From Aequorivita iocasae (GTDB taxonomy: Bacteria; Bacteroidota; Bacteroidia; Flavobacteriales; Flavobacteriaceae): 64,000 nt of DNA. The notes beneath the pieces were generated by a model. It was not told where the DNA came from and did no database searches. It saw nothing but the letters and a program-made list of their open reading frames with translations. Both the position numbers and the translations under genes were made by a program. Every line of letters starts with the position of its first letter. Positions within the stretch are counted from its first letter, which is position 1. Location: NCBI RefSeq assembly GCF_016757735.1, contig NZ_CP068439.1, forward strand, positions 186,001-250,000, read 5' to 3'. This document shows positions 1-64,000 of this stretch, piece by piece.

Positions 1-701
1 GTTACTAAACCAATTTCAAAGGTGTTGTTTTTATACTGGCGTTTTATATCAATTAATTTACCATCAAGTATTTTGTTTGATTTGTGGATTAATGCAATAT
101 GGTCACACATTTCCTCCACCGATTCCATTCTATGGGTTGAAAATATAACGGTAGCCCCATCATCGCGTAGTTTTAAAATTTCATCTTTGATAAGATTAGC
201 ATTTATAGGGTCGAAACCGCTGAAAGGCTCATCAAAAATCAATAGTTTGGGTTTATGAAGTACGGTAACCACAAACTGTATTTTTTGAGCCATCCCTTTA
301 GAAAGCTCCTGTATTTTTTTGTCCCACCAATCACCAATTTGCAACCTATCAAACCAATATTTCAATCTTTCCTTTGCTTCCTGTTTTGAAAGACCTTTCA
401 GCTGTGCCAGGTAAAGTGCCTGTTCCCCAACTTTCATTGTTTTATAGAGCCCACGCTCCTCGGGAAGATATCCAATGTATTTTATGTGGTTTGGCTGAAG
501 CGGTTCCCCATCCAAAATTACCGATCCCGTGTCTGGCATCGTAATTTGATTAATAATCCTTATTAAAGTTGTCTTACCAGCTCCATTGGGACCCAATAAG
601 CCAAATATGCTTCCTTTTTCTACCTCGATGGACACTTTATTAAGCGCTTTGTAATCTCCATAGGTTTTGGAAACATTGTTGACCACTAAAAGTTTTTCCA
701 T
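1..701 (-). CDS. ABC transporter ATP-binding protein, 3' end cut by window edge
   Basis: This is the ATPase subunit of an ABC exporter of the NatA/CcmA type, driving a membrane partner that lies outside the window. Translation of the minus strand from the ATG at 701 shows Walker A GPNGAGKTT (residues 37-45), the signature LSKGM (about residue 136) and Walker B LLIFDEP soon after, then a switch histidine in FSTHRM. About 233 codons are present; family members run to about 300, so the C-terminus is missing. The substrate cannot be told from the ATPase alone. The gene lies downstream of dnaJ in the same direction but is separated from it by a terminator-like hairpin. Confidence 0.93.
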   Translation of the reverse strand, partial: MEKLLVVNNVSKTYGDYKALNKVSIEVEKGSIFGLLGPNGAGKTTLIRIINQITMPDTGSVILDGEPLQPNHIKYIGYLPEERGLYKTMKVGEQALYLAQLKGLSKQEAKERLKYWFDRLQIGDWWDKKIQELSKGMAQKIQFVVTVLHKPKLLIFDEPFSGFDPINANLIKDEILKLRDDGATVIFSTHRMESVEEMCDHIALIHKSNKILDGKLIDIKRQYKNNTFEIGLV

Positions 702-811
702 AAAATTTATTTGAAGAATGTAAATATATTGATTTGGCTGCGAAGCTTAGTAATTATTAAGAGTATTTTAAGTGATAGGCTCCAAAAATGGAGTAAGGGA
801 AGGTTGCTAAA

Positions 812-850
812 ACAAAACCCACCCAAAAATAAATTCTTGGGTGGGAAAAA
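812..850 (-). terminator. Intrinsic terminator downstream of dnaJ
   Basis: A 9-bp perfect stem (CCCACCCAA at 818-826 with TTGGGTGGG at 837-845) has a 10-base loop. On the minus strand it is followed by a T-rich run (TTTTGTTTT). It lies about 85 bases past the dnaJ stop. Confidence 0.75.
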
Positions 851-934
851 AAATTGCTATGAAAAAGAAAAATTATCACTTCAAAGACGAAGCGACCCTT
901 CAAATATATACAAAAAAATTTATTTAACGTTTAT

Positions 935-2035
935 TTAAGAGAACATATCTTTTACTTTCTCAAAAAAGGACTTGTCCTCTTTTTCCGGTTTGGGCTGAAA
1001 GTGTTCGTCATTGCTCATTTTCTCGAAAAATTCTCTTTGCTCTTTTGAAAGCGACTTTGGGGTCCACACATTTACATGTACCAGCAAATCTCCCGTACCA
1101 TAGCCATTAATACTTGGAATTCCTTTATTGCGAAGCCTCAATATTTTTCCGCTCTGCGCACCATTATCAATCTTTATGCGAACCTTTCCGGTGACGGTCT
1201 CAATCTCCTTCGAGGTTCCCAAGGCTGCTTCAGAAAAGCTTATGTATAAATCATAGTGTAGGTTATCACCTTCGCGCTGCAATGTATCGTGTGGTTTTTC
1301 TTCAATGGCAACCAAAAGATCTCCGGCAATTCCGTTGCCCGGAGCATCATTACCCTTTCCAGATACTTTTAGCTGCATTCCATCTACAACCCCTGCAGGA
1401 ATTTTAATGGAAACTGTTTCTTCGGTTACCAACATTCCCTCCGCATCTGCATTTGCGGGTTTTGAATCCACGATCTGGCCCAGACCTCCACATGTGCTAC
1501 ATGTAGCTGAAGTTTGCATGCGGCCCAAAATAGTGTTTTGGATTCGAGTTACCTGCCCTTGGCCATTACAGGTAGCACAGGTTTTATAAGTTGTACCTTT
1601 TGCAAGTTTTTTGCGTTTTACTTTTATCTTTTTTTCAACCCCATTGGCAATTTCTTCCAAAGTAAGCTGTACACGTATGCGCAAGTTACTTCCCTTAACG
1701 GTTCTGCGGCCACCGCCACCAAAGCCTCCGCCAAATGCCCCTCCGAAAATATCGCCAAACTGGCTGAAAATATCTTCCATATTCATGCCGCCGCCGCCAA
1801 AACCACCGCCGCCTTCAAAGGCACGATGGCCAAACTGGTCGTAACGCGAACGTTTGTTGGGGTCGCTGAGCACTTCATAAGCTTCGGCAGATTTTTTAAA
1901 CATAGCCTCTGCTTCGTGGTCGCCCGGATTTTTATCGGGATGGTATTGTAGTGCTTTTTTTCGGTATGCTTTTTTAATTTCAGCAGCCGTAGCACCTTTT
2001 GAAATTCCTAAAACTTCGTAATAATCTTCCTTCAT
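935..2035 (-). CDS. dnaJ: Chaperone DnaJ (Hsp40), with a two-motif zinc region
   Basis: This is the co-chaperone that delivers unfolded clients to DnaK and stimulates its ATPase through the J domain. The sequence shows an N-terminal J domain with HPD at residues 32-34, a Gly/Phe-rich linker with a short GGG-rich run, then a cysteine region and two beta-sandwich client-binding domains. The cysteine region has only two CxxCxGxG motifs (C153-G160 and C179-G186), whereas canonical DnaJ has four. By spacing these match motifs II and III, so one zinc site is expected rather than two. It starts 31 bases after the grpE stop and is surely co-transcribed with it. dnaK is not in the window. Confidence 0.96.
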
Positions 2036-2066
2036 ATTTATAATCCGAAATAACGGATAGCTTTTT

Positions 2067-2618
2067 TTATTGTCCTATAACCACTTTTGGAAAGCGGATT
2101 ATCTTATCGCCCAAGGTATATCCTTTTTCCACTACATCTATAATTTTGCCTTTCAGTTTATCCTCGGGTGCGGGAACTTGGGTAATCGCTTCGTGTGCAT
2201 CTGCATCAAATGCATCGCCCGGCTTTACATCCATTAAATGGAGGCCTTTAGACTTAAGGGTTTCGCGCAGTTTATTATTTATAAGCTCGACGCCCTTATA
2301 GAGGTTGTCGTCATCGCTTTTTTCTATTTCTTTCAAGGCGCGTTCAAAATCGTCCAAAACCGGTAATAAAGAACCAATTACATCGGCCCCTGCGGTTTTA
2401 AACATATCAACCCGTTCGCGGGCAGTACGTTTTTTAAAGTTTTCAAACTCAGCAAAAAGGCGCAAATAGCGATCTTTTTCACGCTGAAATTCTTCTTGTA
2501 ATTCTGAAAGCGCATCGGTTACTTTTTCCTCTGCAATTTCCTGTTCATTTAATTCTTGATCGTCAAAACCCACTTCATCATCGTGGTGGGTTTCTTTCAA
2601 TTTATCGTTTTTGCCCAT
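2067..2618 (-). CDS. grpE: Nucleotide exchange factor GrpE
   Basis: GrpE releases ADP from DnaK and works with the adjacent DnaJ. The 183-residue product has an acidic N-terminus (residues 5-30), a long helical coiled-coil segment (about 35-105), and the conserved C-terminal beta domain ending [20 protein letters not shown]. An in-frame ATG lies 16 codons upstream at 2666. I prefer 2618 because the extension (MAVLLLPSEK...) is hydrophobic and unlike the family, while MGKND followed by an acidic stretch is typical. It is the first gene of the grpE-dnaJ operon and diverges from the YceI lipoprotein gene. No CIRCE-type repeat was noticed upstream. Confidence 0.95.
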
Positions 2619-2739
2619 AGTAGCGTTTCTTTCAATTTTTTCTGAAGGGAGCAAAAGTACTGCCATTTGTTTTAAAATGTCAAAATGTCACGGTAATTTA
2701 ATTTAATATTACTTTAAGAAAATTTATTTTGTTTAACCA

Positions 2740-2747
2740 TATTTTTG
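2740..2747 (+). promoter_or_regulatory. Bacteroidota -7 box for the YceI lipoprotein gene
   Basis: TATTTTTG fits the consensus TAnnTTTG and lies 25 bases before the ATG. A clear -33 TTG at the right distance is not seen, so the call rests on the -7 box alone. Confidence 0.45.
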
Positions 2748-2772
2748 CAAATCAAAACAAAAACCAAGAAAT

Positions 2773-3426
2773 ATGAAATCTACATTTTTAAAAATTACAT
2801 TAATGGCTTTTATTACAGTGGGATCTATCTCATGTAAAAACAATGAAAAAGAAGCCGAAATGCCAACTGAAGAAGCGGCCGAAGCTACAGAAATGGCTAC
2901 TGAGTATACTGTTGATACTGCTGCTTCAACAATTATGTGGGAAGGTTCAAAACCCACTGGAAAGCACCATGGATCTATAAAGCTTTCTTCAGGAACAGTT
3001 CACCTAAACAACGGAAACGCAGAAGCGGGAGAGTTTGTGATTGACATGAACAGCATTAGCGTTGAGGACTTAGAAGGTGAGGAAAAAGCCAATCTAGAGG
3101 CTCACTTAAAAGGGACCGTTGAGGGCAAGGAAGGAGATTTCTTTAATGTAAAGGAATATCCAACTGCAAAATTTGAAATGACTGGCATTGAAAACAATAT
3201 TGTAAAAGGAAATTTGACCATTAAAGACAAAACAAATGCCATTGAATTTCCTGCAACCGTAACTATGGACGGTGACAAAATGATGCTGAAAAGTGAAACT
3301 TTTGTTATAGACCGAACCAAGTGGGATGTTAACTACGGTTCAAAATCTATTTTTCCAAATTTGGGAGATAAATTTATTAGTGATGATATAAATATCACTG
3401 TTTCTTTGGTAGCTAACAAGGCCTAA
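2773..3426 (+). CDS. YceI family lipoprotein
   Basis: This is a predicted lipoprotein of the YceI lipocalin-like family, whose members bind isoprenoid-type lipids in the cell envelope; the ligand here is unknown. Residues 1-21 form a signal peptide with lipobox GSISC, followed by a Glu/Ala-rich linker (about 24-45) and the YceI beta-barrel domain (about 50-215). The family signature stretches are visible, such as STIMWEGSKPTGKHHGSIKL and FVIDRTKWDVNYGSK. The length (217) is normal for a lipoprotein version. It is monocistronic, with a -7 box upstream and a strong terminator just after its stop codon. Confidence 0.93.
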   Translation: MKSTFLKITLMAFITVGSISCKNNEKEAEMPTEEAAEATEMATEYTVDTAASTIMWEGSKPTGKHHGSIKLSSGTVHLNNGNAEAGEFVIDMNSISVEDLEGEEKANLEAHLKGTVEGKEGDFFNVKEYPTAKFEMTGIENNIVKGNLTIKDKTNAIEFPATVTMDGDKMMLKSETFVIDRTKWDVNYGSKSIFPNLGDKFISDDINITVSLVANKA

Positions 3427-3442
3427 TAAAATAAACACTAAC

Positions 3443-3477
3443 AAAAAAGAGAGGCTAAGTTGCCTCTCTTTTTTTTT
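3443..3477 (+). terminator. Bidirectional intrinsic terminator between convergent genes
   Basis: The stem GAGAGGC (3449-3455) and GCCTCTC (3462-3468) has a 6-base loop, an A-run before it and a T-run after it. It therefore works in both directions, for the YceI gene (+) and the epimerase gene (-), whose stop codon at 3476-3478 overlaps the T-run. Confidence 0.9.
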
Positions 3478-4384
3478 ATAATAAATCCTGCAGTGCATTA
3501 TCAAGATTGTAATATTTAAAAGGGTAACCCAACTGCTCTATTTTTTTTGAACTTACAAGTTGCCCTTCCAAAACCAAAACAGACATTTCGCCCAAAAATA
3601 GCTTAATCGCAAAAGCGGGAATATTTGGAAGCCATAAGGGATTTTCAAGTTTTGATGCAATCATTTTAGTCATTTTTTTATTTTGCACTGGGTTTGGCGC
3701 TACGGCATTGTACTTTCCTTCCAACTGGTTTTTTAAGAGAAATAAATAAATTCCGGCAATATCTTCAAGGTGAATCCAAGAAAGCCATTGTTCACCATTT
3801 CCCAAGGGAGCCCCTACACCAAATTTAACGGGTTTGACCAATTGGGGAAATGCACCATCATCCTTTGCCAAAACAACACCAGTACGTACTTTGCTTACTT
3901 CCATACCCATGTTTTTGAACTGTGCTGCCGCGGCTTCCCAGGCAAGCACCACTTCACCCAAAAAGGTATCATCTACTTCTTCATCTTCTTCGGAATACAA
4001 TTTTGTTTCAGAATTAGGATAGATACTAATGCCACTTGCAGATATAAAATGTACAATGGTGTGATCTATATTTTGAAGGGTGTCCCTCAATAAATTAATG
4101 GGTGCAATTCTACTATCCAAAATTACCTTTTTGTACTTTTTGGTCCATCGCTTAGAGATGGTAGCTCCAGCCAGATTTATGACCGCCGTGACTCCGTCAA
4201 AAGCACTTACGTCAATCTTGCCTTTTTTTGGGTTCCAATAAAAGCCTTTGTAGTTTTCGGAGTTTTCAATTTTTTCTTTGCTGGTAGTGAGGTAATTAAC
4301 TGAAATTCCTTCCCTATGACATTGCCTTACCAGTTCAGTACCAATAAGTCCCGTAGCTCCTGTTATTAATACTTTTTTAATCAT
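3476..4384 (-). CDS. TIGR01777 family NAD(P)-dependent epimerase-like protein
   Basis: This is an extended short-chain dehydrogenase/reductase of the TIGR01777 family (E. coli YfcH-like), whose substrate is unknown. The Rossmann nucleotide-binding motif GATGLIG is at residues 9-15, right at the N-terminus. The family features IVHFISASGISIYP, VLAWE, VRTGVVL and the C-terminal segment with LWLPNIPAFAIKLFLGEMS are all present. Its length of 302 is typical. It appears to be expressed alone, as the next upstream gene (mnmD) ends 75 bases before it. Confidence 0.92.
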   Translation of the reverse strand: MIKKVLITGATGLIGTELVRQCHREGISVNYLTTSKEKIENSENYKGFYWNPKKGKIDVSAFDGVTAVINLAGATISKRWTKKYKKVILDSRIAPINLLRDTLQNIDHTIVHFISASGISIYPNSETKLYSEEDEEVDDTFLGEVVLAWEAAAAQFKNMGMEVSKVRTGVVLAKDDGAFPQLVKPVKFGVGAPLGNGEQWLSWIHLEDIAGIYLFLLKNQLEGKYNAVAPNPVQNKKMTKMIASKLENPLWLPNIPAFAIKLFLGEMSVLVLEGQLVSSKKIEQLGYPFKYYNLDNALQDLL

Positions 4385-4459
4385 ATTTTTAAATTTATAG
4401 ATTCAAAAAGAAATAGCAAAGCGCCTTAACGGAAGATTGGGAATTTTTCAATTTGGATT

Positions 4460-5128
4460 TCAGGGTTTTGTCCCTCTTAACATCTCTTTTTTTCCGGGAG
4501 GACCTGCAAGGCGCTCTACCTTAAAGCCAACAGACTGCATTGCGCGGCGGGCATTTCCATTAGCTGCATAAGTAACCAAAACTCCATTGGACTTTAAGGC
4601 GAGAAACATTTTTTTAAAAATAGCTTCCGTCCAGAGTTCGGGTTGGACACGGATGCCGAAAGCATCAAAATAAATGAGGTTGAAACAATTTTCTGAGTGG
4701 ATTTCTGAAAAGAGCTTCTGTTGTTTTGTGAGTTGAAATGTTTCTGAAATAGTGCTTTTTACTTCCCAAGGGGTTTGGTGCAGCTGCAGAAATTTTTCTT
4801 CGCCAGCTTTTAAGAGCGCGGCATAGTTCAAATTTCTAATTTCGTCAATCTTTAATGGATATGCTTCAATACCGGTATAGTTTACCGAAAATGCATTTTG
4901 TTCCGTTTCCAGAAAAGTAAGAAAAGCATTTAAGCCTGTTCCGAAACCAATTTCAAGTATCGAGGCTGAATCGGTTTCATTTTCTGAAATCCAATAATAA
5001 AGCCCATGCTTAATAAAAACGTGAAGAGCTTCGGCTATTGCACCATGCTTAGAGTGATATTGTTCATCCCACTCTGGGATATGCAGGGTGTAAGAGCCGT
5101 CGCCCGTTTTAAATAAAGTTCTTTTCAA
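4460..5128 (-). CDS. mnmD: tRNA mnm5s2U methyltransferase MnmD
   Basis: MnmD is the stand-alone methyltransferase that completes the mnm5s2U modification at the wobble base of some tRNAs; in E. coli this activity is the N-terminal half of MnmC. The Rossmann SAM-binding motif LEIGFGTGLNAF is near residues 60-71, and the DUF752-type FDAFGIRVQPELWT segment follows. The family's C-terminal GPPGKKEMLRG is intact. At 222 residues there is no FAD oxidase half, as usual in Bacteroidota. The start lies only 3 bases past the DUF4920 lipoprotein stop, so the two are probably co-transcribed. Confidence 0.93.
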   Translation of the reverse strand: MKRTLFKTGDGSYTLHIPEWDEQYHSKHGAIAEALHVFIKHGLYYWISENETDSASILEIGFGTGLNAFLTFLETEQNAFSVNYTGIEAYPLKIDEIRNLNYAALLKAGEEKFLQLHQTPWEVKSTISETFQLTKQQKLFSEIHSENCFNLIYFDAFGIRVQPELWTEAIFKKMFLALKSNGVLVTYAANGNARRAMQSVGFKVERLAGPPGKKEMLRGTKP

Positions 5129-5131
5129 AAA

Positions 5132-5647
5132 TTAGTGGTTTTCCGTCTGCGGAATAAGTACACCATGTGCCTCAAAAGCAAGGGTGCGTTTAGGCTCGGT
5201 GATAGCTGCAATTTCTTCGGGCGTGGCGCCACCGTCCTCGGCATAATGGCGTTGGTCTTCTACGCTCATCTCTTCGACATATGCCTTTCCTTCTGCTATT
5301 ATTTCCTTTCCGGCAATATCCTTCGGCATAAAAAAACCGTAGTCCTTAAAACGTACCATTGCTTCATTTTCACCCATATCCACTTTCATCCAGCACCCTT
5401 TCTTTTGGCAAACTTCCTTTACATTTGTGGTAAATTTGACATTGATCGTATCACCCGTTTTAAGGTCATTATATTTTTCAATAATTTCAGCCTTTGGCAA
5501 AACGTTATCGGCAGTTATTTCATCGCCAAAACTTTGGTAATTAACGGCTATTTCTTGCGATTCGGCAACAGTTTCAGCTTCTTTGTTTTCGTTTTTACAG
5601 CTGGCAGCAAAAATAATTAGGGCTAATAGGAAGAGCGTTTTTTTCAT
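5132..5647 (-). CDS. DUF4920 domain lipoprotein
   Basis: This is a predicted envelope lipoprotein with a DUF4920 (OB-fold-like) domain of unknown function. A signal peptide with lipobox FAASC ends at residue 17, followed by a charged linker. The DUF4920 core (about 40-165) holds the recognisable CQKKGCWMKVDMG, MVRFKDYGFFMPKDIAG and AFEAHGVLIP. Two cysteines in the CxxxxC segment could bind metal or form a disulfide, which is an inference. It is the first gene of a two-gene unit with mnmD; this pairing looks incidental to function. Confidence 0.9.
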   Translation of the reverse strand: MKKTLFLLALIIFAASCKNENKEAETVAESQEIAVNYQSFGDEITADNVLPKAEIIEKYNDLKTGDTINVKFTTNVKEVCQKKGCWMKVDMGENEAMVRFKDYGFFMPKDIAGKEIIAEGKAYVEEMSVEDQRHYAEDGGATPEEIAAITEPKRTLAFEAHGVLIPQTENH

Positions 5648-5759
5648 TTTAAAATTGTTAATAAATTATTGATTGGTAAGACATTGCAATTTTAATGATT
5701 TTTTGAATTTTATATGGCCTAAATTTTACCTATTTTTACAAAATAAATAATTCTTTTTC

Positions 5760-6830
5760 ATGAATTCTTCCACCACTCAAAAAATTAACATACAAAAAGT
5801 TTCAACTTCCAGGATAGGAGATGTAGATTTTGACAACCTCAATTTTGGAAGCACTTTTAGCGACCATATGTTTGAATGTGATTATAAGGATGGTGAATGG
5901 CAGAATCCTACTATCAAACCTTATGGACCTTTAACTATTTCACCTGCGGCAAAGGTGTTTCATTACGGCCAGGCTGTCTTTGAGGGAATGAAAGCTTTTA
6001 AGGATGAAGAGGGTAAAGTATGGCTTTTTAGACCTGAAGAAAATTTTAACAGAATAAACAAATCATCCATAAGAATGGCTATACCAGAGTTTCCAAAAGA
6101 TATTTTCTTTGAGGCCTTGACAACTTTGGTAAAAATGGACAAGGAATGGGTTAAGCCCGGCCTTGGAAACTCATTGTACATCCGCCCTTTTGTAATGGCA
6201 ACCCAAGCAGGGGTTTCGGCCTCCCCATCTACAGAATATAAATTTATGATCTTGATGTCACCCGCCCAAGCATATTATACAGGGGATGTTAAGGTTGTAA
6301 TTGCTGAACATTACAGTCGTTCTGCAAATGGTGGCGTAGGTGCTGCAAAAGCAGCCGGAAATTATGGCGCGCAATTTTTTCCAACAAATTTGGCACGAGA
6401 GAAAGGCTTTCAGCAAGTAATCTGGACAGATGCCAGCGACCATAAATATTTAGAAGAAGCGGGAACAATGAATGTCTTTTTTCGTGTGAACGACACCTTA
6501 CTTACCGCACCAATTAGCGATCGAATTTTGGACGGCGTGACGCGAAAAAGTGTAATAGCCCTTGCAAAAAGAGACAATATTAAAGTTGAAGAAAGACCGG
6601 TTTTAGTTTCAGAAATTGTAGAAGCTGCAAAGAATGGAAGCCTTAAGGAAATTTTTGGAGCCGGAACCGCAGCAGTTATAAGCCCTGTAAGCGCCTTTAG
6701 CTATAAAGAAACTGTTTATGAACTTGAAAAGCAGGAGCATGGTTTTGCAACACAATTCAAAAAAGAATTAATGGACATACAGTACAACCGAAGTGAAGAC
6801 CCATTTAATTGGAGATATGAGGTAGTTTAA
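5760..6830 (+). CDS. ilvE: Branched-chain amino acid aminotransferase
   Basis: This is a PLP-dependent fold-type IV aminotransferase for the last step of Leu/Ile/Val synthesis, or the first step of their breakdown. The 356-residue protein has the PLP lysine at about K197 in GAAKAAGNYGA, the EEAGTMNVFF motif that follows it in branched-chain enzymes, and GAGTAAVISPV near the C-terminus. The long N-terminal region with KPYGPLTISPAAKVFHYGQA is that of the BCAT-II/eukaryotic-like subgroup common in Bacteroidota. It stands alone and is followed by a good terminator. Confidence 0.96.
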   Translation: MNSSTTQKINIQKVSTSRIGDVDFDNLNFGSTFSDHMFECDYKDGEWQNPTIKPYGPLTISPAAKVFHYGQAVFEGMKAFKDEEGKVWLFRPEENFNRINKSSIRMAIPEFPKDIFFEALTTLVKMDKEWVKPGLGNSLYIRPFVMATQAGVSASPSTEYKFMILMSPAQAYYTGDVKVVIAEHYSRSANGGVGAAKAAGNYGAQFFPTNLAREKGFQQVIWTDASDHKYLEEAGTMNVFFRVNDTLLTAPISDRILDGVTRKSVIALAKRDNIKVEERPVLVSEIVEAAKNGSLKEIFGAGTAAVISPVSAFSYKETVYELEKQEHGFATQFKKELMDIQYNRSEDPFNWRYEVV

Positions 6831-6856
6831 TGGCTGTTTGTAAAAAATTTTTAAAG

Positions 6857-6887
6857 AATCCAAAACCTTACGTTTTGGATTTTTTTT
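6857..6887 (+). terminator. Intrinsic terminator after ilvE
   Basis: A perfect 10-bp stem, AATCCAAAAC (6857-6866) and GTTTTGGATT (6872-6881), has a 5-base loop and a T-run. It also reaches the 3' end of the convergent pyrophosphohydrolase gene. Confidence 0.9.
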
Positions 6888-7272
6888 ACTTATCGAGTAT
6901 GGCTTGGATATTTGGTTTAAAATAATTTGGCCCTTTTAAAACTTTGCCGTCCTCACGATATATTGGTTTACCATCATTTCCAAGCTTGCTCATATTGCTT
7001 CGCTGTATTTCATTAAATACCTCTTCAATTTTGTGTTGCATACCGTGTTCGATAATAGTTCCACACAAAATATATAGCATATCGCCCAGCGCATCGGCAA
7101 CCTCAACCAAATCATTATTATTGGCAGCTTCAAGATATTCCTCATTTTCCTCGCGCATAAGTTCGTATCGCAAAAGATTTTTTTTGATTCCAAGGTTTGC
7201 GGTTGGGGCTTCTTTCATTCCCAATCCAAAAGCATTATGAAATTCGGAAACTGCGGCAATTTTATTCTTCAT
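6886..7272 (-). CDS. MazG/PRA-PH-like nucleoside triphosphate pyrophosphohydrolase
   Basis: This is a small all-alpha NTP pyrophosphohydrolase of the MazG/HisE superfamily, probably hydrolysing a nucleotide to its monophosphate and pyrophosphate; the substrate is unknown. The metal-binding pattern is seen as REENEEYLEA (about 39-48) followed by EVADALGDMLY (about 57-67). The C-terminus carries a conserved YREDGKVLKGPNYFKPNI segment that marks the PRA-PH subgroup. At 128 residues it is a normal single-domain member. It is convergent with ilvE and divergent from a small membrane protein gene. Confidence 0.87.
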   Translation of the reverse strand: MKNKIAAVSEFHNAFGLGMKEAPTANLGIKKNLLRYELMREENEEYLEAANNNDLVEVADALGDMLYILCGTIIEHGMQHKIEEVFNEIQRSNMSKLGNDGKPIYREDGKVLKGPNYFKPNIQAILDK

Positions 7273-7290
7273 ATAATGGTTTTATGGTTG

Positions 7291-7298
7291 TAAATTTG
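7291..7298 (+). promoter_or_regulatory. -7 box for the 62-residue membrane protein gene
   Basis: TAAATTTG is a perfect match to TAnnTTTG, 20 bases before the ATG at 7319. No convincing -33 TTG was found. Confidence 0.45.
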
Positions 7299-7318
7299 TA
7301 TTGTAAAATTACACAATT

Positions 7319-7507
7319 ATGTTTACTACCAGCCAATTGGTTTTTGCTGTTTTATTTTTAGTAGTTTTTGTAATTATAATGGTTTATAGTTACCGTGGTG
7401 ATAAAAAACTTCACAAAAAACAGTACAAGGGCAGTCTTTGGATTTTAGTCGGGTTCATTGCATTTATCGTTTTTCTTTTGTTGGTAAAAACGTATTTAAA
7501 AAATTAA
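7319..7507 (+). CDS. Small conserved-type membrane protein, two TM segments
   Basis: The function is not known. The 62-residue product has two hydrophobic segments (about 7-24 and 41-58) joined by a basic stretch, YRGDKKLHKKQYKG, which by the positive-inside rule would be cytoplasmic. This gives a hairpin topology with both ends outside. Good codon use, a consensus -7 box upstream and a terminator-like hairpin at 7590-7616 support a real gene. It starts 46 bases from the divergent pyrophosphohydrolase gene. Confidence 0.7.
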   Translation: MFTTSQLVFAVLFLVVFVIIMVYSYRGDKKLHKKQYKGSLWILVGFIAFIVFLLLVKTYLKN

Positions 7508-7857
7508 ATTTACTTTAGAACTGCTTTTTTTAAACTTTTTAGACTTATTTAATTCTTCCGCCCAAAACATTTGTTGAAAAGCCCTTATGAAAAATACCCT
7601 AAAGTAGGTATTTTTTAAAATCCTTCCCTAGCCTAATTTTGTCTCAATCTGTTTTAAGATTTTCTAACTAATCAATATTGAAATTACTTGAATTAGCAAT
7701 TCATTTTTAAAATAAACCTTTAAGTGTCAGTAAGGAGAGAGTTGGAATATTTTTTTTGAGGAGAAAAAATATTACAAAATCAATACAATGCACTATTGGT
7801 TTTTTTTTTATTTTCGTCAGTTGATTTTAAAAAAGTAACCTAAAACCAAATTTAAAT
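7508..7857. other. 350-base noncoding gap with one terminator-like hairpin
   Basis: No ORF with coding character was seen. A hairpin AAAATACC (7591-7598) with GGTATTTT (7607-7614), an 8-base loop and a T-run resembles a terminator for the upstream small gene, though it is 83 bases past the stop. The rest is AT-rich. The last 120 bases are presumably the promoter region and leader of the next lipoprotein gene, but I could not pick a consensus -7 box. Confidence 0.5.
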
Positions 7858-8667
7858 ATGACCAAATTAAAATTACTTTTTCCGTTTCTATTAACTTTTT
7901 CATTATTTTTTATAAGCTGTGAAAAAGAAGAGGATTCCGATCCGGAGCCAGAATCTATTGAGATTAACGAAACCTCTATTATACCTTCTTCTTCTTTTGG
8001 AAGACCGAACAATTATTTAGGGTGTATTGAAATTTCCAGCAGAATTACAAATATTCGGGTTTGGGACCATGGAACCGTTGATGGCGATATCGTTTCAATT
8101 ATTGCCAACGGCAACACCATTATTGATGAACAAACGCTTGATGGCCCTTCCAATCCAATTAGTGTTGATTACGATTTTGGATACAACGGGTTTAACTACA
8201 TCACGCTTTATGCACACAATTTAGGAAGTATATCGCCCAATACCTGTACAATTTCAATAAATGGTGTTGAATTTGTACTTGAAGCAAACCTGGATGCAAA
8301 TGGTTCTATCGATGTAATTGTTGGCGGATATGGGGTAGATTGTAGCGACGCCGGTGGCGGCACTGGCGGTGGCGGCGGTGGCGGAACCGGAGGCGGCGGA
8401 AGCGGCAAAGGCGATGTCAAGTTTTGGACCAACCAAGACTATGGCTGTGGTCCCATAACAGTAAACCTCAACGGTGTTGGTACGAGTAGTATTACTGGTT
8501 ATTATTATGCAGGCACACCAGATTGTATTGTTGACGGCTACGGAGGAAATTTTAATGACTTACCGGAAGGCACCTATAGCTACACGGCAAGTTGCCAAGG
8601 ATATTCGTGGGATGGCAATATAACAATCACTGAAGATTCCTGTTTACGTTTTCAGCTAACGCTTTAA
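7858..8667 (+). CDS. Lipoprotein with Gly-rich linker between two beta domains
   Basis: This predicted surface or outer-membrane lipoprotein is of unknown function. Residues 1-21 are a signal peptide with lipobox FFISC, followed by an acidic linker. A beta domain (about 55-155) contains IRVWDHGTVDGDIVSI and YAHNLGSISPNTC, a pattern I know from Bacteroidota envelope proteins. Then comes a glycine-dominated linker (about 165-183, only Gly, Thr, Ser, Lys) and a C-terminal beta domain (about 185-269) with four cysteines and a GTYSYTASCQGYSW segment like carboxypeptidase-regulatory folds. The linker DNA is GC-rich (8353-8413), unlike its surroundings. The gene ends at a bidirectional terminator. 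Confidence 0.8.
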   Translation: MTKLKLLFPFLLTFSLFFISCEKEEDSDPEPESIEINETSIIPSSSFGRPNNYLGCIEISSRITNIRVWDHGTVDGDIVSIIANGNTIIDEQTLDGPSNPISVDYDFGYNGFNYITLYAHNLGSISPNTCTISINGVEFVLEANLDANGSIDVIVGGYGVDCSDAGGGTGGGGGGGTGGGGSGKGDVKFWTNQDYGCGPITVNLNGVGTSSITGYYYAGTPDCIVDGYGGNFNDLPEGTYSYTASCQGYSWDGNITITEDSCLRFQLTL

Positions 8668-8692
8668 GTGTTTTTTTGAATTGCTCAAAAAC

Positions 8693-8726
8693 AAAAAAGC
8701 TCTTCGCAATCGCGAAGAGCTTTTTT
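8693..8726 (+). terminator. Bidirectional terminator
   Basis: A perfect 9-bp stem, GCTCTTCGC (8699-8707) and GCGAAGAGC (8712-8720), has a 4-base loop and is flanked by an A-run and a T-run. It serves both the Gly-linker lipoprotein gene and the convergent peptidase gene. Confidence 0.93.
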
Positions 8727-8745
8727 ATTACATTAAAATATCCAA

Positions 8746-10785
8746 TTAATTTACTGGTGGCAAATTGCTGTAATTCTTAGAATAGAAGAACATTTGATCG
8801 GCAAAAGTTTCTGGCTGTTCTATAGTGAAACTTTCTATTTCACCACTATCGTTCATTTTCGGAACAAGCACAGGATTTACAAAACCGCTATATGGTGCAG
8901 AAGTAAACTGTTTGTTGCGCTCCAAAATTTCCTTGTGAAGGGTTTGATCTACTTTAACACCGTAGGTTTCAACTAAATTTTCTACCGCAGCGTAATCACC
9001 TTCGCTTTTAATTCGCTGTGTTTCACGAAGCAATTCACCGAATAAGTCGTGAAGTTTATCATAGTCATTAATGTTGTAATAAGTTTTTCCGTCGCGGGTA
9101 ATTTTTTCAATTACGTTATCGGCTTTTCCTTTTTCATAAACCCAGGCAGATACCCACTGACGGTTACGCATGTGTGCTTCTTCCACATCATCGCCTAAAT
9201 TTAAACGAATCAACTGCGTCATCAAACCGTTGCGAATGTATCCGTCATAAGCAGCCATTCCTACTTTTTTCCAATCATCAACCAAACCGAGCTCTTGTAA
9301 CTTTGGGTTGTACAAATAATAAAGACCCACCAAATCTGCACGGCCTTCTTCTAAAGTAGAAGCATAGTTTTTTAATGTTTCCTTGGTTTCGCCAACGCCA
9401 GGATTTAATTGCCCTGAAGCGTGGCCTATTACCTCGTGAAGTGCTGTATGAAGTTTATCGGCTTGCTGCCCGTATTTTTCTTCCAGTTCAAGTTCTTCTT
9501 CGTCATTAACAAACTCTTTCAATCTGCCTGTGCTTCCTGCATTGTTGTAGGCTTCAATAATATTTCCGAGGGAAACGGACTTACTGCCCACTTCGGCACG
9601 GATCCAGTTTGCGTTTGGAAGGTTTACCCCAATTGGTGTACTCGGGGAAGCATCACCGGCTTCACCCGCAACGTTCACTACTTTATAGGTTACGCCTACC
9701 ACATTTTTCTTTTTGTGCTCGTCCATCAATGGGGAATTATCTTCAAACCACTGTGCGTTTTCAGAAAGTACTGCCATTTTTTCAGACATATCAAAATCCT
9801 TTATTTGAACGATGGTTTCATAGGAACCTCTATACCCTAACGGATCGTTATAAACTTCAATAAAACTGTTTATGTAGTCTATGTTTCCTTCGGTGGCGGC
9901 GGTCCACGCTACATTGTAGTCATCCCATGTTTGAAGGTCTCCCGTTTTGTAATATTCAATTAAAAGACCAATGGCATCGCCCTGGGCTTTGTTTTCGGCA
10001 ACTCCCTGTGCTTTTTCAAGCCAGCCAATAATTTTGTCTATCGCTGGGCCGTAAAGTCCGCCAGATTTGTACACCAATTCCTTAAGCTCTCCATTTTCCT
10101 TCACCAATTTTGAATTTAATCCAAATGAAAGCGGCTTTTCGGGATTGGGAGATTTCTTTTTTGCATAAAAACTTTCAACATCTTTATTGGTCACGTTTGG
10201 ACCATAAAAGTTAACCGCACTTTGGGCTACGTTATCTACACCCTTTGCCTGGTTTACTTTTTTGGAATCTTTATCGTTAAAGATTACTTCAAAAGCTTCG
10301 CCTTCCAAAGTAGTATTGGTATCTGTTAAAAGTTGCTTTAAATATTCCGAAGAAAATTCAGGCTTCAGTTTATCGTTGGAATAATGGTGGTGTATACCAT
10401 TACTGAACCAAACTCTTTTCAAGTAAGTTTCAAAATTTTTCCAGTCTTCGGTGTTTTTATCGCCTTTATAGTTTTCATACACATTTTCCAACGCTTTTCT
10501 AATGGTAAGGTTGTGGCGGTAGTTTTGGTCCCACATAATATCGCGTCCTTCCAAACCTGCTTGGGTAAGATAATACACAAGTTTTTGTTCTTTTAGGGTA
10601 AGTTTGTCCCACCCGGGAATTTGGTAACGCAATACTTTTACATCGCCAAAAGTTTCCACATTATAATCAAACGCCGTGGATTCTGTTTTTTCCACTTGGG
10701 CTACATCCTTTTCCGTTTTATTGTCATTACAGGAAAAAAATAGCAACCCACTCATTGCCAGTGCAATAAAAAAGGTTTTCTTCAT
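8746..10785 (-). CDS. Dipeptidyl peptidase III-like (M49) lipoprotein
   Basis: This is a zinc metallopeptidase of family M49, which removes dipeptides from peptide N-termini. The zinc motif HEVIGH is at 450-455 and the second motif EEGRAD (third ligand Glu) at 479-484; both fit M49 (HExxGH and EExRAD). A lipoprotein signal peptide with LLFFSC ends at residue 19, so it is probably anchored in the envelope and acts on peptides in the periplasm or at the surface. The length of 679 matches Bacteroidota M49 enzymes. It is expressed alone and ends at the shared terminator. Confidence 0.94.
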   Translation of the reverse strand: MKKTFFIALAMSGLLFFSCNDNKTEKDVAQVEKTESTAFDYNVETFGDVKVLRYQIPGWDKLTLKEQKLVYYLTQAGLEGRDIMWDQNYRHNLTIRKALENVYENYKGDKNTEDWKNFETYLKRVWFSNGIHHHYSNDKLKPEFSSEYLKQLLTDTNTTLEGEAFEVIFNDKDSKKVNQAKGVDNVAQSAVNFYGPNVTNKDVESFYAKKKSPNPEKPLSFGLNSKLVKENGELKELVYKSGGLYGPAIDKIIGWLEKAQGVAENKAQGDAIGLLIEYYKTGDLQTWDDYNVAWTAATEGNIDYINSFIEVYNDPLGYRGSYETIVQIKDFDMSEKMAVLSENAQWFEDNSPLMDEHKKKNVVGVTYKVVNVAGEAGDASPSTPIGVNLPNANWIRAEVGSKSVSLGNIIEAYNNAGSTGRLKEFVNDEEELELEEKYGQQADKLHTALHEVIGHASGQLNPGVGETKETLKNYASTLEEGRADLVGLYYLYNPKLQELGLVDDWKKVGMAAYDGYIRNGLMTQLIRLNLGDDVEEAHMRNRQWVSAWVYEKGKADNVIEKITRDGKTYYNINDYDKLHDLFGELLRETQRIKSEGDYAAVENLVETYGVKVDQTLHKEILERNKQFTSAPYSGFVNPVLVPKMNDSGEIESFTIEQPETFADQMFFYSKNYSNLPPVN

Positions 10786-10932
10786 TTTAAAATATTTTAG
10801 ATTTCCGCAAATGTACTAAAATAATGTTGGTGATAGATAGATGTCAAAATTTGAAAAACCGAAACATTTCAATTTTAAAGGCATCAATGAAATTTCACTA
10901 TCTTAGCAACACCAATCAACACCCCCGACCAA

Positions 10933-11988
10933 ATGAAAATTTTAAAGTACTTATTTTTTCTCCTTCTCATCATTATTATTGGCAGTGCTATTTATTTTGG
11001 AACCAAAGATGGAACTTATGATATTCAGGATACAATGGTAATTAACGCACCGCCAGAGGTGGTTTTCAATAAAGTGAACGATTACAAAAGTTGGGAAGAA
11101 TGGGGACCTTGGAAAAAAGAGGATTCCACAATTACATTTACATATGCCGAAAAGACTGTTGGTGAAGGTGCATCTTATTCTTGGGATGGCGAAATGAGTG
11201 GCTCCATGACCACTACGAAAGTAATTCCGAATAAAGAAATAGAGCAGGATTTGACACTAAATACTCCCGGCGGCGAAAGAAACCCGAAGGTTTATTGGAC
11301 GTTTGAGGAAGTGGAAGGCGGAACCAAGGTTACCTGGGGAATGAAGGGAGAGCACACATTAATTGACAAAGCCTATTATTCATTGAGCGGAATGGACTTT
11401 GATGCCGAAATGCACAAAATGAACGAAGCAGGACTTGAAGGAATTGCTGAAGAAGTAGCTGAGGACATGAAACAATATTCCATAAATGTTGATGGCGTTA
11501 CCCAGTACGGCGGCGGGTATTATATGTACACAACATCAGTTTCTAAAATGAGCGAGCTTGGTGAAAAAATGGCACCTATGATGGGAGAAGTAATGAATTT
11601 CATCACCAAGAACAACTTGAACATGGCCGGAATGCCTTTCACAATTTATAATGAAGTAGACAACGCAAACGGCACGGTAATATTTTCAACTGGTATACCA
11701 GTGAAAGAACAGGTTATAACTCCAGAAGGCAGCCCCGTAGTTTGTGGTTTTATGAATCCAGTTAAAGCAGTAAAAATTTCATTAAAAGGAAATTACACAC
11801 ATCTACCGGAAGCCTACACAAAAGGAAGACAGTATATTGATAAAAACGGACACCAGATAGACCCAGACAGAAAAATGTTTGAAGTTTACGTTACCGACCC
11901 TGAAGAAACGCCTAATCCCGCAGATTGGCTTACCGAAATTTACATTCCTATAATTACTGAAGCCGAACCCGTTCAAGATGGTATTTAA
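10933..11988 (+). CDS. SRPBCC domain plus GyrI-like effector-binding domain protein
   Basis: An N-terminal hydrophobic helix (about 4-20) acts as signal or anchor. An SRPBCC/polyketide-cyclase-like domain follows (about 28-170, with INAPPEVVFNKVNDYKSWEEW). The C-terminal half (about 185-350) is a GyrI-like/AraC effector-binding domain, shown by YGGGYYMYTTSV, IPVKEQV and FEVYVTDPEETPNPADWLTEIYIPI. Both domains bind small hydrophobic or aromatic ligands in known families, so a ligand-binding role at the inner membrane is inferred. The stop codon is directly followed by the crcB ATG with no gap, so the two are co-transcribed. Confidence 0.88.
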   Translation: MKILKYLFFLLLIIIIGSAIYFGTKDGTYDIQDTMVINAPPEVVFNKVNDYKSWEEWGPWKKEDSTITFTYAEKTVGEGASYSWDGEMSGSMTTTKVIPNKEIEQDLTLNTPGGERNPKVYWTFEEVEGGTKVTWGMKGEHTLIDKAYYSLSGMDFDAEMHKMNEAGLEGIAEEVAEDMKQYSINVDGVTQYGGGYYMYTTSVSKMSELGEKMAPMMGEVMNFITKNNLNMAGMPFTIYNEVDNANGTVIFSTGIPVKEQVITPEGSPVVCGFMNPVKAVKISLKGNYTHLPEAYTKGRQYIDKNGHQIDPDRKMFEVYVTDPEETPNPADWLTEIYIPIITEAEPVQDGI

Positions 11989-12360
11989 ATGAAGCACTTG
12001 GCATTGGTTTTTATAGGTGGCGGATTGGGGAGCACACTTCGGTATGCGTTTTCAAAATGGCTGAATAGTTATGAAACAGGAATACCCTATGGAACTTTTG
12101 CAGCAAATATTTTAGGAAGTTTATTAATTGGAATTATTCTCGGCCTTGCATTAAAAAATGAAACCCTTTCCCAAAGCACAGTTTTATTTTTGGCCACGGG
12201 TTTTTGTGGCGGATTTACCACTTTTTCCACATTTGCTTATGAAAACCACGTTTTTTTAAAAAACGGTGATTTTATGTCTTTCGCCCTATATACCCTTGCC
12301 AGCTTGGTGATTGGTTTTGCAATGGTTTTCTTCGGAATGTGGTTGGTGAAGTATTTTTAG
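11989..12360 (+). CDS. crcB: Fluoride ion channel CrcB/Fluc
   Basis: This is a small four-helix membrane protein that exports fluoride as a dual-topology dimer. The family motifs are GGGLGSTLRY at the N-terminus, GTFAANILGS (about 34-43) and GFCGGFTTFSTF (about 71-82), the last holding the Phe-box and Na+ site residues. The length of 123 is normal. Its ATG abuts the stop of the SRPBCC gene, and its end overlaps the convergent DUF1684 gene by four bases. I saw no crcB (fluoride) riboswitch-like leader, and none would be expected within an operon. Confidence 0.95.
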   Translation: MKHLALVFIGGGLGSTLRYAFSKWLNSYETGIPYGTFAANILGSLLIGIILGLALKNETLSQSTVLFLATGFCGGFTTFSTFAYENHVFLKNGDFMSFALYTLASLVIGFAMVFFGMWLVKYF

Positions 12361-12962
12361 TGCTTGCCAAAGTCCTTTACCCCAGCTTCAATTCTGATTA
12401 ATAAATCGTTCTCTTTTGGCGGAATGGGGCACGAAAAACGCGCACTGTAAGCACAGTAAGGATTGTACGCTTTATTGAAATCTATAATTATGGTATCGCC
12501 CTCGGGAATGCGCTGGTCCAGAAATCTCCCGCCTCCGTAAGAGCCATCGCCACTGGTTAAGTCGGTAAATGGGAGAAAAAGATAATCTTCATAGCCCGGT
12601 TCACTATAGGGCTGGGTACTTTTGAAGAGGTTCAACACAAAATCCTTTCCATCTATTGAAAAATGCGCTTCACCGTATTTTACATACTCAGGTGTTCGGG
12701 CAGTAGTTGTGGGCATCAAGAAAGGTTTTTCATCTGGAGTACGGACAAATTTTGCTTCAACAATAAACTTTGGATCAATTGGATAAAACTCCAATCCCTT
12801 AAAATTTTTAAAATCCTTCGGTTCCAAAATTGTGGTTTCGGGATTGCTGAATTCTTTGTTCAGTTCAATCTGCGCAGCCTTGCTTTCAGAAATAATGGCC
12901 TCTTCCTGCGCAGAAATGATTGTGCAGAACAGTAAAAAAATCACTTTAAGTAAATTCTTCAT
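12357..12962 (-). CDS. DUF1684 domain secreted protein
   Basis: This exported protein has a DUF1684 domain, whose function is not established. A signal peptide ends near residue 18 (TIISAQ). The domain runs from about 35 to 200 and shows the family stretches LEFYPIDPKF, YVKYGEAHFSIDGK, YEDYLFLPFTDLTSG and the C-terminal YNPYCAYSARFSCPIPPKEN with two conserved cysteines. The length of 201 fits. It overlaps the end of crcB by four bases and appears to be a single-gene unit. Confidence 0.9.
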   Translation of the reverse strand: MKNLLKVIFLLFCTIISAQEEAIISESKAAQIELNKEFSNPETTILEPKDFKNFKGLEFYPIDPKFIVEAKFVRTPDEKPFLMPTTTARTPEYVKYGEAHFSIDGKDFVLNLFKSTQPYSEPGYEDYLFLPFTDLTSGDGSYGGGRFLDQRIPEGDTIIIDFNKAYNPYCAYSARFSCPIPPKENDLLIRIEAGVKDFGKH

Positions 12963-13013
12963 AATTTGTTTTCAGTAAAAGTAGAAAAGAATTTCAAACT
13001 TCATATTAATTTT

Positions 13014-13021
13014 TATTTTTG
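13014..13021 (+). promoter_or_regulatory. -7 box for the secreted hypothetical gene
   Basis: TATTTTTG fits TAnnTTTG, 15 bases before the ATG at 13037. This argues against an upstream TTG start at 13019, which would lie inside the promoter. Confidence 0.5.
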
Positions 13022-13036
13022 GCAAAAAAACACTTT

Positions 13037-13666
13037 ATGATTAAAACTCTCCTCACTTCACTATTACTCTGTATCAGTTCGCAATTTCTAGTGGCACAGC
13101 ATATTGATATTGACAAAAAGGCACTTTCATTTTTAGCTTCACAAGAAAAGGTGAATGTGGTTTTTACCTTCGACAGCTTAACTTTTGACGGAAAAAACAT
13201 TCCCGAAGCAAAATTTCTTCAAATGCGATACGTGGAGGTTTCGGAATGGAAAGACAAAGAGGCCGCAAAAGAATGGCTGGAGCTATATGATGAACACAAA
13301 AACCAAAAGTGGCAAGAATTATTTTTAGCCACGCTTAACGAAAAAACAGCAGAGTATAAAAACGCTCCAGTATTCAATAAAAATGATAGTAGCGCAAAAT
13401 ACACTATGAAGGTAAACAGTGATTGGATGTATTTTGGATATAATGTAATTATTGGAAAGGAACCTTCCAAAGTATCGATGACCTTTGATTTTTATGAAAC
13501 CAAAAATCCTTCTATTGTTTTGTTCAGCACAGAAATCAGCCGGGCAATGGGAGTAAATAATGAAAGCTATAACCTACGGGATTGGCCCAGTTTTAGAAGA
13601 ATGGGCAAAGCTTACATAAGAGCGGGCTATAAACTCGGACAGGCATTTAAACGTGTTTTAAATTAA
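13037..13666 (+). CDS. Secreted protein of unknown function
   Basis: I do not recognise a named family. The 209-residue product starts with a clear signal peptide (MIKTLLTSLLLCISSQFLVAQ, cleavage after about residue 20). A mixed alpha/beta region follows, containing FTFDSLTFDGKNIPEAKFL, a Lys/Glu/Trp-rich helix (about 70-110) and a C-terminal beta part with DWMYFGYNVIIGKEPSKVSM. The start ATG at 13037 is chosen over TTG 13019 because it gives the proper signal peptide and clears the -7 box. It stands alone, upstream of the MFS leader region. Confidence 0.8.
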   Translation: MIKTLLTSLLLCISSQFLVAQHIDIDKKALSFLASQEKVNVVFTFDSLTFDGKNIPEAKFLQMRYVEVSEWKDKEAAKEWLELYDEHKNQKWQELFLATLNEKTAEYKNAPVFNKNDSSAKYTMKVNSDWMYFGYNVIIGKEPSKVSMTFDFYETKNPSIVLFSTEISRAMGVNNESYNLRDWPSFRRMGKAYIRAGYKLGQAFKRVLN

Positions 13667-13674
13667 CTTTTTGC

Positions 13675-13703
13675 TTGCCGAAAAATAATTTTTACTACAT
13701 TTG
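13675..13703 (+). promoter_or_regulatory. Promoter of the leader-ORF/MFS transcript
   Basis: A -33 TTG (13675-13677), an 18-base spacer and a perfect -7 box TACATTTG (13696-13703) fit the flavobacterial consensus. Transcription would start near 13709, before the 24-codon ORF at 13724. Confidence 0.7.
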
Positions 13704-13723
13704 AAAATCAATTTCACTAAAAA

Positions 13724-13798
13724 ATGAAAAGTAACACATACACCTGCCGCAGAAACCAGGTCATTTCAAACCAGAAGTGCCGGCGATGTATGTATTGA
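13724..13798 (+). CDS. 24-codon putative leader peptide ORF ahead of the MFS gene
   Basis: An ATG at 13724 opens 24 codons ending in TGA. The peptide has a marked composition: three Cys and four Arg in two clusters, TCRRNQ (residues 7-12) and KCRRC (18-22), the second using CGG and CGA Arg codons. It lies about 15 bases after a predicted transcription start. It is followed, 28 bases after its stop, by a strong hairpin, and then by the MFS exporter ATG. This layout is that of a regulatory leader peptide with attenuation. It could be a chance ORF in a long 5' leader; that it is translated is an inference. Confidence 0.5.
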   Translation: MKSNTYTCRRNQVISNQKCRRCMY

Positions 13799-13826
13799 CT
13801 ATATAACAATAAGTTTATACAATATA

Positions 13827-13856
13827 AAAACGTCCCGGCCAAAACCGGGACGTTTT
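13827..13856 (+). terminator. Strong hairpin between leader ORF and MFS gene (candidate attenuator)
   Basis: A perfect 12-bp stem, AAAACGTCCCGG (13827-13838) and CCGGGACGTTTT (13845-13856), has a 6-base loop. It is GC-rich in an AT-rich region and ends in four T, 22 bases before the MFS ATG. The GCCGG in the leader ORF (13779-13783) is complementary to CCGGC of the 5' arm (13835-13839), allowing a competing pairing. Confidence 0.65.
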
Positions 13857-13878
13857 ACATTTATACCACCAACCAAAG

Positions 13879-15102
13879 ATGAAAAAGATTTACACAAACT
13901 ACCTGGCAAACTTTCGGGGTTTATCCCGAGAAATCTGGCTATTGTCTTTGGTTACCTTCGTCAATAGAGCTGGAGCCATGGTAATTCCCTTTTTATCATT
14001 GTACCTAATAAACGTGGAAGGTTTTGATTTGCCACAAGTGGGGTGGATAATGTCTTGTTTTGGTCTAGGTTCATTGGTGGGTACATATATTGGCGGGAGA
14101 TTAACAGATTCGATAGGTTTTTATAAAGTGATTCTTTCAAGCCTTTTTTTGGGCGGAGTTGGTTTTATATTGCTTCAATATATCAATACATTTTACGGAT
14201 TCTGCATAGGTATATTTTTATTGACTTTGATGGCAGATGCGGGTCGCCCTGCCATTTTTGTAGCTGCTGATGCATACAGCAAACCGGGAAATATTACCCG
14301 AAGTATTGCTTTAATTCGTTTGGCAATAAACTTAGGCTTTTCCATAGGCCCATTGATTGGCGGTTTAATAATCGCGCACATAAATTATACTTCACTTTTT
14401 TGGATTGATGGTTTAACCTGTATGCTCGCTTCCCTTGGTGTATTTCTTCTTTTGAAACCTAAAAAACTAATAAATACCACTGAGGAAAAAACTGTAGTTT
14501 TAAAAGAAGGGCTGCCCCCTTATTTGAACAAGCTTTTCCTTATTTTTTTCGTAATAATGGTAGCTAACAGTCTGGCATTTGTTCAATATTTTTCAGTGAT
14601 GCCTGTTTATTATGAAAAGGTGCATTTCCTTTCCGAAGATGTTATTGGGTGGTTATTATTTATAAATGGCGCCACAATTGTAATTTTTGAAATGCCGCTG
14701 ATTGCTTGGCTTGACCGAAAGAAAATTTCTAAAACCATGGCTACTTTCTGGGGAATTTTCTTTCTGGGGTTGAGTTTCTTGGTATTAAACCTGAGCACGT
14801 GGAGCGGTGTGCTAGTAATAGCTATGTTATTAATGACTTTGGGAGAAATGATTGGGTTTCCATTTTCAAACGCACTGGCATTGGAAATGTCACCAAAAGG
14901 GAGAAAGGGCAGTTATATGGCGCTATACAGTATGAGTTTTAGCGTTGCGCATTTAATTGGCCACAATGGTGGGATGAATTTGGTGAATAGTTTCGGCTAT
15001 TTTAAAACTTGGACAATTTTTTCAATATTCCTGCTTTTTATAGCAGCGCTGACAATCTGGCTATACTTTTTACTTAAAAAATCACAAACAGGAAATATAT
15101 AA
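13879..15102 (+). CDS. MFS transporter, multidrug-type exporter
   Basis: This 407-residue major facilitator has about 12 membrane helices. The loop 2-3 signature of proton-driven MFS is seen as GTYIGGRLTDSIGF (about residues 68-81), preceded by GWIMSCFGLGSLVG in helix 2. The N-terminal NRAGAMVIPFLSLYL and the central cytoplasmic loop (about 193-215) are as in DHA1-type drug exporters. The substrate is not predictable. The unusual feature is its 5' region, with a promoter, a Cys/Arg-rich leader ORF and a strong hairpin, which suggests induced expression by attenuation. Confidence 0.9.
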   Translation: MKKIYTNYLANFRGLSREIWLLSLVTFVNRAGAMVIPFLSLYLINVEGFDLPQVGWIMSCFGLGSLVGTYIGGRLTDSIGFYKVILSSLFLGGVGFILLQYINTFYGFCIGIFLLTLMADAGRPAIFVAADAYSKPGNITRSIALIRLAINLGFSIGPLIGGLIIAHINYTSLFWIDGLTCMLASLGVFLLLKPKKLINTTEEKTVVLKEGLPPYLNKLFLIFFVIMVANSLAFVQYFSVMPVYYEKVHFLSEDVIGWLLFINGATIVIFEMPLIAWLDRKKISKTMATFWGIFFLGLSFLVLNLSTWSGVLVIAMLLMTLGEMIGFPFSNALALEMSPKGRKGSYMALYSMSFSVAHLIGHNGGMNLVNSFGYFKTWTIFSIFLLFIAALTIWLYFLLKKSQTGNI

Positions 15103-15109
15103 CCCAAAT

Positions 15110-15307
15110 TTATAATTGAGGATTTTTTTTGGGGCGTCTTTGCTTACGCGAAACAATGACCGCATCCAAACACGAAATCATCAAGCCAATTCCCGCAAAG
15201 AGGCATATTAATCTAACAAAAAAATCACCGGGATATTCTAGGCCAGTAAAGCCCAGTAATGCCGTAATAATGGTTACGATTAAAAATTGGAAAGTATAAT
15301 TTTTCAT
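15110..15307 (-). CDS. Small membrane protein, two TM segments
   Basis: The function is unknown. From the ATG at 15307 the product has 65 residues with two hydrophobic helices (about 5-23 and 29-48) joined by GFTGLEYPGDFF and ending in a strongly basic tail (RKQRRPKKN). The GFTGL turn recalls DUF1328-type small proteins, but I am not confident of that match. An ATG 13 codons upstream (15346) would add a polar extension ahead of the first helix and is less likely. The stop lies 7 bases from the convergent MFS stop. Confidence 0.65.
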   Translation of the reverse strand: MKNYTFQFLIVTIITALLGFTGLEYPGDFFVRLICLFAGIGLMISCLDAVIVSRKQRRPKKNPQL

Positions 15308-15407
15308 AACATTGTTTTTTGGAAAGTACTTGTAGCTAAAGTACATTGAAAGATGAGTTGTTTTTCTTAAAATGAAACCAATTATAACATTTTTAACACA
15401 ACAGTAT

Positions 15408-15851
15408 TTATTTTAAGGGTTTTATGTCATTGTTTTTAACCACATGGGAAAGAACAATTTGTGTTTTAGTTTCACCGTAAACTATCAATTGATCGATAAA
15501 ACTTTCCAAATGTTTTTGATTTTTAAGTATTACCTCCATTACAATGTTTTCGTTTCCAGTAATTCGGTAGCAGTTTAAAACTTCTTCATACGTTTTTACC
15601 ACTTCCAGAAAGGGTTTTAGTTTTCCCATAAATGCCCGCAGTGTAATAATTGCTTTAAATTGATACCCCGCCATAAATGGAGAAATATCTGTGTAATAGC
15701 CATTTATTATGCCTGTATCCTCCATTTTCTTTATCCTTTCAGAAACTGCCGGTGAACTTATGCCCACTTGTCTACCAATTTCAGTGTTGGGTTGGCGGGC
15801 ATTTTTTTGAAGACAATTCAATATTTTCCAATTCAAAGAATCTATACTCAT
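15408..15851 (-). CDS. Lrp/AsnC family transcriptional regulator
   Basis: This is a feast/famine-type DNA-binding protein. The N-terminal winged helix-turn-helix is seen at about residues 4-60 (NTEIGRQVGISSPAVSERIKKME). The C-terminal RAM ligand-binding domain (about 65-140) has the typical YRITGNENIVMEVILK. Ligands of the family are often amino acids. The length of 147 is normal. It is transcribed away from the unknown gene at 15975; the two could share regulatory sequence in the 123-base gap. A link to the nearby MFS gene is possible but unsupported. Confidence 0.92.
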   Translation of the reverse strand: MSIDSLNWKILNCLQKNARQPNTEIGRQVGISSPAVSERIKKMEDTGIINGYYTDISPFMAGYQFKAIITLRAFMGKLKPFLEVVKTYEEVLNCYRITGNENIVMEVILKNQKHLESFIDQLIVYGETKTQIVLSHVVKNNDIKPLK

Positions 15852-15916
15852 TTTAAAGTTTATTTATTAAATAAATTAATATTTAAAGCAAATATACGTT
15901 TTTACTTTAATATCAA

Positions 15917-15948
15917 TTGCACAATAAATGATGTAGTGATTAAATTTG
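15917..15948 (+). promoter_or_regulatory. Promoter for the gene at 15975
   Basis: A -33 TTG (15917-15919), a 21-base spacer and a perfect -7 TAAATTTG (15941-15948) lie 26 bases before the ATG. It lies between this gene and the divergent Lrp-type regulator gene. Confidence 0.6.
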
Positions 15949-15974
15949 ATTCGCTTTAAAAAAGAAATAATAAA

Positions 15975-16370
15975 ATGTTGCCCCATCAATTCGGAAACGA
16001 CTCAAAATCGGCTATTTATAACAAAGCGCTTGATATATTCTCCTTGGCGAGAAATATTTCAGCCTATATAGGCCATGATCTGGCGCACCTTCAAAAAAAT
16101 GGCGCTGAAGACCCGAATATTTATTTTACAGGTGATATTGTGCAGCAATCAATTTCATTGGGGCCACAAATCCTGAAAGCAGAAAGTCAATCTTTTTCTG
16201 AAGAAAAGCATAAATACGCGGCTTCAGTAATGCGTCTTTCCAATCTTCTTTATAAAAATTGCGAACGTTTGGAAAGAGTGAACAGTAATGGAAAAGATTT
16301 TCTGCCATTACTCCGCAAAGAGCTCAAAAGATTTAGAAAACTCCAACATACCTGGAGGCTAACCCTTTAG
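15975..16370 (+). CDS. Unknown cytoplasmic helical protein
   Basis: I do not recognise this family. The 131-residue product has no signal peptide or membrane segment and looks mainly helical, with NKALDIFSLARNISAYI, EEKHKYAASVMRLSNLLYKNCERLERV and a basic C-terminus (LRKELKRFRKLQHTWRL). A good promoter lies upstream and codon use matches the neighbours, so it is probably real. It diverges from an Lrp-type regulator and converges with icmF, with a 13-base gap. The basic C-terminal helix might bind nucleic acid or a partner protein; this is a guess. Confidence 0.72.
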   Translation: MLPHQFGNDSKSAIYNKALDIFSLARNISAYIGHDLAHLQKNGAEDPNIYFTGDIVQQSISLGPQILKAESQSFSEEKHKYAASVMRLSNLLYKNCERLERVNSNGKDFLPLLRKELKRFRKLQHTWRLTL

Positions 16371-16383
16371 GAAACTGAATTTG

Positions 16384-19300
16384 TTACATATTTCGTCTGT
16401 ATTGCCCTCCTACCTCAAATAAAGCTTCCGTAATTTGCCCCAAGGAACAAACCTTTGTGGCTTCCATTAATTGTTCAAACATATTTTCATTATGTACTGC
16501 CGCAGCTTTTATTTTTTCAATAATATCTGTAGCGCTCTCGCCATACATTTCGTGAAGGTTTTTTAGGGTTTCAATCTGTACTTGTTTCTCTTCCTCTGTT
16601 GCGCGAATGACTTCTGCCGGCAGTACTGTTGGCGAGCCTTTGCTGCTTAAAAAGGTATTCACTCCAATTATTGGAAAATCTCCATTATGTTTTAGGGTTT
16701 CGTAATACAAACTCTCCTCTTGAATTTTACTCCGCTGATACATGGTTTCCATTGCGCCCAATACGCCACCACGTTCCGTAATACTGTCAAATTCTTTTAA
16801 AACAGCTTCTTCAACCAAATCTGTTAACTCTTCAATAATAAAAGAACCTTGTATTGGATTCTCGTTTTTAGCCAAGCCAAGTTCCTTATTTATGATAAGC
16901 TGAATCGCCATAGCTCGGCGAACGCTCTCTTCAGTAGGAGTAGTTATAGCTTCATCATACGCATTGGTGTGCAATGAGTTACAGTTATCATAAATAGCGT
17001 ACAAAGCCTGTAATGTAGTACGAATATCGTTGAAATCAATTTCCTGGGCGTGTAATGAGCGACCCGAAGTCTGTATGTGGTATTTCAACATTTGAGCACG
17101 TGGGTTGGCTCCATATTTTTCTTTTAAGGCCTTTGCCCAAATTTTTCTAGCAACCCGGCCAATAACAGCATATTCCGCATCAATTCCGTTGCTAAAGAAA
17201 AACGAAAGATTAGGTCCAAACTCATTGATATCCATGCCGCGGCTCAAATAATATTCCACGTAAGTGAACCCATTTGCAAGCGTAAAAGCTAATTGGGTGA
17301 TAGGGTTTGCGCCTGCTTCGGCAATGTGGTAGCCACTAATGGAAACTGAATAGAAATTTCGAACTTTTTTCTCAATAAAATATTCCTGCACATCGCCCAT
17401 CAAGCGCAGTGCGAATTCAGTAGAAAAAATACAAGTGTTCTGCGCTTGGTCTTCTTTTAAAATATCTGCCTGAACCGTTCCGCGTACCTGCTGTAAAGTC
17501 TCGTATTTAATTTTGTTATAAACTTCAGTGTCCAAAACTTGATCACCAGTTACGCCCAAAAGCATAAGGCCCAACCCATTATTACCTTCGGGAAACTGGC
17601 CGTGATATTTGGGGCGGTCAATATTTTTCTTCTTATAGATAGTTTCAATTTTCTTTTCAACTTCTTCTTGTAAACCATTTTCCACAATGTATTTTTCACA
17701 GTTTTGATCAATGGCAGCATTCATGAAAAAACCTAGCAACATTGGTGCGGGCCCGTTAATCGTCATACTTACCGAGGTCATTGGGTGGCTTAAATCAAAA
17801 CCGGAATAGAGCTTTTTAGCATCATCCAAACAGCAAATGGAAACACCTGCATTGCCTATCTTACCATAAATATCGGGCCGTAGGTCAGGGTCGTTTCCAT
17901 ATAATGTTACACTGTCAAACGCAGTGGAAAGTCTTTTGGCAGGCAAGCCCATACTTACATAGTGAAAACGCCTGTTGGTACGCTCCGGTCCACCTTCGCC
18001 CGCAAACATTCTGGCAGGGTCCTCCCCAGTTCTTTTAAAGGGATACAGCCCGGAAGTGTACGGAAATTCTCCAGGAACATTCTCTTGAAGCGTCCATTTC
18101 AAAATATCGCCCCAAGCTTGATATTTCGGCAAGGCTACTTTTGGAATCTGGGTATGTGAAAGGGATTCGGTATGGGTTTTTATATTTATTTCTTTATCAC
18201 GAACTTTAAAACTATAAATTGGATTTTTGTATTTGTTTACTTTTTCGTTCCAACGGGTTATAATTTCCCAGTTGTACGGATCTAGATTTAATTTTTCACG
18301 GTCAAATTCAGCAAGTAGCAATTTTACCAAGTCTCTATTTTTTTCTGAATTCAAAATAGATTTGGATATAATACCAGCTTTGTCCAATCCTGGTGTTTCT
18401 CCACAAATTGTTTCAATGGTTTTAAAAATCCCATAGAGCTTTTGGGCAACTTCAGACTGTTCCACAGCTTTTTTATCATAAGCTCTGTTGTTTTCTGAAA
18501 TTTCGGAAAGATAGCGTGTGCGTGAGGGCGGGATAACAAATACCTTTTCCTCCATTTCTTCGGAAACGTGGAAATCGCTTTTAAGATCGGATTCGGTTTT
18601 TTCTGCAATCTCCTGCATAACCGCCTTGTAAAGTTTGTTCATTCCCGGATCATTGAACTGTGAAGCAATTGTTCCATAAACGGGTAGTTCATCCTGCGGA
18701 GTTTCCCACAGTTGATGATTGCGAACGTATTGTTTTTTTACATCACGTAGGGCGTCAAGAGAGCCGCGTTTGTCAAATTTATTGATAGCAACTAAATCTG
18801 CAAAATCGAGCATATCAATTTTTTCAAGTTGCGTGGCTGCACCAAATTCAGGGGTCATAACATAGAGGGAAACATTGCTATGTTCCAGTATTTCGGTATC
18901 GCTTTGACCAATTCCGGAAGTTTCAAGAATAATAAGGTCATATTCAGCAGCTTTCAGGACTTCGATTGCTTCAGTCACATATTTTGAAAGTGCAAGGTTG
19001 CTTTGTCGGGTAGCCAAACTACGCATGTAAACCCGAGGCGAATTGATGGCATTCATTCGTATTCGATCTCCCAACAGTGCTCCGCCGGTTTTTCTTTTAG
19101 AAGGATCTACTGAAATAATCCCAATAGTCTTATTAGGAAAGTCAATTAAAAACCTTCGCACCAATTCATCAACAAGGGAAGATTTTCCCGCGCCCCCAGT
19201 CCCAGTAATACCCAGAACAGGGGTCTTGGCTTTTTTATTGTTAATATGGATTTTATCAAGTGTTTCTTTTGCTACATCTGGAAAGTTTTCAGCTGAAGAA

Positions 19301-19809
19301 ATGATTCTTGCAATAGCGCCGATTTCCTTTTCGGGCAATTTGTTTATTTCCCCATTTAATTTATCGCCTATGGGAAAATCGGATTGTTGAACTAAATCGT
19401 TAATCATTCCTTGAAGTCCCATTTCACGACCATCGTCTGGTGCATAAATTCGAGTTATACCATAATCCATCAATTCTTTTATCTCGGAAGGAAGAATAAC
19501 GCCGCCGCCGCCGCCAAAAATCTTTATATGTCCGGCACCCTTTTCTTGTAAAAGATCATACATATATTTAAAGTACTCGTTATGACCGCCTTGGTATGAA
19601 GTAAGCGCAATTGCATTAGCATCTTCCTGTATGGCAGTATTTACAACCTCTTTGACGCTTCTATCATGGCCCAGGTGAATTACCTCTACCCCTGTAGATT
19701 GTATTATACGACGCATAATATTGATAGCGGCATCGTGCCCATCGAACAGTGATGCAGCAGTAACAATTCGCACTTTATATTTTGGTTTATAGGGACTTAC
19801 CTGTTTCAT
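16384..19809 (-). CDS. icmF: Fused isobutyryl-CoA mutase (IcmF): B12 domain, GTPase chaperone, mutase
   Basis: This adenosylcobalamin enzyme interconverts isobutyryl-CoA and n-butyryl-CoA (or related acyl-CoAs). The domains in order are a B12-binding domain (about 10-145, with DGHDAA as the lower-ligand His motif), a MeaB-like GTPase chaperone (P-loop in [12 protein letters not shown], 200-211) and the TIM-barrel mutase (about 560-1141). In methylmalonyl-CoA mutase an Arg in the ILKE...RNT segment binds the substrate carboxylate. Here the matching position appears to be Gln790 (DQAQNT), as in isobutyryl-type mutases. At 1141 residues it fits the fused family. It is a single-gene unit, so the metabolic partner genes lie elsewhere. 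Confidence 0.93.
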
Positions 19810-19972
19810 GATTTTTTATTTAGTAAAATAAGAGTTGCAAATTTAGTTAAAACCTAACGAACATAATACTTAAGACTTACTTGATACGATAAAATTTTAC
19901 TAAAAAAGTTGCATTATTTCAATTATTTTGTATCTTGCAGCATCAATATTAAACAATTAAAAATTTAACATT

Positions 19973-20878
19973 ATGAAAAAAATTTACTTATTGGCTCTTG
20001 CTATAGGAGCTTTTACACTTAGTGCGAATGCACAAATAATTGAAGATGACATCGAGAGCTATAGCTTAGGCCCTCTCTTTGAAGATCATTGGTCTAGCTG
20101 GTCTGGAGCTCCAGGTCCTGATAACGCTGTAGTAACTGATGCGTTTGCACAATCTGGAAGTCAATCAGTTTTTATCGGTGGTGATGGTGTTCAAGATGCA
20201 CTTTTACTATTAGGAAATCAAACAATTGGTACATATGAATTAACATTCTTTATGTACATTCCTACTGACAAGACTGGCTACATTAACTTCCAAGGTGCTA
20301 CAGAAAATGGTGGTGCAGGAGCAGGTGGAAATGGTGTTTTCAACTCAGGAAACATTACTTTTAACCTTGATGGTATGAATCCAGGTATCGTAGAAGATAT
20401 AGATGCTGACGGAACAGTTTACAATACCTATTCTTATCCACAAAATTTCTGGTTTGAGGTTAAGTTCTTATTTGACTTAAGCGCTCTTACTTATACACTT
20501 TCTATTGATGGTGTAGATGGTGCGCCAGTTGCTTTTGGTGCTGACGCTACTGTAGGAGGAATTGATTTCTTCTCAATTGATGCAAACAACGAATATTATG
20601 TAGATGATGTACTTTTCGTGGATGCAGCTGCTGGAGTTGATGACTTTTCTGCTAGCAAATTCTCCGTATATCCTAACCCAGTTCAAGATGTATTGAACAT
20701 TAAATCAGCTTCTTCAGTTGATAATGTGGTTGTGTATGACATCTTAGGCAAAGTTGTTCTTCAAGAGAATCCAGGAAAAATTTCACCTGCAATCAATATG
20801 AGCAATCTTCCATCAGGAGCATATATGGTTCAAGTAACTATTGACAATGCTACTAAAACTGTTAAAGTTATTAAATAA
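19973..20878 (+). CDS. T9SS type A sorting domain secreted protein
   Basis: This protein is secreted through the type IX system and has no recognised enzymatic domain. A signal peptide (about 1-20, ending SANAQ) is followed by a region (about 22-215) resembling a concanavalin/LamG-like beta sandwich (IEDDIESYSLGP, YELTFFMYIP, FWFEVKFLFDL, YYVDDVLF). The C-terminal sorting domain (about 228-301) has the hallmark FSVYPNPVQDVLNI, VYDILGKVV and LPSGAYMVQV motifs. The GC-richer, even codon use suggests good expression. It stands alone with a terminator after it; the binding target is unknown. Confidence 0.9.
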   Translation: MKKIYLLALAIGAFTLSANAQIIEDDIESYSLGPLFEDHWSSWSGAPGPDNAVVTDAFAQSGSQSVFIGGDGVQDALLLLGNQTIGTYELTFFMYIPTDKTGYINFQGATENGGAGAGGNGVFNSGNITFNLDGMNPGIVEDIDADGTVYNTYSYPQNFWFEVKFLFDLSALTYTLSIDGVDGAPVAFGADATVGGIDFFSIDANNEYYVDDVLFVDAAAGVDDFSASKFSVYPNPVQDVLNIKSASSVDNVVVYDILGKVVLQENPGKISPAINMSNLPSGAYMVQVTIDNATKTVKVIK

Positions 20879-20900
20879 GACAAATTAAAGTCTTTTTTAA

Positions 20901-20932
20901 AAAAAAGCTCTTCAATATTGAAGGGCTTTTTT
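20901..20932 (+). terminator. Terminator after the T9SS protein gene
   Basis: A stem AGCTCTTCAA (20906-20915) pairs with TTGAAGGGCT (20918-20927) with one G-T pair, and is followed by a T-run. Confidence 0.8.
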
Positions 20933-20964
20933 ATTTTTGAGGAATAACAAAAAATTAAAAACCG

Positions 20965-21678
20965 ATGTGGGCTAAAAAAATATTCCTGTGCTGCGCAATT
21001 CTTACCTTCTTTTCCTGCGCAGAATTACAGCAAGTGGTCAATACGCTTCCCAATCAAACAGGGAGTGATATGAACCCTACAATGATTGCAAATGGACTAA
21101 GACAAGCATTGGATCTTGGAATAGACAAACAAGTAACCAAGCTTACCAAAAAAGATGGGTTTTATAAAAATCCACTGGTAAAAATATTGTTGCCGCCAGA
21201 ATTACAAAAAGTAGATCAGGGCTTAAGAGACATAGGACTAGGAAGTTTAGCAGACGAAGGTATAAAAGCTTTAAACAGAGCTGCTGAAGATGCCGTCAAA
21301 GAAGCCACTCCCATATTTGTATCTGCTGTAAAAGAAATAACTTTTGTAGATGCAAAAAATATTTTGTTGGGCCCCGATAATGCAGCTACCCATTATTTGG
21401 AACAACGCACAAGCACAGCTCTTTACTCTAAGTTTGAGCCAGTGATAAAAAATTCTTTTTCAAGAGTAGGTGCAGATCAAATCTGGACAAGCATAATTAC
21501 CAAATACAATTCCATTCCATTTGTAACTAAGGCAAATCCAAATCTTACAGATTATGTTACAACTGAAGCGCTACAAGGCGTTTATAAAATGATAAGCGTT
21601 GAGGAAAAGGATATTCGAAATAATATTTCAGCAAGAACCACCGCACTTCTTCGCCAAGTATTTGCTTTACAGGATTAA
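20965..21678 (+). CDS. DUF4197 domain lipoprotein
   Basis: This lipoprotein of the DUF4197 family has no established function. A signal peptide with lipobox LTFFSC ends at residue 18. The rest is almost entirely helical and matches the family: GLRQALDLGIDKQVTKL, DGFYKNPLVKILLPPELQKV, FVDAKNILLGPDNAATHYLEQRT and the C-terminal GVYKMISVEEKDIRNN. The length of 237 is typical. It lies 32 bases after the terminator of the T9SS gene, so it needs its own promoter, which I could not place. Confidence 0.9.
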   Translation: MWAKKIFLCCAILTFFSCAELQQVVNTLPNQTGSDMNPTMIANGLRQALDLGIDKQVTKLTKKDGFYKNPLVKILLPPELQKVDQGLRDIGLGSLADEGIKALNRAAEDAVKEATPIFVSAVKEITFVDAKNILLGPDNAATHYLEQRTSTALYSKFEPVIKNSFSRVGADQIWTSIITKYNSIPFVTKANPNLTDYVTTEALQGVYKMISVEEKDIRNNISARTTALLRQVFALQD

Positions 21679-21772
21679 CGAAAGACTAATTCTATTTATG
21701 ATACCATTAACCTCTTATTAATAGTATGTTACCAATACCGAAGTTATCTTTGTACTGTTAAATTATAGAGAT

Positions 21773-21955
21773 ATGAATAATTGGTTTAAGAAAAAATCAA
21801 GAATTGAAATTCTGAAAGAAAAATATAGGGTTTTAATGAAACGATCTTTTGAATTAGCGCCAAATGATCCTGAGAAAAGTGCCAAAGCACACCAACAAGC
21901 CGACAAAATTTTTCAAGAAATTAACTACCTATCCTTGAAACAAGCGGACAAATAA
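21773..21955 (+). CDS. Lacal_2735 family small protein
   Basis: This 60-residue protein begins MNNWFKKKS, followed by a charged helical stretch, IEILKEKYRVLMKRSFEL, and SAKAHQQADKIFQEINYL. It matches, as I recall it, the Lacal_2735 family of small flavobacterial proteins of unknown function. There is no signal peptide or TM segment; two helices forming a hairpin are likely. It ends 7 bases from the convergent metal-receptor gene. Confidence 0.75.
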   Translation: MNNWFKKKSRIEILKEKYRVLMKRSFELAPNDPEKSAKAHQQADKIFQEINYLSLKQADK

Positions 21956-21962
21956 TAATTCT

Positions 21963-22739
21963 TCAGCGAAGCGTTTTAAAATAATCAAAAGCGTACATTA
22001 AACGAGAGCCATACCAGCTAAAAAACTCCCCATCCACTAATTTTACTTCCGTTTCAAATTCCGCTGCAAGAGCTATAACATCTCCCTTATTAAAAGGATA
22101 AGGTTCTGTAGAAAGTAAAATCAAATCAGCCTTCAAAAAATCTTCTGGCTTCACCTTTGGATACCGGCTTGAAACTTCAGTGCAAATATTTTCAAAATTA
22201 TTTTCAGTTAAAAGACAATCAATGAAAGTCCTCCTGCCCGCAGCCATATAGGGTTTTTTCCAAATTAAATACAGCACTTTCTTTGGCGGAAAATCTTTTA
22301 TATACTCCTTAAAGTTTTCCCATTTGGACTTAATATTTGATACAATTTCCAAAGCTTTCTCAGCAACTTCAAAAACCTTCCCCAACTGGAATATCATCTG
22401 GATACTTTCCGAAATCGTAGCAATATCACTCACCCACACAGGCGCAATACTTTCTAGCTGAAGAACCATTTCCTCAGTATTCTCTTCTTTATTGCAAATG
22501 ATAATATCTGGCTTAAGTGATTTTATTTTTTCGAAATTAACCTGCTTGGTCCCTCCAACAATCACTTTCTCTTCTCGCAAATCATTGGGATGGACACAGA
22601 ATTTGGTAATTCCGATAATGTTTTTCTGCAAACCAAGGTCAACCAACAATTCGGTTTGTGAAGGCACCAAAGAAACAATTCGGGTAGGAGTTTTGGTAAA
22701 GGTTACAGTTCTATTTAATTGATCAACGAACTCCATCAA
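21963..22739 (-). CDS. Helical-backbone metal receptor (BtuF-like) without signal peptide
   Basis: This protein has the fold of cobalamin/iron-siderophore binding proteins (class III substrate-binding proteins). [18 protein letters not shown] (about 20-37), [14 protein letters not shown] and the long backbone helix (about 125-140) mark the family. Exporting members have a signal peptide, but here the product starts [14 protein letters not shown] with none, so it should stay in the cytoplasm. The start overlaps the end of pyrF by 17 bases, implying one transcript prfA-pyrF-this gene. The 258-residue length equals a mature binding protein. A cytoplasmic ligand-handling role is inferred; the ligand is unknown. 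Confidence 0.85.
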
Positions 22740-23544
22740 GTATGGCTTTCATTTCGAGCTGGATATTCTTTGCTTCAACAGCGGCAGCTTCTGCAAAATC
22801 AGTATTATTTGAAGCATAAATAATACCACGGGAAGAATTTACAAGCAACCCAACATTATCCGTCAATCCATATTTGCAGACTTCCTTCAAGTTTCCTCCC
22901 TGTGCCCCAATTCCTGGCACCAATATAAAACTGTTTGGTATGATTTTACGAATCTCAGCAAAGTATTCAGCCTTCGTCGCACCTACTACATACATCAAGT
23001 TTTCACTATTGCTCCATTCTTTTGAAGTTTTTAAGACCAATTTATACAATTCTTCCTCACCCGTTAGTTTAGTTTGAAAGTCGAAAGCCCCTCCATTGGA
23101 AGTCAATGCAAGCAAAATGGTGTGCTTATTTTCAAAAGCAAGAAAAGGCTCTATGGAATCCTTTCCCATATAGGGAGCAACGGTAACCGAATCAAAACCC
23201 AGATCCTTAAAAAAAGCTTTTGCATAGCGTGAGGAAGTATTGCCAATATCGCCGCGCTTAGCATCGGCGATAGTAAAAATCTGGGGATAATTTTCGTTTA
23301 AATATTTTATCGTCTTTTCCAAGGACTTCCAGCCCTTCAAACCATAAGCTTCATAAAAAGCAGTATTTGGCTTATAGGCCACGGCATATGGATGGGTGGC
23401 ATCAATAATGGCTTTATTGAATGAAAATATAGGGTCTTCTTCCTTTAGAAGAAATTCGGGAATTTTATCTAAATCAACATCAAGCCCAACACAAAGAAAG
23501 GATTGCTTCTTTCTAATTTCTGAAATCAAATTTTCTGTAGTCAT
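22723..23544 (-). CDS. pyrF: Orotidine 5'-phosphate decarboxylase, type 2
   Basis: PyrF carries out the last step of UMP synthesis, decarboxylating OMP. The catalytic Asp-Lys-Asp signature is seen in [14 protein letters not shown] (about 91-104). The [15 protein letters not shown]-terminus and [10 protein letters not shown] phosphate-binding segment are those of the longer type 2 (mycobacterial-like) subfamily, as is the 273-residue length. It lies 27 bases after the prfA stop and overlaps the next gene, so it is part of a prfA-pyrF-receptor transcript. pyrE is elsewhere in this window (54.6 kb). Confidence 0.95.
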
Positions 23545-23571
23545 TACTTTTTATTTCAGAAGGTTATATAA

Positions 23572-24648
23572 TTAAAAAGTTTCGCCAGTTTCCTTCAATT
23601 TCTCTGTATTACTCACCAATTGAAGTTCGTCAATTATTTCCTGAACGTCACCGTTCATTATATTTCCAAGATTGTATAAGGTAAGGTTGATACGATGGTC
23701 TGTAACCCGCCCCTGTGGATAGTTATAGGTTCTAATTTTTGCACTTCTGTCACCACTTGTAACCATCGAGCCACGCTTTAGGGCATCTTCCGCCTGCTTT
23801 TTGGCTAGTTCAAGGTCGTATAAACGTGAACGCAAAACCCTAAAGGCCTTCTCTTTGTTTTTGTGTTGCGATTTCTGGTCTTGGCACTGAGCCACAATGC
23901 CCGTGGGAACGTGCGTCAGCCTTACAGCAGAATAGGTTGTATTCACCGACTGTCCTCCAGGGCCCGAAGAACAAAAGAAATCTACACGAACATCCTTGGG
24001 GTTTATTTCAATATCAAATTCCTCAGCTTCCGGAAAAACCATTACCGTGGCGGCGCTTGTGTGCACACGCCCTTGGGTTTCGGTCTGTGGTACCCGCTGC
24101 ACGCGGTGAACGCCAGCTTCAAATTTAAGAGTTCCGTAAACATCCTCTCCTTCTATTTCAAATTGAACTTCTTTGAAACCGCCACTGGTTCCTTCGTTAA
24201 AATCTATCACGTTTGTCTTCCAGCCTTTTCCCTCGCAATATTTGGTGTACATTCTGAAAAGATCGCCCGCAAAAATACTTGCCTCGTCTCCACCCGTTCC
24301 GGCTCTTATCTCCATTACTGCATTTTTGGCGTCTTCGGGGTCTTTTGGCACTAAAAGAAACTTGATCTCTTCTTCCAGCTTTGGTAAACGCGTTTTTGCT
24401 TCTTCCAGTTGTAGCTTCGCCATATCAACCATTTCGGCATCGCTTCCATCGGCTATAATTTCTTCGGCTTCGTTTATGTTGTCGGTAAGTTCTAAAAATT
24501 CTGCGCGTTTGTCCATCAAAATTCGGAGATCCTTATATTCTTTGTTCAACTGAATGTACCGCTTTTGGTCGCTGATTACATCGGGTTGTATTATGAGGTC
24601 GCTCACCTCGTCAAAACGTTGTTTTATTATTTGAAGCCTATCTAACAT
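23572..24648 (-). CDS. prfA: Peptide chain release factor 1
   Basis: RF1 reads UAA and UAG stop codons and triggers peptide release. The catalytic GGQ is in GPGGQSVNT (about residues 229-237), and the stop-codon-reading PxT motif appears as PQT in [15 protein letters not shown]. The N-terminal helical domain and C-terminal helix are complete at 358 residues. I start at the ATG 24648 ([12 protein letters not shown]), the form usual in the family. An ATG two codons upstream (24654) is equally possible from the DNA. It is the first gene of the transcript with pyrF. Confidence 0.95.
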
Positions 24649-24748
24649 ATACATTTTATAATGGCTGCAAATTTACAATTTTTTAGGGGAATGAAAACCA
24701 TTGCCGGAGGTTTCAATATTGAAAAAAGTTTTAAGAATTACCCGCGTT

Positions 24749-25462
24749 TCACACCTTTCTCCATTTTAAATCTAAATAAGAAAAGTGTACCAGCGTATAG
24801 AGGCTACCTACAAATGAAATTCGTGCCAGATAAACAAAAATATAGCTATGCCCCAAATCATAGTATGCTATACCCCGAAATATTTCGGCAAAAATGATCA
24901 AAAAAACCAAAAGTGTAAAGCTCATGGAAAGCGTAGAATTGAAAAAATGATTGTAAAAAAGTGCCATAAAAGCCAATAAAATCCCACATGAGGCACTTAG
25001 AATCATAAAGAGGTATTGTATATGGTTTAAGGTCATATCCTTCATCAATTCAATCAAGTTAATGAACAGATAGCCATTCACCAGAACCATAAATACAAAA
25101 AGAAGGGTGAACTTTTTTGTTAAATTTTTTAAATTGATCTTAGGCACAATGTAACAAAGCAGCATTAAAAATGCCAAAAAATTTAATATCATAGAAATAC
25201 TGGCCATCGTACTTTTTTCATACCAAACGGTTGCAATGCTGGATGCCCCATAAAAGAAAAGAAAACCCAGCAACCACTTTTGGATATTTCTTCCGTGGGC
25301 TATCAGTAAATAAGCCAATGCTGTGTAGCAAATAATTCCGCGCAGCAACCGGAATAAAAAATAATTATGCAAGGTGTGAATAAGAATACTTACGGCAATA
25401 AAAATAATTGCCAAAATCCCCAATCCAATTTTATGATTTTTAAAGAAAATTCTCTCTGGCAT
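24749..25462 (-). CDS. Polytopic membrane protein of unknown function
   Basis: The 237-residue product is almost all hydrophobic, with about seven or eight membrane helices (first at about 12-30, last at about 200-225) and short loops. A charged segment, KINLKNLTKKF (about 108-118), is probably cytoplasmic. The overall look resembles YhhN/lysoplasmalogenase-type proteins but no diagnostic motif is visible, so I leave the name open. It lies 67 bases downstream of purM on the same strand and may be transcribed with it. Confidence 0.75.
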   Translation of the reverse strand: MPERIFFKNHKIGLGILAIIFIAVSILIHTLHNYFLFRLLRGIICYTALAYLLIAHGRNIQKWLLGFLFFYGASSIATVWYEKSTMASISMILNFLAFLMLLCYIVPKINLKNLTKKFTLLFVFMVLVNGYLFINLIELMKDMTLNHIQYLFMILSASCGILLAFMALFYNHFFNSTLSMSFTLLVFLIIFAEIFRGIAYYDLGHSYIFVYLARISFVGSLYTLVHFSYLDLKWRKV

Positions 25463-25528
25463 TTATTAAGAATAATGGAAACCTTACTGCAATCAACTCA
25501 AAATCAGTTGCGAATATAGCGGAAAATA

Positions 25529-26707
25529 TCAATATAAAAATTCGCCCATTGCAGATTTAATAGTAAGCTTCTTAGACGCAGCAGCTTCCACCCTACCCAC
25601 AATCTGTGCTTTTACATTAAACGATTCAGAAATTTGTATAATAGATGCCGCGATGTCCTCAGAAACGTAAAGTTCCATTCTATGACCCATATTGAATACT
25701 TGGTACATCTCTTTCCAATCAGTACCACTTTCAGCCTGAATAAGTTTAAACAGCGGGGGAATTTCAAACAGATTATCCTTTATTATATGAAGGTTTTCCA
25801 CAAAGTGAAGAATCTTAGTTTGTGCCCCGCCACTGCAATGCACCATTCCGTGAATTTCCTTATTGTTGAATTTTGATAAAATTTCTTTTATTATAGGGGC
25901 ATAGGTTCGAGTTGGCGAAAGAACTAGTTTTCCAGCATTTAATGGGCTTTCAGGAACAGAATCATTCAATTTTTTCGAACCTGAATAAACAAGCTCACTA
26001 GGCACTGATGAATCATAAGTTTCTGGATATTTTTTTGCCAAGTAACTTGCAAAAACATCGTGTCTCGCGGAAGTCAACCCATTGCTCCCCATACCGCCAT
26101 TATATTCCTTTTCATAAGATGCTTGGCCAAAAGAAGCCAGACCAACAATAACATCGCCGGGTTTAATATTGGCATTGTCTACTACAGCACTGCGCTTCAT
26201 ACGTGCTGTAACTGTGGAATCTACAATTATAGTACGAACCAAATCACCCAAATCTGCCGTCTCCCCTCCCGTTGAATGGATGGTTACGCCGTATTGTTTC
26301 ATTTCAGAAATCAATTCTTCGGTACCATTTATAATTGCTGAAATGACTTCACCGGGAATCAAGTTTTTATTTCTACCAATAGTTGAAGAGAGCATAATAT
26401 TATCTACGGCGCCTACACAAAGTAGGTCGTCAATGTTCATTATAAGTGCATCCTGCGCAATTCCTTTCCAAACTGATAGATCGCCAGTTTCTTTCCAATA
26501 CGCATAAGCAAGTGATGATTTTGTACCTGCGCCATCGGCGTGCATGATCAGGCAATAATCTGCATCGCCAGTTAAATAATCGGGAACAATCTTGCAGAAA
26601 GCCTTTGGATAAAGGCCTTTATCCACGTTCTTTATGGCTTTGTGGACATCTTCCTTTCCTGCCGAAACACCTCGTTGTGCGTAACGTTTTGAAATCTCTT
26701 TACTCAT
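25529..26707 (-). CDS. purM: Phosphoribosylformylglycinamidine cyclo-ligase (AIR synthase)
   Basis: PurM carries out the ATP-dependent ring closure of FGAM to AIR in purine synthesis. Family features are KRYAQRGVSAGKEDV at the N-terminus, IMHADGAGTKSSLAY, the STGGETADLGDLVRT motif and the C-terminal FNMGHRMELYV. At 392 residues it is longer than the E. coli enzyme (about 345), as I recall for Bacteroidota versions. It has its own transcript start after the terminator at 26743-26766. No other purine genes are nearby except apt at 38 kb. Confidence 0.94.
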   Translation of the reverse strand: MSKEISKRYAQRGVSAGKEDVHKAIKNVDKGLYPKAFCKIVPDYLTGDADYCLIMHADGAGTKSSLAYAYWKETGDLSVWKGIAQDALIMNIDDLLCVGAVDNIMLSSTIGRNKNLIPGEVISAIINGTEELISEMKQYGVTIHSTGGETADLGDLVRTIIVDSTVTARMKRSAVVDNANIKPGDVIVGLASFGQASYEKEYNGGMGSNGLTSARHDVFASYLAKKYPETYDSSVPSELVYSGSKKLNDSVPESPLNAGKLVLSPTRTYAPIIKEILSKFNNKEIHGMVHCSGGAQTKILHFVENLHIIKDNLFEIPPLFKLIQAESGTDWKEMYQVFNMGHRMELYVSEDIAASIIQISESFNVKAQIVGRVEAAASKKLTIKSAMGEFLY

Positions 26708-26735
26708 TGGGTCTAGTTAAGTTGCAAAAGTACGG

Positions 26736-26766
26736 ATTAAAAAAAAGCCCACAAAGGTGGGCTTTT
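26736..26766 (-). terminator. Terminator of the curli operon
   Basis: A perfect 10-bp stem, AAAAGCCCAC (26743-26752) and GTGGGCTTTT (26757-26766), has a 4-base loop. On the minus strand it is followed by a long T-run. It closes the transcript ending with the lipoprotein gene at 26790. Confidence 0.9.
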
Positions 26767-26789
26767 AAGGTTTTCGATTATTTATAGGT

Positions 26790-28319
26790 TTATTCCCAAT
26801 CGGGCATATAGGAATTTGTGAATAGCAACTCATCATCCAGTGATTGTTGATCAAAAATAAAGGAATGAATCTCCGGTATTGCCCTAAAGTTATTTTTAAC
26901 CCTGGTAAATATTACACCCCCTTCGGAAGGCGAAAATCTAGCGTCAAGTTCATTCTCTCCTTCCTGAACATCTGTTTCTAATAGTACTGGAGGATCCGGA
27001 CTACCTATGGTGAAAAGAAAAATACGGCTGTTAAAAATTCTATAAGAAGAATTTTGAGCTTCATCAATATCCCAAGTATATAAAACCCTATCGGCGTTTG
27101 CAGTAATATCAATTCCACTCACTGCTCCATCTAAATTTTCGAAAATTACCGTTTCTTCAAGTCCAGTAGAGAGCCTTGCGGTGTAGATTCGCACGTTATA
27201 GCCACTGGAATTATTGGTTTTTAATAATACAAGGTCATCATCAAATTCCGGTACTGCAACTTCTGAGATAAAGGAACCATCGGTTGTGGTATATTCTAAC
27301 CTATTGCCCGTCCCATCGGGATTTATGGAATATAATTTATCAAAATGCGGATAATATAGTTTGCTATCATTCAGTGCCCATGTAAAGTCTAGATGCTCCG
27401 TACGAAATCCAGCTACAGGACGTTGGCTAGTTACCTGTTGTACATCGGTACCATCAAAGTTCATAGTATAAATTTGTGTTGCGCCCCCAGAATTGCGCAG
27501 AAAAGCAATTCTATTAAGGATGACGCTTTTTCGAGGCCTAAAACTATTTGTATTTTCACTCGTAAGTTGAAACACACTAAAATCAGGCTCAGTATTTCCA
27601 ACAGTGGCTGTGTCCTTAGCTCCGGAATATATCACCAAATTTCCATTATTTTCCTTAACAAAAGTATATGGGTTATCTGGAAAAGTGAGAGTTTTAAAAT
27701 CACTAATTACAGAACTTACTGGATCATTGGAACCATCGGTAACTGTTACTTGCCAAAAATATTTGGTGGACAGTTGCAGGTTGCTTACCGTATATGTTGT
27801 GTCTTGGCCCACTTCAAATACCTGCATCTCGTCAGTTGTTCCGTTTCTTAAATCCAATGTATAAGAAAGATCGTCATTTTCAGGATCGGATGCTTGCCAA
27901 ATAAATTGTACTTCAAGAGGTTGCTCTTCTGCGCCATCTTCCGGAGATACTAAAATTGGAACAGAGGGCGGATTGTTATCTGAATTGGCAAGCGAAAGTT
28001 CAAAGGCAACTACAGTGGTCATTGCCTCCGTAACCGTAGTAGATTCAAAACCTGTAGCATATCCATTTAATTCGGCTTGAACTGAATAATCATCTACAGC
28101 CACATCATTCAGTTTAAACCTACCAATGGAATCGGTGAAAACAGTGGTAGAGGCCGGATTTGTAGTTATTTTTACATTTTCTAGTGCTGCACCGGTTACT
28201 TTATCTGTAACTTTTCCAGAAATATTACCTGTACGCACTACATCTATAGTATCTTCACTGCAACCAATGAGTATTAAGAAGAAACTCACAAAAAACAAAG
28301 CTATATATTTTTTCATCAT
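26790..28319 (-). CDS. Curli-locus lipoprotein: CarboxypepD_reg-like, Fn3-like and propeller-like regions
   Basis: This is the last gene of the curli operon, starting 17 bases after the csgG stop. A lipoprotein signal peptide with ILIGC ends at residue 20. Next come a carboxypeptidase-regulatory-like domain (about 30-110, GNISGKVTDKVTGAALENVKI), a fibronectin III-like domain (about 117-210, with YTLDLRNG, STKYFWQVTVTDG) and a C-terminal part (about 215-509). The C-terminal part has repeats resembling TolB-type propeller blades (IAFLRNSGGATQIYTMNFDG, SKLYYPHFDKLYSINPDG, VLYTWDIDE). It is absent from the E. coli csg operons. A surface role in anchoring, organising or processing curli is inferred from position only. 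Confidence 0.82.
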   Translation of the reverse strand: MMKKYIALFFVSFFLILIGCSEDTIDVVRTGNISGKVTDKVTGAALENVKITTNPASTTVFTDSIGRFKLNDVAVDDYSVQAELNGYATGFESTTVTEAMTTVVAFELSLANSDNNPPSVPILVSPEDGAEEQPLEVQFIWQASDPENDDLSYTLDLRNGTTDEMQVFEVGQDTTYTVSNLQLSTKYFWQVTVTDGSNDPVSSVISDFKTLTFPDNPYTFVKENNGNLVIYSGAKDTATVGNTEPDFSVFQLTSENTNSFRPRKSVILNRIAFLRNSGGATQIYTMNFDGTDVQQVTSQRPVAGFRTEHLDFTWALNDSKLYYPHFDKLYSINPDGTGNRLEYTTTDGSFISEVAVPEFDDDLVLLKTNNSSGYNVRIYTARLSTGLEETVIFENLDGAVSGIDITANADRVLYTWDIDEAQNSSYRIFNSRIFLFTIGSPDPPVLLETDVQEGENELDARFSPSEGGVIFTRVKNNFRAIPEIHSFIFDQQSLDDELLFTNSYMPDWE

Positions 28320-28336
28320 CAGTTTTATTTAAAAAA

Positions 28337-29719
28337 TCATAACTTAAAATAATAATTTAAGCCGACCCCGATATTATAATAAAAATCGTTTCTTTTTCCC
28401 TGAACAGCTTTCTCGAGCTTATCCGTAAAAACAAGATTGTGTTCTCCAAAAAGTTTTAATCCAAATTTTTTAGAAATAAAATATTCGAACCCGACTCCAT
28501 ATTGAACTTTAAAAAAAGGTTCTCCAGTATCAAAAGCATTATCATTTCTAGGATCTAAAAGAGCTATTATAACTCCTGGACCCGCATAAATAAAGGGAGT
28601 AAATTTATCATTGGGCAACAAGGCAAATTCACCATTTAGATCTGCACTTGCAAAAACATTCCTATATTGTCGACCGTTATCAATGCGAAAGACGGAAGCC
28701 TTGAGGTTGGCATTAAAAAAACGGCCAAAATGCTTTTGATATTCCAACCGTGCCAAAAACCCTAAATCTTGGGTTACATAATCATTGTCCGGTAAATTTC
28801 CACCCAAGGATATTCCCAAAGAATTTCGCGCTTCTCTGCTAACTTTAAGCCTATCAAACAATAATGTAGATTCGTCTTTCTCTTTTTCGGCTAAATATTC
28901 CGCCACCAATTGATCGTTTACTTCCTTTCCCCCTTGTGTACTCCAAAATTGTTTTTGAATTCCTTCAATTATAAGATCGTGAACCGCTTTTTCTATGGCA
29001 TCTTTCATTGCAAGCTGTACAGGTTCATTTTGCGTAACGCCGGTTTCTGCTTCTAACAATCTTTGAAATTTAACAAAGCGAAAAAAACTGGCATCAATTG
29101 CTTGCGAAAGAATGGTTTTTGAAACATATACCGTTTTCAAGATTTCCCCATTACTTGTAGATACTGCTCGCAAATAAACAGTTATTCTATCTTGTCTATA
29201 TTTTGCAGAGCCTCCCAAACCAAAATATCGAGCACCAATACCGCCAGTGATGATATTAGTATCGTAGGAAATCACCCCACCCTCCAATAAAAGACCAGCA
29301 TATAAAAGGGGGGGCAAAGGTGGCTCATCGGTATTTAAATTCTTTATATATTCCTGCTTTGTATTTCTAATAATATTTCTTTCTGTAGATAGATTGCTCA
29401 AATTTTCCCGTTCAATGGGAATAAACCATCCCGAATCTTCCAAAGCCTTTATCAATATTGTAGTTCCACCCTGCGAAATAGCCGTGCTGAAGGTACTACC
29501 GCTTTCAACAGCTTTATACTGTCCTGTTTGGTCACTAAAATTATAGACAGCGACTTCTACGGGTTGAGCGGCAGGTGGCAAATCTAAAAGGGGTTGTGTA
29601 GATTTAGAAAATTCTCCGGTACGCGATGCCTCTTGATATAATGGTGGATTAAAGTAAGCTCCACAGGAAGAAAATAATAAAACTCCTATCAAGGAAATTG
29701 TTCTGAAAAATATTTTCAT
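28337..29719 (-). CDS. csgG: CsgG curli secretion channel with C-terminal barrel-like domain
   Basis: CsgG is the outer-membrane lipoprotein pore through which curli subunits leave. The lipobox LFSSC ends at C19. The CsgG domain (about 45-270) shows VAVYNFSDQTGQYK, TTILIKALEDSGWFIPIERENL, GGIGARYFGLGGSAKYRQDRITVYLRAV and the terminal VHDLIIEGIQKQFW. The E. coli protein ends near there (277 residues including the signal), but this one continues to 460. The extra region (about 295-460) has alternating beta strands ending in YYNIGVGLNYYFKL, like an OmpA-type barrel with a C-terminal aromatic. It sits between csgF (9 bases upstream) and the accessory lipoprotein gene. Confidence 0.92.
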   Translation of the reverse strand: MKIFFRTISLIGVLLFSSCGAYFNPPLYQEASRTGEFSKSTQPLLDLPPAAQPVEVAVYNFSDQTGQYKAVESGSTFSTAISQGGTTILIKALEDSGWFIPIERENLSNLSTERNIIRNTKQEYIKNLNTDEPPLPPLLYAGLLLEGGVISYDTNIITGGIGARYFGLGGSAKYRQDRITVYLRAVSTSNGEILKTVYVSKTILSQAIDASFFRFVKFQRLLEAETGVTQNEPVQLAMKDAIEKAVHDLIIEGIQKQFWSTQGGKEVNDQLVAEYLAEKEKDESTLLFDRLKVSREARNSLGISLGGNLPDNDYVTQDLGFLARLEYQKHFGRFFNANLKASVFRIDNGRQYRNVFASADLNGEFALLPNDKFTPFIYAGPGVIIALLDPRNDNAFDTGEPFFKVQYGVGFEYFISKKFGLKLFGEHNLVFTDKLEKAVQGKRNDFYYNIGVGLNYYFKL

Positions 29720-29728
29720 GAAATTAGT

Positions 29729-30139
29729 TTAATTTGGGACAATAACTTGTGTTTCCTCTCCGGTGGCGGTATCTAATATATTTATTACCAATCCTTCGCC
29801 AGATTCAAAAATTTCAATATTTAAGCTACCAAAAGTATATGTTCCCTCCTGATTAAAATCAACTCCCCCAAATTGTTGCGAAAGTAGTGCTCGCGATATT
29901 TGGCTCAACAACTGCCTATTCAGCTGGTCTCCAAACTGTTCCAACTCAGAGCGCTGATCCGCTGGATTGGCGGGAGCAGTAAGTTTATTTTGGGCAGTGG
30001 CTGAACTTTGCAGCCAGTTATAATTAAATGTATCCCCGCCAAAAGCAGGGTTCAACGGTTTATAAGAAAACTGTTGGGCGAAACCCGCCGTTCCACTAAA
30101 TAGCAATACAGTTATAGAAAGTAATTTAAATAGTTTCAT
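29729..30139 (-). CDS. csgF: Curli assembly factor CsgF
   Basis: CsgF caps the CsgG pore on the outside and anchors the nucleator in known curli systems. A signal peptide ends near residue 21 (GFAQQ). The mature N-terminus FSYKPLNPAFGGDTFNYNW followed by LQSSATAQN is the conserved CsgG-binding segment. The remainder (about 60-136) has the QLNRQLLSQISRALL helix and the C-terminal strands FESGEGLVINILDTATGEE. The length of 136 matches CsgF. It lies 1 base after csgE and 9 bases before csgG. Confidence 0.94.
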   Translation of the reverse strand: MKLFKLLSITVLLFSGTAGFAQQFSYKPLNPAFGGDTFNYNWLQSSATAQNKLTAPANPADQRSELEQFGDQLNRQLLSQISRALLSQQFGGVDFNQEGTYTFGSLNIEIFESGEGLVINILDTATGEETQVIVPN

Positions 30140-30140
30140 C

Positions 30141-30941
30141 TCAATATCTTGTTATGGAATTCTCTTTTTGCTTTTGAAGTTGTTGAAGATACGCAATGCA
30201 TCTGTCTAATGCCGTCTTAGCCATACTTTGTAAAAAAGATTTTTTAGGTTGCGAAAAAAATTGCCATAATAATTGGTCGTCTATTTTTACAGAAATCCTT
30301 GTGCTCCGCATTCTTCCTGGAACTTCATCAATCACTATGTTCTTTTTTGTCTGTATTCCACGGTTGTAGTATTCTGAATAAAAATATTTATAAAAATCAC
30401 GTCCAGCTTTGGTCAAGGTGTTTTCCACCACTAATCCATTCATCATATAACCATCTTGAGGAGCTGCCTGATCTTGACTTACGGCCTCCTCCTGTGGAGA
30501 TAGTTTGTCCTTAATTATTTCTTGATAACCTTTTTCTGAACTTAACTCAATACGGTCCTGCCCTACGGGTTTATCGTCACTGTCATATAGCATAAGCACC
30601 AGGGTAATTTTTCCTTCAGCGTTGTAGTTTACGGTTACTGTGGAGAGCACTTTTTTTTCATTTCCCTTTAAAAAGAAGCGATCGGATTGGTTGCTTCTAG
30701 TAACATTATTGTTGGCATCAGTCTGATAAAGGCTGAAATCATATTTAAGATTAACATCTGTCGGAGTAATATTTTCCGCGGTCGCGGTAAAGGTGAAGAA
30801 TTCACTATCTTTTTTAACAAGAATCTTACCTACATACTCTTTATTGTAGAATTGCGCATTTACACCTACAGTTATTAAAAGGGTAAAAACGGCTACGAAA
30901 TAATTTTTTATTTTACCAATATGTGCTTGTAAACAGCTCAT
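30141..30941 (-). CDS. csgE: CsgE with an N-terminal Ig-like (CsgH/CsgC-like) domain
   Basis: The C-terminal half (about 160-266) is CsgE, the periplasmic adaptor that caps CsgG and delivers curlin: GLVVENTLTKAGRDFYKYF, RSTRISVKIDDQLLWQFF, QPKKSFLQSMAKTAL. CsgE alone is about 130 residues. Here an N-terminal domain (about 30-140) precedes it, with TATAENITPTDVNLKYDFSL, DRFFLKGNEKKVLSTVTV and ITLVLMLYDSDDKPVGQDRI. Its strand pattern recalls CsgH/CsgC, periplasmic inhibitors of premature amyloid formation. A Gln/Asp/Pro linker joins the two. Its ATG overlaps the stop of the upstream gene by one base (TAATG), suggesting translational coupling. Confidence 0.88.
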   Translation of the reverse strand: MSCLQAHIGKIKNYFVAVFTLLITVGVNAQFYNKEYVGKILVKKDSEFFTFTATAENITPTDVNLKYDFSLYQTDANNNVTRSNQSDRFFLKGNEKKVLSTVTVNYNAEGKITLVLMLYDSDDKPVGQDRIELSSEKGYQEIIKDKLSPQEEAVSQDQAAPQDGYMMNGLVVENTLTKAGRDFYKYFYSEYYNRGIQTKKNIVIDEVPGRMRSTRISVKIDDQLLWQFFSQPKKSFLQSMAKTALDRCIAYLQQLQKQKENSITRY

Positions 30942-31492
30942 TAATAAAAACTTCTCACTATTATTGTAGGCGAGGCTTCCGTTTGTCTGAATTTTAACGA
31001 TTTGGTTAGCTCGTTAACACCTTCGCGCTCAAAGTTTAGATAACTCCCGTCCTGTACAAGATCTAAGGAAATATCCGCATTTGGATTATTTACAAAATCC
31101 CTAATACGATTGCTATTACCATTTTGTATAAGATCTGCCACAGCGGTGTTTGCTGTATAATCTAAATTAGTATCGTTATTATTTCCATTTTGGAGAAGGT
31201 TAATTTCACTGGCATTTGTGTTGGTTGCAATTCTGGCTGTATTGAAATCCCCTATTTGGCGAACGTATACTGAATTTCCTTCAATAAGTGTATTCTTAGC
31301 GTTGGGCGTAGTCACAATTCCGAGGTTTGCTAGCAATTCAGGTGAAACCTTTTCACCTTGTATAATACTTTTGCCACCATCGGCATTACTTCCTTCGGGT
31401 TTATAGGTTTGGCCAGAAACCATTGGTATATACAAAGCCGAGACTAAAATACCAAATATTATATTTTTTACTATTGTCTTCATCATTTGCAT
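30941..31492 (-). CDS. Minor curlin / nucleator-like protein (CsgB-like)
   Basis: This secreted 183-residue protein has a signal peptide (to about residue 28, VSGQ) and a non-repeat N-terminal segment (about 30-70). Five degenerate curlin repeats follow: VYVRQIGDFNTARI, INLLQNGNNNDTNL, ADLIQNGNSNRIRD, LDLVQDGSYLNF and LKFRQTEASPTIIV. The Q-x-G-x-x-N pattern stacks as beta-arches in curli. Few repeats, degenerate ends and a position next to csgE suggest the nucleator CsgB, but the symbol is not certain. It overlaps the csgE start by one base and follows the hairpin after the major curlin gene. Confidence 0.85.
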   Translation of the reverse strand: MQMMKTIVKNIIFGILVSALYIPMVSGQTYKPEGSNADGGKSIIQGEKVSPELLANLGIVTTPNAKNTLIEGNSVYVRQIGDFNTARIATNTNASEINLLQNGNNNDTNLDYTANTAVADLIQNGNSNRIRDFVNNPNADISLDLVQDGSYLNFEREGVNELTKSLKFRQTEASPTIIVRSFY

Positions 31493-31623
31493 TTTTTAAT
31501 TAACACTCCACATAACCGGATGTTCTATATTTTTTTAAAAAAAGTAACCTTTCCTGTGTGGCTGAAACAAATTAATACTAATAGGAGTTTACTCAAGCTT
31601 ACCCTAAAGATATTAAATTAATT

Positions 31624-31654
31624 ATAAAGGAGGGCAATTTATGCCCTCCTTTAT
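31624..31654 (-). terminator. Hairpin after the major curlin gene
   Basis: A perfect 13-bp stem, ATAAAGGAGGGCA (31624-31636) and TGCCCTCCTTTAT (31642-31654), has a 5-base loop. On the minus strand an AT-rich tract without a clean T-run follows. It may be a leaky terminator or 3'-end stabiliser that sets a high curlin-to-assembly-gene ratio. Confidence 0.75.
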
Positions 31655-31686
31655 TATTTTAAAAAAGTGTTTTAACCGAGAGCGGT

Positions 31687-32937
31687 TTAGCAACCTGGAC
31701 ATGGATCATTAATCACAACAGGTGGTAATGGATCTGGGCAGTTTAATGGAACTGGATCTGGGAAGATACAAAGTTCTCCATCAGTTGAGAAATTGCCATT
31801 TGGACCTAATTGTAACACATCTGCCATGTTACCAGTACCATTTTGGATAATTCCAGCATTATGACCTGCACCACCTTGAGATTTTTGAACTAACAAAGCA
31901 TGGTTACTACTACCGGTTTGTGAAGTAGAACCAGTATTACCAATACCTCCTTGATATGTGGCAGCAAGGTTATTACTTCCGCTATATTGACCTGAAAAAA
32001 TATCGTTATCATCGCCATTTTGTCTTTGGTAAATTTTATTACCAGTACCTGCAGCATATTGATTAACCGTTGCGTCGTTATCATCTCCATTTTGATCCTG
32101 ACGCACATAACCGCCATTACCATCTTGATCTGAATATGCATAGTTATCATTACCAACTTGTCTTTGGTCAAGATAGTTGTTTACACCAGGACCTGTAACA
32201 GCATGCTGTATCCCTATAGCTTCATTTCCGTTTCCAGTCTGACGCTGTCTAGCTTGGTTTCCAGAAGACGATTGACTAACCGATGCATCGTTATCATCTC
32301 CAATTTGGTATTGATCAGCTTTGTTGTTAGAACCTGACTGTGTAGCTGATAATTCGTTGTCATTACCATCTTGCCATGCCCAACTTTTGTTATCATTACC
32401 TGACTGGGTGATATTAGCAAGATTATTAGAGGATGCATAAAAAGGTAGTTGGTACACCGCCGATTTGTTTGCAGTACCATCCTGATCAACGTTTATAGTA
32501 CTACTATTATCATCTTGATGCGCATAAGCTTCGTTCAGATTTCCATCTTGATTCATATTAACAGTACTGCCTGTACCCCCATGCTGGTTTACCCTTGCTT
32601 TGTTGTCTGCACTAGCATTATTGGTTCCACCTTGAGTAATATTAGCAGTAGCATTTGTAGGAGGAGTAAATTGATTACCTTGTTCTACATAAGCCTCGTT
32701 ACGCGACCCTCTCTGTCTAATATCAGAATCATTACCGGAGCCTCGTTGCAATACCATAGCACGTTGTGAACCCACACCAGCGCCATTGGCTTGCTGGATA
32801 TCAGAGTTTAGACTAGTCCCTGCTTGTCTCACATACACTCTCTGGTCATTACCAGATTGAGAAGAATTTGATGTGTTTTGGGCAAATCCGATTGCCGCAA
32901 ATAGTAGCGCCGCAGCGCCTAAAATTAATTTTTTCAT
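31687..32937 (-). CDS. csgA: Major curlin subunit (CsgA-like), large, with Cys/Pro-rich tail
   Basis: This is the predicted functional-amyloid fibre subunit. A signal peptide (to about residue 19, IGFAQ) is followed by some nine or ten repeats of about 22 residues with the curlin pattern (for example NITQSGNDNKSWAWQDGNDN and SATQSGSNNKADQYQIGDDN). Gln, Gly and Asn are regularly placed and Asp is common. At 416 residues it is far longer than E. coli CsgA (151). The last 30 residues leave the repeat pattern and are Pro-rich with four Cys, ending DPCPGC. It is the first gene of the locus, behind a long regulatory region and before a strong hairpin. Confidence 0.92.
   Translation of the reverse strand: MKKLILGAAALLFAAIGFAQNTSNSSQSGNDQRVYVRQAGTSLNSDIQQANGAGVGSQRAMVLQRGSGNDSDIRQRGSRNEAYVEQGNQFTPPTNATANITQGGTNNASADNKARVNQHGGTGSTVNMNQDGNLNEAYAHQDDNSSTINVDQDGTANKSAVYQLPFYASSNNLANITQSGNDNKSWAWQDGNDNELSATQSGSNNKADQYQIGDDNDASVSQSSSGNQARQRQTGNGNEAIGIQHAVTGPGVNNYLDQRQVGNDNYAYSDQDGNGGYVRQDQNGDDNDATVNQYAAGTGNKIYQRQNGDDNDIFSGQYSGSNNLAATYQGGIGNTGSTSQTGSSNHALLVQKSQGGAGHNAGIIQNGTGNMADVLQLGPNGNFSTDGELCIFPDPVPLNCPDPLPPVVINDPCPGC
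31800..32870 (-). repeat. Curlin repeat-coding region of csgA
   Basis: This stretch codes for imperfect repeats of about 66 bases (22 residues). Conservation is at the Gln, Gly and Asn codons rather than along the DNA, so this is a protein repeat and not a CRISPR or satellite array. Confidence 0.85.
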
Positions 32938-33045
32938 AATTAAAAGATTTAAAGATTAATATTTGGTTAAAAAATATTCAGTTTTTAGCAAGGAATTGCT
33001 TCCTTGAATAAATAGTAAACCACAGCAAAGTGATTTATTGATATT

Positions 33046-33190
33046 AAGGGGATATGTTTTAAAATGTATTTAAAACACATTTTAGAATTAAGGGATACTT
33101 TAAGATGAATCAATATGATTTAAAACCTAAAAGATTCTTTTTACTAAGGGGATAGGTTTGTTATTTTAACAAATTTGAGGAGATGGGTTT
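33046..33190. repeat. Three related direct repeats upstream of csgA
   Basis: AAGGGGATATGTTT (33046-33059) and AAGGGGATAGGTTT (33146-33159) differ by one base and lie exactly 100 bases apart. A weaker copy, GAGGAGATGGGTTT, is at 33177-33190. Such spacing suggests binding sites for a regulator, but this is inference. Confidence 0.5.
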
Positions 33191-33206
33191 GTGATATCGC
33201 TATCAC
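33191..33206. promoter_or_regulatory. 16-base palindrome, candidate operator of the curli operon
   Basis: GTGATA, TCGC, TATCAC is a perfect inverted repeat with a 4-base centre. It lies just downstream of the candidate -7 box on the minus strand, at about +6 to +21 of the predicted transcript. Confidence 0.5.
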
Positions 33207-33218
33207 TTAACCACAACC

Positions 33219-33249
33219 CAAAGATGCAATAAAAAATAATAATATACAA
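33219..33249 (-). promoter_or_regulatory. Candidate promoter of the curli operon
   Basis: On the minus strand a -33 TTG (33247-33249), a 20-base spacer and CATCTTTG (33219-33226, one mismatch to TAnnTTTG) are found. It would give a leader of about 275 bases before csgA. A promoter closer to csgA cannot be excluded. Confidence 0.4.
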
Positions 33250-33273
33250 CTAATTAACAGCCAGTTGCACTCA

Positions 33274-33293
33274 AAAGGGGGATTTCCCCCTTT
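33274..33293. terminator. GC hairpin, possible terminator of a small transcript
   Basis: AAAGGGGG (33274-33281), loop ATTT, CCCCCTTT (33286-33293) is a perfect 8-bp stem in AT-rich DNA. No gene end is near, so it may end a small RNA or act in the csg region. Confidence 0.4.
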
Positions 33294-33484
33294 AAGAAAC
33301 AGGGTTTTTCCTTATACAAAATCTAATTTATCAGATAAAAAACGCAATATTATCGATGAAGCGCAAAAAAATCGATTTTAACAGATTATGTTAAATTTTT
33401 GTTAAAAAAATAAAAGCTACTAATTTGAAATTATTGAGACTTTTATGGAGTTACCTTTTCTAATTAAGCTAATTAAGAAATAAA

Positions 33485-33527
33485 ATGAAAAAAAGTGCGG
33501 GAATGTCTTTAAAGACAACCGCACTTT
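33485..33527 (-). terminator. Terminator of the glutamine synthetase gene
   Basis: AAAGTGCGG (33492-33500) pairs with CCGCACTTT (33519-33527), and an inner palindrome, GTCTTTAAAGAC, extends the hairpin. A T-run follows on the minus strand. Confidence 0.85.
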
Positions 33528-33601
33528 ATAAGTTAATACAGCAAACCGAAATTGCACATATTAAATTTAAGTGGAGCAATTACGGATTAATATTTAGAGG
33601 T

Positions 33602-35788
33602 CTATTTAGTAAATAACAACTCTCTGTATTTAGTTAATGGCCAGATTTCATCATCAACTAATAATTCAAGTTTGTCACAGTGATAACGAATTACTTGGAA
33701 AAATGGTTTAACATCATCACAATAGGCAACAGCTTTTTCTTCTACATTTTCAATTTTATTTGCTTTTTTACGAGCTTCAATCATATCGGTTATACCCTTG
33801 TTTATTTTCGCTATATGTTCGCTTATTTGTTCAATGAGCTGCAGTTGCTCACCTGCTAATTTCTTGAAATCGGTTCCATAGATGTTTTTTAGCCCCTGAA
33901 CATTTTCAATCAAAATATTTTGATATCGGATTGCAGTAGGTATCACGTGATTTCTTGCTATATCGCCCAAAATACGCCCTTCTATCTGGATTCGCATGGT
34001 GTAGTCCTCCATTTCAATCTCGTAACGTGCCTCAAGTTCCACCTTGCTCATAATGCCAAGTTCCTCAAAAAGTGCAATTGCTTTTTTTGATACTTTGGCT
34101 TTCAGAGCTTCTGGAGTGGTTTTATGGTTGCTCAAACCTCGTTTTTTAGCTTCTTTCTCCCACGCTTCCCCATAACCATCTCCTTCAAAACGGATACGCT
34201 TGGAGTCTTTAATATATTCTTTTAAAACATTGAAGATGGCATCGTCCTTCTTCATTTTCTTCTCCTTAATAAGCTTATCAACCTCTTTCTTAAAATCTAT
34301 GAGTTGCTTTGCTACAATTGCATTCAGAACAGTCATTGGATTTGCACAGTTGGCTGTAGAACCCACAGCGCGAAACTCGAATTTGTTTCCAGTGAACGCG
34401 AAGGGCGAAGTTCTGTTTCTATCAGTATTATCCAAAAGAATCTCGGGTATTTTACCCACAACGTTTAATTTTAAATCCGTTTTTTCTTGTGGAGAAAGCT
34501 TACCGCTAGTTACTTTTTCAAGTTCATCCAGTACTTCAGTTAATTGCGAACCAATAAATGCTGAAATGATTGCCGGTGGAGCTTCATTGGCGCCTAGGCG
34601 GTGATCATTACTTGCGCTGGCTATAGAGGCACGAAGCAATTCTTCATACTCATTTACCGCTTTTAAGGTATTAATGAAGAAAGTTAAAAACTGAAGGTTT
34701 TTCATAGGGGTGCTGCCCGGGCCCAAAAGGTTAACGCCGGTATCGGTAGCCAAAGACCAATTGTTGTGCTTTCCGCTTCCGTTCACGTTTGCAAAAGGCT
34801 TCTCGTGAAACAACACCTTAAAATTATGCTTATCAGCAACTTTGTGCATCAAGTCCATTAATAAAGAATTGTGATCCACAGCCAAGTTGGTTTCCTCAAA
34901 AATTGGTGCCAACTCAAATTGATTTGGCGCAACTTCATTGTGACGGGTTTTTACAGGAATACCCAAAAGCATACACTCGGTTTCCAAATGACGCATGAAG
35001 TTAAGAACGCGCGCAGGAATAGAGCCGAAATAATGGTCATCCAATTGCTGCCCCTTTGCAGAAGAATGTCCTAAAAGTGTTCTTCCCGCTAAAGAAATAT
35101 CTGGCCTTGACGCCGCCAAAGCACTATCAATAAGAAAATATTCTTGTTCCCAACCTAAGGTGGCATTTACCTTAGTAACGTTTTTATCAAAATATTTTGC
35201 TACGGCAGTCGCTGCATTGTCGATAGTCTGCAACGCCCTCAACAAAGGAGTTTTATAATCCAATGCCTCACCGGTATATGCAACAAAAACAGTTGGAATA
35301 CATAAAGTGGTACCATAAATGAAGGCTGGCGAAGTTGGGTCCCAAGCCGTATAACCACGAGCCTCAAAGGTATTTCTAATTCCGCCATTTGGAAAACTCG
35401 ACGCATCGGGTTCCTGCTGTACTAATTGTCCACCTCCAAATTTTTCAATTGCCTGACCATTTTCCATCGTTTCAAAAAAGGCATCATGTTTTTCGGCAGT
35501 TGCTCCCGTTAATGGTTGAAACCAGTGTGTATAATGTGTGGCTCCTTTTGCAATTGCCCATTCTTTCATTCCTGTAGAAATATGGTCAGCAATATGTCGC
35601 TCAATTTTAGAGCCATTTTTAATGGCATCCATTACACTTTTAAAAGAATCTTTGGTAAGATACTGCCGCATGGCAGCTTCATTAAAAACGTTCTTTCCGA
35701 ATATTTCGGAGCGCCTTGCTGGCTCTTCAACTGATACAGGAGTCCTTTTAAAGGTTTCCTTAATTGCTTCAAATCTCAATGTGGACAT
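33602..35788 (-). CDS. glnN: Glutamine synthetase type III
   Basis: This enzyme makes glutamine from glutamate, ammonia and ATP. It is the long GSIII form (728 residues) typical of Bacteroidota. The N-terminal RRSEIFGKNVFNEAAMR, the central HEKPFANVNGSGKHNNWSL (ATP and substrate site), RLGANEAPPAII and FEFRAVGSTANCANPM are the GSIII signatures, and FEGDGYGEAWEKEAKKRGL lies in the C-terminal part. It is transcribed alone between a promoter with an overlapping palindrome and its own terminator, which fits nitrogen-dependent control. Confidence 0.97.
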   Translation of the reverse strand: MSTLRFEAIKETFKRTPVSVEEPARRSEIFGKNVFNEAAMRQYLTKDSFKSVMDAIKNGSKIERHIADHISTGMKEWAIAKGATHYTHWFQPLTGATAEKHDAFFETMENGQAIEKFGGGQLVQQEPDASSFPNGGIRNTFEARGYTAWDPTSPAFIYGTTLCIPTVFVAYTGEALDYKTPLLRALQTIDNAATAVAKYFDKNVTKVNATLGWEQEYFLIDSALAASRPDISLAGRTLLGHSSAKGQQLDDHYFGSIPARVLNFMRHLETECMLLGIPVKTRHNEVAPNQFELAPIFEETNLAVDHNSLLMDLMHKVADKHNFKVLFHEKPFANVNGSGKHNNWSLATDTGVNLLGPGSTPMKNLQFLTFFINTLKAVNEYEELLRASIASASNDHRLGANEAPPAIISAFIGSQLTEVLDELEKVTSGKLSPQEKTDLKLNVVGKIPEILLDNTDRNRTSPFAFTGNKFEFRAVGSTANCANPMTVLNAIVAKQLIDFKKEVDKLIKEKKMKKDDAIFNVLKEYIKDSKRIRFEGDGYGEAWEKEAKKRGLSNHKTTPEALKAKVSKKAIALFEELGIMSKVELEARYEIEMEDYTMRIQIEGRILGDIARNHVIPTAIRYQNILIENVQGLKNIYGTDFKKLAGEQLQLIEQISEHIAKINKGITDMIEARKKANKIENVEEKAVAYCDDVKPFFQVIRYHCDKLELLVDDEIWPLTKYRELLFTK

Positions 35789-35814
35789 TTTGTTGTTTTT
35801 AGGGTTTGAAAGCG

Positions 35815-35857
35815 CAAATGTATTAAAATTGTAGCTATACCCCCTATTTTAAATAGG
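35815..35857 (-). promoter_or_regulatory. Promoter of glutamine synthetase with palindrome at the -33 position
   Basis: On the minus strand a perfect -7 box, TACATTTG (35815-35822), is preceded 20 bases upstream by a 15-base perfect palindrome, CCTATTT T AAATAGG (35843-35857). No TTG occurs at -33. The palindrome covers that position, suggesting direct control by a regulator bound there. Confidence 0.6.
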
Positions 35858-35923
35858 TAAAATTATCAAAATAAGGAATAAAGTTATAAACACCCCTAGT
35901 TTTTAAGCTCCAAATCAAAAAAT

Positions 35924-36895
35924 CTAACTAGTAATAGTTAGACCAATAAAAATTATATATGCAAGAAAAAGGAAAAGTCCCCTTTTTCTACCCAATTCAA
36001 ATTTCTTGGGCAGAAATGCTAATGGAACCAAAACGGCGGCAAAACCAATCATCCAAAAAATGTCATTGGTTAACACCTCAGGACTTTTTACAGCAATTGG
36101 TTGAATAATAGCCGTAAGCCCTAAAACTGAAGAGATATTGAATATGTTTGAACCAATCAGGTTTCCAAGCGAAATTGCTTTCTCCTTCTTTAAAGCAGCC
36201 ATTACCGAAGCTGCAAGCTCTGGAATACTTGTACCCACTGCAATCATTGTAACAGCGATAACTCTTTCACTTACGCCAAAACCTTCGGCCAGTGATACAG
36301 CTCCGCTTACAAGCAGTTCGCTGCCGCCGTAGAGCGCTACACCCCCAATCAATAACCATATTCCAATCTTAAAATTTGAAGCTTTTGACAGGCCTTCGTC
36401 TATACTATCGTCTACAGCTTGGGTTCCACGTTGTTTTTTGGCTCTTATTATTAATATATATAGGTAGATAAAAAGAACGAGTAATAGTGCCACCCCTTCA
36501 GAACGGGAAATTTGCAAGCCACTCTGCAGAATAAAGTACAGTGCGATGGAAAGAACCATCATAACCGGCCAATTCAATTTATAAAAATCCTTATCGATGC
36601 CCAATGGTGAAATGATTGCCGTTATCCCCAACACCAACCCAATATTTGCAATGTTTGAGCCTATTACGTTTCCCAAGGAAATATCAGAAAAACCATTGAG
36701 CGCAGCCTGCAGGCTCACCAAAAGCTCCGGCGCAGAAGTAGCAAAAGATACCACGGTAAGCCCAATGACCATTTTTGAAAGGTGAAGTTTAAAAGAGAGT
36801 GCCACGGAAGATCGCACCAAAAACTCTCCCCCTACCACTAACAATACTAATCCGAAAAATACCAATAGATAATTCATAGAAAATATAAATGCCAC
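35924..36895 (-). CDS. Calcium/sodium antiporter, CaCA family (YrbG-like)
   Basis: This inner-membrane cation exchanger has two inverted repeats of about five helices each. The alpha-repeat signatures are visible: SFATSAPELLVSL with GNVIGSNIANIGLVLG in the first half, and AVGTSIPELAASV with GNLIGSNIFNISSVLG in the second. The acidic ion-binding Glu lies in each PEL. A charged cytoplasmic loop (about 150-172) separates the halves. The length of 323 is normal. It is a single-gene unit; whether it moves Ca2+ or another ion in vivo is unknown. Confidence 0.94.
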   Translation of the reverse strand: MAFIFSMNYLLVFFGLVLLVVGGEFLVRSSVALSFKLHLSKMVIGLTVVSFATSAPELLVSLQAALNGFSDISLGNVIGSNIANIGLVLGITAIISPLGIDKDFYKLNWPVMMVLSIALYFILQSGLQISRSEGVALLLVLFIYLYILIIRAKKQRGTQAVDDSIDEGLSKASNFKIGIWLLIGGVALYGGSELLVSGAVSLAEGFGVSERVIAVTMIAVGTSIPELAASVMAALKKEKAISLGNLIGSNIFNISSVLGLTAIIQPIAVKSPEVLTNDIFWMIGFAAVLVPLAFLPKKFELGRKRGLFLFLAYIIFIGLTITS

Positions 36896-37020
36896 GAAGA
36901 TAGTAAATGCGAAAAAGAATTAGTTGTATATTTGCTACTATCCCCTCTTAATTACGCCTTACTTAGAAAATCCCCAATTCTAAATTTTAAATTTTAAATT
37001 AATTTTTAATAATTATAATT

Positions 37021-37893
37021 ATGGAAACCAATATTAAGAGAGCTGTTCAAAAAATTTCTCTTTTCTCTGTTTTGATATTTTTCACTTTTGTATTTTTTTC
37101 GTTCAGTGGGAACAATACAATTTCGCAAACCTCTAAGGAAGATTTAGTTAAGGGCTCACAAAAAACCATTAAAATCACCAAAGACACAACTCTTGAAGAG
37201 CTTGAAAAAATCAAAAAACAAATGGCGGATGAAGGCTTGGGCTTTGAGTATTCAAATGTAGAATACAATGATAATTCTGAGATTATTTCTATCACAATTG
37301 GCTATAAAGACAAAAACAATAATTCTGGGAAATACAGCGTAAGCAGCAAGAACCCCATAAATGATATAATTATCGTTTCAGAAGATAGTAGCATTTCAGT
37401 TAAAAGTGCTGGCAGTTCAAATCAAGCATTTATAAACCAAGGTAGCAGTGGGCAAGATTCAAACAAAAATGAAACCCCCCATGATATTCAACGCGAAGCT
37501 ATGGAACGAAAGATGGCCCAAATGGAAAAGGAAATGGAAGAAAGAAGGGTCAAAATGAAACTGCGCATGCAGCATCAAAGAGACAGCCTACGAGCTTTAA
37601 AAAATCAGTCGACGGGAAAAAGCACCTATACCGGAACATCACATTTGATAACTAAAAATACCACAAATTCAGAATTGCTGGAACTTACAAAAATTTATGA
37701 TAAGGAAGATATTTCATTTAGTTATAAAGAATTGGAACGGAATGAAAAAAACGAAATAACACAGATTTACATTACCATAGACAATCGAAACGGTTCTATT
37801 TCCACTTCATCATTTGGGAATGGCAAAGTTGCTATAAAAGATATTACCGTAGCTGTAGACAAACAGGATACCGTTATTAAAAATGCCGACTAG
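37021..37893 (+). CDS. Exported protein with two copies of a BlaR1-associated-type domain
   Basis: A long signal or anchor helix (about 14-29) is followed by two copies of the same domain. Copy 1 (about 47-125) starts IKITKDTTLEELEKIKKQM and copy 2 (about 205-285) starts LITKNTTNSELLELTKIY. Both continue with an F-x-Y-pattern strand and a hydrophobic ITSIxI-like strand. Between them is a highly charged coiled coil (about 160-195, EAMERKMAQMEKEMEERR). I know this domain from the C-terminal part of Bacteroidota M56/BlaR1-like membrane peptidases; here no peptidase is attached. The function is unknown, and a sensing or partner role is a guess. Confidence 0.75.
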   Translation: METNIKRAVQKISLFSVLIFFTFVFFSFSGNNTISQTSKEDLVKGSQKTIKITKDTTLEELEKIKKQMADEGLGFEYSNVEYNDNSEIISITIGYKDKNNNSGKYSVSSKNPINDIIIVSEDSSISVKSAGSSNQAFINQGSSGQDSNKNETPHDIQREAMERKMAQMEKEMEERRVKMKLRMQHQRDSLRALKNQSTGKSTYTGTSHLITKNTTNSELLELTKIYDKEDISFSYKELERNEKNEITQIYITIDNRNGSISTSSFGNGKVAIKDITVAVDKQDTVIKNAD

Positions 37894-37960
37894 GTTTTAA
37901 CATCACTTTAAAAACATTTAATTATTTATTGCCTACATTCATATAACATTTAGATATGTT

Positions 37961-38113
37961 ATGAAGAAGAAGTTTTTCAAATTTCTATCAAAAGTTAATA
38001 GCAAACTGCTTCCGAGCTACACAAAAAAAGGTGTAGAATTGGAAAAGGCTTCAAAATTTCAAATGGCGATATTCGCCTATAAATTGTGGGTCACAAAAAA
38101 CGCTTTGGACTAA
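37961..38113 (+). CDS. 50-residue basic protein, conserved type
   Basis: This small ORF starts MKKKFFKFLSKVNSKLLPSY, continues with GVELEKASKFQMAIFAYKLW and ends VTKNALD. Codon use is regular and the pattern (basic amphipathic start, LLPS, KASKFQ, hydrophobic end) matches short flavobacterial proteins I recall, sometimes loosely labelled SsrA-binding protein-like, although it is far too short to be SmpB. It ends with a 4-base overlap with the convergent apt gene. The function is unknown. Confidence 0.7.
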   Translation: MKKKFFKFLSKVNSKLLPSYTKKGVELEKASKFQMAIFAYKLWVTKNALD

Positions 38114-38622
38114 TATTTTAAAAGTGATTTTACGGGATGACTTCTTAATTTTTTAATTCCATTTAAAAATTCAAGTTCGAGCAGAAAATTGCATTGTACA
38201 ATTTCTCCACCCAACTGTTCGATTAAATTACAAGCAGCTCGTGCCGTCCCCCCGGTTGCCAAAACATCGTCGTGCAAAAGCACACGCTCCCCGCTTTTAA
38301 TTGCGTCTTCATGAATTTCGAGGGCATCAAGACCATATTCTAATTGATATGGTTCTTTTAAGGTTTTATAGGGAAGCTTTCCTGGTTTCCTGATGGGCAC
38401 GAAACCCGCATTGAGTTTTTGGGCTAAAAGGGTTCCGAAGAAAAATCCGCGGGATTCAATAGCCGCAACTTTGTCAATTTTTTGATGATCTATTAATACC
38501 AATAATTGTTGAACACAATGTTCAACCGCATCACTGCTTGCAAGTAGTGGAGTTATGTCCTTAAAATTAACTCCAGCTTTTGGAAAATTTTCAATATTTC
38601 GAATATATTCAGATAAATTCAT
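38110..38622 (-). CDS. apt: Adenine phosphoribosyltransferase
   Basis: Apt is a purine salvage enzyme that joins adenine and PRPP to AMP. The PRPP-binding motif is VLLHDDVLATGGTARA (about 115-130; usually VDD or VLIVDD, here with His before the two Asp). The substrate loop AAIESRGFFFG (about 54-64) and the start NIENFPKAGVNFKDITPLL are those of Apt. At 170 residues it is complete. It is a single gene; its stop overlaps the small ORF on the other strand. Confidence 0.95.
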   Translation of the reverse strand: MNLSEYIRNIENFPKAGVNFKDITPLLASSDAVEHCVQQLLVLIDHQKIDKVAAIESRGFFFGTLLAQKLNAGFVPIRKPGKLPYKTLKEPYQLEYGLDALEIHEDAIKSGERVLLHDDVLATGGTARAACNLIEQLGGEIVQCNFLLELEFLNGIKKLRSHPVKSLLKY

Positions 38623-38637
38623 TTTTTACAGCATTAA

Positions 38638-38669
38638 TTTGCCTTGCAATTTAAAAAGAAATATATTTG
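38638..38669 (+). promoter_or_regulatory. Promoter of tRNA-Arg
   Basis: A -33 TTTG (38638-38641), a 20-base spacer and a perfect -7 TATATTTG (38662-38669) predict a start near 38675, about 20 bases before the tRNA. Confidence 0.65.
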
Positions 38670-38695
38670 CACCCGCTTAAAGCAAAATATATTAC

Positions 38696-38769
38696 GGCCT
38701 CGTGGCGCAACTGAATAGCGCATCTGATTACGGCTCAGAAGGTTCCAGGTTTGAATCCTGGCGAGGTCA
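38696..38769 (+). tRNA. tRNA-Arg (anticodon ACG)
   Basis: The cloverleaf can be folded by hand: acceptor GGCCTCG with CGAGGTC (one G-U pair), D stem GCGC/GCGC, anticodon stem TCTGA/TCAGA with loop TTACGGC (anticodon ACG, read as ICG for CGN codons), T stem CCAGG/CCTGG with loop TTTGAAT. The discriminator base is A and CCA is not encoded. Confidence 0.95.
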
Positions 38770-38774
38770 CAAGT

Positions 38775-38808
38775 AAAAAAACCACGTTTTTGAAAACGTG
38801 GTTTTTTT
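38775..38808 (+). terminator. Terminator of the tRNA-Arg gene
   Basis: An 11-bp stem, AACCACGTTTT (38780-38790) and AAAACGTGGTT (38793-38803), follows an A-run and is followed by a T-run, six bases after the tRNA. Confidence 0.9.
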
Positions 38809-38873
38809 ATGGCTTAATTTTCACAAAAACTTCAGAATTTTTAAGTATTTTGGTTTCCCTAAAAACCACCAAA

Positions 38874-39032
38874 ATGACTAAAATAGTAAAAGACTCCGAC
38901 AACGAAAAAGAAAGAGACTATATACTTCAGGACAATAAAAAAACCCGCTTTGGCGCAGGTTTCATAATTACCGTATTGATTATTTTAGTAATAGCCGTTA
39001 TTATTTCCGGGTTTTACTTTGAGTGGTTTTAA
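38874..39032 (+). CDS. Small single-TM membrane protein
   Basis: This 52-residue product has a charged cytoplasmic N-terminus (MTKIVKDSDNEKERDYILQD) and one hydrophobic helix (about 30-48, IITVLIILVIAVIISGFYF). The ATG at 38874 is chosen because any longer reading would run back through the terminator and into the tRNA. It ends with a 4-base overlap with the convergent clpS. The function is unknown. Confidence 0.65.
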   Translation: MTKIVKDSDNEKERDYILQDNKKTRFGAGFIITVLIILVIAVIISGFYFEWF

Positions 39033-39304
39033 ATAATCTCCGCGCTCAATCCAGCTTCCAATAGCATAGTGCAGCGCGGTTTTAATTCGTTGAACTCACC
39101 TGTTTTTACCGTACATTTTCCTTTATAATGCACAATGATGGAACACTGCTCAGCCTGTTCTGGGGTGTGCTCACAAGCAAAAATCAAACTGTTTATTACA
39201 TGATCAAAAGTGTTTACATCATCATTGTAAAGCACAATTTCATTGAGGTTGCTCTCCTTTTCTACAACCTCTACATCTTCTTGGATTTTTTCTCTGGTAC
39301 TCAT
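39029..39304 (-). CDS. clpS: ATP-dependent Clp protease adaptor ClpS
   Basis: ClpS delivers N-degron substrates to ClpAP/ClpCP. The conserved core begins IVLYNDDVNTFDHVINSLI (about 23-41), followed by EQAEQCSIIVHYKGKC, where the His/Lys stretch contacts the Clp N-domain. The substrate pocket Asn-Asp-Asp is intact. The length of 91 is typical. It is the last gene of the cluster running from DUF1599 through tpiA and prmA, 37 bases after prmA. Confidence 0.94.
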   Translation of the reverse strand: MSTREKIQEDVEVVEKESNLNEIVLYNDDVNTFDHVINSLIFACEHTPEQAEQCSIIVHYKGKCTVKTGEFNELKPRCTMLLEAGLSAEII

Positions 39305-39341
39305 AATATCTTTGTAAAATTCCTAAAACCAATGAAATTTA

Positions 39342-40175
39342 CTAAATTTTAAACTTAGCCGCAACCCATTTGTTTTTCTCCTTGTTTTCAACGAAAGTAA
39401 ACCCCAGATTATTGCAAGTTTCTTTAATAATTGGCAAATCTTCTTCGTAAAATCCGCTTAGGTAAAGTTCTCCGCCTTTAGCCAAACATTTTCTGTAAGC
39501 CTCCATATCGTTCAAAAGAATGTTTCTGTTGATGTTGGCGATAATGATATCGTATTTTTTTTCAACCAATAAAGAAGCATCCCCTAGAAATACTGAAATA
39601 TTATCGCAATTGTTTCTTTGAATATTTTCCAAGGAATTCTCAAAACACCACTGGTCAATATCAATGGCATCCAATTTTGAAGCGCCGCGCATTTCGGCCA
39701 AAATTGCCAAAACAGCAGTTCCGCAACCCATATCAAGCACAGATTTTCCTTCAAAATTGTTTTCCAAAATAAACTGGAGCATCATAAAAGTAGTCTCGTG
39801 GTGGCCCGTTCCAAAAGACATTTTGGGTTCAATTACTATTTCGTACTCAAAATTTTTATTTGGGTGAAATGGCGCGAGGACGGTACATTTTCCGTCAACT
39901 TCAATGGGGTTAAAGTTTTTTTCCCATTCAGAATTCCAGTTGATCTGTTCTATTTCTGAAAAAGTATATTCTATTTTGAATTCCTCAGATTTCAAAATAT
40001 GAATAGCATCCAAAATATTTTGGTTCCATTCTTCCTTTTGAATATAGGCCGTAACGCCTTCCTCGGTTTCAACAAAACTTTCAAAACCTGCATACCCCAA
40101 TTCGGCAATCAAAATTTCGGTACCGGGTTGGAGCGGCCTCACTTTAAAATCATAACCTATATAAACTTGCGACAT
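39342..40175 (-). CDS. prmA: Ribosomal protein L11 methyltransferase
   Basis: PrmA trimethylates ribosomal protein L11 using SAM. The substrate-recognition region is N-terminal (about 1-90). The SAM-binding core has KMSFGTGHHETTFMML (about 130) and VLDMGCGTAVLAILAEMRG (about 154), then IIANINRNILL, which matches the NPPY-like IANI motif. The length of 277 is normal. Its ATG overlaps the tpiA stop by one base (TAATG), so translation is likely coupled. Confidence 0.94.
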   Translation of the reverse strand: MSQVYIGYDFKVRPLQPGTEILIAELGYAGFESFVETEEGVTAYIQKEEWNQNILDAIHILKSEEFKIEYTFSEIEQINWNSEWEKNFNPIEVDGKCTVLAPFHPNKNFEYEIVIEPKMSFGTGHHETTFMMLQFILENNFEGKSVLDMGCGTAVLAILAEMRGASKLDAIDIDQWCFENSLENIQRNNCDNISVFLGDASLLVEKKYDIIIANINRNILLNDMEAYRKCLAKGGELYLSGFYEEDLPIIKETCNNLGFTFVENKEKNKWVAAKFKI

Positions 40176-40924
40176 TAAAATGAATTTACAATTTTCATAA
40201 AACTTTCAACCTTTAGGGAAGCCCCACCAATTAAGCCTCCGTCAACATCATCTTGCCCAAAGATTTCCGAAGCATTGTCCGGTTTTACACTTCCGCCGTA
40301 AAGTATTGAAACCTCATCGGCTATTGTTTTTGAATAATTCTCAGCCATGGTCTTTCTTATGAATTCGTGCATTTCCTGAGCCTGTTCGGGACTTGCGGTT
40401 TCACCAGTACCAATGGCCCAAACGGGTTCGTAAGCAATAATAATATTTTCCCAAGCTTCGTCAGCAATATGGAAAAGACCCTCGGAAAGTTGCGTTTTTA
40501 TTAATTCGAAATGGTTTCCATTCTTTCGGTCGTCCAATTCCTCACCGATACAGAAAATAATGGTCATTTGGTTTTCTAGCGCCGTATTTACTTTTTCGGC
40601 AAGTATCGCGTTGTCTTCATTAAAATACGCACGTCGCTCGCTGTGGCCCAAAATAACGGTGCTTGCTCCTACACTTTTCAACATTTTTGCGGAAATTTCA
40701 CCCGTAAACGCGCCTTCGTTGCTCTGGTGCATATTCTGTGCGGCAAGCGCTACAGGATGCTCGCGCAAGGACCGGAAGGTATGGTTCAAACTCGTAAACG
40801 GCGGCGCTATCATAATTACTACATCGTCTGGAAATACCTGCTTTTTCAATTCCACCAAAAACATTTCTGTTTCAGCCAAATCGTTGTTCATTTTCCAATT
40901 TCCAGCTACTATTTTTTTTCTCAT
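40175..40924 (-). CDS. tpiA: Triosephosphate isomerase
   Basis: TpiA is the glycolytic isomerase between dihydroxyacetone phosphate and glyceraldehyde 3-phosphate. Catalytic residues are seen in AGNWKMN (Lys11), GHSERR (His about 97) and AYEPVWAIGTG (Glu about 168), and the phosphate loop is YGGSVKPDN near residue 212. At 249 residues it is complete. It overlaps the upstream thioredoxin-like gene by four bases (ATGA) and the downstream prmA by one. Confidence 0.97.
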   Translation of the reverse strand: MRKKIVAGNWKMNNDLAETEMFLVELKKQVFPDDVVIMIAPPFTSLNHTFRSLREHPVALAAQNMHQSNEGAFTGEISAKMLKSVGASTVILGHSERRAYFNEDNAILAEKVNTALENQMTIIFCIGEELDDRKNGNHFELIKTQLSEGLFHIADEAWENIIIAYEPVWAIGTGETASPEQAQEMHEFIRKTMAENYSKTIADEVSILYGGSVKPDNASEIFGQDDVDGGLIGGASLKVESFMKIVNSF

Positions 40925-41397
40925 TTCAATGCTTTTAAAAGATTTTCATCATTAGTTTCAATGGCTTTATAAAGGCTGATTTCGCCTTCGGGATTCACAA
41001 CCATATATCTGGGAATCCAGTCTAAGTCTATGGAAGAACAAAAATCGCCCTTCCATCCTGCTGGGATAAAGTAGTTTTCGCCCACAACGCCGTATTTTTC
41101 AATGCCGTGTTTCCAGCTTTCGATTTCTTTGTCCAAGGAAAGGAAAAGAAAAACAACTTCCGGGTTTTCCTCGCGAAGCTTTTGCACCTTCGGCATTCCC
41201 ACGATACAGTCCTTGCACCAACTGGCCCAAATGTCTATAAAGACGGTTTTCCCTTTGTACTGTTGAAGTATTTCTGAAAAATTTATTTCAACATTATTTT
41301 CTGAAAGAAATTTTTCGTTCAAGGCAGCTTCGGAAAAGGATTTTTGCTGTGTCTGCGCGAAAGAAATAAACAATAGGAATATAATTAGTGATTTCAT
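40921..41397 (-). CDS. TlpA-like exported thioredoxin-fold protein
   Basis: This is a periplasmic thiol-disulfide protein of the TlpA/ResA type. A signal peptide (about 1-16, SFAQT) precedes a thioredoxin fold with active site WASWCKDC (about 57-64). The cis-proline region is IPRYMVV. Glycine before the second Cys is replaced by Asp, so the CxxC is CKDC. It overlaps the tpiA start by four bases, so it is in the same transcript. The redox partner is unknown; an unlinked role in cytochrome maturation or envelope thiol reduction is possible. Confidence 0.9.
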   Translation of the reverse strand: MKSLIIFLLFISFAQTQQKSFSEAALNEKFLSENNVEINFSEILQQYKGKTVFIDIWASWCKDCIVGMPKVQKLREENPEVVFLFLSLDKEIESWKHGIEKYGVVGENYFIPAGWKGDFCSSIDLDWIPRYMVVNPEGEISLYKAIETNDENLLKALK

Positions 41398-41445
41398 ATG
41401 GTGAAAATTGATACTGTTGCTACTGTTATAAATTTACTGATTACT

Positions 41446-41466
41446 GATAATTGATAATTGATAACT
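41446..41466. repeat. Short tandem heptamer repeat
   Basis: GATAATT, GATAATT, GATAACT stand head to tail in the 72-base gap between the permease and the thioredoxin-like gene. It may be only a slippage product. Confidence 0.5.
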
Positions 41467-41469
41467 GAA

Positions 41470-42546
41470 TTACTGTCTACTGATTTTCGGATCGAGCCAG
41501 CCGTAAATTATATCCACAAAAATATTGATTAAAATAAACAATGTGGCAATAACTATAACTGCGCCCATAATTACGGGTAAATCGAGGGTGTTTAATGCAT
41601 TTACAATTTCCTTTCCCAGTCCGTTCCAACCGAAAATGTATTCTACGAAAACGGCTCCCGCAAGCATTGAGGCAAACCAGCCTGAAATTGCTGTAACTAC
41701 AGGATTTAAAGAATTTTTTAATGCATGTCTTTTTATAATTTGATAAAAAGAAAGCCCTTTTGCTTTTGCCGTGCGAATGTAATCCTGGTTCAAAACCTCG
41801 AGCAATGAATTGCGCATCAATTGGCTCACAACCGCCAACGGCCGGATGCCCAAAACAAGGGCCGGGAGTATTAAATTTTTCCATTGAATGTATTTGCCGT
41901 TCCCAAAATCGTCAACTTCGTAAAGGCTTCCTGTCATATTCAAATTTGTGTATTCGTGAAGCAAAAAACCGAAAATCCACGCAAAGATAATCGCACTGAA
42001 AAATGAGGGAACGCTCATCCCCAGAGTGCTTACCAATTGAATGGCTTTATCAATAAACCCATCCTTAAAAAGCACGGAAATAATTCCGAGGAAAACCCCA
42101 ATAATCATTGCAATTACAATTGCTGAAACCGCAAGAATAAAGGTATTGGGAAGTGTTTCAGAAATAACTTCGCTCACCTCTTTTCCGTTTTTTTGAAAGG
42201 ATTCGCGCAAATAGGGCGTTTTTAAAACCACGTTTGTATTTCCGACAGAGAATAATTTTGCCGCATTGTATTTTCCCTCGGCAAGAAAAGTGTAATCGTC
42301 CGGAATTTTACTGTGAAAGGATATGGGCGACAAATCATTTAAATATCTTATATATTGCACCGAAACGGGCTGGTCAAAACCGTATTTCTTTTTTACAACG
42401 GCAAGTTGTTCCGCGGTTTCGTTTTGGCCGAGCATCATGCGCGCGGGGTCGCCGGGAAGGATTGTAAACAGCAGAAAAATCACGGTCACAACCCCAAACA
42501 ATGTAAGTAATGCATAACCTAATTTTTGAAGTATGTAACTCCCCAC
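41470..42546 (-). CDS. ABC transporter permease, DppB/OppB type
   Basis: This inner-membrane permease belongs to the peptide/nickel ABC importer family. There is one N-terminal TM helix (about 9-30, with LFGVVTVIFLLFTILPGDPARM), a periplasmic loop (about 35-130) and five further helices. The EAA-like loop is seen as LNQDYIRTAKAKGLSFYQII (about 248-267), which contacts the ATPase. The length of 358 fits. No second permease, ATPase or binding protein is next to it, so its partners are elsewhere. It is transcribed with the flanking BT_3928-type and TlpA-like genes. Confidence 0.9.
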   Translation of the reverse strand: MGSYILQKLGYALLTLFGVVTVIFLLFTILPGDPARMMLGQNETAEQLAVVKKKYGFDQPVSVQYIRYLNDLSPISFHSKIPDDYTFLAEGKYNAAKLFSVGNTNVVLKTPYLRESFQKNGKEVSEVISETLPNTFILAVSAIVIAMIIGVFLGIISVLFKDGFIDKAIQLVSTLGMSVPSFFSAIIFAWIFGFLLHEYTNLNMTGSLYEVDDFGNGKYIQWKNLILPALVLGIRPLAVVSQLMRNSLLEVLNQDYIRTAKAKGLSFYQIIKRHALKNSLNPVVTAISGWFASMLAGAVFVEYIFGWNGLGKEIVNALNTLDLPVIMGAVIVIATLFILINIFVDIIYGWLDPKISRQ

Positions 42547-42596
42547 TTTTCTATTCTTTATTGTTTATTATTATTTTTTATTGCTCGTGGTTTTGG

Positions 42597-44303
42597 CTAT
42601 TGCTTAACCTGCTCTATAGTAAGAGGTTTGTATTCAAAATCTTGGCCGAAAAGTATTTTGGCATATTCCTCAACAGTTTCTTCAAAACCTGCTTCTTTTC
42701 TTCTTTGGTTTACCGTTTCAGGATTTTCAATGGGCCAGATAAATTTTTCGCCATCTCTTTCCATTCTTCCTTGTGTTCCGTAAATTTGGGGTTTGCCTTC
42801 ATCCATTAAATATCTATCTTCCATCATTGCTACCAATTTCATAGGAATTTCTCCTTCTTTGCCAGCCTTCTTAATTAAATGTATATACTCACCAATTTTA
42901 GTTGAATGTTGCAATACATACCATGCTGCAGTATTCGTGGGCTCACCGACCATAGATTTGCCTGGGTATCCCACAGTGTTAAATATTTTTTCTACATAAT
43001 TTAAATTCGCACTATCAATAACCACTTGCATTTTCCATAAGTCCCCGCTGTATTCAGCTTCGGAAAGACCCATACTTTCACCCAATTTCTTTCTTTCTAC
43101 CAAAGATTTTGTCTGCATCAGCGTGCGGTATTTTTGGTCCAGCACTGCAATGCTGTCCAAACGCTGTTTTAAGGAAAGGTCCAATTTGGGTTTTGCGTTT
43201 TCGACTACTGGAAGTTGCAATTTTTGGGCATCGTTCCAGTGAAGCTTTTGTTTTATGGTTCCGTTGTCAAGTTCCAAAATCCCCGGATTACTGCGGACGA
43301 TGGTTTTCAGCGTAGTTTCATCGCAGAAGTAAAATTTGAAATTCAATTTATATTCCTCCGTCAAAGCTTCGGTCATTTCCTGCGAGGATGCCGAAAGGCC
43401 AATCACGCTATAACCATTTTTTAAGGCTTTATCGGTCACCTCTTTTATAGGAATGTAACCGTCCTTTTCGGTATTTCCCAAACTATAAGCAATCACAACC
43501 ACCAGATTTTCTTCATTTAAAAATTGTTCAGTGTAATCCTCGCCATCCCTTTCCATCGTAAAATCATGGATTGGCGGGGTGTAGCCCTCCTGTATCATTT
43601 CGGTTTCGGTACTTATCAATTCCCCATCCACCTGCGGATATTCGCCGTTTGTAGTGATAACTTTTTCTTCGCCATTAACGTTGAATTTCCACTTATATTC
43701 ATAAATAGGGCCTGGTGCACCTTCAGGAACCGTCATTCCTTCCTTAATATTCGCACCTATTTTATACGGACGGAAATCGATTATCGGTAGATGCAACAAA
43801 ACATAATAAGTAATTCCGAGACAGAAAACGAAGGATGCAAAAATGAGGATGCTCCGTATTCCTTTTGTGAAAAATGGCTGAATATATTTTTGTCCCACAA
43901 AAAGTATCAAAATCAAAACCAGTAATACGATATCTTTTGTGAAAGATTCCCAAGGCGTGAGTTTTATGGCATCGCCAAAGCAGCCGCAATCGGTCACCTT
44001 GTTGAAATATGCCGAATAAAATGTGAGAAATGTGAAAAACACGATCATCAGCAACAAGGCCCAAAGTGTAAATTTTTTCAGATAACCCAAAAGCAAAGCA
44101 ACGCCCAGCAGCACTTCAAAAATGACGACGAATATTGCAATCAGCAACGCATAAGGCACCAAAAACCCAAGATCCAAAACTTCGGGGGCGAAATAATCCT
44201 TCAGCTTAAATGAAAAACCAACGGGGTCGTTCAGTTTTATCAATCCGCTGATTATAAAAAGTACTCCAACAATTATTCGTGATATTCCTACTAGTATTTT
44301 CAT
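42597..44303 (-). CDS. BT_3928-type DoxX-like membrane protein fused to DUF6624
   Basis: The N-terminal half (about 1-170) has four or five TM helices of DoxX/MauE type, with VTDCGCFGDAIKLTPWESF between helices 3 and 4. Next is a thioredoxin-fold-like region (about 180-365, NLVVVIAYSLGN, YSVIGLSASSQEM). This combination is the BT_3928 family. The last 190 residues (about 375-568) are a separate domain resembling DUF6624 (IFNTVGYPGKSMVGEPTNTA, WYVLQHS, MMEDRYLMDEGKPQIYGTQG). That second part is not in the usual BT_3928 protein, so this appears to be a fusion. It starts 25 bases after the DUF1599 gene and is co-transcribed with it. Confidence 0.85.
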   Translation of the reverse strand: MKILVGISRIIVGVLFIISGLIKLNDPVGFSFKLKDYFAPEVLDLGFLVPYALLIAIFVVIFEVLLGVALLLGYLKKFTLWALLLMIVFFTFLTFYSAYFNKVTDCGCFGDAIKLTPWESFTKDIVLLVLILILFVGQKYIQPFFTKGIRSILIFASFVFCLGITYYVLLHLPIIDFRPYKIGANIKEGMTVPEGAPGPIYEYKWKFNVNGEEKVITTNGEYPQVDGELISTETEMIQEGYTPPIHDFTMERDGEDYTEQFLNEENLVVVIAYSLGNTEKDGYIPIKEVTDKALKNGYSVIGLSASSQEMTEALTEEYKLNFKFYFCDETTLKTIVRSNPGILELDNGTIKQKLHWNDAQKLQLPVVENAKPKLDLSLKQRLDSIAVLDQKYRTLMQTKSLVERKKLGESMGLSEAEYSGDLWKMQVVIDSANLNYVEKIFNTVGYPGKSMVGEPTNTAAWYVLQHSTKIGEYIHLIKKAGKEGEIPMKLVAMMEDRYLMDEGKPQIYGTQGRMERDGEKFIWPIENPETVNQRRKEAGFEETVEEYAKILFGQDFEYKPLTIEQVKQ

Positions 44304-44328
44304 CCCTTATAAGTCTTTTTTCTTTATT

Positions 44329-44871
44329 CTATTTTCTTTCCTTTAAATGAATCAGCGCAAAAACCGCATAATTTATCATATCCTGATAATTCGCATCAAT
44401 TCCTTCAGAAACCAAGGTTTTCCCGCTATTGTTTTCAATTTGCTTTACGCGCAGTAATTTCTGAAGAATCAAATCCGTCAGCGAACTTACCCGCATATCG
44501 CGCCACGCCTCGCCGTAATCGTGGTTTTTGTCCATCATCAACTGTTTGGTTTTCGCCACTTGCTCATCGTAAAGTTGGGTGGCCTCTTCCAAGGACAGGT
44601 CGGGCTGCTCCACTACGCCTTTATCCAGTTGGATAAGCGCCATTATGGAATAATTTACAATCCCGATAAACTCGCTGGTTTCGTCCTCTTCAATTTTTCG
44701 CTCCGCATTTTGCTGCAAACCACGGATGCGCTGTGCCTTTATAAAAATTTGGTCGGTAAGGGACGGAAGCCTGAGAATGCGCCACGCGCTTCCGTAATCG
44801 TGCATTTTCTTGATAAACAGCTCCCTGCATTTTTCAATCTGGTCGTTATATTGATTTGAAGTATCGGCCAT
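44329..44871 (-). CDS. DUF1599 domain protein
   Basis: This 180-residue cytoplasmic protein is built from two copies of one helical unit: YNDQIEKCRELFIKKMHDYGSAW (residues about 7-29) and YDEQVAKTKQLMMDKNHDYGEAW (about 100-122). Each is followed by R-x-x-SLTD-x-I-x-x-K. The pattern with repeated HDYG/AW resembles all-alpha NTP pyrophosphatase-like folds, but no activity is established for DUF1599. It is the first gene of the cluster down to clpS and is divergent from folP. Confidence 0.9.
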   Translation of the reverse strand: MADTSNQYNDQIEKCRELFIKKMHDYGSAWRILRLPSLTDQIFIKAQRIRGLQQNAERKIEEDETSEFIGIVNYSIMALIQLDKGVVEQPDLSLEEATQLYDEQVAKTKQLMMDKNHDYGEAWRDMRVSSLTDLILQKLLRVKQIENNSGKTLVSEGIDANYQDMINYAVFALIHLKERK

Positions 44872-44925
44872 TAGTGATGTCTAAGATTTTGCGTAAATTT
44901 CGCTTAAATATATCAATTTAAAAAA

Positions 44926-45753
44926 TTGCAGACCCTTAATTGCCGAGGCCAACTCATAGACCTTTCCAAGCCCAAAGTGATGGGCATTATAAATATTACG
45001 CCAGATTCGTTTTATGACGGCGGAAAAACTTTTTCAGAAAAGGAAATTTTGAAACAAGCCAAAAAATTGCTTTCGGAAGGCGCTACATTTTTGGATGTAG
45101 GCGGTTACAGTACACGCCCGGGTGCTGAGGAAGTTTCAGAAAAAGATGAGATTGAAAGAGCTGCTGGAGCAATTGAAACTATTCTGAAAAGTTTTCCACA
45201 AGCGTTGATTTCCGTAGACACTTTCCGAAGCGAAGTTGCAAAAAAAGCCGTGGAAGCTGGAGCAGCGATTGTTAATGATGTTTCCGGTGGAACTTTGGAT
45301 GCTGAAATGTATAAAGTTGTTGCAAAACTGAAGGTGCCGTATATTTTGATGCACATGCGCGGTAACCCAAAAACGATGGCAAAACTTACCGAATATAAAA
45401 ATGTAACCATTGATGTATTAAAAGATTTAGCTGAAAAAATAGCGCTTGCTAAATCGGAAGGCATCAACGATATCATTGCCGATCCGGGTTTTGGCTTTGC
45501 CAAAACCCGACAACAAAGTTTTCAGCTTTTGAATAATCTGGAGCTTTTTCAAAATTTGGACGTTCCAATTTTAGCGGGTATTTCCCGAAAATCCATGATT
45601 TACAAAACGTTGGATACTTCCGCAGAAAATGCATTGAACGGAACCACTTCGCTAAATACAATCGCGCTTTTAAAAGGTGCATCCATCTTAAGGGTGCACG
45701 ATGTAAAAGAAGCCGTGGAATGTGTAAAATTGTTTGAAAACCTAAAATCTTGA
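44926..45753 (+). CDS. folP: Dihydropteroate synthase (TTG start)
   Basis: FolP is the folate pathway enzyme that joins p-aminobenzoate to the pterin, and the target of sulfonamides. The motifs are VMGIINITPDSFYDGG (about 18-33), VGGYSTRPGAEEVS (about 59-72), VNDVSGGT and the C-terminal LRVHDV. The length is 275. The first codon is TTG at 44926: no ATG lies between an in-frame stop at 44905 and residue 19, and the family N-terminus (NCRGQLIDLSKPKVMG) requires this start. It is followed 50 bases later by the diadenylate cyclase gene, a pair common in flavobacteria. Confidence 0.94.
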   Translation: MQTLNCRGQLIDLSKPKVMGIINITPDSFYDGGKTFSEKEILKQAKKLLSEGATFLDVGGYSTRPGAEEVSEKDEIERAAGAIETILKSFPQALISVDTFRSEVAKKAVEAGAAIVNDVSGGTLDAEMYKVVAKLKVPYILMHMRGNPKTMAKLTEYKNVTIDVLKDLAEKIALAKSEGINDIIADPGFGFAKTRQQSFQLLNNLELFQNLDVPILAGISRKSMIYKTLDTSAENALNGTTSLNTIALLKGASILRVHDVKEAVECVKLFENLKS

Positions 45754-45803
45754 CGGCAATCCATTAAAATTTTTAAAGTACTTTTACAAAAAAACGCACA
45801 CCT

Positions 45804-46577
45804 TTGGATTTTCTCGACATTCGGATTATAGACATAGTAGATATTTTACTGGTGGCTTTCCTATTGTATTACCTCTATAATTTGGTAAAGGGTACCGTGG
45901 CCATCAATATTTTGGTTGGAATAATTATAGTTTATGCCATTTACGTAGTCACCCAACTTTTGGAGATGGAACTTTTGAGCAAGATTCTGGGCGGCTTTTT
46001 AGGTGTTGGTATGTTTGCCTTGGTGGTAGTTTTTCAGCCCGAAATCAGGAAGTTTTTGTTGATGCTGGGCTCTACCAATTTCAACGCGCGACGAAGGTTT
46101 TTAAAACAGTTTAAATTCTCGGGAAATGATTCCACCCTTAAAACAAATCTGGAAGGAATTATAGCGGCCTGCAAAAAAATGTCTGCTTCACACACCGGAG
46201 CTTTGATTGTACTTCAGCGTAACAATAGCCTTGATTTTGTTAAAAACACTGGTGATGAAATGAACTTGGAAGTAAACCAGCCAATTATTGAAAGTATTTT
46301 TTTCAAGAACAGTCCGTTGCATGACGGCGCCATAATAATTGAGGAAAACCGAATTACTGCAACGCGCGTTATTTTGCCCGTTTCAAACGACAGAAAAATT
46401 CCGTTGCGTTTTGGGCTCCGGCACCGCGCCGCAGTGGGTATTACTGAAAAGACAGATGCGGTGTGCCTTGTTGTGTCGGAAGAAAACGGACAGATTTCGT
46501 ATTTAAAGGATGGTGATTTTGTACTGTTTGAAAATGTGGATGAACTTATGAAAATTTTGAAAAAAGATTTAAGTTAA
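45804..46577 (+). CDS. cdaA: Diadenylate cyclase CdaA (TTG start)
   Basis: CdaA makes cyclic di-AMP, a second messenger for osmotic and cell-wall control. Three N-terminal TM helices (about 10-85) precede the DAC domain (about 105-245) with its catalytic DGA (SPLHDGAII) and RHRA (FGLRHRAAVG) motifs. The start is TTG at 45804: no ATG occurs between the folP stop and this codon, the next internal Met is about residue 54, and MDFLDIRIIDIVDILLVAF is the family N-terminus. It overlaps the convergent ABC exporter gene by four bases. Confidence 0.94.
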   Translation: MDFLDIRIIDIVDILLVAFLLYYLYNLVKGTVAINILVGIIIVYAIYVVTQLLEMELLSKILGGFLGVGMFALVVVFQPEIRKFLLMLGSTNFNARRRFLKQFKFSGNDSTLKTNLEGIIAACKKMSASHTGALIVLQRNNSLDFVKNTGDEMNLEVNQPIIESIFFKNSPLHDGAIIIEENRITATRVILPVSNDRKIPLRFGLRHRAAVGITEKTDAVCLVVSEENGQISYLKDGDFVLFENVDELMKILKKDLS

Positions 46578-48340
46578 AGAGCTTCCTCAGCCATGAATTG
46601 TACTTCATAGAGATTTCTATATAAACCTTTTTCGAGTTTCAGCAATTTTTTATGAGTACCTTCTTCCACAATCTTTCCAGCGTCCATTACTATTATTTTA
46701 TCCGCCTTTTTGATGGTTGCCAATCGGTGCGCGATCACAATCGAGGTTCTTCCTTTGGTAATTTTGTCTGTAGCAGTTTGAATCAATTCCTCGGAATAGG
46801 TATCTACGGAAGAAGTGGCCTCGTCCAAAACCAAAATACTGGGTTTGCTCACATAGGCGCGAAGAAAAGCAATCAACTGTCTTTGCCCAGAAGAGAGCAT
46901 GCTCCCGCGTTCCTTCACATTATAATGATAGCCATCAGGAAGCGATTGTATGAATTTATGGACGCCTATTTCCTTTGCTGCTGCTATTACTTCTTCTTCG
47001 GAAATGTTTGGATTATTCAGCGTAATATTGTTTAAAATAGAATCTGCAAAAAGGAACACATCCTGCAAAACAACAGCAATTTGGCTCCTCAGTGACGCCA
47101 GTTTATAATCCTTTAAAGAAATTCCGTCTATCAAAATATCGCCGCTATTTATTTCGTAAAAACGATTCAAAAGATTGATAATTGTACTTTTTCCGGCACC
47201 GGTCGCGCCCACGATGGCCACGGTTTCACCGGGATTGGCCTTAAACGAAATTCCTTTAATCACTTCTTCATCTTCATTATACCCGAAGTGTACATTTTTG
47301 AATTCAATTTCACCGTTGGTACTGGTATAATCAACCGTGCCCGTATCTGCAATGTGCGATTTGGTATCGAGAATCCCGAAAACGCGGTTTGCCGCTACCA
47401 TCCCCATTTGTAAGGTGTTAAATTTATCAGCTATCTGCCGAAGCGGTCTAAACAGCATTTCGGCATATTGTATAAATGCTGTAATTATTCCCAGTGTTAC
47501 AAAACCTCCGCCAATAACATTCAAACCACCATACCAAACAACCAAACCCGTGGCTACAGCACCTGCCGTTTCTGCAATGGGAAAGAAAATAGAGTTGTAC
47601 CAAACAGTTTTTATCCAAGCTTTACGATGGTCTTTGTTTATTTCCTGAAACCGTTCGTACTCGGTTTTTTCACGGGTGAAAATTTGAACTATTTTCATCC
47701 CTGTAATTCTTTCTTGAACAAAGGTATTTAGATTTGCCACTTGATTCCGAACGTCTTCAAAAGCTACTTTCATCGCTTTTTGGAACACACGGGTGGCATA
47801 GAGAATAAAGGGCAAAACAATAAAAACAATGAGCGACAACCGCCAGCTTTGGTAAAGCATAAACCCCGCGATTACGAGCATTTTCAATAGGTCACTAATA
47901 ATCATAAACAAACCTTCGCTGAAAATACTTGAGATGGTTTCCACATCGTTCACAGCGCGGGTCGTCAATCTTCCGACGGCGCTCTTATCAAAATATTTCA
48001 TTTTGAAACTCATCATCAAGCGGAAGAGTTTTTGGCGCATATCCCGGATTACGCTTTGGCCGAGCCAGTTTGTGTAGAATATAAAAGCGAATTGAAATAT
48101 TACTTCCAGCATAAGTACAACCACCATTAAGATGATGTACTTCATAAACCCCTCTCCGTCTTTGGGAACCATGGAATTGTCTATGGCCAACTCCAAAAGA
48201 TATGGACGCAGTACCGCCAGACCAGACATTACAATTGCCGCAAAAGCAACAAAATAAAACACCCCGCGATACGGCTTTGTAAAAGCCAGCAATCGCTTAA
48301 AAAGCTTAAAATCGAATGCGTTTCCTGTGGTTTCTGCCAT
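46574..48340 (-). CDS. ABC exporter, MsbA-like fused membrane-ATPase protein
   Basis: This 588-residue half-transporter acts as a homodimer in the inner membrane, for lipid or drug export in the family. The N-terminal membrane domain has six helices (about 20-310). The ATPase domain (about 340-580) has Walker A GATGAGKST, signature LSSGQRQ, Walker B ILVLDEATS and the H-loop IVIAHRLAT. The EGTH motif is near the end. It overlaps cdaA at its 3' end and its ATG overlaps the truA stop by one base (TAATG), so it is co-transcribed with truA. Confidence 0.92.
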   Translation of the reverse strand: MAETTGNAFDFKLFKRLLAFTKPYRGVFYFVAFAAIVMSGLAVLRPYLLELAIDNSMVPKDGEGFMKYIILMVVVLMLEVIFQFAFIFYTNWLGQSVIRDMRQKLFRLMMSFKMKYFDKSAVGRLTTRAVNDVETISSIFSEGLFMIISDLLKMLVIAGFMLYQSWRLSLIVFIVLPFILYATRVFQKAMKVAFEDVRNQVANLNTFVQERITGMKIVQIFTREKTEYERFQEINKDHRKAWIKTVWYNSIFFPIAETAGAVATGLVVWYGGLNVIGGGFVTLGIITAFIQYAEMLFRPLRQIADKFNTLQMGMVAANRVFGILDTKSHIADTGTVDYTSTNGEIEFKNVHFGYNEDEEVIKGISFKANPGETVAIVGATGAGKSTIINLLNRFYEINSGDILIDGISLKDYKLASLRSQIAVVLQDVFLFADSILNNITLNNPNISEEEVIAAAKEIGVHKFIQSLPDGYHYNVKERGSMLSSGQRQLIAFLRAYVSKPSILVLDEATSSVDTYSEELIQTATDKITKGRTSIVIAHRLATIKKADKIIVMDAGKIVEEGTHKKLLKLEKGLYRNLYEVQFMAEEAL

Positions 48341-49083
48341 TATGCTTTTATGTTATCGGGGTAAATAACTTTCGTTAAATACAATCCGTGTGCGGGTGCG
48401 GATGCACCCGCTTCTTCCCTACGTTTACTTTTCAGTATTCTCTTAAATTCTTCCAATGTAGTTTTTCCGTAACCCACATCTAAAAGGGTTCCAACGATTG
48501 CGCGGACCATATTCCGAAGAAAGCGGTCTGCGGCAATGGTAAAAATAAGTTTATTATCCGTAGCTTTCCAAAATGCTTTTACGATGGTGCAATTGTACGT
48601 TTTTACATCGGTTTTGGAACGTGAAAAGCATTGAAAATCTCTATGGGTAAATAGCATTTCAGCGGCTTGGTTCATTAAATCCAGTGCTGGTTTATTGTTT
48701 ATCTGAAATGCAAAATCCTGAGAAAACGGGTCTTTTTTAAGCGAAATTAAATATTCATATTCTCTTTCAACCGCATCAAAACGCGCGTGAGCATCTTCCG
48801 TTACTTCAAAAATATTTTTTACTGAAATATCCTTCGGAAGAAAGGAATTCATTCTAAAGATAAATTCATCAAAATTTTCAATTTCATCAAAATCGAAATG
48901 GGCAAAAAGCTGTTTGGCGTGCACCCCGGTATCCGTTCTGCCAGCGCCCGTGAGCTTTATATCCTTTCGAAGCAAGGTTGAAATGGTTTCCTCCAAAACT
49001 TGTTGTACGCTAATCTGTTCGGGCTGGCGCTGCCATCCAAAATAATTTTTCCCGTTATAGGCTATTTCAATAAAATATCGCAA
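48340..49083 (-). CDS. truA: tRNA pseudouridine synthase A
   Basis: TruA forms pseudouridine at positions 38-40 of tRNA anticodon stems. The catalytic Asp is in GAGRTDTGVHA (about 46-56). YFGWQRQP at the N-terminus, ARFDAVEREYEYLI and the C-terminal FLRNMVRAIVGTLLDVGYGK are all typical. The length of 247 is normal. It is the first gene of the transcript with the MsbA-like ABC gene. Confidence 0.95.
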   Translation of the reverse strand: MRYFIEIAYNGKNYFGWQRQPEQISVQQVLEETISTLLRKDIKLTGAGRTDTGVHAKQLFAHFDFDEIENFDEFIFRMNSFLPKDISVKNIFEVTEDAHARFDAVEREYEYLISLKKDPFSQDFAFQINNKPALDLMNQAAEMLFTHRDFQCFSRSKTDVKTYNCTIVKAFWKATDNKLIFTIAADRFLRNMVRAIVGTLLDVGYGKTTLEEFKRILKSKRREEAGASAPAHGLYLTKVIYPDNIKA

Positions 49084-49185
49084 TTATTTATTTTTCAGAA
49101 TTGACAAAATTACAATTTAGAAATAAGCATTCGTATTATTACTTTGAAAAACTTGATACCTTCGCAAAATATTAAATACTCCATT

Positions 49186-49677
49186 TTGATAAAAATACTT
49201 TTGCTAAGTGACACACACAGTTACATTGACGAAAAAATCCTGAAATACGTAAAACAGGCTGATGAAGTATGGCATGCAGGCGATATTGGCGATCTTTCGG
49301 TCACAGATGCCATCAAAAAACTAAAACCACTTCGCGCGGTTTACGGAAATATTGATAACACGGAAGCGCGCATGGAGTTTCCGCTGCACAACCGTTTTAT
49401 GTGCGAAGGGGTTGACGTTTGGATAACGCACATTGGCGGCTATCCGGGAAGGTACAATCCGTCGATCCGGCAAGAAATTTATTCCAATCCACCAAAAATC
49501 TTTATTTGTGGCCATTCGCATATTTTGAAGGTCATGCCCGATAAAACCACCGGACTGCTTCATATGAATCCCGGTGCGGTGGGAAAACACGGTTTTCAAA
49601 AAGTGAGAACTATGCTTCGGTTTGAGATTGATGGTGAAAAAATCCAGAATCTGGAAGTTATTGAATTTGAGAAATAG
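49186..49677 (+). CDS. YfcE/MJ0936-type metallophosphoesterase (TTG start)
   Basis: This small calcineurin-like phosphodiesterase has a dinuclear metal site. The metal ligands are seen in order in LLSDTHSYID, HAGDIGDL, VYGNID, ITHIGG and ICGHSH, followed by MNPGAVGKHG. The substrate is unknown. The start is placed at TTG 49186, giving MIKILLLSDTHS, the usual family N-terminus. A TTG further upstream (49144) would put the start within promoter-like sequence (TTACTTTG at 49139, TACCTTCG at 49157). No ATG is available. It stands alone. Confidence 0.88.
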   Translation: MIKILLLSDTHSYIDEKILKYVKQADEVWHAGDIGDLSVTDAIKKLKPLRAVYGNIDNTEARMEFPLHNRFMCEGVDVWITHIGGYPGRYNPSIRQEIYSNPPKIFICGHSHILKVMPDKTTGLLHMNPGAVGKHGFQKVRTMLRFEIDGEKIQNLEVIEFEK

Positions 49678-49727
49678 TTTTTGGCGAAAAGCGAAAAGGA
49701 ATTAGGAATTGGAAAAATATTTGAAAA

Positions 49728-49761
49728 CAAAAAACCCCCGAAGTTGGCATACTCCGGGGGT
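49728..49761 (-). terminator. Terminator of the DUF4293 gene
   Basis: ACCCCCG (49734-49740) with CGGGGGT (49755-49761), extendable with one mismatch, is followed on the minus strand by a T-run. It lies 26 bases after the DUF4293 stop. Confidence 0.85.
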
Positions 49762-49786
49762 CTTGCACTAATATACCAAGATTGGT

Positions 49787-50197
49787 TTACCGTAAACGAT
49801 CAACAGATTTTACGAGGTCCTCATCCCTTTTTATGGCCTTGTTGGCCAGCACTAAAAATACGATAGAAATGATGGGAAGAAGCACCCCAATACCCTTCTC
49901 TGAAACCAATGTTTCTCCGGATAAAGTAAGCGATCTGTAAACGAAAACTCCTAGTAATACAAAGTTTGATATGATGTTTAAACGGTTGAGCACAAACTGT
50001 AACTGCCGTTTTTTAAAACTTAAAATTGAAATGATAGTAAGCGCAATGGAAATAAATACAAGACCAAAGACCAACGGTTCATCACGCTCCATAACCGCTG
50101 CCCCATCTTCACCTAAAATAACGGGAAACCACATATATAAGGCTCCCATAATAAGTGCGGAAACGATTAAGTAAATGGTCTGGATGCGTTGAATCAT
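49787..50197 (-). CDS. DUF4293 family membrane protein
   Basis: This four-helix membrane protein of 136 residues belongs to a Bacteroidota family of unknown function. It starts MIQRIQTIYLIVSALIMGA and ends KAIKRDEDLVKSVDRLR, both family signatures. TM helices lie at about 7-25, 43-60, 72-90 and 100-117. It is divergent from rho, an arrangement I recall from other flavobacteria. It ends at its own terminator. Confidence 0.92.
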   Translation of the reverse strand: MIQRIQTIYLIVSALIMGALYMWFPVILGEDGAAVMERDEPLVFGLVFISIALTIISILSFKKRQLQFVLNRLNIISNFVLLGVFVYRSLTLSGETLVSEKGIGVLLPIISIVFLVLANKAIKRDEDLVKSVDRLR

Positions 50198-50399
50198 GTT
50201 GCAAAAACTAAAATGTGCAGCAAAAATACTGTTTCTTTTTAAAAAAAATAACGGTACTTTTTAATTTATTGTTGTATTATTGCAGTAACAATTCGTAACC
50301 AACTCAACAAGGGTTACTTAGTCTTCGAAAAAATTTTCAACGTACTTACCTTCTCAAAAGGAACATAACAGTATCAACTTTAACAACAGTATTTTCTAC

Positions 50400-52100
50400 A
50401 TGTTTGAAATTTCAGATTTAAAAAGCAAAAAGCTACCTGAACTCCAGGAAATAGCCAAAGAACTTAATGTGCCGAAATATCGCACCCAAAAAAAATTGGA
50501 CTTGGTCTATCAAATTCTCGATTATCAAGCTGCTAACCCAAAAGCGGTTAAAGCAGTCATTAAAGCCGAAGAGTCTTCTCCAGATACTAAGAAGGAGGAA
50601 AAAACTTCTTCTTCAAGTGACAATGCGGCCAAGGACCAAAAACAACGTCCTCAGAAAAATGAGAATAGGAACAAAAAACCTCAGCCTCAAAAAAAGCATC
50701 ACGATAAAAAAAGTGATGACGACAAAAAACCTGCAGACGATAAGCGTTCCGGCAATGACAGAAATGAAAAAGACAGGAAGGACAAAAAGGAAAGCGATAA
50801 AAAACCGCAGCACCAAAAGTCAAGCAGCAACGACAACCGTCAGAAAAACCAACGTAACGACAATAACAACTCAGACAATCGCCAAAAGCACCAAAGCCAC
50901 AAACAAAAAGATGGTAACGTGCATGACAATCGAAATAACGGAAATAAAGACTCCCGCAACCGTTATCGCGAACCGGATTATGAATTTGACGGCATTATTG
51001 AAAGCGAAGGCGTGTTGGATATTATGCAGGATGGCTACGGCTTTTTGCGTTCCAGCGACTACAACTACCTTTCATCGCCCGATGATATTTATGTATCGCA
51101 ATCGCAGATTCGTCTTTTCGGATTAAAGACTGGAGATACAGTTCTGGGAGAGGTGCGCCCGCCAAAAGAAGGTGAAAAATATTTCCCTTTAATTAAGGTG
51201 AACAAAATAAATGGTCTGAACCCGAACGTGGTTCGCGACCGTGTATCATTTGAGCATTTAACGCCGCTTTTCCCTCAGGAAAAATTCAACCTTGCAGACA
51301 AGCAAAGTACCATTTCAACACGAATTATTGATCTTTTTGCACCTATCGGAAAAGGGCAGCGAGGCATGATTGTTTCGCAACCAAAAACGGGTAAAACCAT
51401 GCTGTTGAAAGATATTGCAAACGCAATAGCAGCAAACCACCCAGAAGTCTATCAAATTATTCTTCTGATTGATGAGCGCCCTGAAGAAGTTACCGATATG
51501 CAACGAAATGTACGTGGTGAAGTGGTTGCTTCAACCTTCGACAAAGAGGCCAGTGAGCACGTTCGTGTGGCAAACATTGTAATTGACAAAGCAAAGCGTT
51601 TGGTAGAATGTGGCCACGATGTGGTAATTCTTTTGGATTCCATTACACGTTTGGCGCGAGCTTACAACACAGTTCAGCCTGCAAGTGGTAAAATATTGAG
51701 TGGTGGTGTAGATGCAAACGCGCTTCACAAACCAAAACGTTTCTTTGGTGCCGCCCGTAATATTGAAAATGGTGGCTCTCTAAGTATCATTGCAACCGCT
51801 TTGACTGAAACGGGTTCTAAAATGGACGAGGTGATTTTTGAGGAATTTAAAGGAACCGGTAACATGGAACTTCAGTTGGATAGAAAAATCTCCAACCGAA
51901 GAATTTTCCCTGCTATTGACCTTACCTCTTCAAGCACGCGACGTGACGATTTACTGCTTGATGAAAACACCATTCAAAGAATGTGGGTATTGCGCAAATA
52001 CCTTGCGGATATGAACCCAGTGGAAGCAATGGAATTCATCAACGACCGAGTTAAACAGACACGAAACAACGAAGAATTTTTGATTTCGATGAACGGATAA
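50400..52100 (+). CDS. rho: Transcription termination factor Rho with a long disordered insert
   Basis: Rho is the RNA-dependent helicase that ends transcription at unstructured RNA. The Rho N-terminal domain (about 1-45, [14 protein letters not shown]) is followed by a hydrophilic insert (about 52-195) of Lys, Asn, Gln, Asp, Arg, His and Ser with almost no hydrophobic residues. The RNA-binding CSD follows (about 200-270, [21 protein letters not shown]). The ATPase has P-loop PKTGKT (328-333), the [12 protein letters not shown] motif and LARAYNT. At 566 residues it exceeds E. coli Rho (419), mostly by the insert. A leader of up to 200 bases lies upstream. A terminator follows. Confidence 0.97.
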
Positions 52101-52123
52101 AGTTTTTTAAAATAACCTAATTG

Positions 52124-52153
52124 AGCCCCGCAAAGTCTTGTGGGGCTTTTTTT
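52124..52153 (+). terminator. Terminator after rho
   Basis: AGCCCCGCAA (52124-52133) pairs with TTGTGGGGCT (52138-52147) with one G-T pair and a 4-base loop, followed by a T-run. Confidence 0.9.
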
Positions 52154-52223
52154 ATGACTTATAAATTACCACAGCCCTAAAAATGTTTTTATGCCTTTAC
52201 TATATTTGTGAATATAATTTTCG

Positions 52224-53972
52224 ATGAAAAAAACACTACTACATTTCAGTCTGCTTTATTTACTGTTTTGTTTCGCACTTCAGAACATTTCGGCACAAAA
52301 TTTAAATACCACTTTTGAAACTTCAAACGGCCTACAAACTGCACCCTATGAAGAAGTAATTACATATTATTTAGCACTGGAGAAGAAATTTCCCTCCATC
52401 ACTGTCTTTGAAATGGGCCAGACCGATAGCGGTCTTCCGCTTCATATAATCGTTTTTGATCCCCAAAATAAAAAACATTCAAAAGAAAATTTTTCAAAAA
52501 ACGGAAGAAATCTATTATTGATAAACAACGGAATACATCCGGGAGAACCCGACGGAATTGACGCAACAATGCTTCTTTTTAGAGATTTTGCGGAAAATAA
52601 AATCACCCCTCCCCAGAATACAATCATCGCGGCGATTCCCGTTTACAACATCGGCGGTGCTTTAAATAGAAATAGCACAAGCCGCACCAATCAAAACGGT
52701 CCCGAGGAATACGGTTTTCGCGGCAATGCGAGGAACTATGATTTAAACCGTGATTTTATAAAAAATGACACAAAAAATGCTCGGGCTTTCGCTGAAATAT
52801 ATCATTGGTTGAACCCGGAATTGTTTATTGACAACCACGTAAGCAACGGCGCCGACTATCAATACGTGCTCACGCATCTTTTCACACAGCACAACAAATT
52901 GGGCGGAGACTTGGGCAACTATCTGCACACATCCCTAATGCCACAATTGGAGGATTCGCTTCAGCAAAAAAAATGGGACATCACGCCCTACGTAAACGTT
53001 TTTAACCAAGTGCCGGAAAAGGGTTTCTCGCAGTTTATGGATTCGCCGCGTTACGCCTCGGGCTATACAACGCTTTTCAACACCTTAGGCCTTACGGTAG
53101 AAACGCATATGCTAAAACCATACAATCAAAGAGTTGAAGGCACCTACGAATTGATGAAAAGTTTTATAAACATTGCTGACAAAGACGCCGAAACAATAAA
53201 AACACTTCGAAAAAATGCTTTGGAGAAATATAAAGTTGGCAGCTACTACCCCCTTTCCTGGGCAGTGGATTCCTCAAAAACCTCGACATTAAAATTTAAA
53301 GGTTTTGAAGGAAAAATGGTTCCGAGCAAAATTACAGGGGCAGAAAGGTTAAAATATTTCCGTGACAAACCGTTTACGAAAAACGTTACATATTACAATC
53401 ATTTTACGGCAACGGATTCCGTTACAATTCCTTCAGCATATATTGTTCCGAAGGGGTATTGGAACGTAATTGAACTTTTGAAATTGAACAATATTAAATA
53501 TTCCGAAGTTAAAAACGATTCAACCATTACTGCGGAAGTTTATCACATAAAAAGTTTTGAAACCGTTAAAAATCCTTTTGAGGGTCATTACCTTCATTAT
53601 AAAACGGAAGTATCAAAAAGCACAGAAAATATTTCAGTTAAAAAAGGTAACATTTTAGTAAAAACCCAGCAGCCAGGGGTTCGCTATCTTTTGGAAACCC
53701 TCGAACCTACTGCTTCCGACTCTTTTTTCAATTGGAATTTTTTCGATGCAATCCTTCAGCAAAAAGAAAGTTTTTCATCCTATGTTTGGGAAGATATGGC
53801 TGAAAAATTTTTAACTGAAAACCCAGCAATTAAAAAAGAATTTGAAACCAAAAAGAAAAACGATCCTGACTTTGCGAATAACTGGTATGCACAGTTGGAT
53901 TGGATCCACAAGCAATCGCCCAATTACGAGAAATCACACCTTCGTTATCCTATCGTTCGGGTGGGGGGTTAA
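52224..53972 (+). CDS. M14 family zinc carboxypeptidase, exported
   Basis: This secreted metallocarboxypeptidase has a signal peptide (about 1-25, NISAQ). Zinc ligands of the M14 pattern are H105 and E108 (GIHPGEPDG) and H205 (DNHVSNGAD), and the catalytic Glu is probably E293 in TVETHML. The R-N-x-D segment NARNYDLNRDF lies between them. The C-terminal part (about 345-582) has no family I recognise. The length of 582 fits Bacteroidota M14 enzymes of unknown substrate. Its 3' end overlaps the convergent NUDIX gene by 39 bases. Confidence 0.9.
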   Translation: MKKTLLHFSLLYLLFCFALQNISAQNLNTTFETSNGLQTAPYEEVITYYLALEKKFPSITVFEMGQTDSGLPLHIIVFDPQNKKHSKENFSKNGRNLLLINNGIHPGEPDGIDATMLLFRDFAENKITPPQNTIIAAIPVYNIGGALNRNSTSRTNQNGPEEYGFRGNARNYDLNRDFIKNDTKNARAFAEIYHWLNPELFIDNHVSNGADYQYVLTHLFTQHNKLGGDLGNYLHTSLMPQLEDSLQQKKWDITPYVNVFNQVPEKGFSQFMDSPRYASGYTTLFNTLGLTVETHMLKPYNQRVEGTYELMKSFINIADKDAETIKTLRKNALEKYKVGSYYPLSWAVDSSKTSTLKFKGFEGKMVPSKITGAERLKYFRDKPFTKNVTYYNHFTATDSVTIPSAYIVPKGYWNVIELLKLNNIKYSEVKNDSTITAEVYHIKSFETVKNPFEGHYLHYKTEVSKSTENISVKKGNILVKTQQPGVRYLLETLEPTASDSFFNWNFFDAILQQKESFSSYVWEDMAEKFLTENPAIKKEFETKKKNDPDFANNWYAQLDWIHKQSPNYEKSHLRYPIVRVGG

Positions 53973-54563
53973 GTATTCCTTTGGAAAGAGTAGTTTTATG
54001 TTTTCATAAGAATCCTGCAAAGCCTTTTGCGATTTTTCAAAATCTTTCCACTTCACTTTTTTGATTCCCTCTTGGGGCTCAGGAATAAGGGGCCCGTCGT
54101 AATCGCTGAACATTTCGTACCAATAGGTTATTTTCAGGCGGAATTTATTATTTCGGGTAAAAACGTGGTACGTTGTCATTAAAAATTCGCGAATTTCAAG
54201 ATCCTTTACCCCTGTTTCCTCAATCACTTCCCGGATGGCAGCCTCACGGTGTGTTTCGCCTTTTTCAATTTTACCTTTCGGCAAATCCCACTTTTTGTTT
54301 CGCCGTATAAAAAGAATTTCCTTTTTGCTGTTATAGACCAATCCACCAGCGGCTTCAACCACTTTTATTTTCTTACGAAGAAAGCGTTCAAGTTTCTCCG
54401 CATTTTTGTGATATAGGTTCACGTAAAGGAGTTCGCCATTGTTTATTTTTTTTACCAACTTTTTAAAACGAGCCTGTTTTAAAGGAATGGTGGTGTAATG
54501 CTCCCCAATATTTTCTTCCGTAGAAAGAATAATGGGAATATCTTTTACAAAAACTTTATACAT
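53934..54563 (-). CDS. NUDIX hydrolase
   Basis: The Nudix box GKIEKGETHREAAIREVIEETG is complete (about residues 101-122; the pattern Gx5Ex7REUxEExGU is fully met). The N-terminal part (about 1-70) is an additional domain of flavobacterial Nudix proteins (MYKVFVKDIPIILSTEE). The substrate is unknown. I take the ATG at 54563, since MYKVF is the usual start; further in-frame starts upstream would run into pyrE. The start codon is only 7 bases from that of the divergent pyrE. Confidence 0.9.
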   Translation of the reverse strand: MYKVFVKDIPIILSTEENIGEHYTTIPLKQARFKKLVKKINNGELLYVNLYHKNAEKLERFLRKKIKVVEAAGGLVYNSKKEILFIRRNKKWDLPKGKIEKGETHREAAIREVIEETGVKDLEIREFLMTTYHVFTRNNKFRLKITYWYEMFSDYDGPLIPEPQEGIKKVKWKDFEKSQKALQDSYENIKLLFPKEYLTPHPNDRITKV

Positions 54564-54566
54564 TTG
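54559..54566 (+). promoter_or_regulatory. -7 box of pyrE, implying a near-leaderless mRNA
   Basis: TACATTTG is a perfect TAnnTTTG, ending 4 bases before the pyrE ATG and covering the NUDIX start codon on the other strand. Transcription would start at or within a base or two of the ATG. A -33 TTG is not evident. Confidence 0.5.
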
Positions 54567-54570
54567 CAGC

Positions 54571-55212
54571 ATGATATTAAACAAAGAAACGGCGCAAAAA
54601 ACCGCTGCCTTACTATTGCAAATTAATGCAATAAAATTGCAACCACAAAACCCTTTTACGTGGGCATCGGGATGGAAATCTCCAATTTACTGCGACAATC
54701 GCATTACGCTTTCCTATCCGATGATTCGGAATTACATCCGTGAAAACCTTGCAAAACAGATTGAGGAAATCTACGGAAAGCCCGAAATGATTGCCGGCGT
54801 AGCCACTGGCGCGATTGGAATTGGAGCTTTGGTTGCCGATTATTTAAACGTTCCTTTTTGCTACGTGCGTCCCGAAGCAAAGGGCCACGGACGCCAAAAT
54901 AAAATTGAGGGCCATCTGGAAAAAAACACAAACGTTGTTGTTGTTGAAGACCTTATCAGCACCGGAAAAAGCAGTTTGTTGGCCGTAGAAGCTTTAAAAG
55001 AGGCCAATGCGAACGTGAAAGGAATGCTTGCCATTTTCAGTTACGGTTTTGATACTGCCGAAGAAAACTTTAAAAAGGCAAATGTTACCCTAAACACATT
55101 GAGCAATTATGAAATGTTGCTGGAAGAGGCCGAAAAATCCAAATATATCAATTCTGAAGAAGCTGCGCTGCTTTCTGAATGGCGGGAGAATCCTGCTGTT
55201 TGGGGGCAATAG
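54571..55212 (+). CDS. pyrE: Orotate phosphoribosyltransferase
   Basis: PyrE makes OMP from orotate and PRPP, the step before pyrF. The PRPP motif VVVVEDLISTGKSSL is near residue 125, and NPFTWASGWKSPIYCDNR near residue 28 is the substrate region. The product has 213 residues from the ATG at 54571, the family-typical start (MILNKETAQKTAALL). The -7 box immediately before it suggests a leaderless or nearly leaderless transcript. It is followed by a SRPBCC gene 56 bases later. Confidence 0.95.
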   Translation: MILNKETAQKTAALLLQINAIKLQPQNPFTWASGWKSPIYCDNRITLSYPMIRNYIRENLAKQIEEIYGKPEMIAGVATGAIGIGALVADYLNVPFCYVRPEAKGHGRQNKIEGHLEKNTNVVVVEDLISTGKSSLLAVEALKEANANVKGMLAIFSYGFDTAEENFKKANVTLNTLSNYEMLLEEAEKSKYINSEEAALLSEWRENPAVWGQ

Positions 55213-55268
55213 TTTTGTGTTCAGTAGCAGTATTCACTTTTCAACTCATAAACTTCTAAACTCATAGA

Positions 55269-55661
55269 ATGAAACTAAACAGCAAAAAAGTAACCACCCA
55301 AAAATCCGCAGCCGAACTTTGTAATTTTTTGGCTGATGTAAAGAATTTTGAAACATTGATGCCCGAAAATATCAGCAAATTTGAAGTTATCAGAGAGAAT
55401 GCATTTGTGTTTGCACTAAAGGGAATGCCCGAAATTGCGCTGGAAGTAAAGGAAGTTGAAAAGCCAAACAAAATAGTTTTGGGCGCAATCAGCGATAAAA
55501 TTCCGTTCACGTTAACTGGAAATATTGAAGAGGTTTCCGAAAATTCATCAACAGTGGAGCTTCTTTTTGAAGGTGAATTCAACGCGATGATGGCGATGAT
55601 GGTAAAAGGGCCTATCTCCAAATTTATTGACACCCTAGCTTCTAATTTAGAACAGGTTTAG
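55269..55661 (+). CDS. SRPBCC family protein
   Basis: This 130-residue cytoplasmic protein has the START/SRPBCC fold: an N-terminal strand and helix (KSAAELCNFLADVKNFETLMPENI), curved sheet segments and a long C-terminal helix (VKGPISKFIDTLASNLEQV). Such proteins bind hydrophobic small molecules; the ligand here is unknown. It lies between pyrE and birA, a neighbourhood that I recall as stable in flavobacteria. It overlaps the birA 3' end by four bases. Confidence 0.85.
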   Translation: MKLNSKKVTTQKSAAELCNFLADVKNFETLMPENISKFEVIRENAFVFALKGMPEIALEVKEVEKPNKIVLGAISDKIPFTLTGNIEEVSENSSTVELLFEGEFNAMMAMMVKGPISKFIDTLASNLEQV

Positions 55662-56389
55662 TAAATTAATTTAACCTCTTTAAGTTGAAATTTTCGCAAT
55701 GCTTGGTTTTCGGTTTCAACCAAAAGCTCGCCAATTTCCGAAATGCCTTTTATTATTCCGTTGAATCGTAAACCATCGGGTGCTTCAAAAACCGAAACTT
55801 TCTCTTTTTGAAATAATTCATTTTCATACTTCAGTTTTATATCTTCAAAATTCTTTTGTGTCAGGTCTTTTAAATTTTGAAAAACTGAAATTACAATACT
55901 TTGAAATACTTCCTCCAAAAAAAAAGTTTTGCCCGTTTCAAGCTTTAGTGAACTTGCTTGCGGTAGCTTCAGGAAGTCAGTTTCATTTACATTGAGCCCA
56001 ATTCCTATTATTGACTGGTTTACATAGTTGCCTTCCAGTACGTTTTCAATTAAAATCCCCCCAATTTTTTTATTGGCTGACAATATGTCGTTCGGCCATT
56101 TTATTGAAATATTTGGAACATTCAAACTTTTAAGCGCTTTCACAATAGCCAAAGAAACTGCCATAGAAATCATAAATTGCCGCTCTATCTGCAGCCTGCC
56201 AAAAGCCTTGAACATACTGAATGTAAGGCTTTGCCCTTCTCTTGATAGCCATACATTGCCCATTTGTCCACGCCCAGAAATTTGACGGTTTGTAAGCACA
56301 ACCGTTTCGTCTTGCAAGCATGTTGCTTTTGCCAATTGCTTTAAGTAAGAATTGGTGGAATCGATGGCATTAAGTTTGATTATCTTCAA
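55658..56389 (-). CDS. birA: Biotin-protein ligase
   Basis: BirA attaches biotin to carboxylase subunits. The biotin/ATP-binding core is seen in QISGRGQMGNVW (about 37-48, the GRGRxGR-like loop) and SIKWPNDILSANKKIGGILIE (about 99-119). There is no N-terminal helix-turn-helix, so it should not act as a repressor. The C-terminal SH3-like domain (about 190-243) is present. The length of 243 is normal for the short form. It is convergent with the SRPBCC gene and divergent from rsfS. Confidence 0.93.
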   Translation of the reverse strand: MKIIKLNAIDSTNSYLKQLAKATCLQDETVVLTNRQISGRGQMGNVWLSREGQSLTFSMFKAFGRLQIERQFMISMAVSLAIVKALKSLNVPNISIKWPNDILSANKKIGGILIENVLEGNYVNQSIIGIGLNVNETDFLKLPQASSLKLETGKTFFLEEVFQSIVISVFQNLKDLTQKNFEDIKLKYENELFQKEKVSVFEAPDGLRFNGIIKGISEIGELLVETENQALRKFQLKEVKLIY

Positions 56390-56477
56390 AACAATAATTA
56401 TGTTTAGTATTCGCTTTTATGGCGCTTCAAGAAACAAAAAAGTAATAACTTTGCGAAAAAGAAAAGAAAAATAATTA

Positions 56478-56849
56478 ATGCAGAAAAAACAAGCAGGAAC
56501 AGATCAACTTATTACCCAAATTATACGAGGGATTGAAGAAGTAAAAGGAAACGATATAGAAATTCTTGACCTAAGGGAAATAGAAAACACCGTTTGTGAC
56601 TATTTTATAATTTGCAATGGTACATCCAACACTCAGGTTAACGCCATTGTAAACTCCGTTCAAAAATCAGTAAGCAAAGCACTTAAGGAAAAACCATGGC
56701 ACGTTGAAGGCAGCGACAACGCAGAGTGGATACTTATGGATTACGTTCACGTTGTAGTACACGTTTTCCAAAAGCATATTCGTGAATTTTATGATATTGA
56801 AGGTCTTTGGGGCGATGCAAAATCTGTTAAAATAGAAACAACACACTAA
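56478..56849 (+). CDS. rsfS: Ribosome silencing factor RsfS
   Basis: RsfS binds ribosomal protein L14 and stops the subunits joining when nutrients are low. The family core is complete: ENTVCDYFIICNGTSNTQVNAI (about 36-57), KPWHVEGSDNAEWILMDYVHVVVHVF (about 74-99) and YDIEGLWGDAK. The length of 123 is normal. It is followed 15 bases later by ftsH and is probably co-transcribed. Confidence 0.95.
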   Translation: MQKKQAGTDQLITQIIRGIEEVKGNDIEILDLREIENTVCDYFIICNGTSNTQVNAIVNSVQKSVSKALKEKPWHVEGSDNAEWILMDYVHVVVHVFQKHIREFYDIEGLWGDAKSVKIETTH

Positions 56850-56864
56850 AAAGAAAATTGCCAT

Positions 56865-58820
56865 ATGGCTGAAGAAAATAAAAATAAAAAGAACGATTCA
56901 AAAAGACCCAAACCCACTTATTATTGGATTTACGCGGCAATAATAATGCTGTTCTTTGCAATTCAAATATTCGGTGGAGGCAGTTGGTCTCAGCCTGAAA
57001 AAACCAATCAGGCAAAGTTTGAGGAATTTTTGAAAAATGGTGATGTAGAAAAAGTAGATGTCATCAATAAAAAAATTGCACAAGTTTATCTTACCGACGC
57101 CGCAAAAGAAAAAGAAGTTCATTCCAAAAAAGGCAATACGCCTTCTTTTTTAGCCCCGGGTCCAAATGATCCCGATTATCAATTTGAATTTGGTGATCTC
57201 CAACTATTTCAAAATGATTTCCAAAAGATAAAAGCGGAAAACAATCTGTCCACATCCTTAAATTTCGAAACAGACAATAACGTCTGGGGCGATATTCTGA
57301 TGGGCATTTTACCATTTGTTATTATTATCGCTATTTGGATTTTCATTATGCGTAGAATGTCCAGTGGCGCAGGTGGCGGTGCCGGCGGGCAACTGTTTAA
57401 CATTGGAAAATCAAAGGCAAAACTTTTTGATGAAAAAACCGATGTGAAAACTTCTTTCAAGGATGTTGCCGGACTGGAAGGCGCCAAAGAGGAAGTTCAG
57501 GAAATTGTAGATTTTCTTAAAAACCCAGACAAGTACACTTCATTGGGAGGTAAAATTCCAAAAGGAGCTTTATTGGTAGGCCCTCCCGGGACAGGTAAAA
57601 CTCTTTTGGCAAAAGCCGTTGCCGGCGAAGCAAAAGTGCCATTCTTTTCACTTTCAGGCTCAGATTTTGTTGAAATGTTTGTGGGTGTGGGTGCATCCCG
57701 TGTGCGTGATCTTTTCAAACAGGCAAAAGACAAATCTCCAGCAATTATTTTTATTGACGAAATTGACGCCATTGGCCGTGCCCGTGGCAAGAACAACTTT
57801 TCCGGAAGCAACGATGAGCGGGAGAATACATTGAACCAGCTGCTTACCGAAATGGATGGTTTCGGCACCAATACAAATGTTATTGTACTTGCCGCAACAA
57901 ACCGTGCAGATGTTCTGGACAAAGCATTGATGCGAGCGGGTCGTTTTGACAGACAAATTTATGTAGACCTTCCAGATGTGCGCGAACGTAAGGAAATATT
58001 TGAAGTGCATTTACGCCCCATCAAAAAAGATGAAAACTTAGATACCGATTTTCTGTCGAAACAAACCCCTGGGTTTTCTGGAGCTGACATTGCAAACGTT
58101 TGTAACGAAGCAGCTCTTATTGCTGCCCGAAACGGTAAAAAATCTGTTGGCAAACAGGATTTTCTGGACGCCGTAGATAGAATTGTGGGTGGACTGGAAA
58201 AGAAAAACAAAATAATGACTATGGACGAAAAGCGCGCCATTGCATTTCACGAAGCTGGCCACGCCACCGTAAGCTGGATGCTCGAGCACGCGGCGCCTTT
58301 GGTTAAAGTAACCATTGTTCCGCGTGGACAATCCTTAGGAGCTGCTTGGTATCTGCCCGAAGAAAGGTTAATTATACACCCAGAACAAATGCTGGACGAA
58401 ATGTGCGCAGCACTGGGAGGCCGGGCAGCAGAAAAAGTGATTTTTAATAGAATTTCAACTGGTGCGCTAAGTGATCTTGAAAAGGTTACAAAACAGGCCC
58501 GTGCAATGGTAACCATTTATGGTTTGAATGATAAAATAGGAAATCTTACCTATTACGACAGCAGTGGCCAGTCTGAATATAACTTCTCTAAACCATATAG
58601 TGAGAAAACTGCTGAACTGATCGATAAGGAAATTTCAGCACTTATTGAAAGTCAGTACCAACGCGCCGTAAAACTTTTGGAAGAAAACAAAGACAAGTTG
58701 ACCGAACTGGCAAACGTACTTCTTGAAAAAGAAGTGATATTTAAGGACAATCTTCAAAAAATATTTGGCGATCGTCCGTTCGAAAAGCCAGAAGAAGCAC
58801 CAAGAGTGGCAACAAGCTAA
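56865..58820 (+). CDS. ftsH: ATP-dependent zinc metalloprotease FtsH
   Basis: FtsH is the membrane-anchored AAA+ protease that removes damaged membrane proteins and regulatory targets. Two TM helices (about 19-39 and 141-163) flank a periplasmic domain. The AAA module has Walker A GPPGTGKT (239-246), Walker B FIDEIDAIG and the SRH region TNRADVLDKALMRAGRFDR. The zinc motif HEAGH is at 462-466. The 651 residues are typical. It follows rsfS directly. Confidence 0.97.
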   Translation: MAEENKNKKNDSKRPKPTYYWIYAAIIMLFFAIQIFGGGSWSQPEKTNQAKFEEFLKNGDVEKVDVINKKIAQVYLTDAAKEKEVHSKKGNTPSFLAPGPNDPDYQFEFGDLQLFQNDFQKIKAENNLSTSLNFETDNNVWGDILMGILPFVIIIAIWIFIMRRMSSGAGGGAGGQLFNIGKSKAKLFDEKTDVKTSFKDVAGLEGAKEEVQEIVDFLKNPDKYTSLGGKIPKGALLVGPPGTGKTLLAKAVAGEAKVPFFSLSGSDFVEMFVGVGASRVRDLFKQAKDKSPAIIFIDEIDAIGRARGKNNFSGSNDERENTLNQLLTEMDGFGTNTNVIVLAATNRADVLDKALMRAGRFDRQIYVDLPDVRERKEIFEVHLRPIKKDENLDTDFLSKQTPGFSGADIANVCNEAALIAARNGKKSVGKQDFLDAVDRIVGGLEKKNKIMTMDEKRAIAFHEAGHATVSWMLEHAAPLVKVTIVPRGQSLGAAWYLPEERLIIHPEQMLDEMCAALGGRAAEKVIFNRISTGALSDLEKVTKQARAMVTIYGLNDKIGNLTYYDSSGQSEYNFSKPYSEKTAELIDKEISALIESQYQRAVKLLEENKDKLTELANVLLEKEVIFKDNLQKIFGDRPFEKPEEAPRVATS

Positions 58821-58887
58821 TGTTGCCATTTTTGGCATAGTATTTAAACTTTGTTTTGCACGTAACAATACTTCAGTATAGATTTTA

Positions 58888-58895
58888 TATATTTG
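58888..58895 (+). promoter_or_regulatory. -7 box before the LUD gene
   Basis: TATATTTG is a perfect match to TAnnTTTG, 40 bases before the ATG. A -33 TTG with 17-23 bases of spacing was not found. Confidence 0.45.
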
Positions 58896-58935
58896 AAGTT
58901 TAACGTATATATATGAACTCCTCAATTGATTATTA

Positions 58936-59550
58936 ATGAGTCTATTCAAAAGACTTTTAAACCCTAATTATAAAAAATCGGCAGAGAAGGCCAAAAGGGC
59001 CGAAAAAGCCGAGCACAGCAGTTATTACCCAGAACAGAAACTTCCCATTGACGAAAAATTCACCTATAATTTCAAGAACAATGGCGGAAAATTTATTTAT
59101 TGTGAAAACTGGGAAGAGGTAACCGAAGCTTTTGACAATATAATGTTGGAAAACGATTGGTACGAGCAGGATGTGTTTTGTATAAACGAACAGCTGTGCC
59201 AAAAATTTGATGGTTTTAATCTCAATTTTGTTAAAAAAACAGATTCAAAATTTTTTCTTTCCAACTGCGAATCGCTTATAGCCACTAACGGTTCCATACT
59301 GCTATCCTCCAATCAAATCAAAGAAAAGAAACTAAAAGAGCTCCCTTTCAATGTTGTTATTTTTGCCACTACCAGCCAAATTGTTGACACCATTAGCGAG
59401 GGGTTGCGAATTATAAAAAACCAAAGTTCAAATTACATTCCGAGTAACATTACTACTATTCAAGACTTTGAAACCGAAAAAGAAAAGAATTTTATGAGTT
59501 ATGGAAGTAGCACAAAAAACCTATATTTGTTGCTACTGGAAGACTTATAA
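58936..59550 (+). CDS. LUD domain protein (LutC-like)
   Basis: This 204-residue protein has a LUD domain, related to LutC/YkgG of lactate utilisation. The N-terminus is basic (KRLLNPNYKKSAEKAKRAEKAE), then come strands and helices with FLSNCESLIATNGSILLSS, LKELPFNVVIFATTSQIVDTI and the C-terminal MSYGSSTKNLYLLLLEDL, typical of the fold. No Lut partners are nearby. Its steady place between ftsH and cdsA suggests a different, unknown role. The end contains a promoter-like box for cdsA. Confidence 0.85.
   Translation: MSLFKRLLNPNYKKSAEKAKRAEKAEHSSYYPEQKLPIDEKFTYNFKNNGGKFIYCENWEEVTEAFDNIMLENDWYEQDVFCINEQLCQKFDGFNLNFVKKTDSKFFLSNCESLIATNGSILLSSNQIKEKKLKELPFNVVIFATTSQIVDTISEGLRIIKNQSSNYIPSNITTIQDFETEKEKNFMSYGSSTKNLYLLLLEDL
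59522..59529 (+). promoter_or_regulatory. Internal -7 box for cdsA-psd
   Basis: TATATTTG lies inside the last codons of the LUD gene, 22 bases before the cdsA ATG. It is a perfect match to the -7 consensus, with no clear -33. Confidence 0.4.
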
Positions 59551-59551
59551 T

Positions 59552-60385
59552 ATGAAGGAAATTCTCGTACGGACCCTCTCGGGCGTATTATACATTTCGA
59601 TCATCATTTTTGCAATGTTTACTTCGCGCGAATGGTTTATGGGGCTTTTCTTCGTATTGGCAGTCATTACCTTAAGTGAATACTTAAAGTTGGTGCGCCT
59701 CACCAGCTATCTAGCCTATTTTCTACTTGCCGCAGCTTTTTACTTTCTGAGTTATAATGTATTTGCCGACAATGCAGTGTATCTCTTTTTGATATTAAGT
59801 GGTTTTGTGAACCTTTATCTTTTAAAGGATGTACTGTGGACCAGCAAAATCCCAATGTTTGAAAAGAAGAAATATATTACCGTAATATTTTATATAATCA
59901 GTGGATTTGTGTTTCTTACCCTGATTCCTATAATGAATATTGATGGCAAGTTTATGCCAGAAATAATTGTAGCGGTTTTCATATTGGTTTGGAGCAACGA
60001 TACCTTTGCATACTTAATAGGCAAAAATTTAGGGAAACATAAACTATTAGAGCGTGTTTCCCCTAAAAAAACTATTGAAGGCTTTGTGGGTGGTTTGCTG
60101 GGCGCTCTTTTGGCAGGATTTATTATCTTTAAAGTGTTGGAAAACTATAGCCCGCTAGAGGCTGAAAAGTACCCACTGTGGATTTGGATAGTTATGGCAA
60201 TAATAGTTTCTGTGTTTGGCACCATTGGTGATTTAATTCAATCAAAGTTTAAAAGGCAGGCAGGTGTTAAAGATAGCGGCATTATCATGCCAGGGCATGG
60301 CGGATTATATGATAGACTGGACAGCATCATTTACGCAAGTCCTTTTGTTTATGCGTTTTTATTAATTGTTGACAATGTTTCATAA
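59552..60385 (+). CDS. cdsA: Phosphatidate cytidylyltransferase
   Basis: CdsA makes CDP-diacylglycerol, the precursor of phospholipids. The 277-residue membrane protein has about seven helices and the family signature at the C-terminus, FGTIGDLIQSKFKRQAGVKDSG followed by MPGHGGLYDRLDS. The conserved NDTFAYLIGKNLGKHKL (about 149-165) precedes it. The ATG at 59552 is chosen since an earlier in-frame start would lie within the LUD gene and give a non-conserved extension. It overlaps psd by 11 bases. Confidence 0.94.
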   Translation: MKEILVRTLSGVLYISIIIFAMFTSREWFMGLFFVLAVITLSEYLKLVRLTSYLAYFLLAAAFYFLSYNVFADNAVYLFLILSGFVNLYLLKDVLWTSKIPMFEKKKYITVIFYIISGFVFLTLIPIMNIDGKFMPEIIVAVFILVWSNDTFAYLIGKNLGKHKLLERVSPKKTIEGFVGGLLGALLAGFIIFKVLENYSPLEAEKYPLWIWIVMAIIVSVFGTIGDLIQSKFKRQAGVKDSGIIMPGHGGLYDRLDSIIYASPFVYAFLLIVDNVS

Positions 60386-61025
60386 AGAAGGTTTCAAAAT
60401 TATATTTACAGCGCTGGTAGTTGTTATCGGCCTTAGTCTTTTGGCAAATGTTTTTGTTGAAAACCCCACCATTCGCGGTGGAATTATCATTGCACTGATT
60501 ATTCTTTTGCTCTTGGTTTTACAGTTTTTTAGAAATCCTAAACGGAATTTTCTGGTTCATCCTGAACGTGTGCTTTCTTCTGTAGACGGAAAAGTGGTGG
60601 TTATTGAGGAAGTTTTTGAAAAGGAATATTTCAACGATAAGCGATTACAGGTTTCAGTTTTTATGAGCCCTATAAATGTACACGTTACACGTTATCCTGT
60701 AGGTGGAAAAGTGGTTTACAGCAAATATCATCCAGGGAAATTTTTAGTGGCTTGGCATCCTAAATCTTCTGAAGAAAACGAACGTACTACTGTTGTGGTA
60801 AACAACGAGACATTTGGAGATGTACTGTTTAGACAAATTGCTGGCGCCATGGCAAAACGCATCGTGAATTATGCCGAAGCGGGCCAAGAAGTAGCGCAAG
60901 CTACCGATAGTGGGTTTATAAAATTCGGATCACGCGTAGATATATTTCTTCCACTTGATGCAAAGATTAAGGTAACCCTTAACCAAAAAGTAAAAGGTGG
61001 AATCTCTATAATTGCAGAGAAATAA
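60375..61025 (+). CDS. psd: Phosphatidylserine decarboxylase, short type
   Basis: Psd makes phosphatidylethanolamine from phosphatidylserine. It is a self-cleaving pyruvoyl enzyme; the cleavage site is the GS in IKFGSRVDIF near residue 184, giving the pyruvoyl group on the small subunit. Two N-terminal hydrophobic segments (about 6-26 and 32-50) anchor it, and VFMSPINVHVTRYPVGG is the family motif. The length of 216 fits the short archaetidylserine-type form. It overlaps cdsA by 11 bases and the ACBP gene by one. Confidence 0.93.
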   Translation: MFHKEGFKIIFTALVVVIGLSLLANVFVENPTIRGGIIIALIILLLLVLQFFRNPKRNFLVHPERVLSSVDGKVVVIEEVFEKEYFNDKRLQVSVFMSPINVHVTRYPVGGKVVYSKYHPGKFLVAWHPKSSEENERTTVVVNNETFGDVLFRQIAGAMAKRIVNYAEAGQEVAQATDSGFIKFGSRVDIFLPLDAKIKVTLNQKVKGGISIIAEK

Positions 61026-61291
61026 TGACCTCAGAAGAGCTTGACATAGCTTTTAAGAATGCCGTGAAGTGCATAAATGAACACACCGAGCCCTTTCCGG
61101 CAGATGTGCTATTGCGCCTGTATGCGTACTATAAACGCGCCACGAACGATGCCGATATTCCTACTGGAGGAAAACCACACATTTCTGCATTTAAAACCAA
61201 TGCGCTTTTCCAAACACGGGGCTTAACTGAAGATGAGGCCAAACAACTTTATATTGAGGCCGTTAATCAATACTTTTTGTACAGAAAATAA
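61025..61291 (+). CDS. Acyl-CoA-binding protein
   Basis: This 88-residue four-helix protein of the ACBP family binds long-chain acyl-CoA. The typical LLRLYAYYKRATNDADIP motif is at about 25-42. The usual ACBP sequence KWDAW is not evident and the third helix differs (HISAFKTNALFQTRGLT), so it is a divergent member. The ATG overlaps the psd stop (TAATG), placing it in the same transcript as the phospholipid genes. Confidence 0.85.
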   Translation: MTSEELDIAFKNAVKCINEHTEPFPADVLLRLYAYYKRATNDADIPTGGKPHISAFKTNALFQTRGLTEDEAKQLYIEAVNQYFLYRK

Positions 61292-61534
61292 TCAGGCCTG
61301 TTGTGCCTTGTTGAATTTTATTTCGTACTCCTCAATAGCTTCACGGATTTTGTCAACATTTTCTGACGCCCGCTCATGCGCGCCCTCCATTGCCTTTTCA
61401 AGGTCTTTATCGGGATGCTGAAAAAGATCTGTAATTACATGGTTGATTTTATCGATAATACTCTTTTGGCTATTCTTGATGTCTTCCAATTTGTGAAGCA
61501 TCCCCTCCATTTGTTCATACTTTGCTTGGTCCAT
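61292..61534 (-). CDS. Short coiled-coil protein of unknown function
   Basis: The 80-residue product from the ATG at 61534 is nearly all helix (KYEQMEGMLHKLEDIKNSQK, LEKAMEGAHERASENVDKIREAIEEY) with no signal peptide. A coiled-coil assembly or regulator role is possible but not shown. An in-frame TTG at 61555 is less likely as the start. It ends directly at the convergent ACBP stop. Confidence 0.65.
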   Translation of the reverse strand: MDQAKYEQMEGMLHKLEDIKNSQKSIIDKINHVITDLFQHPDKDLEKAMEGAHERASENVDKIREAIEEYEIKFNKAQQA

Positions 61535-61673
61535 AATGGTATTGTTTTGCAACAAGGTACGGGCAAATAGCTTTGAAAAGTGGAAAATTAACCTTGCTTT
61601 AGAAGAAATTAAGAAAATTTAACGCCTTTTAATACAATCTTTAAAATTGCAATTGTAAAATCTAACAAAAAAT

Positions 61674-64000
61674 CTATTTTAATCCGGCCAAACTGGCTTT
61701 TAGGGTTTCAATCTTTGCAAGGGCATCGGCTTCTTTCTGTTTCTCAAGAGCAACAACCTGTTCGGGCGCGCCGCTTATAAAACGTTCGTTTTTCAATTTG
61801 CCTTGTACACTTTTCAGGAAACCTTCGGTATATTTTAATTCTTCCGAAAGCTTGGCAATTTCTTCCTCAACGTTTATAGCACCTGCAATTGGTATGAAAT
61901 ATTCGTTACTTTTTGCACGGAACGTGAGTGCGCCTTCCAGTTTTTCTGAAATGTAATTCAATTCGGAAATGTTCCCCAGCTTTGCAATTACGGCATCAAA
62001 TCTCTTTGACGCATTGTCTTTATTGAGTACGGAAAGTGTGATGGCATCCTTAAAGGAAATGTTCTTCTCCTTGCGAATGGTACGAATTCCAGAGATTACT
62101 TCAGTAGCAAACTCGAAGTCTTTAATTATTTTTTCGTCAAAGGCTTGCTGTTTTGGCCACTGGGCAATGATTAAGGCTTCGAAAATGTCGCGCTGGGTGA
62201 TGTGCTGCCAGATTTCTTCTGAAATGAAAGGCACGAAGGGGTGCAATATTTTCAAATTATCTTCCAAAACGGATATTACTTCCAAATAGGTTTTTTCTGA
62301 AATTTTTTCCCCGAAAGGTGGTTTTATCATTTCTAATAGCCACGAACAGAAATCGTCCCAAACCAATTTATAGGTCGCCATCAAAGCATCACTGATTCGG
62401 TATTTTCTGTAATGGTCTTCAATTTCGGCAAGCGTTTTCTGAAATTTGCTTTGGTACCACTGTAGGGCAATGATGTCGCTTTGTGATTGTTCCTTTTCCA
62501 AATCAACTTCCCACCCATCAATCAACCGATAGGCGTTCCAGATTTTGTTTACGAAGGCACTCCCCTGTTTGCAAAGATCTTCATCAAACATTAAATCGTT
62601 TCCTGCCGGTGAGCTTAAGAGCATTCCCACGCGCACGCCGTCGGCACCGTAGGTATCCATTAAATCTATTGGATCTGGTGAGTTTCCCAACGATTTGCTC
62701 ATCTTTCTTCGCTGCTTGTCGCGAACAATACCCGTTAGATACACATTTGTGAAAGGTTTTTTGTTTCTGTATTCATAACCGGCAATAATCATTCGGGCTA
62801 CCCAGAAGAAAAGAATTTCAGGTGCTGTAACAAGATCATTTGTTGGGTAATAGTAATTTATTTCTTTGTTGTCGGGCTCCAAGATTCCGTTAAAAACGTT
62901 GATAGGCCACAGCCAGGAAGAGAACCAAGTGTCTAGCGCATCGGGGTCTTGGGTTAGGTTTTCCGCTGTTAGTTGCTTGTTGTTGGTTTTTTCTTTTGCA
63001 AGTTTTACCGCTTCTTCAATAGTTTCGGCAACTACGAAATCCTCTTTGCCATCGCCATAAAAATATGCGGGAATTTGCTGCCCCCACCAAAGTTGTCGGG
63101 ATATGTTCCAGTCGCGAACGTTTTCCATCCAGTGGCGATAGGTATTTATGAACTTTTCGGGAACGAGGTTAACCTCTTTTTGCAGCACGGCATCTAGCGC
63201 AGGTTGTGCAAGCTCTTTCATTTTTAGGAACCATTGGTCGCTCAGTTTAGGCTCGATTACGGCGCCCGTACGCTCGCTTGTACCAACTTTGTGCATATGG
63301 GTTTCAATCTTTGCAACTACGCCCATTGCTTCCAGTTCTTTTACAATTTCCTTCCGCACCAAAAAACGATCCTTTCCTTCGTAATGCAAGCCGAAGCTAT
63401 TCAAGGTTCCGTCATCATTCAGAATATCTACTATTTCAAGATTGTGCTTGTCTCCAAGCATTTTATCATTTTCGTCGTGGGCGGGAGTTACTTTTAAACA
63501 ACCCGTACCGAATTCCACATCTACATATTCATCTTCTATAATCGGAATCACACGATTACAAACAGGAACGACTGCCTTTTTTCCGCGAAGGTGTGCAAAA
63601 CGTTCATCATTTGGATTGATACAGATTGCTGTATCACCCAAAATGGTTTCGGGGCGCGTTGTAGCAATGGTCAAAGTGTCGTTGCTACCTTCAATTTTAT
63701 AATTTAGGTAATATAAATTGCCTTGTTTTTCTTCGTAAATAACCTCTTCGTCCGAAAGCGTGGTCTTTGCCTGTGGATCCCAATTTACCATTCTGTAGCC
63801 GCGGTAAATGTTTCCTTTTCTGTACAAATCCACAAATACTTTTATTACGGAGGCTGACATATCTTCATCCATAGTGAACTTGGTTCGCTCCCAATCGCAG
63901 GATGCACCCAATTTCTTCAACTGTTCCAAAATTATTCCACCGTGTTTGTGGGTCCATTCCCAAGCATGCTCCAAAAATTCTTCGCGGGAAAGTGTTGCTT
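61674..64000 (-). CDS. valS: Valyl-tRNA synthetase, 5' end cut by window edge
   Basis: ValS charges tRNA-Val and edits threonine. The reading frame is open to the window end (LSREEFLEHAWEWTHKHGG at the edge), so the start and the HIGH motif are missing. The editing domain is seen with TTRPETILGDTAICINP, then DWNISRQLWWGQQIP, the KMSKS motif (RKMSKSLGNSPDP) and the anticodon-binding domain. The C-terminal coiled coil (about the last 65 residues) is complete. No gene follows it on the minus strand before the coiled-coil ORF. Confidence 0.96.
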   Translation of the reverse strand, partial: ATLSREEFLEHAWEWTHKHGGIILEQLKKLGASCDWERTKFTMDEDMSASVIKVFVDLYRKGNIYRGYRMVNWDPQAKTTLSDEEVIYEEKQGNLYYLNYKIEGSNDTLTIATTRPETILGDTAICINPNDERFAHLRGKKAVVPVCNRVIPIIEDEYVDVEFGTGCLKVTPAHDENDKMLGDKHNLEIVDILNDDGTLNSFGLHYEGKDRFLVRKEIVKELEAMGVVAKIETHMHKVGTSERTGAVIEPKLSDQWFLKMKELAQPALDAVLQKEVNLVPEKFINTYRHWMENVRDWNISRQLWWGQQIPAYFYGDGKEDFVVAETIEEAVKLAKEKTNNKQLTAENLTQDPDALDTWFSSWLWPINVFNGILEPDNKEINYYYPTNDLVTAPEILFFWVARMIIAGYEYRNKKPFTNVYLTGIVRDKQRRKMSKSLGNSPDPIDLMDTYGADGVRVGMLLSSPAGNDLMFDEDLCKQGSAFVNKIWNAYRLIDGWEVDLEKEQSQSDIIALQWYQSKFQKTLAEIEDHYRKYRISDALMATYKLVWDDFCSWLLEMIKPPFGEKISEKTYLEVISVLEDNLKILHPFVPFISEEIWQHITQRDIFEALIIAQWPKQQAFDEKIIKDFEFATEVISGIRTIRKEKNISFKDAITLSVLNKDNASKRFDAVIAKLGNISELNYISEKLEGALTFRAKSNEYFIPIAGAINVEEEIAKLSEELKYTEGFLKSVQGKLKNERFISGAPEQVVALEKQKEADALAKIETLKASLAGLK

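Follow-up and report, generated by a model that had tools for sequence, protein, structure and literature searches.

A leader ORF and a terminator-like hairpin precede an exporter gene

We analysed a window of 64 kb, the whole stretch of DNA considered here, from the 3.35 Mb single-contig genome of Aequorivita iocasae. Inside it a leader lies between a gene of unassigned function and the gene of an MFS transporter (Table 1). The original prediction placed a consensus promoter, a 24-codon ORF with two Cys-Arg-Arg clusters and a 12-bp hairpin ahead of this exporter, and we find each of these parts. The promoter is of the Bacteroidetes type, the consensus of which is a TTG followed by TAnnTTTG. 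Taken alone, TTG-N18-22-TAnnTTTG has 11 matches in the 64 kb of the window, thus the promoter call leans on conservation in relatives, where TAnnTTT[G/A] ends 15-24 nt upstream of the leader ATG in 63 of 68 non-redundant leaders. A scan for sigma-70 promoters returned no site upstream of the leader ORF. It did return a sigma-70-like site at 13795-13823, in the interval between ORF and hairpin, which we rejected as a promoter: such sites turn up there at chance level (10 found, 9.2 expected), and a counterpart exists in 5 of the 68 leaders. TAnnTTTG, searched from the leader stop to the exporter, is absent in 67 of the 68 leaders.

Table 1. Features of the exporter leader and its surroundings (window positions)
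Feature	Position	Strand	Remarks
Upstream neighbour gene of the leader, function not assigned	ends 13666
Bacteroidetes-type promoter (predicted)	13675..13703	+	TTG 13675-13677 (alternatively 13671), TACATTTG 13696-13703
Leader ORF, 24 codons, MKSNTYTCRRNQVISNQKCRRCMY then stop	13724..13798	+	ORF reading; same length in 21 of 23 Aequorivita loci
Region 1, codons 5-9	13736..13748	+	In the fold, pairs with 13782-13793, excluding the antiterminator
Small mid-ORF hairpin just upstream of region 2	13763..13778	+	Present in both alternative folds
Region 2, antiterminator 5' strand, final six codons	13779..13797	+	17 pairs with 13820-13839
Region 3, antiterminator 3' strand	13820..13839	+	13827-13838 doubles as terminator 5' arm
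Intrinsic-terminator-like hairpin, regions 3 and 4	13827..13856	+	Stem ends TTTT, then ACATTTAT
MFS transporter gene, 407 aa	13879..15102	+	PF07690 at 1.9e-42

The Cys-Arg-Arg clusters of the leader peptide occupy codons 8-10 and 19-21. No Shine-Dalgarno site was seen upstream of the leader ATG, where an A-rich stretch is found instead; initiation without such a site is usual in Bacteroidota (PMC6847099). A short leader ORF, predicted to be translated, lies between promoter and gene, as in an attenuator.

By sequence, the exporter looks like an MFS protein of the drug/H+ antiporter (DHA1-like) type, and its substrate is presumed from this predicted type. Weak PDB matches are 3wdo (titled MFS Transporter), which we take to be YajR, together with VMAT2 and NorA. 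Seven of the ten residues of the stretch GFSIGPLIGG are invariant in 12 aligned homologues, and the stretch agrees with antiporter motif C. The exporter scores far below the cut-offs of all 23 NCBIfam models listed, drug-efflux models included.

The leader RNA is predicted to form alternative, mutually exclusive pairings

In the hairpin ahead of the exporter, 12 pairs, seven of them G-C, close a 6-nt loop, and the folding energy of the segment 13825-13860 is -20.4 kcal/mol. The terminator scan lists this hairpin on the minus strand only, because the T run on the plus strand is broken and weak. Judged from its letters alone, a putative intrinsic terminator stands between leader and gene. The original prediction also had the ORF pairing with the 5' arm of the hairpin over five bases. 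This pairing (13779-13783 with 13835-13839, GCCGG:CCGGC) is real but was understated, as the five pairs are part of a 17-bp interrupted antiterminator in which 13785-13789 pair with 13830-13834 and 13791-13797 with 13820-13826, with bulges between the stretches. This is the fold obtained downstream of an early-held ribosome, and it holds additional weak pairs internally. Because the antiterminator takes the 5' arm of the terminator, the two exclude each other in the modelled folds, as an attenuator would have it.

In the fold without a ribosome, 13736-13742 pair with 13787-13793 and 13745-13748 with 13782-13785, occupying the antiterminator strand. The minimum-energy fold of the full-length leader consists of helix 1:2 and the terminator. 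Energies in the window are about -21 kcal/mol for the antiterminator segment (small upstream hairpin included) and about -20 for the terminator. Positions 13857-13880 are unpaired in the window fold, and the exporter ATG is at 13879. In these folding models, helices 1:2, 2:3 and 3:4 are a complete classical attenuator set. Mid-ORF hairpins such as the one at 13763-13778 are echoed in other folded leaders; the hairpin could possibly make RNA polymerase pause, so that the first ribosome does not fall out of step.

The leader is kept upstream of the exporter in relatives

The exporter was found in 23 of the 28 Aequorivita genomes searched (G000-G027). At 21 of these 23 loci the ORF has exactly 24 codons; L023 has a 21-codon form, and in L021 a full-length match to the RNA model R2 (described below) lies about 280 nt upstream of the exporter. 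This locus (L021/L218, in G025) carries extra sequence between leader and exporter with a GC-rich inverted repeat. The 16-base ORF end GCGATGTATGTATTGA occurs once each in 19 of the 28 Aequorivita genomes and is absent from the other nine. Over 19 distinct Aequorivita ORFs, pN/pS is 0.60 in frame and 1.50 and 1.10 in the shifted frames, and the best-kept residues in the genus are T5-T7, Q12-S15 and K18-Y24. The leader ORF thus looks to be under coding selection.

A scan of named genomes yielded 80 loci, the best 80 of 562 relatives, from Aequorivita, Altibacter, Ulvibacter, Tenacibaculum, Polaribacter, Algibacter, Maribacter, Winogradskyella, Olleya, Bizionia and other genera. Together with 30 other loci these gave 110 loci with 98 distinct upstream regions. 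We applied a strict test that combines TAnnTTT[G/A] ending 15-24 nt before an ATG, an ORF of 15-36 codons, and a stop codon 12-45 nt upstream of the best terminator-like hairpin. Among the distinct exporter upstream regions, in a set that includes the best 80 of 562 relatives, 85 of 98 pass, so that the ORF, the conservation of which had been proposed as a check on the stalling layout, is kept. Within the window 1 of 56 genes passes, and this is the exporter. Flanking ORFs of at least 150 aa in the named loci pass in 5 of 212 cases; these five turned out to be the exporter with a different start, hence none of the 207 others passes. The 13 failures are L021, L027-L030, L049, L069, L072, L075, L082, L087, L096 and L108, of which L069, L072, L075 and L087 fail on promoter spacing only.

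The leader set comprises 91 of the 98 regions: L021, L028, L030, L049 and L082 have no hairpin, and L027 and L029 were taken out by hand. Removal of redundancy left 68 leaders. Their peptides are 18 to 30 codons long and diverge widely (for example MRNNVTIYRKQWTSCLKTRSWAYYILW, MTIFNTYKQCKSTVRYGRCRAIYVL and MQNCIVTYTKRQTSWIESWASYIL), with little shared sequence between genera, and start and stop are held at a fairly fixed geometry relative to promoter and hairpin. The 3' end of the hairpin is at most 30 nt from the exporter ATG in 42 of the 68 leaders, and 22 nt from it in the window.

Leader pairings are stronger than those of recoded ORFs

We compared the 68 leaders with synonymously recoded versions of themselves. 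The 2:3 duplex averages -16.2 kcal/mol vs -11.1 after recoding (Wilcoxon p 2.7e-12) and the 1:2 duplex -12.3 vs -8.9 kcal/mol (p 1.7e-11); these p-values are optimistic because the leaders are related, and the recoding test, the region-3 swap and the codon-8 test (below) all treat related leaders as independent. The 2:3 duplex is no better than the recoded mean in four leaders (L025, L050, L108, L110), and the 1:2 duplex in eight (L014, L026, L047, L059, L062, L067, L084, L108). When region 3 is exchanged for that of the other arm type, the 2:3 pairing becomes weaker in 25/25 and 40/41 leaders; an exchange within an arm type has this effect in 20/25 and 32/41. These counts cover 66 of the 68 leaders, as L096 and L106 fit neither arm type.

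Covariation was examined in alignments. The cross-family alignment A2 holds 63 of the 68 leaders, L025, L042, L061, L096 and L108 having been left out by hand. Because the antiterminator register shifts between clades in A2, we used the clade alignments A3 (34 leaders) and A4 (23 leaders), together 57 of the 68; L026, L071, L079, L095, L106 and L110, which are hard to align, were also left out, and in A3 the row of L024 is 3'-truncated. Two-sided covariation of the terminator stem in 34 relatives is reached by 0 of 500 shuffles. The 2:3 helix forms in 71.5% and 80.3% of cells in the two clades, and versions slid out of register in at most 42.3% and 49.3%. Its column covariation is not above that of shuffles within either clade, and two-sided changes are at least as numerous in the slid versions. 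The 1:2 helix forms in 68.4% and 75.3% of cells, with slid maxima of 54.3% and 59.7%, and its column covariation is slightly above that of shuffles. In these alignments, column covariation is clear for the terminator only and unconvincing for 2:3 and 1:2.

An RNA model recovers the leader next to the exporter

We searched with two RNA models. Model R1 was built from 34 leaders, none from Aequorivita, and finds the window leader with E 3.8e-5 (its E-values are rough). It matches 67 of 149 family genomes, and in 60 of these 67 the best match lies 19-266 nt before the exporter on the same strand. In G128 and G161 the exporter starts within 15-25 nt of the match and is cut by the contig end, which brings the adjacent matches to 62 of 67. 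The remaining five comprise a good match without exporter (G173/L153, E 1.5e-14) and four weak ones elsewhere. Eight additional weaker matches consist of five to the same hairpin on the opposite strand and three elsewhere.

The exporter itself is present in 89 of the 149 family genomes at E <= 1e-60. A looser test on the 29 exporter genomes without an adjacent R1 match found promoter, ORF and hairpin in 18, no leader in 10 (including G166) and a hairpin without ORF in 1. By R1 adjacency or the looser test, the leader is thus present in 78 of 89 exporter genomes. Model R2, made from 23 sequences of Aequorivita and near kin, matches 43 of the 149 family genomes. Within the host's own genome its next-best match reaches only E 0.03 vs 1e-21 for the leader, and the hairpin pattern, searched with up to 3 mismatches, is unique to the leader site. 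Over 148 sampled genomes of the order, R1 gave 7 matches, five in Flavobacteriaceae and two weak ones outside. From the distribution of R1 and R2 matches and their adjacency to the exporter, we conclude that the element is for the most part a feature of Flavobacteriaceae and of one gene.

Ribosome position and the proposed switch

We simulated each leader with a 30-nt ribosome footprint placed at each codon, the 3' arm of the terminator not yet made. The mean antiterminator probability is 0.82-0.84 with the P site at codons 2-12, 0.78 at codon 13 and 0.65 at codon 14; it is 0.41 at codon 15 and 0.19-0.28 at codons 16-24, with means of 0.35-0.56 at codons 25-27, which exist in a few long leaders. 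Thus, an early-held ribosome corresponds to ON, and a ribosome near the end mostly to OFF. For a ribosome at codon 8 the natural leaders average 0.84 and their recoded ORFs 0.65, with 64 of the 68 leaders above their recoded versions. At equilibrium without a ribosome the mean is 0.72; because the antiterminator is favoured under that condition, an OFF state without translation needs 1:2 to form first. The window leader has an antiterminator probability of 1.0 when no ribosome is present or when one sits at codons 2-14, and of 0.1-0.6 at codons 15-24, so its predicted contrast is modest and below the family mean.

The original prediction described the layout as that of ribosome-stalling attenuation, and the conserved ORF, the exclusive pairings and the terminator support it well. 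We consider it probable that the leader is a ribosome-mediated transcription attenuator of the exporter, likely induced by a ribosome-stalling drug. This reading builds on what the sequences show: the parts of the leader and their exclusive pairings, both conserved, an ORF under coding selection, and an element found almost solely ahead of this exporter; from these we infer transcription, its coupling to translation, stalling, induction, the inducing drug and the exported substrate. Judged from the promoter, transcription would start about 13 nt before the leader ATG. As long as the ORF has no ribosome on it, region 1 would take the nascent region 2 and the terminator would follow, giving OFF. 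Free translation to the end of the ORF would have ribosomes cover region 2, so that the terminator forms, again giving OFF. A ribosome held at about codons 2-13 would mask region 1 and leave region 2 free to pair with region 3; once 2:3 has formed there would be no terminator, and RNA polymerase would read into the exporter gene, giving ON. Most likely a ribosome-targeting antibiotic, together with the nascent peptide, would hold the ribosome, and the task of the exporter would be to remove this drug or a related toxin. As the apparently translation-dependent switch recurs in many relatives, the pump is probably ON when ribosomes slow.

Signals that the leader may sense

Our best guess is that a drug-stalled ribosome would be the most economical signal. 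A more specific proposal, which we put forward tentatively and which may well need revision, is a dedicated antibiotic-sensing attenuator: an arrest peptide of Flavobacteriaceae, tuned by selection to one class of marine ribosome inhibitor, diversified between genera with a co-evolving RNA switch, and operating with SD-independent ribosomes. Compared with base composition, codons 2-13 are enriched in Thr, Val, Trp, Tyr, Gln and Cys, and depleted of Leu, Pro, His, Ala, Gly, Asp, Glu, Phe and Ser. None of the known drug-arrest motifs is universal in the 68 leaders; the macrolide motif +x+ ([RK]x[RK]) occurs in 5 of them. A chloramphenicol-like rule, by which stalling follows Ala, Ser or Thr (PMC12121999), is no more than a lead: of the three residues only Thr is enriched, Ala and Ser being depleted, and the signal of Thr is confounded by region-1 pairing. 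Asp, Glu, Gly and Ala together are nearly absent from codons 2-13 of the 68 leaders (13 of 816 residues), a scarcity for which base composition does not account.

The leader may instead be a general translation-stress sensor that responds to any early slowing of the ribosome, by several drug classes or by starvation, with no drug-specific arrest peptide. That a simulated ribosome anywhere on codons 2-13 suffices, and that the peptide diverges strongly between genera, speak for such a sensor, as does the E. coli uORF toiL, which responds to at least 5 drug classes (PMC12121999). The toiL uORF, upstream of topAI, senses ribosome-targeting antibiotics, as the leader here would, but it regulates a toxin-antitoxin operon at the level of translation and Rho termination (PMC12121999); in Aequorivita the read-out would be a putative intrinsic terminator ahead of an exporter. 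Against a general sensor stands the non-random use of residues in codons 2-13, which points to the peptide itself being selected; region-1 pairing may account for some of this bias, though. On balance this sensor is a possible reading that we rather doubt.

In trp and his attenuators, the position of the ribosome is read out by three mutually exclusive helices, and the leader shares this layout. It might thus sense a shortage of charged tRNA, for Arg or Cys, as the original prediction suggested, or for Thr or Tyr, which are nearly universal in codons 2-13 (64 and 62 of the 68 leaders). Leader-peptide attenuation upstream of amino-acid operons has been reported within the same family, from Flavobacterium psychrophilum (PMC9723704). 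Cys and Arg, however, occur in these switch-relevant codons in 30 and 43 of the 68 leaders, and the second Cys-Arg-Arg of the window leader, inside the antiterminator strand, is not retained in leaders of most other genera. Furthermore, and unlike trp and his leaders, the exporter leaders have no runs of regulatory codons: across the 68 leaders the commonest residue of codons 2-13 occurs twice in 41, three times in 21 and four times, the maximum, in 6. An Arg- or Cys-tRNA sensor is therefore unlikely, and this part of the original prediction is not borne out. The gene downstream does not look like a biosynthesis or transport operon of amino acids but encodes a predicted MFS drug/H+ antiporter-like protein. 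We regard a trp-type sensor of any of these tRNAs as improbable.

Promoter, short ORF and terminator also make a complete unit, which might be an independent small-RNA or small-protein gene that merely precedes the exporter. One genome, G173 (L153), retains a leader-like element without exporter, and a transcript might in theory begin inside the hairpin, from the sigma-70-like site at 13795-13823. Yet this site is at chance level and recurs in only 5 of 68 leaders, the hairpin lies within 30 nt of the exporter ATG in 42 of 68, and TAnnTTTG is missing in between in 67. Peptides of 18 to 30 codons with little common sequence, a hairpin arm that matches the end of its own ORF better than those of others, and partly mismatched helices in L153, like those of a decaying relic, also argue against an independent gene, which we think very unlikely. 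Least credible of all is an RNA switch that binds a ligand or a protein and has no need of the ORF: the leader RNA does fold stably into alternative structures, but Rfam has no family at gathering score in the leader (top STnc370, 29.8 bits vs 54), the ORF shows coding selection, and the spacing of its start and stop from promoter and hairpin is fairly constant.

Relation to known systems

The attenuator reading has close counterparts. MefA is an MFS exporter. The streptococcal leaders of mefA/msrD, MefAL and MsrDL, confer macrolide-dependent transcription attenuation (PMC10314930). They resemble the leader described here in combining a short ORF with an intrinsic terminator, and there drug-dependent stalling prevents the terminator; the gene downstream is mefA or the ABC-F gene msrD (PMC10314930), in Aequorivita the MFS exporter. 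MsrDL (MYLIFM) stalls the ribosome at its stop codon (PMC10314930), whereas the Aequorivita ORF has about 24 codons and the hold is modelled at codons 2-13. Unlike those of MefAL and MsrDL, the ORF codons in Aequorivita carry both the anti-antiterminator and the antiterminator strand, the peptide is unrelated and the phylum is another.

ErmC and CmlA are preceded by a leader peptide on which drug stalls the ribosome, and a hairpin hides the start site of the resistance gene that follows. Here, too, a leader peptide precedes a putative resistance gene, and stalling would be the equivalent step. Unlike in ErmC and CmlA, the hairpin in Aequorivita is terminator-shaped and ends 22 nt before the ATG, so that it leaves the start unsequestered in the fold.

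Ribosome-mediated transcription attenuation is a known type of mechanism, and the exporter leader would be a new example. For the phylum, the literature consulted has leader-peptide attenuation reported for amino-acid operons (PMC9723704) or suggested by sORFs in 5' UTRs of Bacteroides thetaiotaomicron, which were called reminiscent of leader peptides (PMC7366714). The main text of a 2010 survey of premature terminators does not contain the words Bacteroidetes or Flavobacteri (PMC2965389). We found no earlier description of the exporter leader in the literature searched, with subscription journals and supplements largely outside its scope. If the attenuator reading is true, a large family has inherited an inducible exporter under the control of ribosome speed, and the leader is a ready-made reporter for the natural or clinical compounds that it senses. 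The 68 non-redundant natural variants are material for studying the co-evolution of arrest peptide and RNA switch.

Neighbouring genes and a leader without an exporter

A gene of the CrcB family (fluoride channel) lies at 11989-12360; an Rfam scan of the window at gathering thresholds lists no fluoride riboswitch, its one entry being a tRNA at 38696-38769. On the opposite strand, a gene for an Lrp/AsnC-family regulator (15408-15851) adjoins the exporter. In L153 (G173), at about 1501-1647, a leader-like MRNNVTIYRMQKTSFKERNWAYYILC followed by a stop codon stands without an exporter behind it. Its terminator and antiterminator look partly mismatched, as they would in a relic left after loss of the exporter. 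The neighbours of this element resemble the DUF1684 (52% identity), Lrp/AsnC-type (77%) and 131-aa (60%) genes of the window and, because a relative of the Lrp/AsnC gene is thus kept in L153, this regulator could be functionally linked to the exporter.
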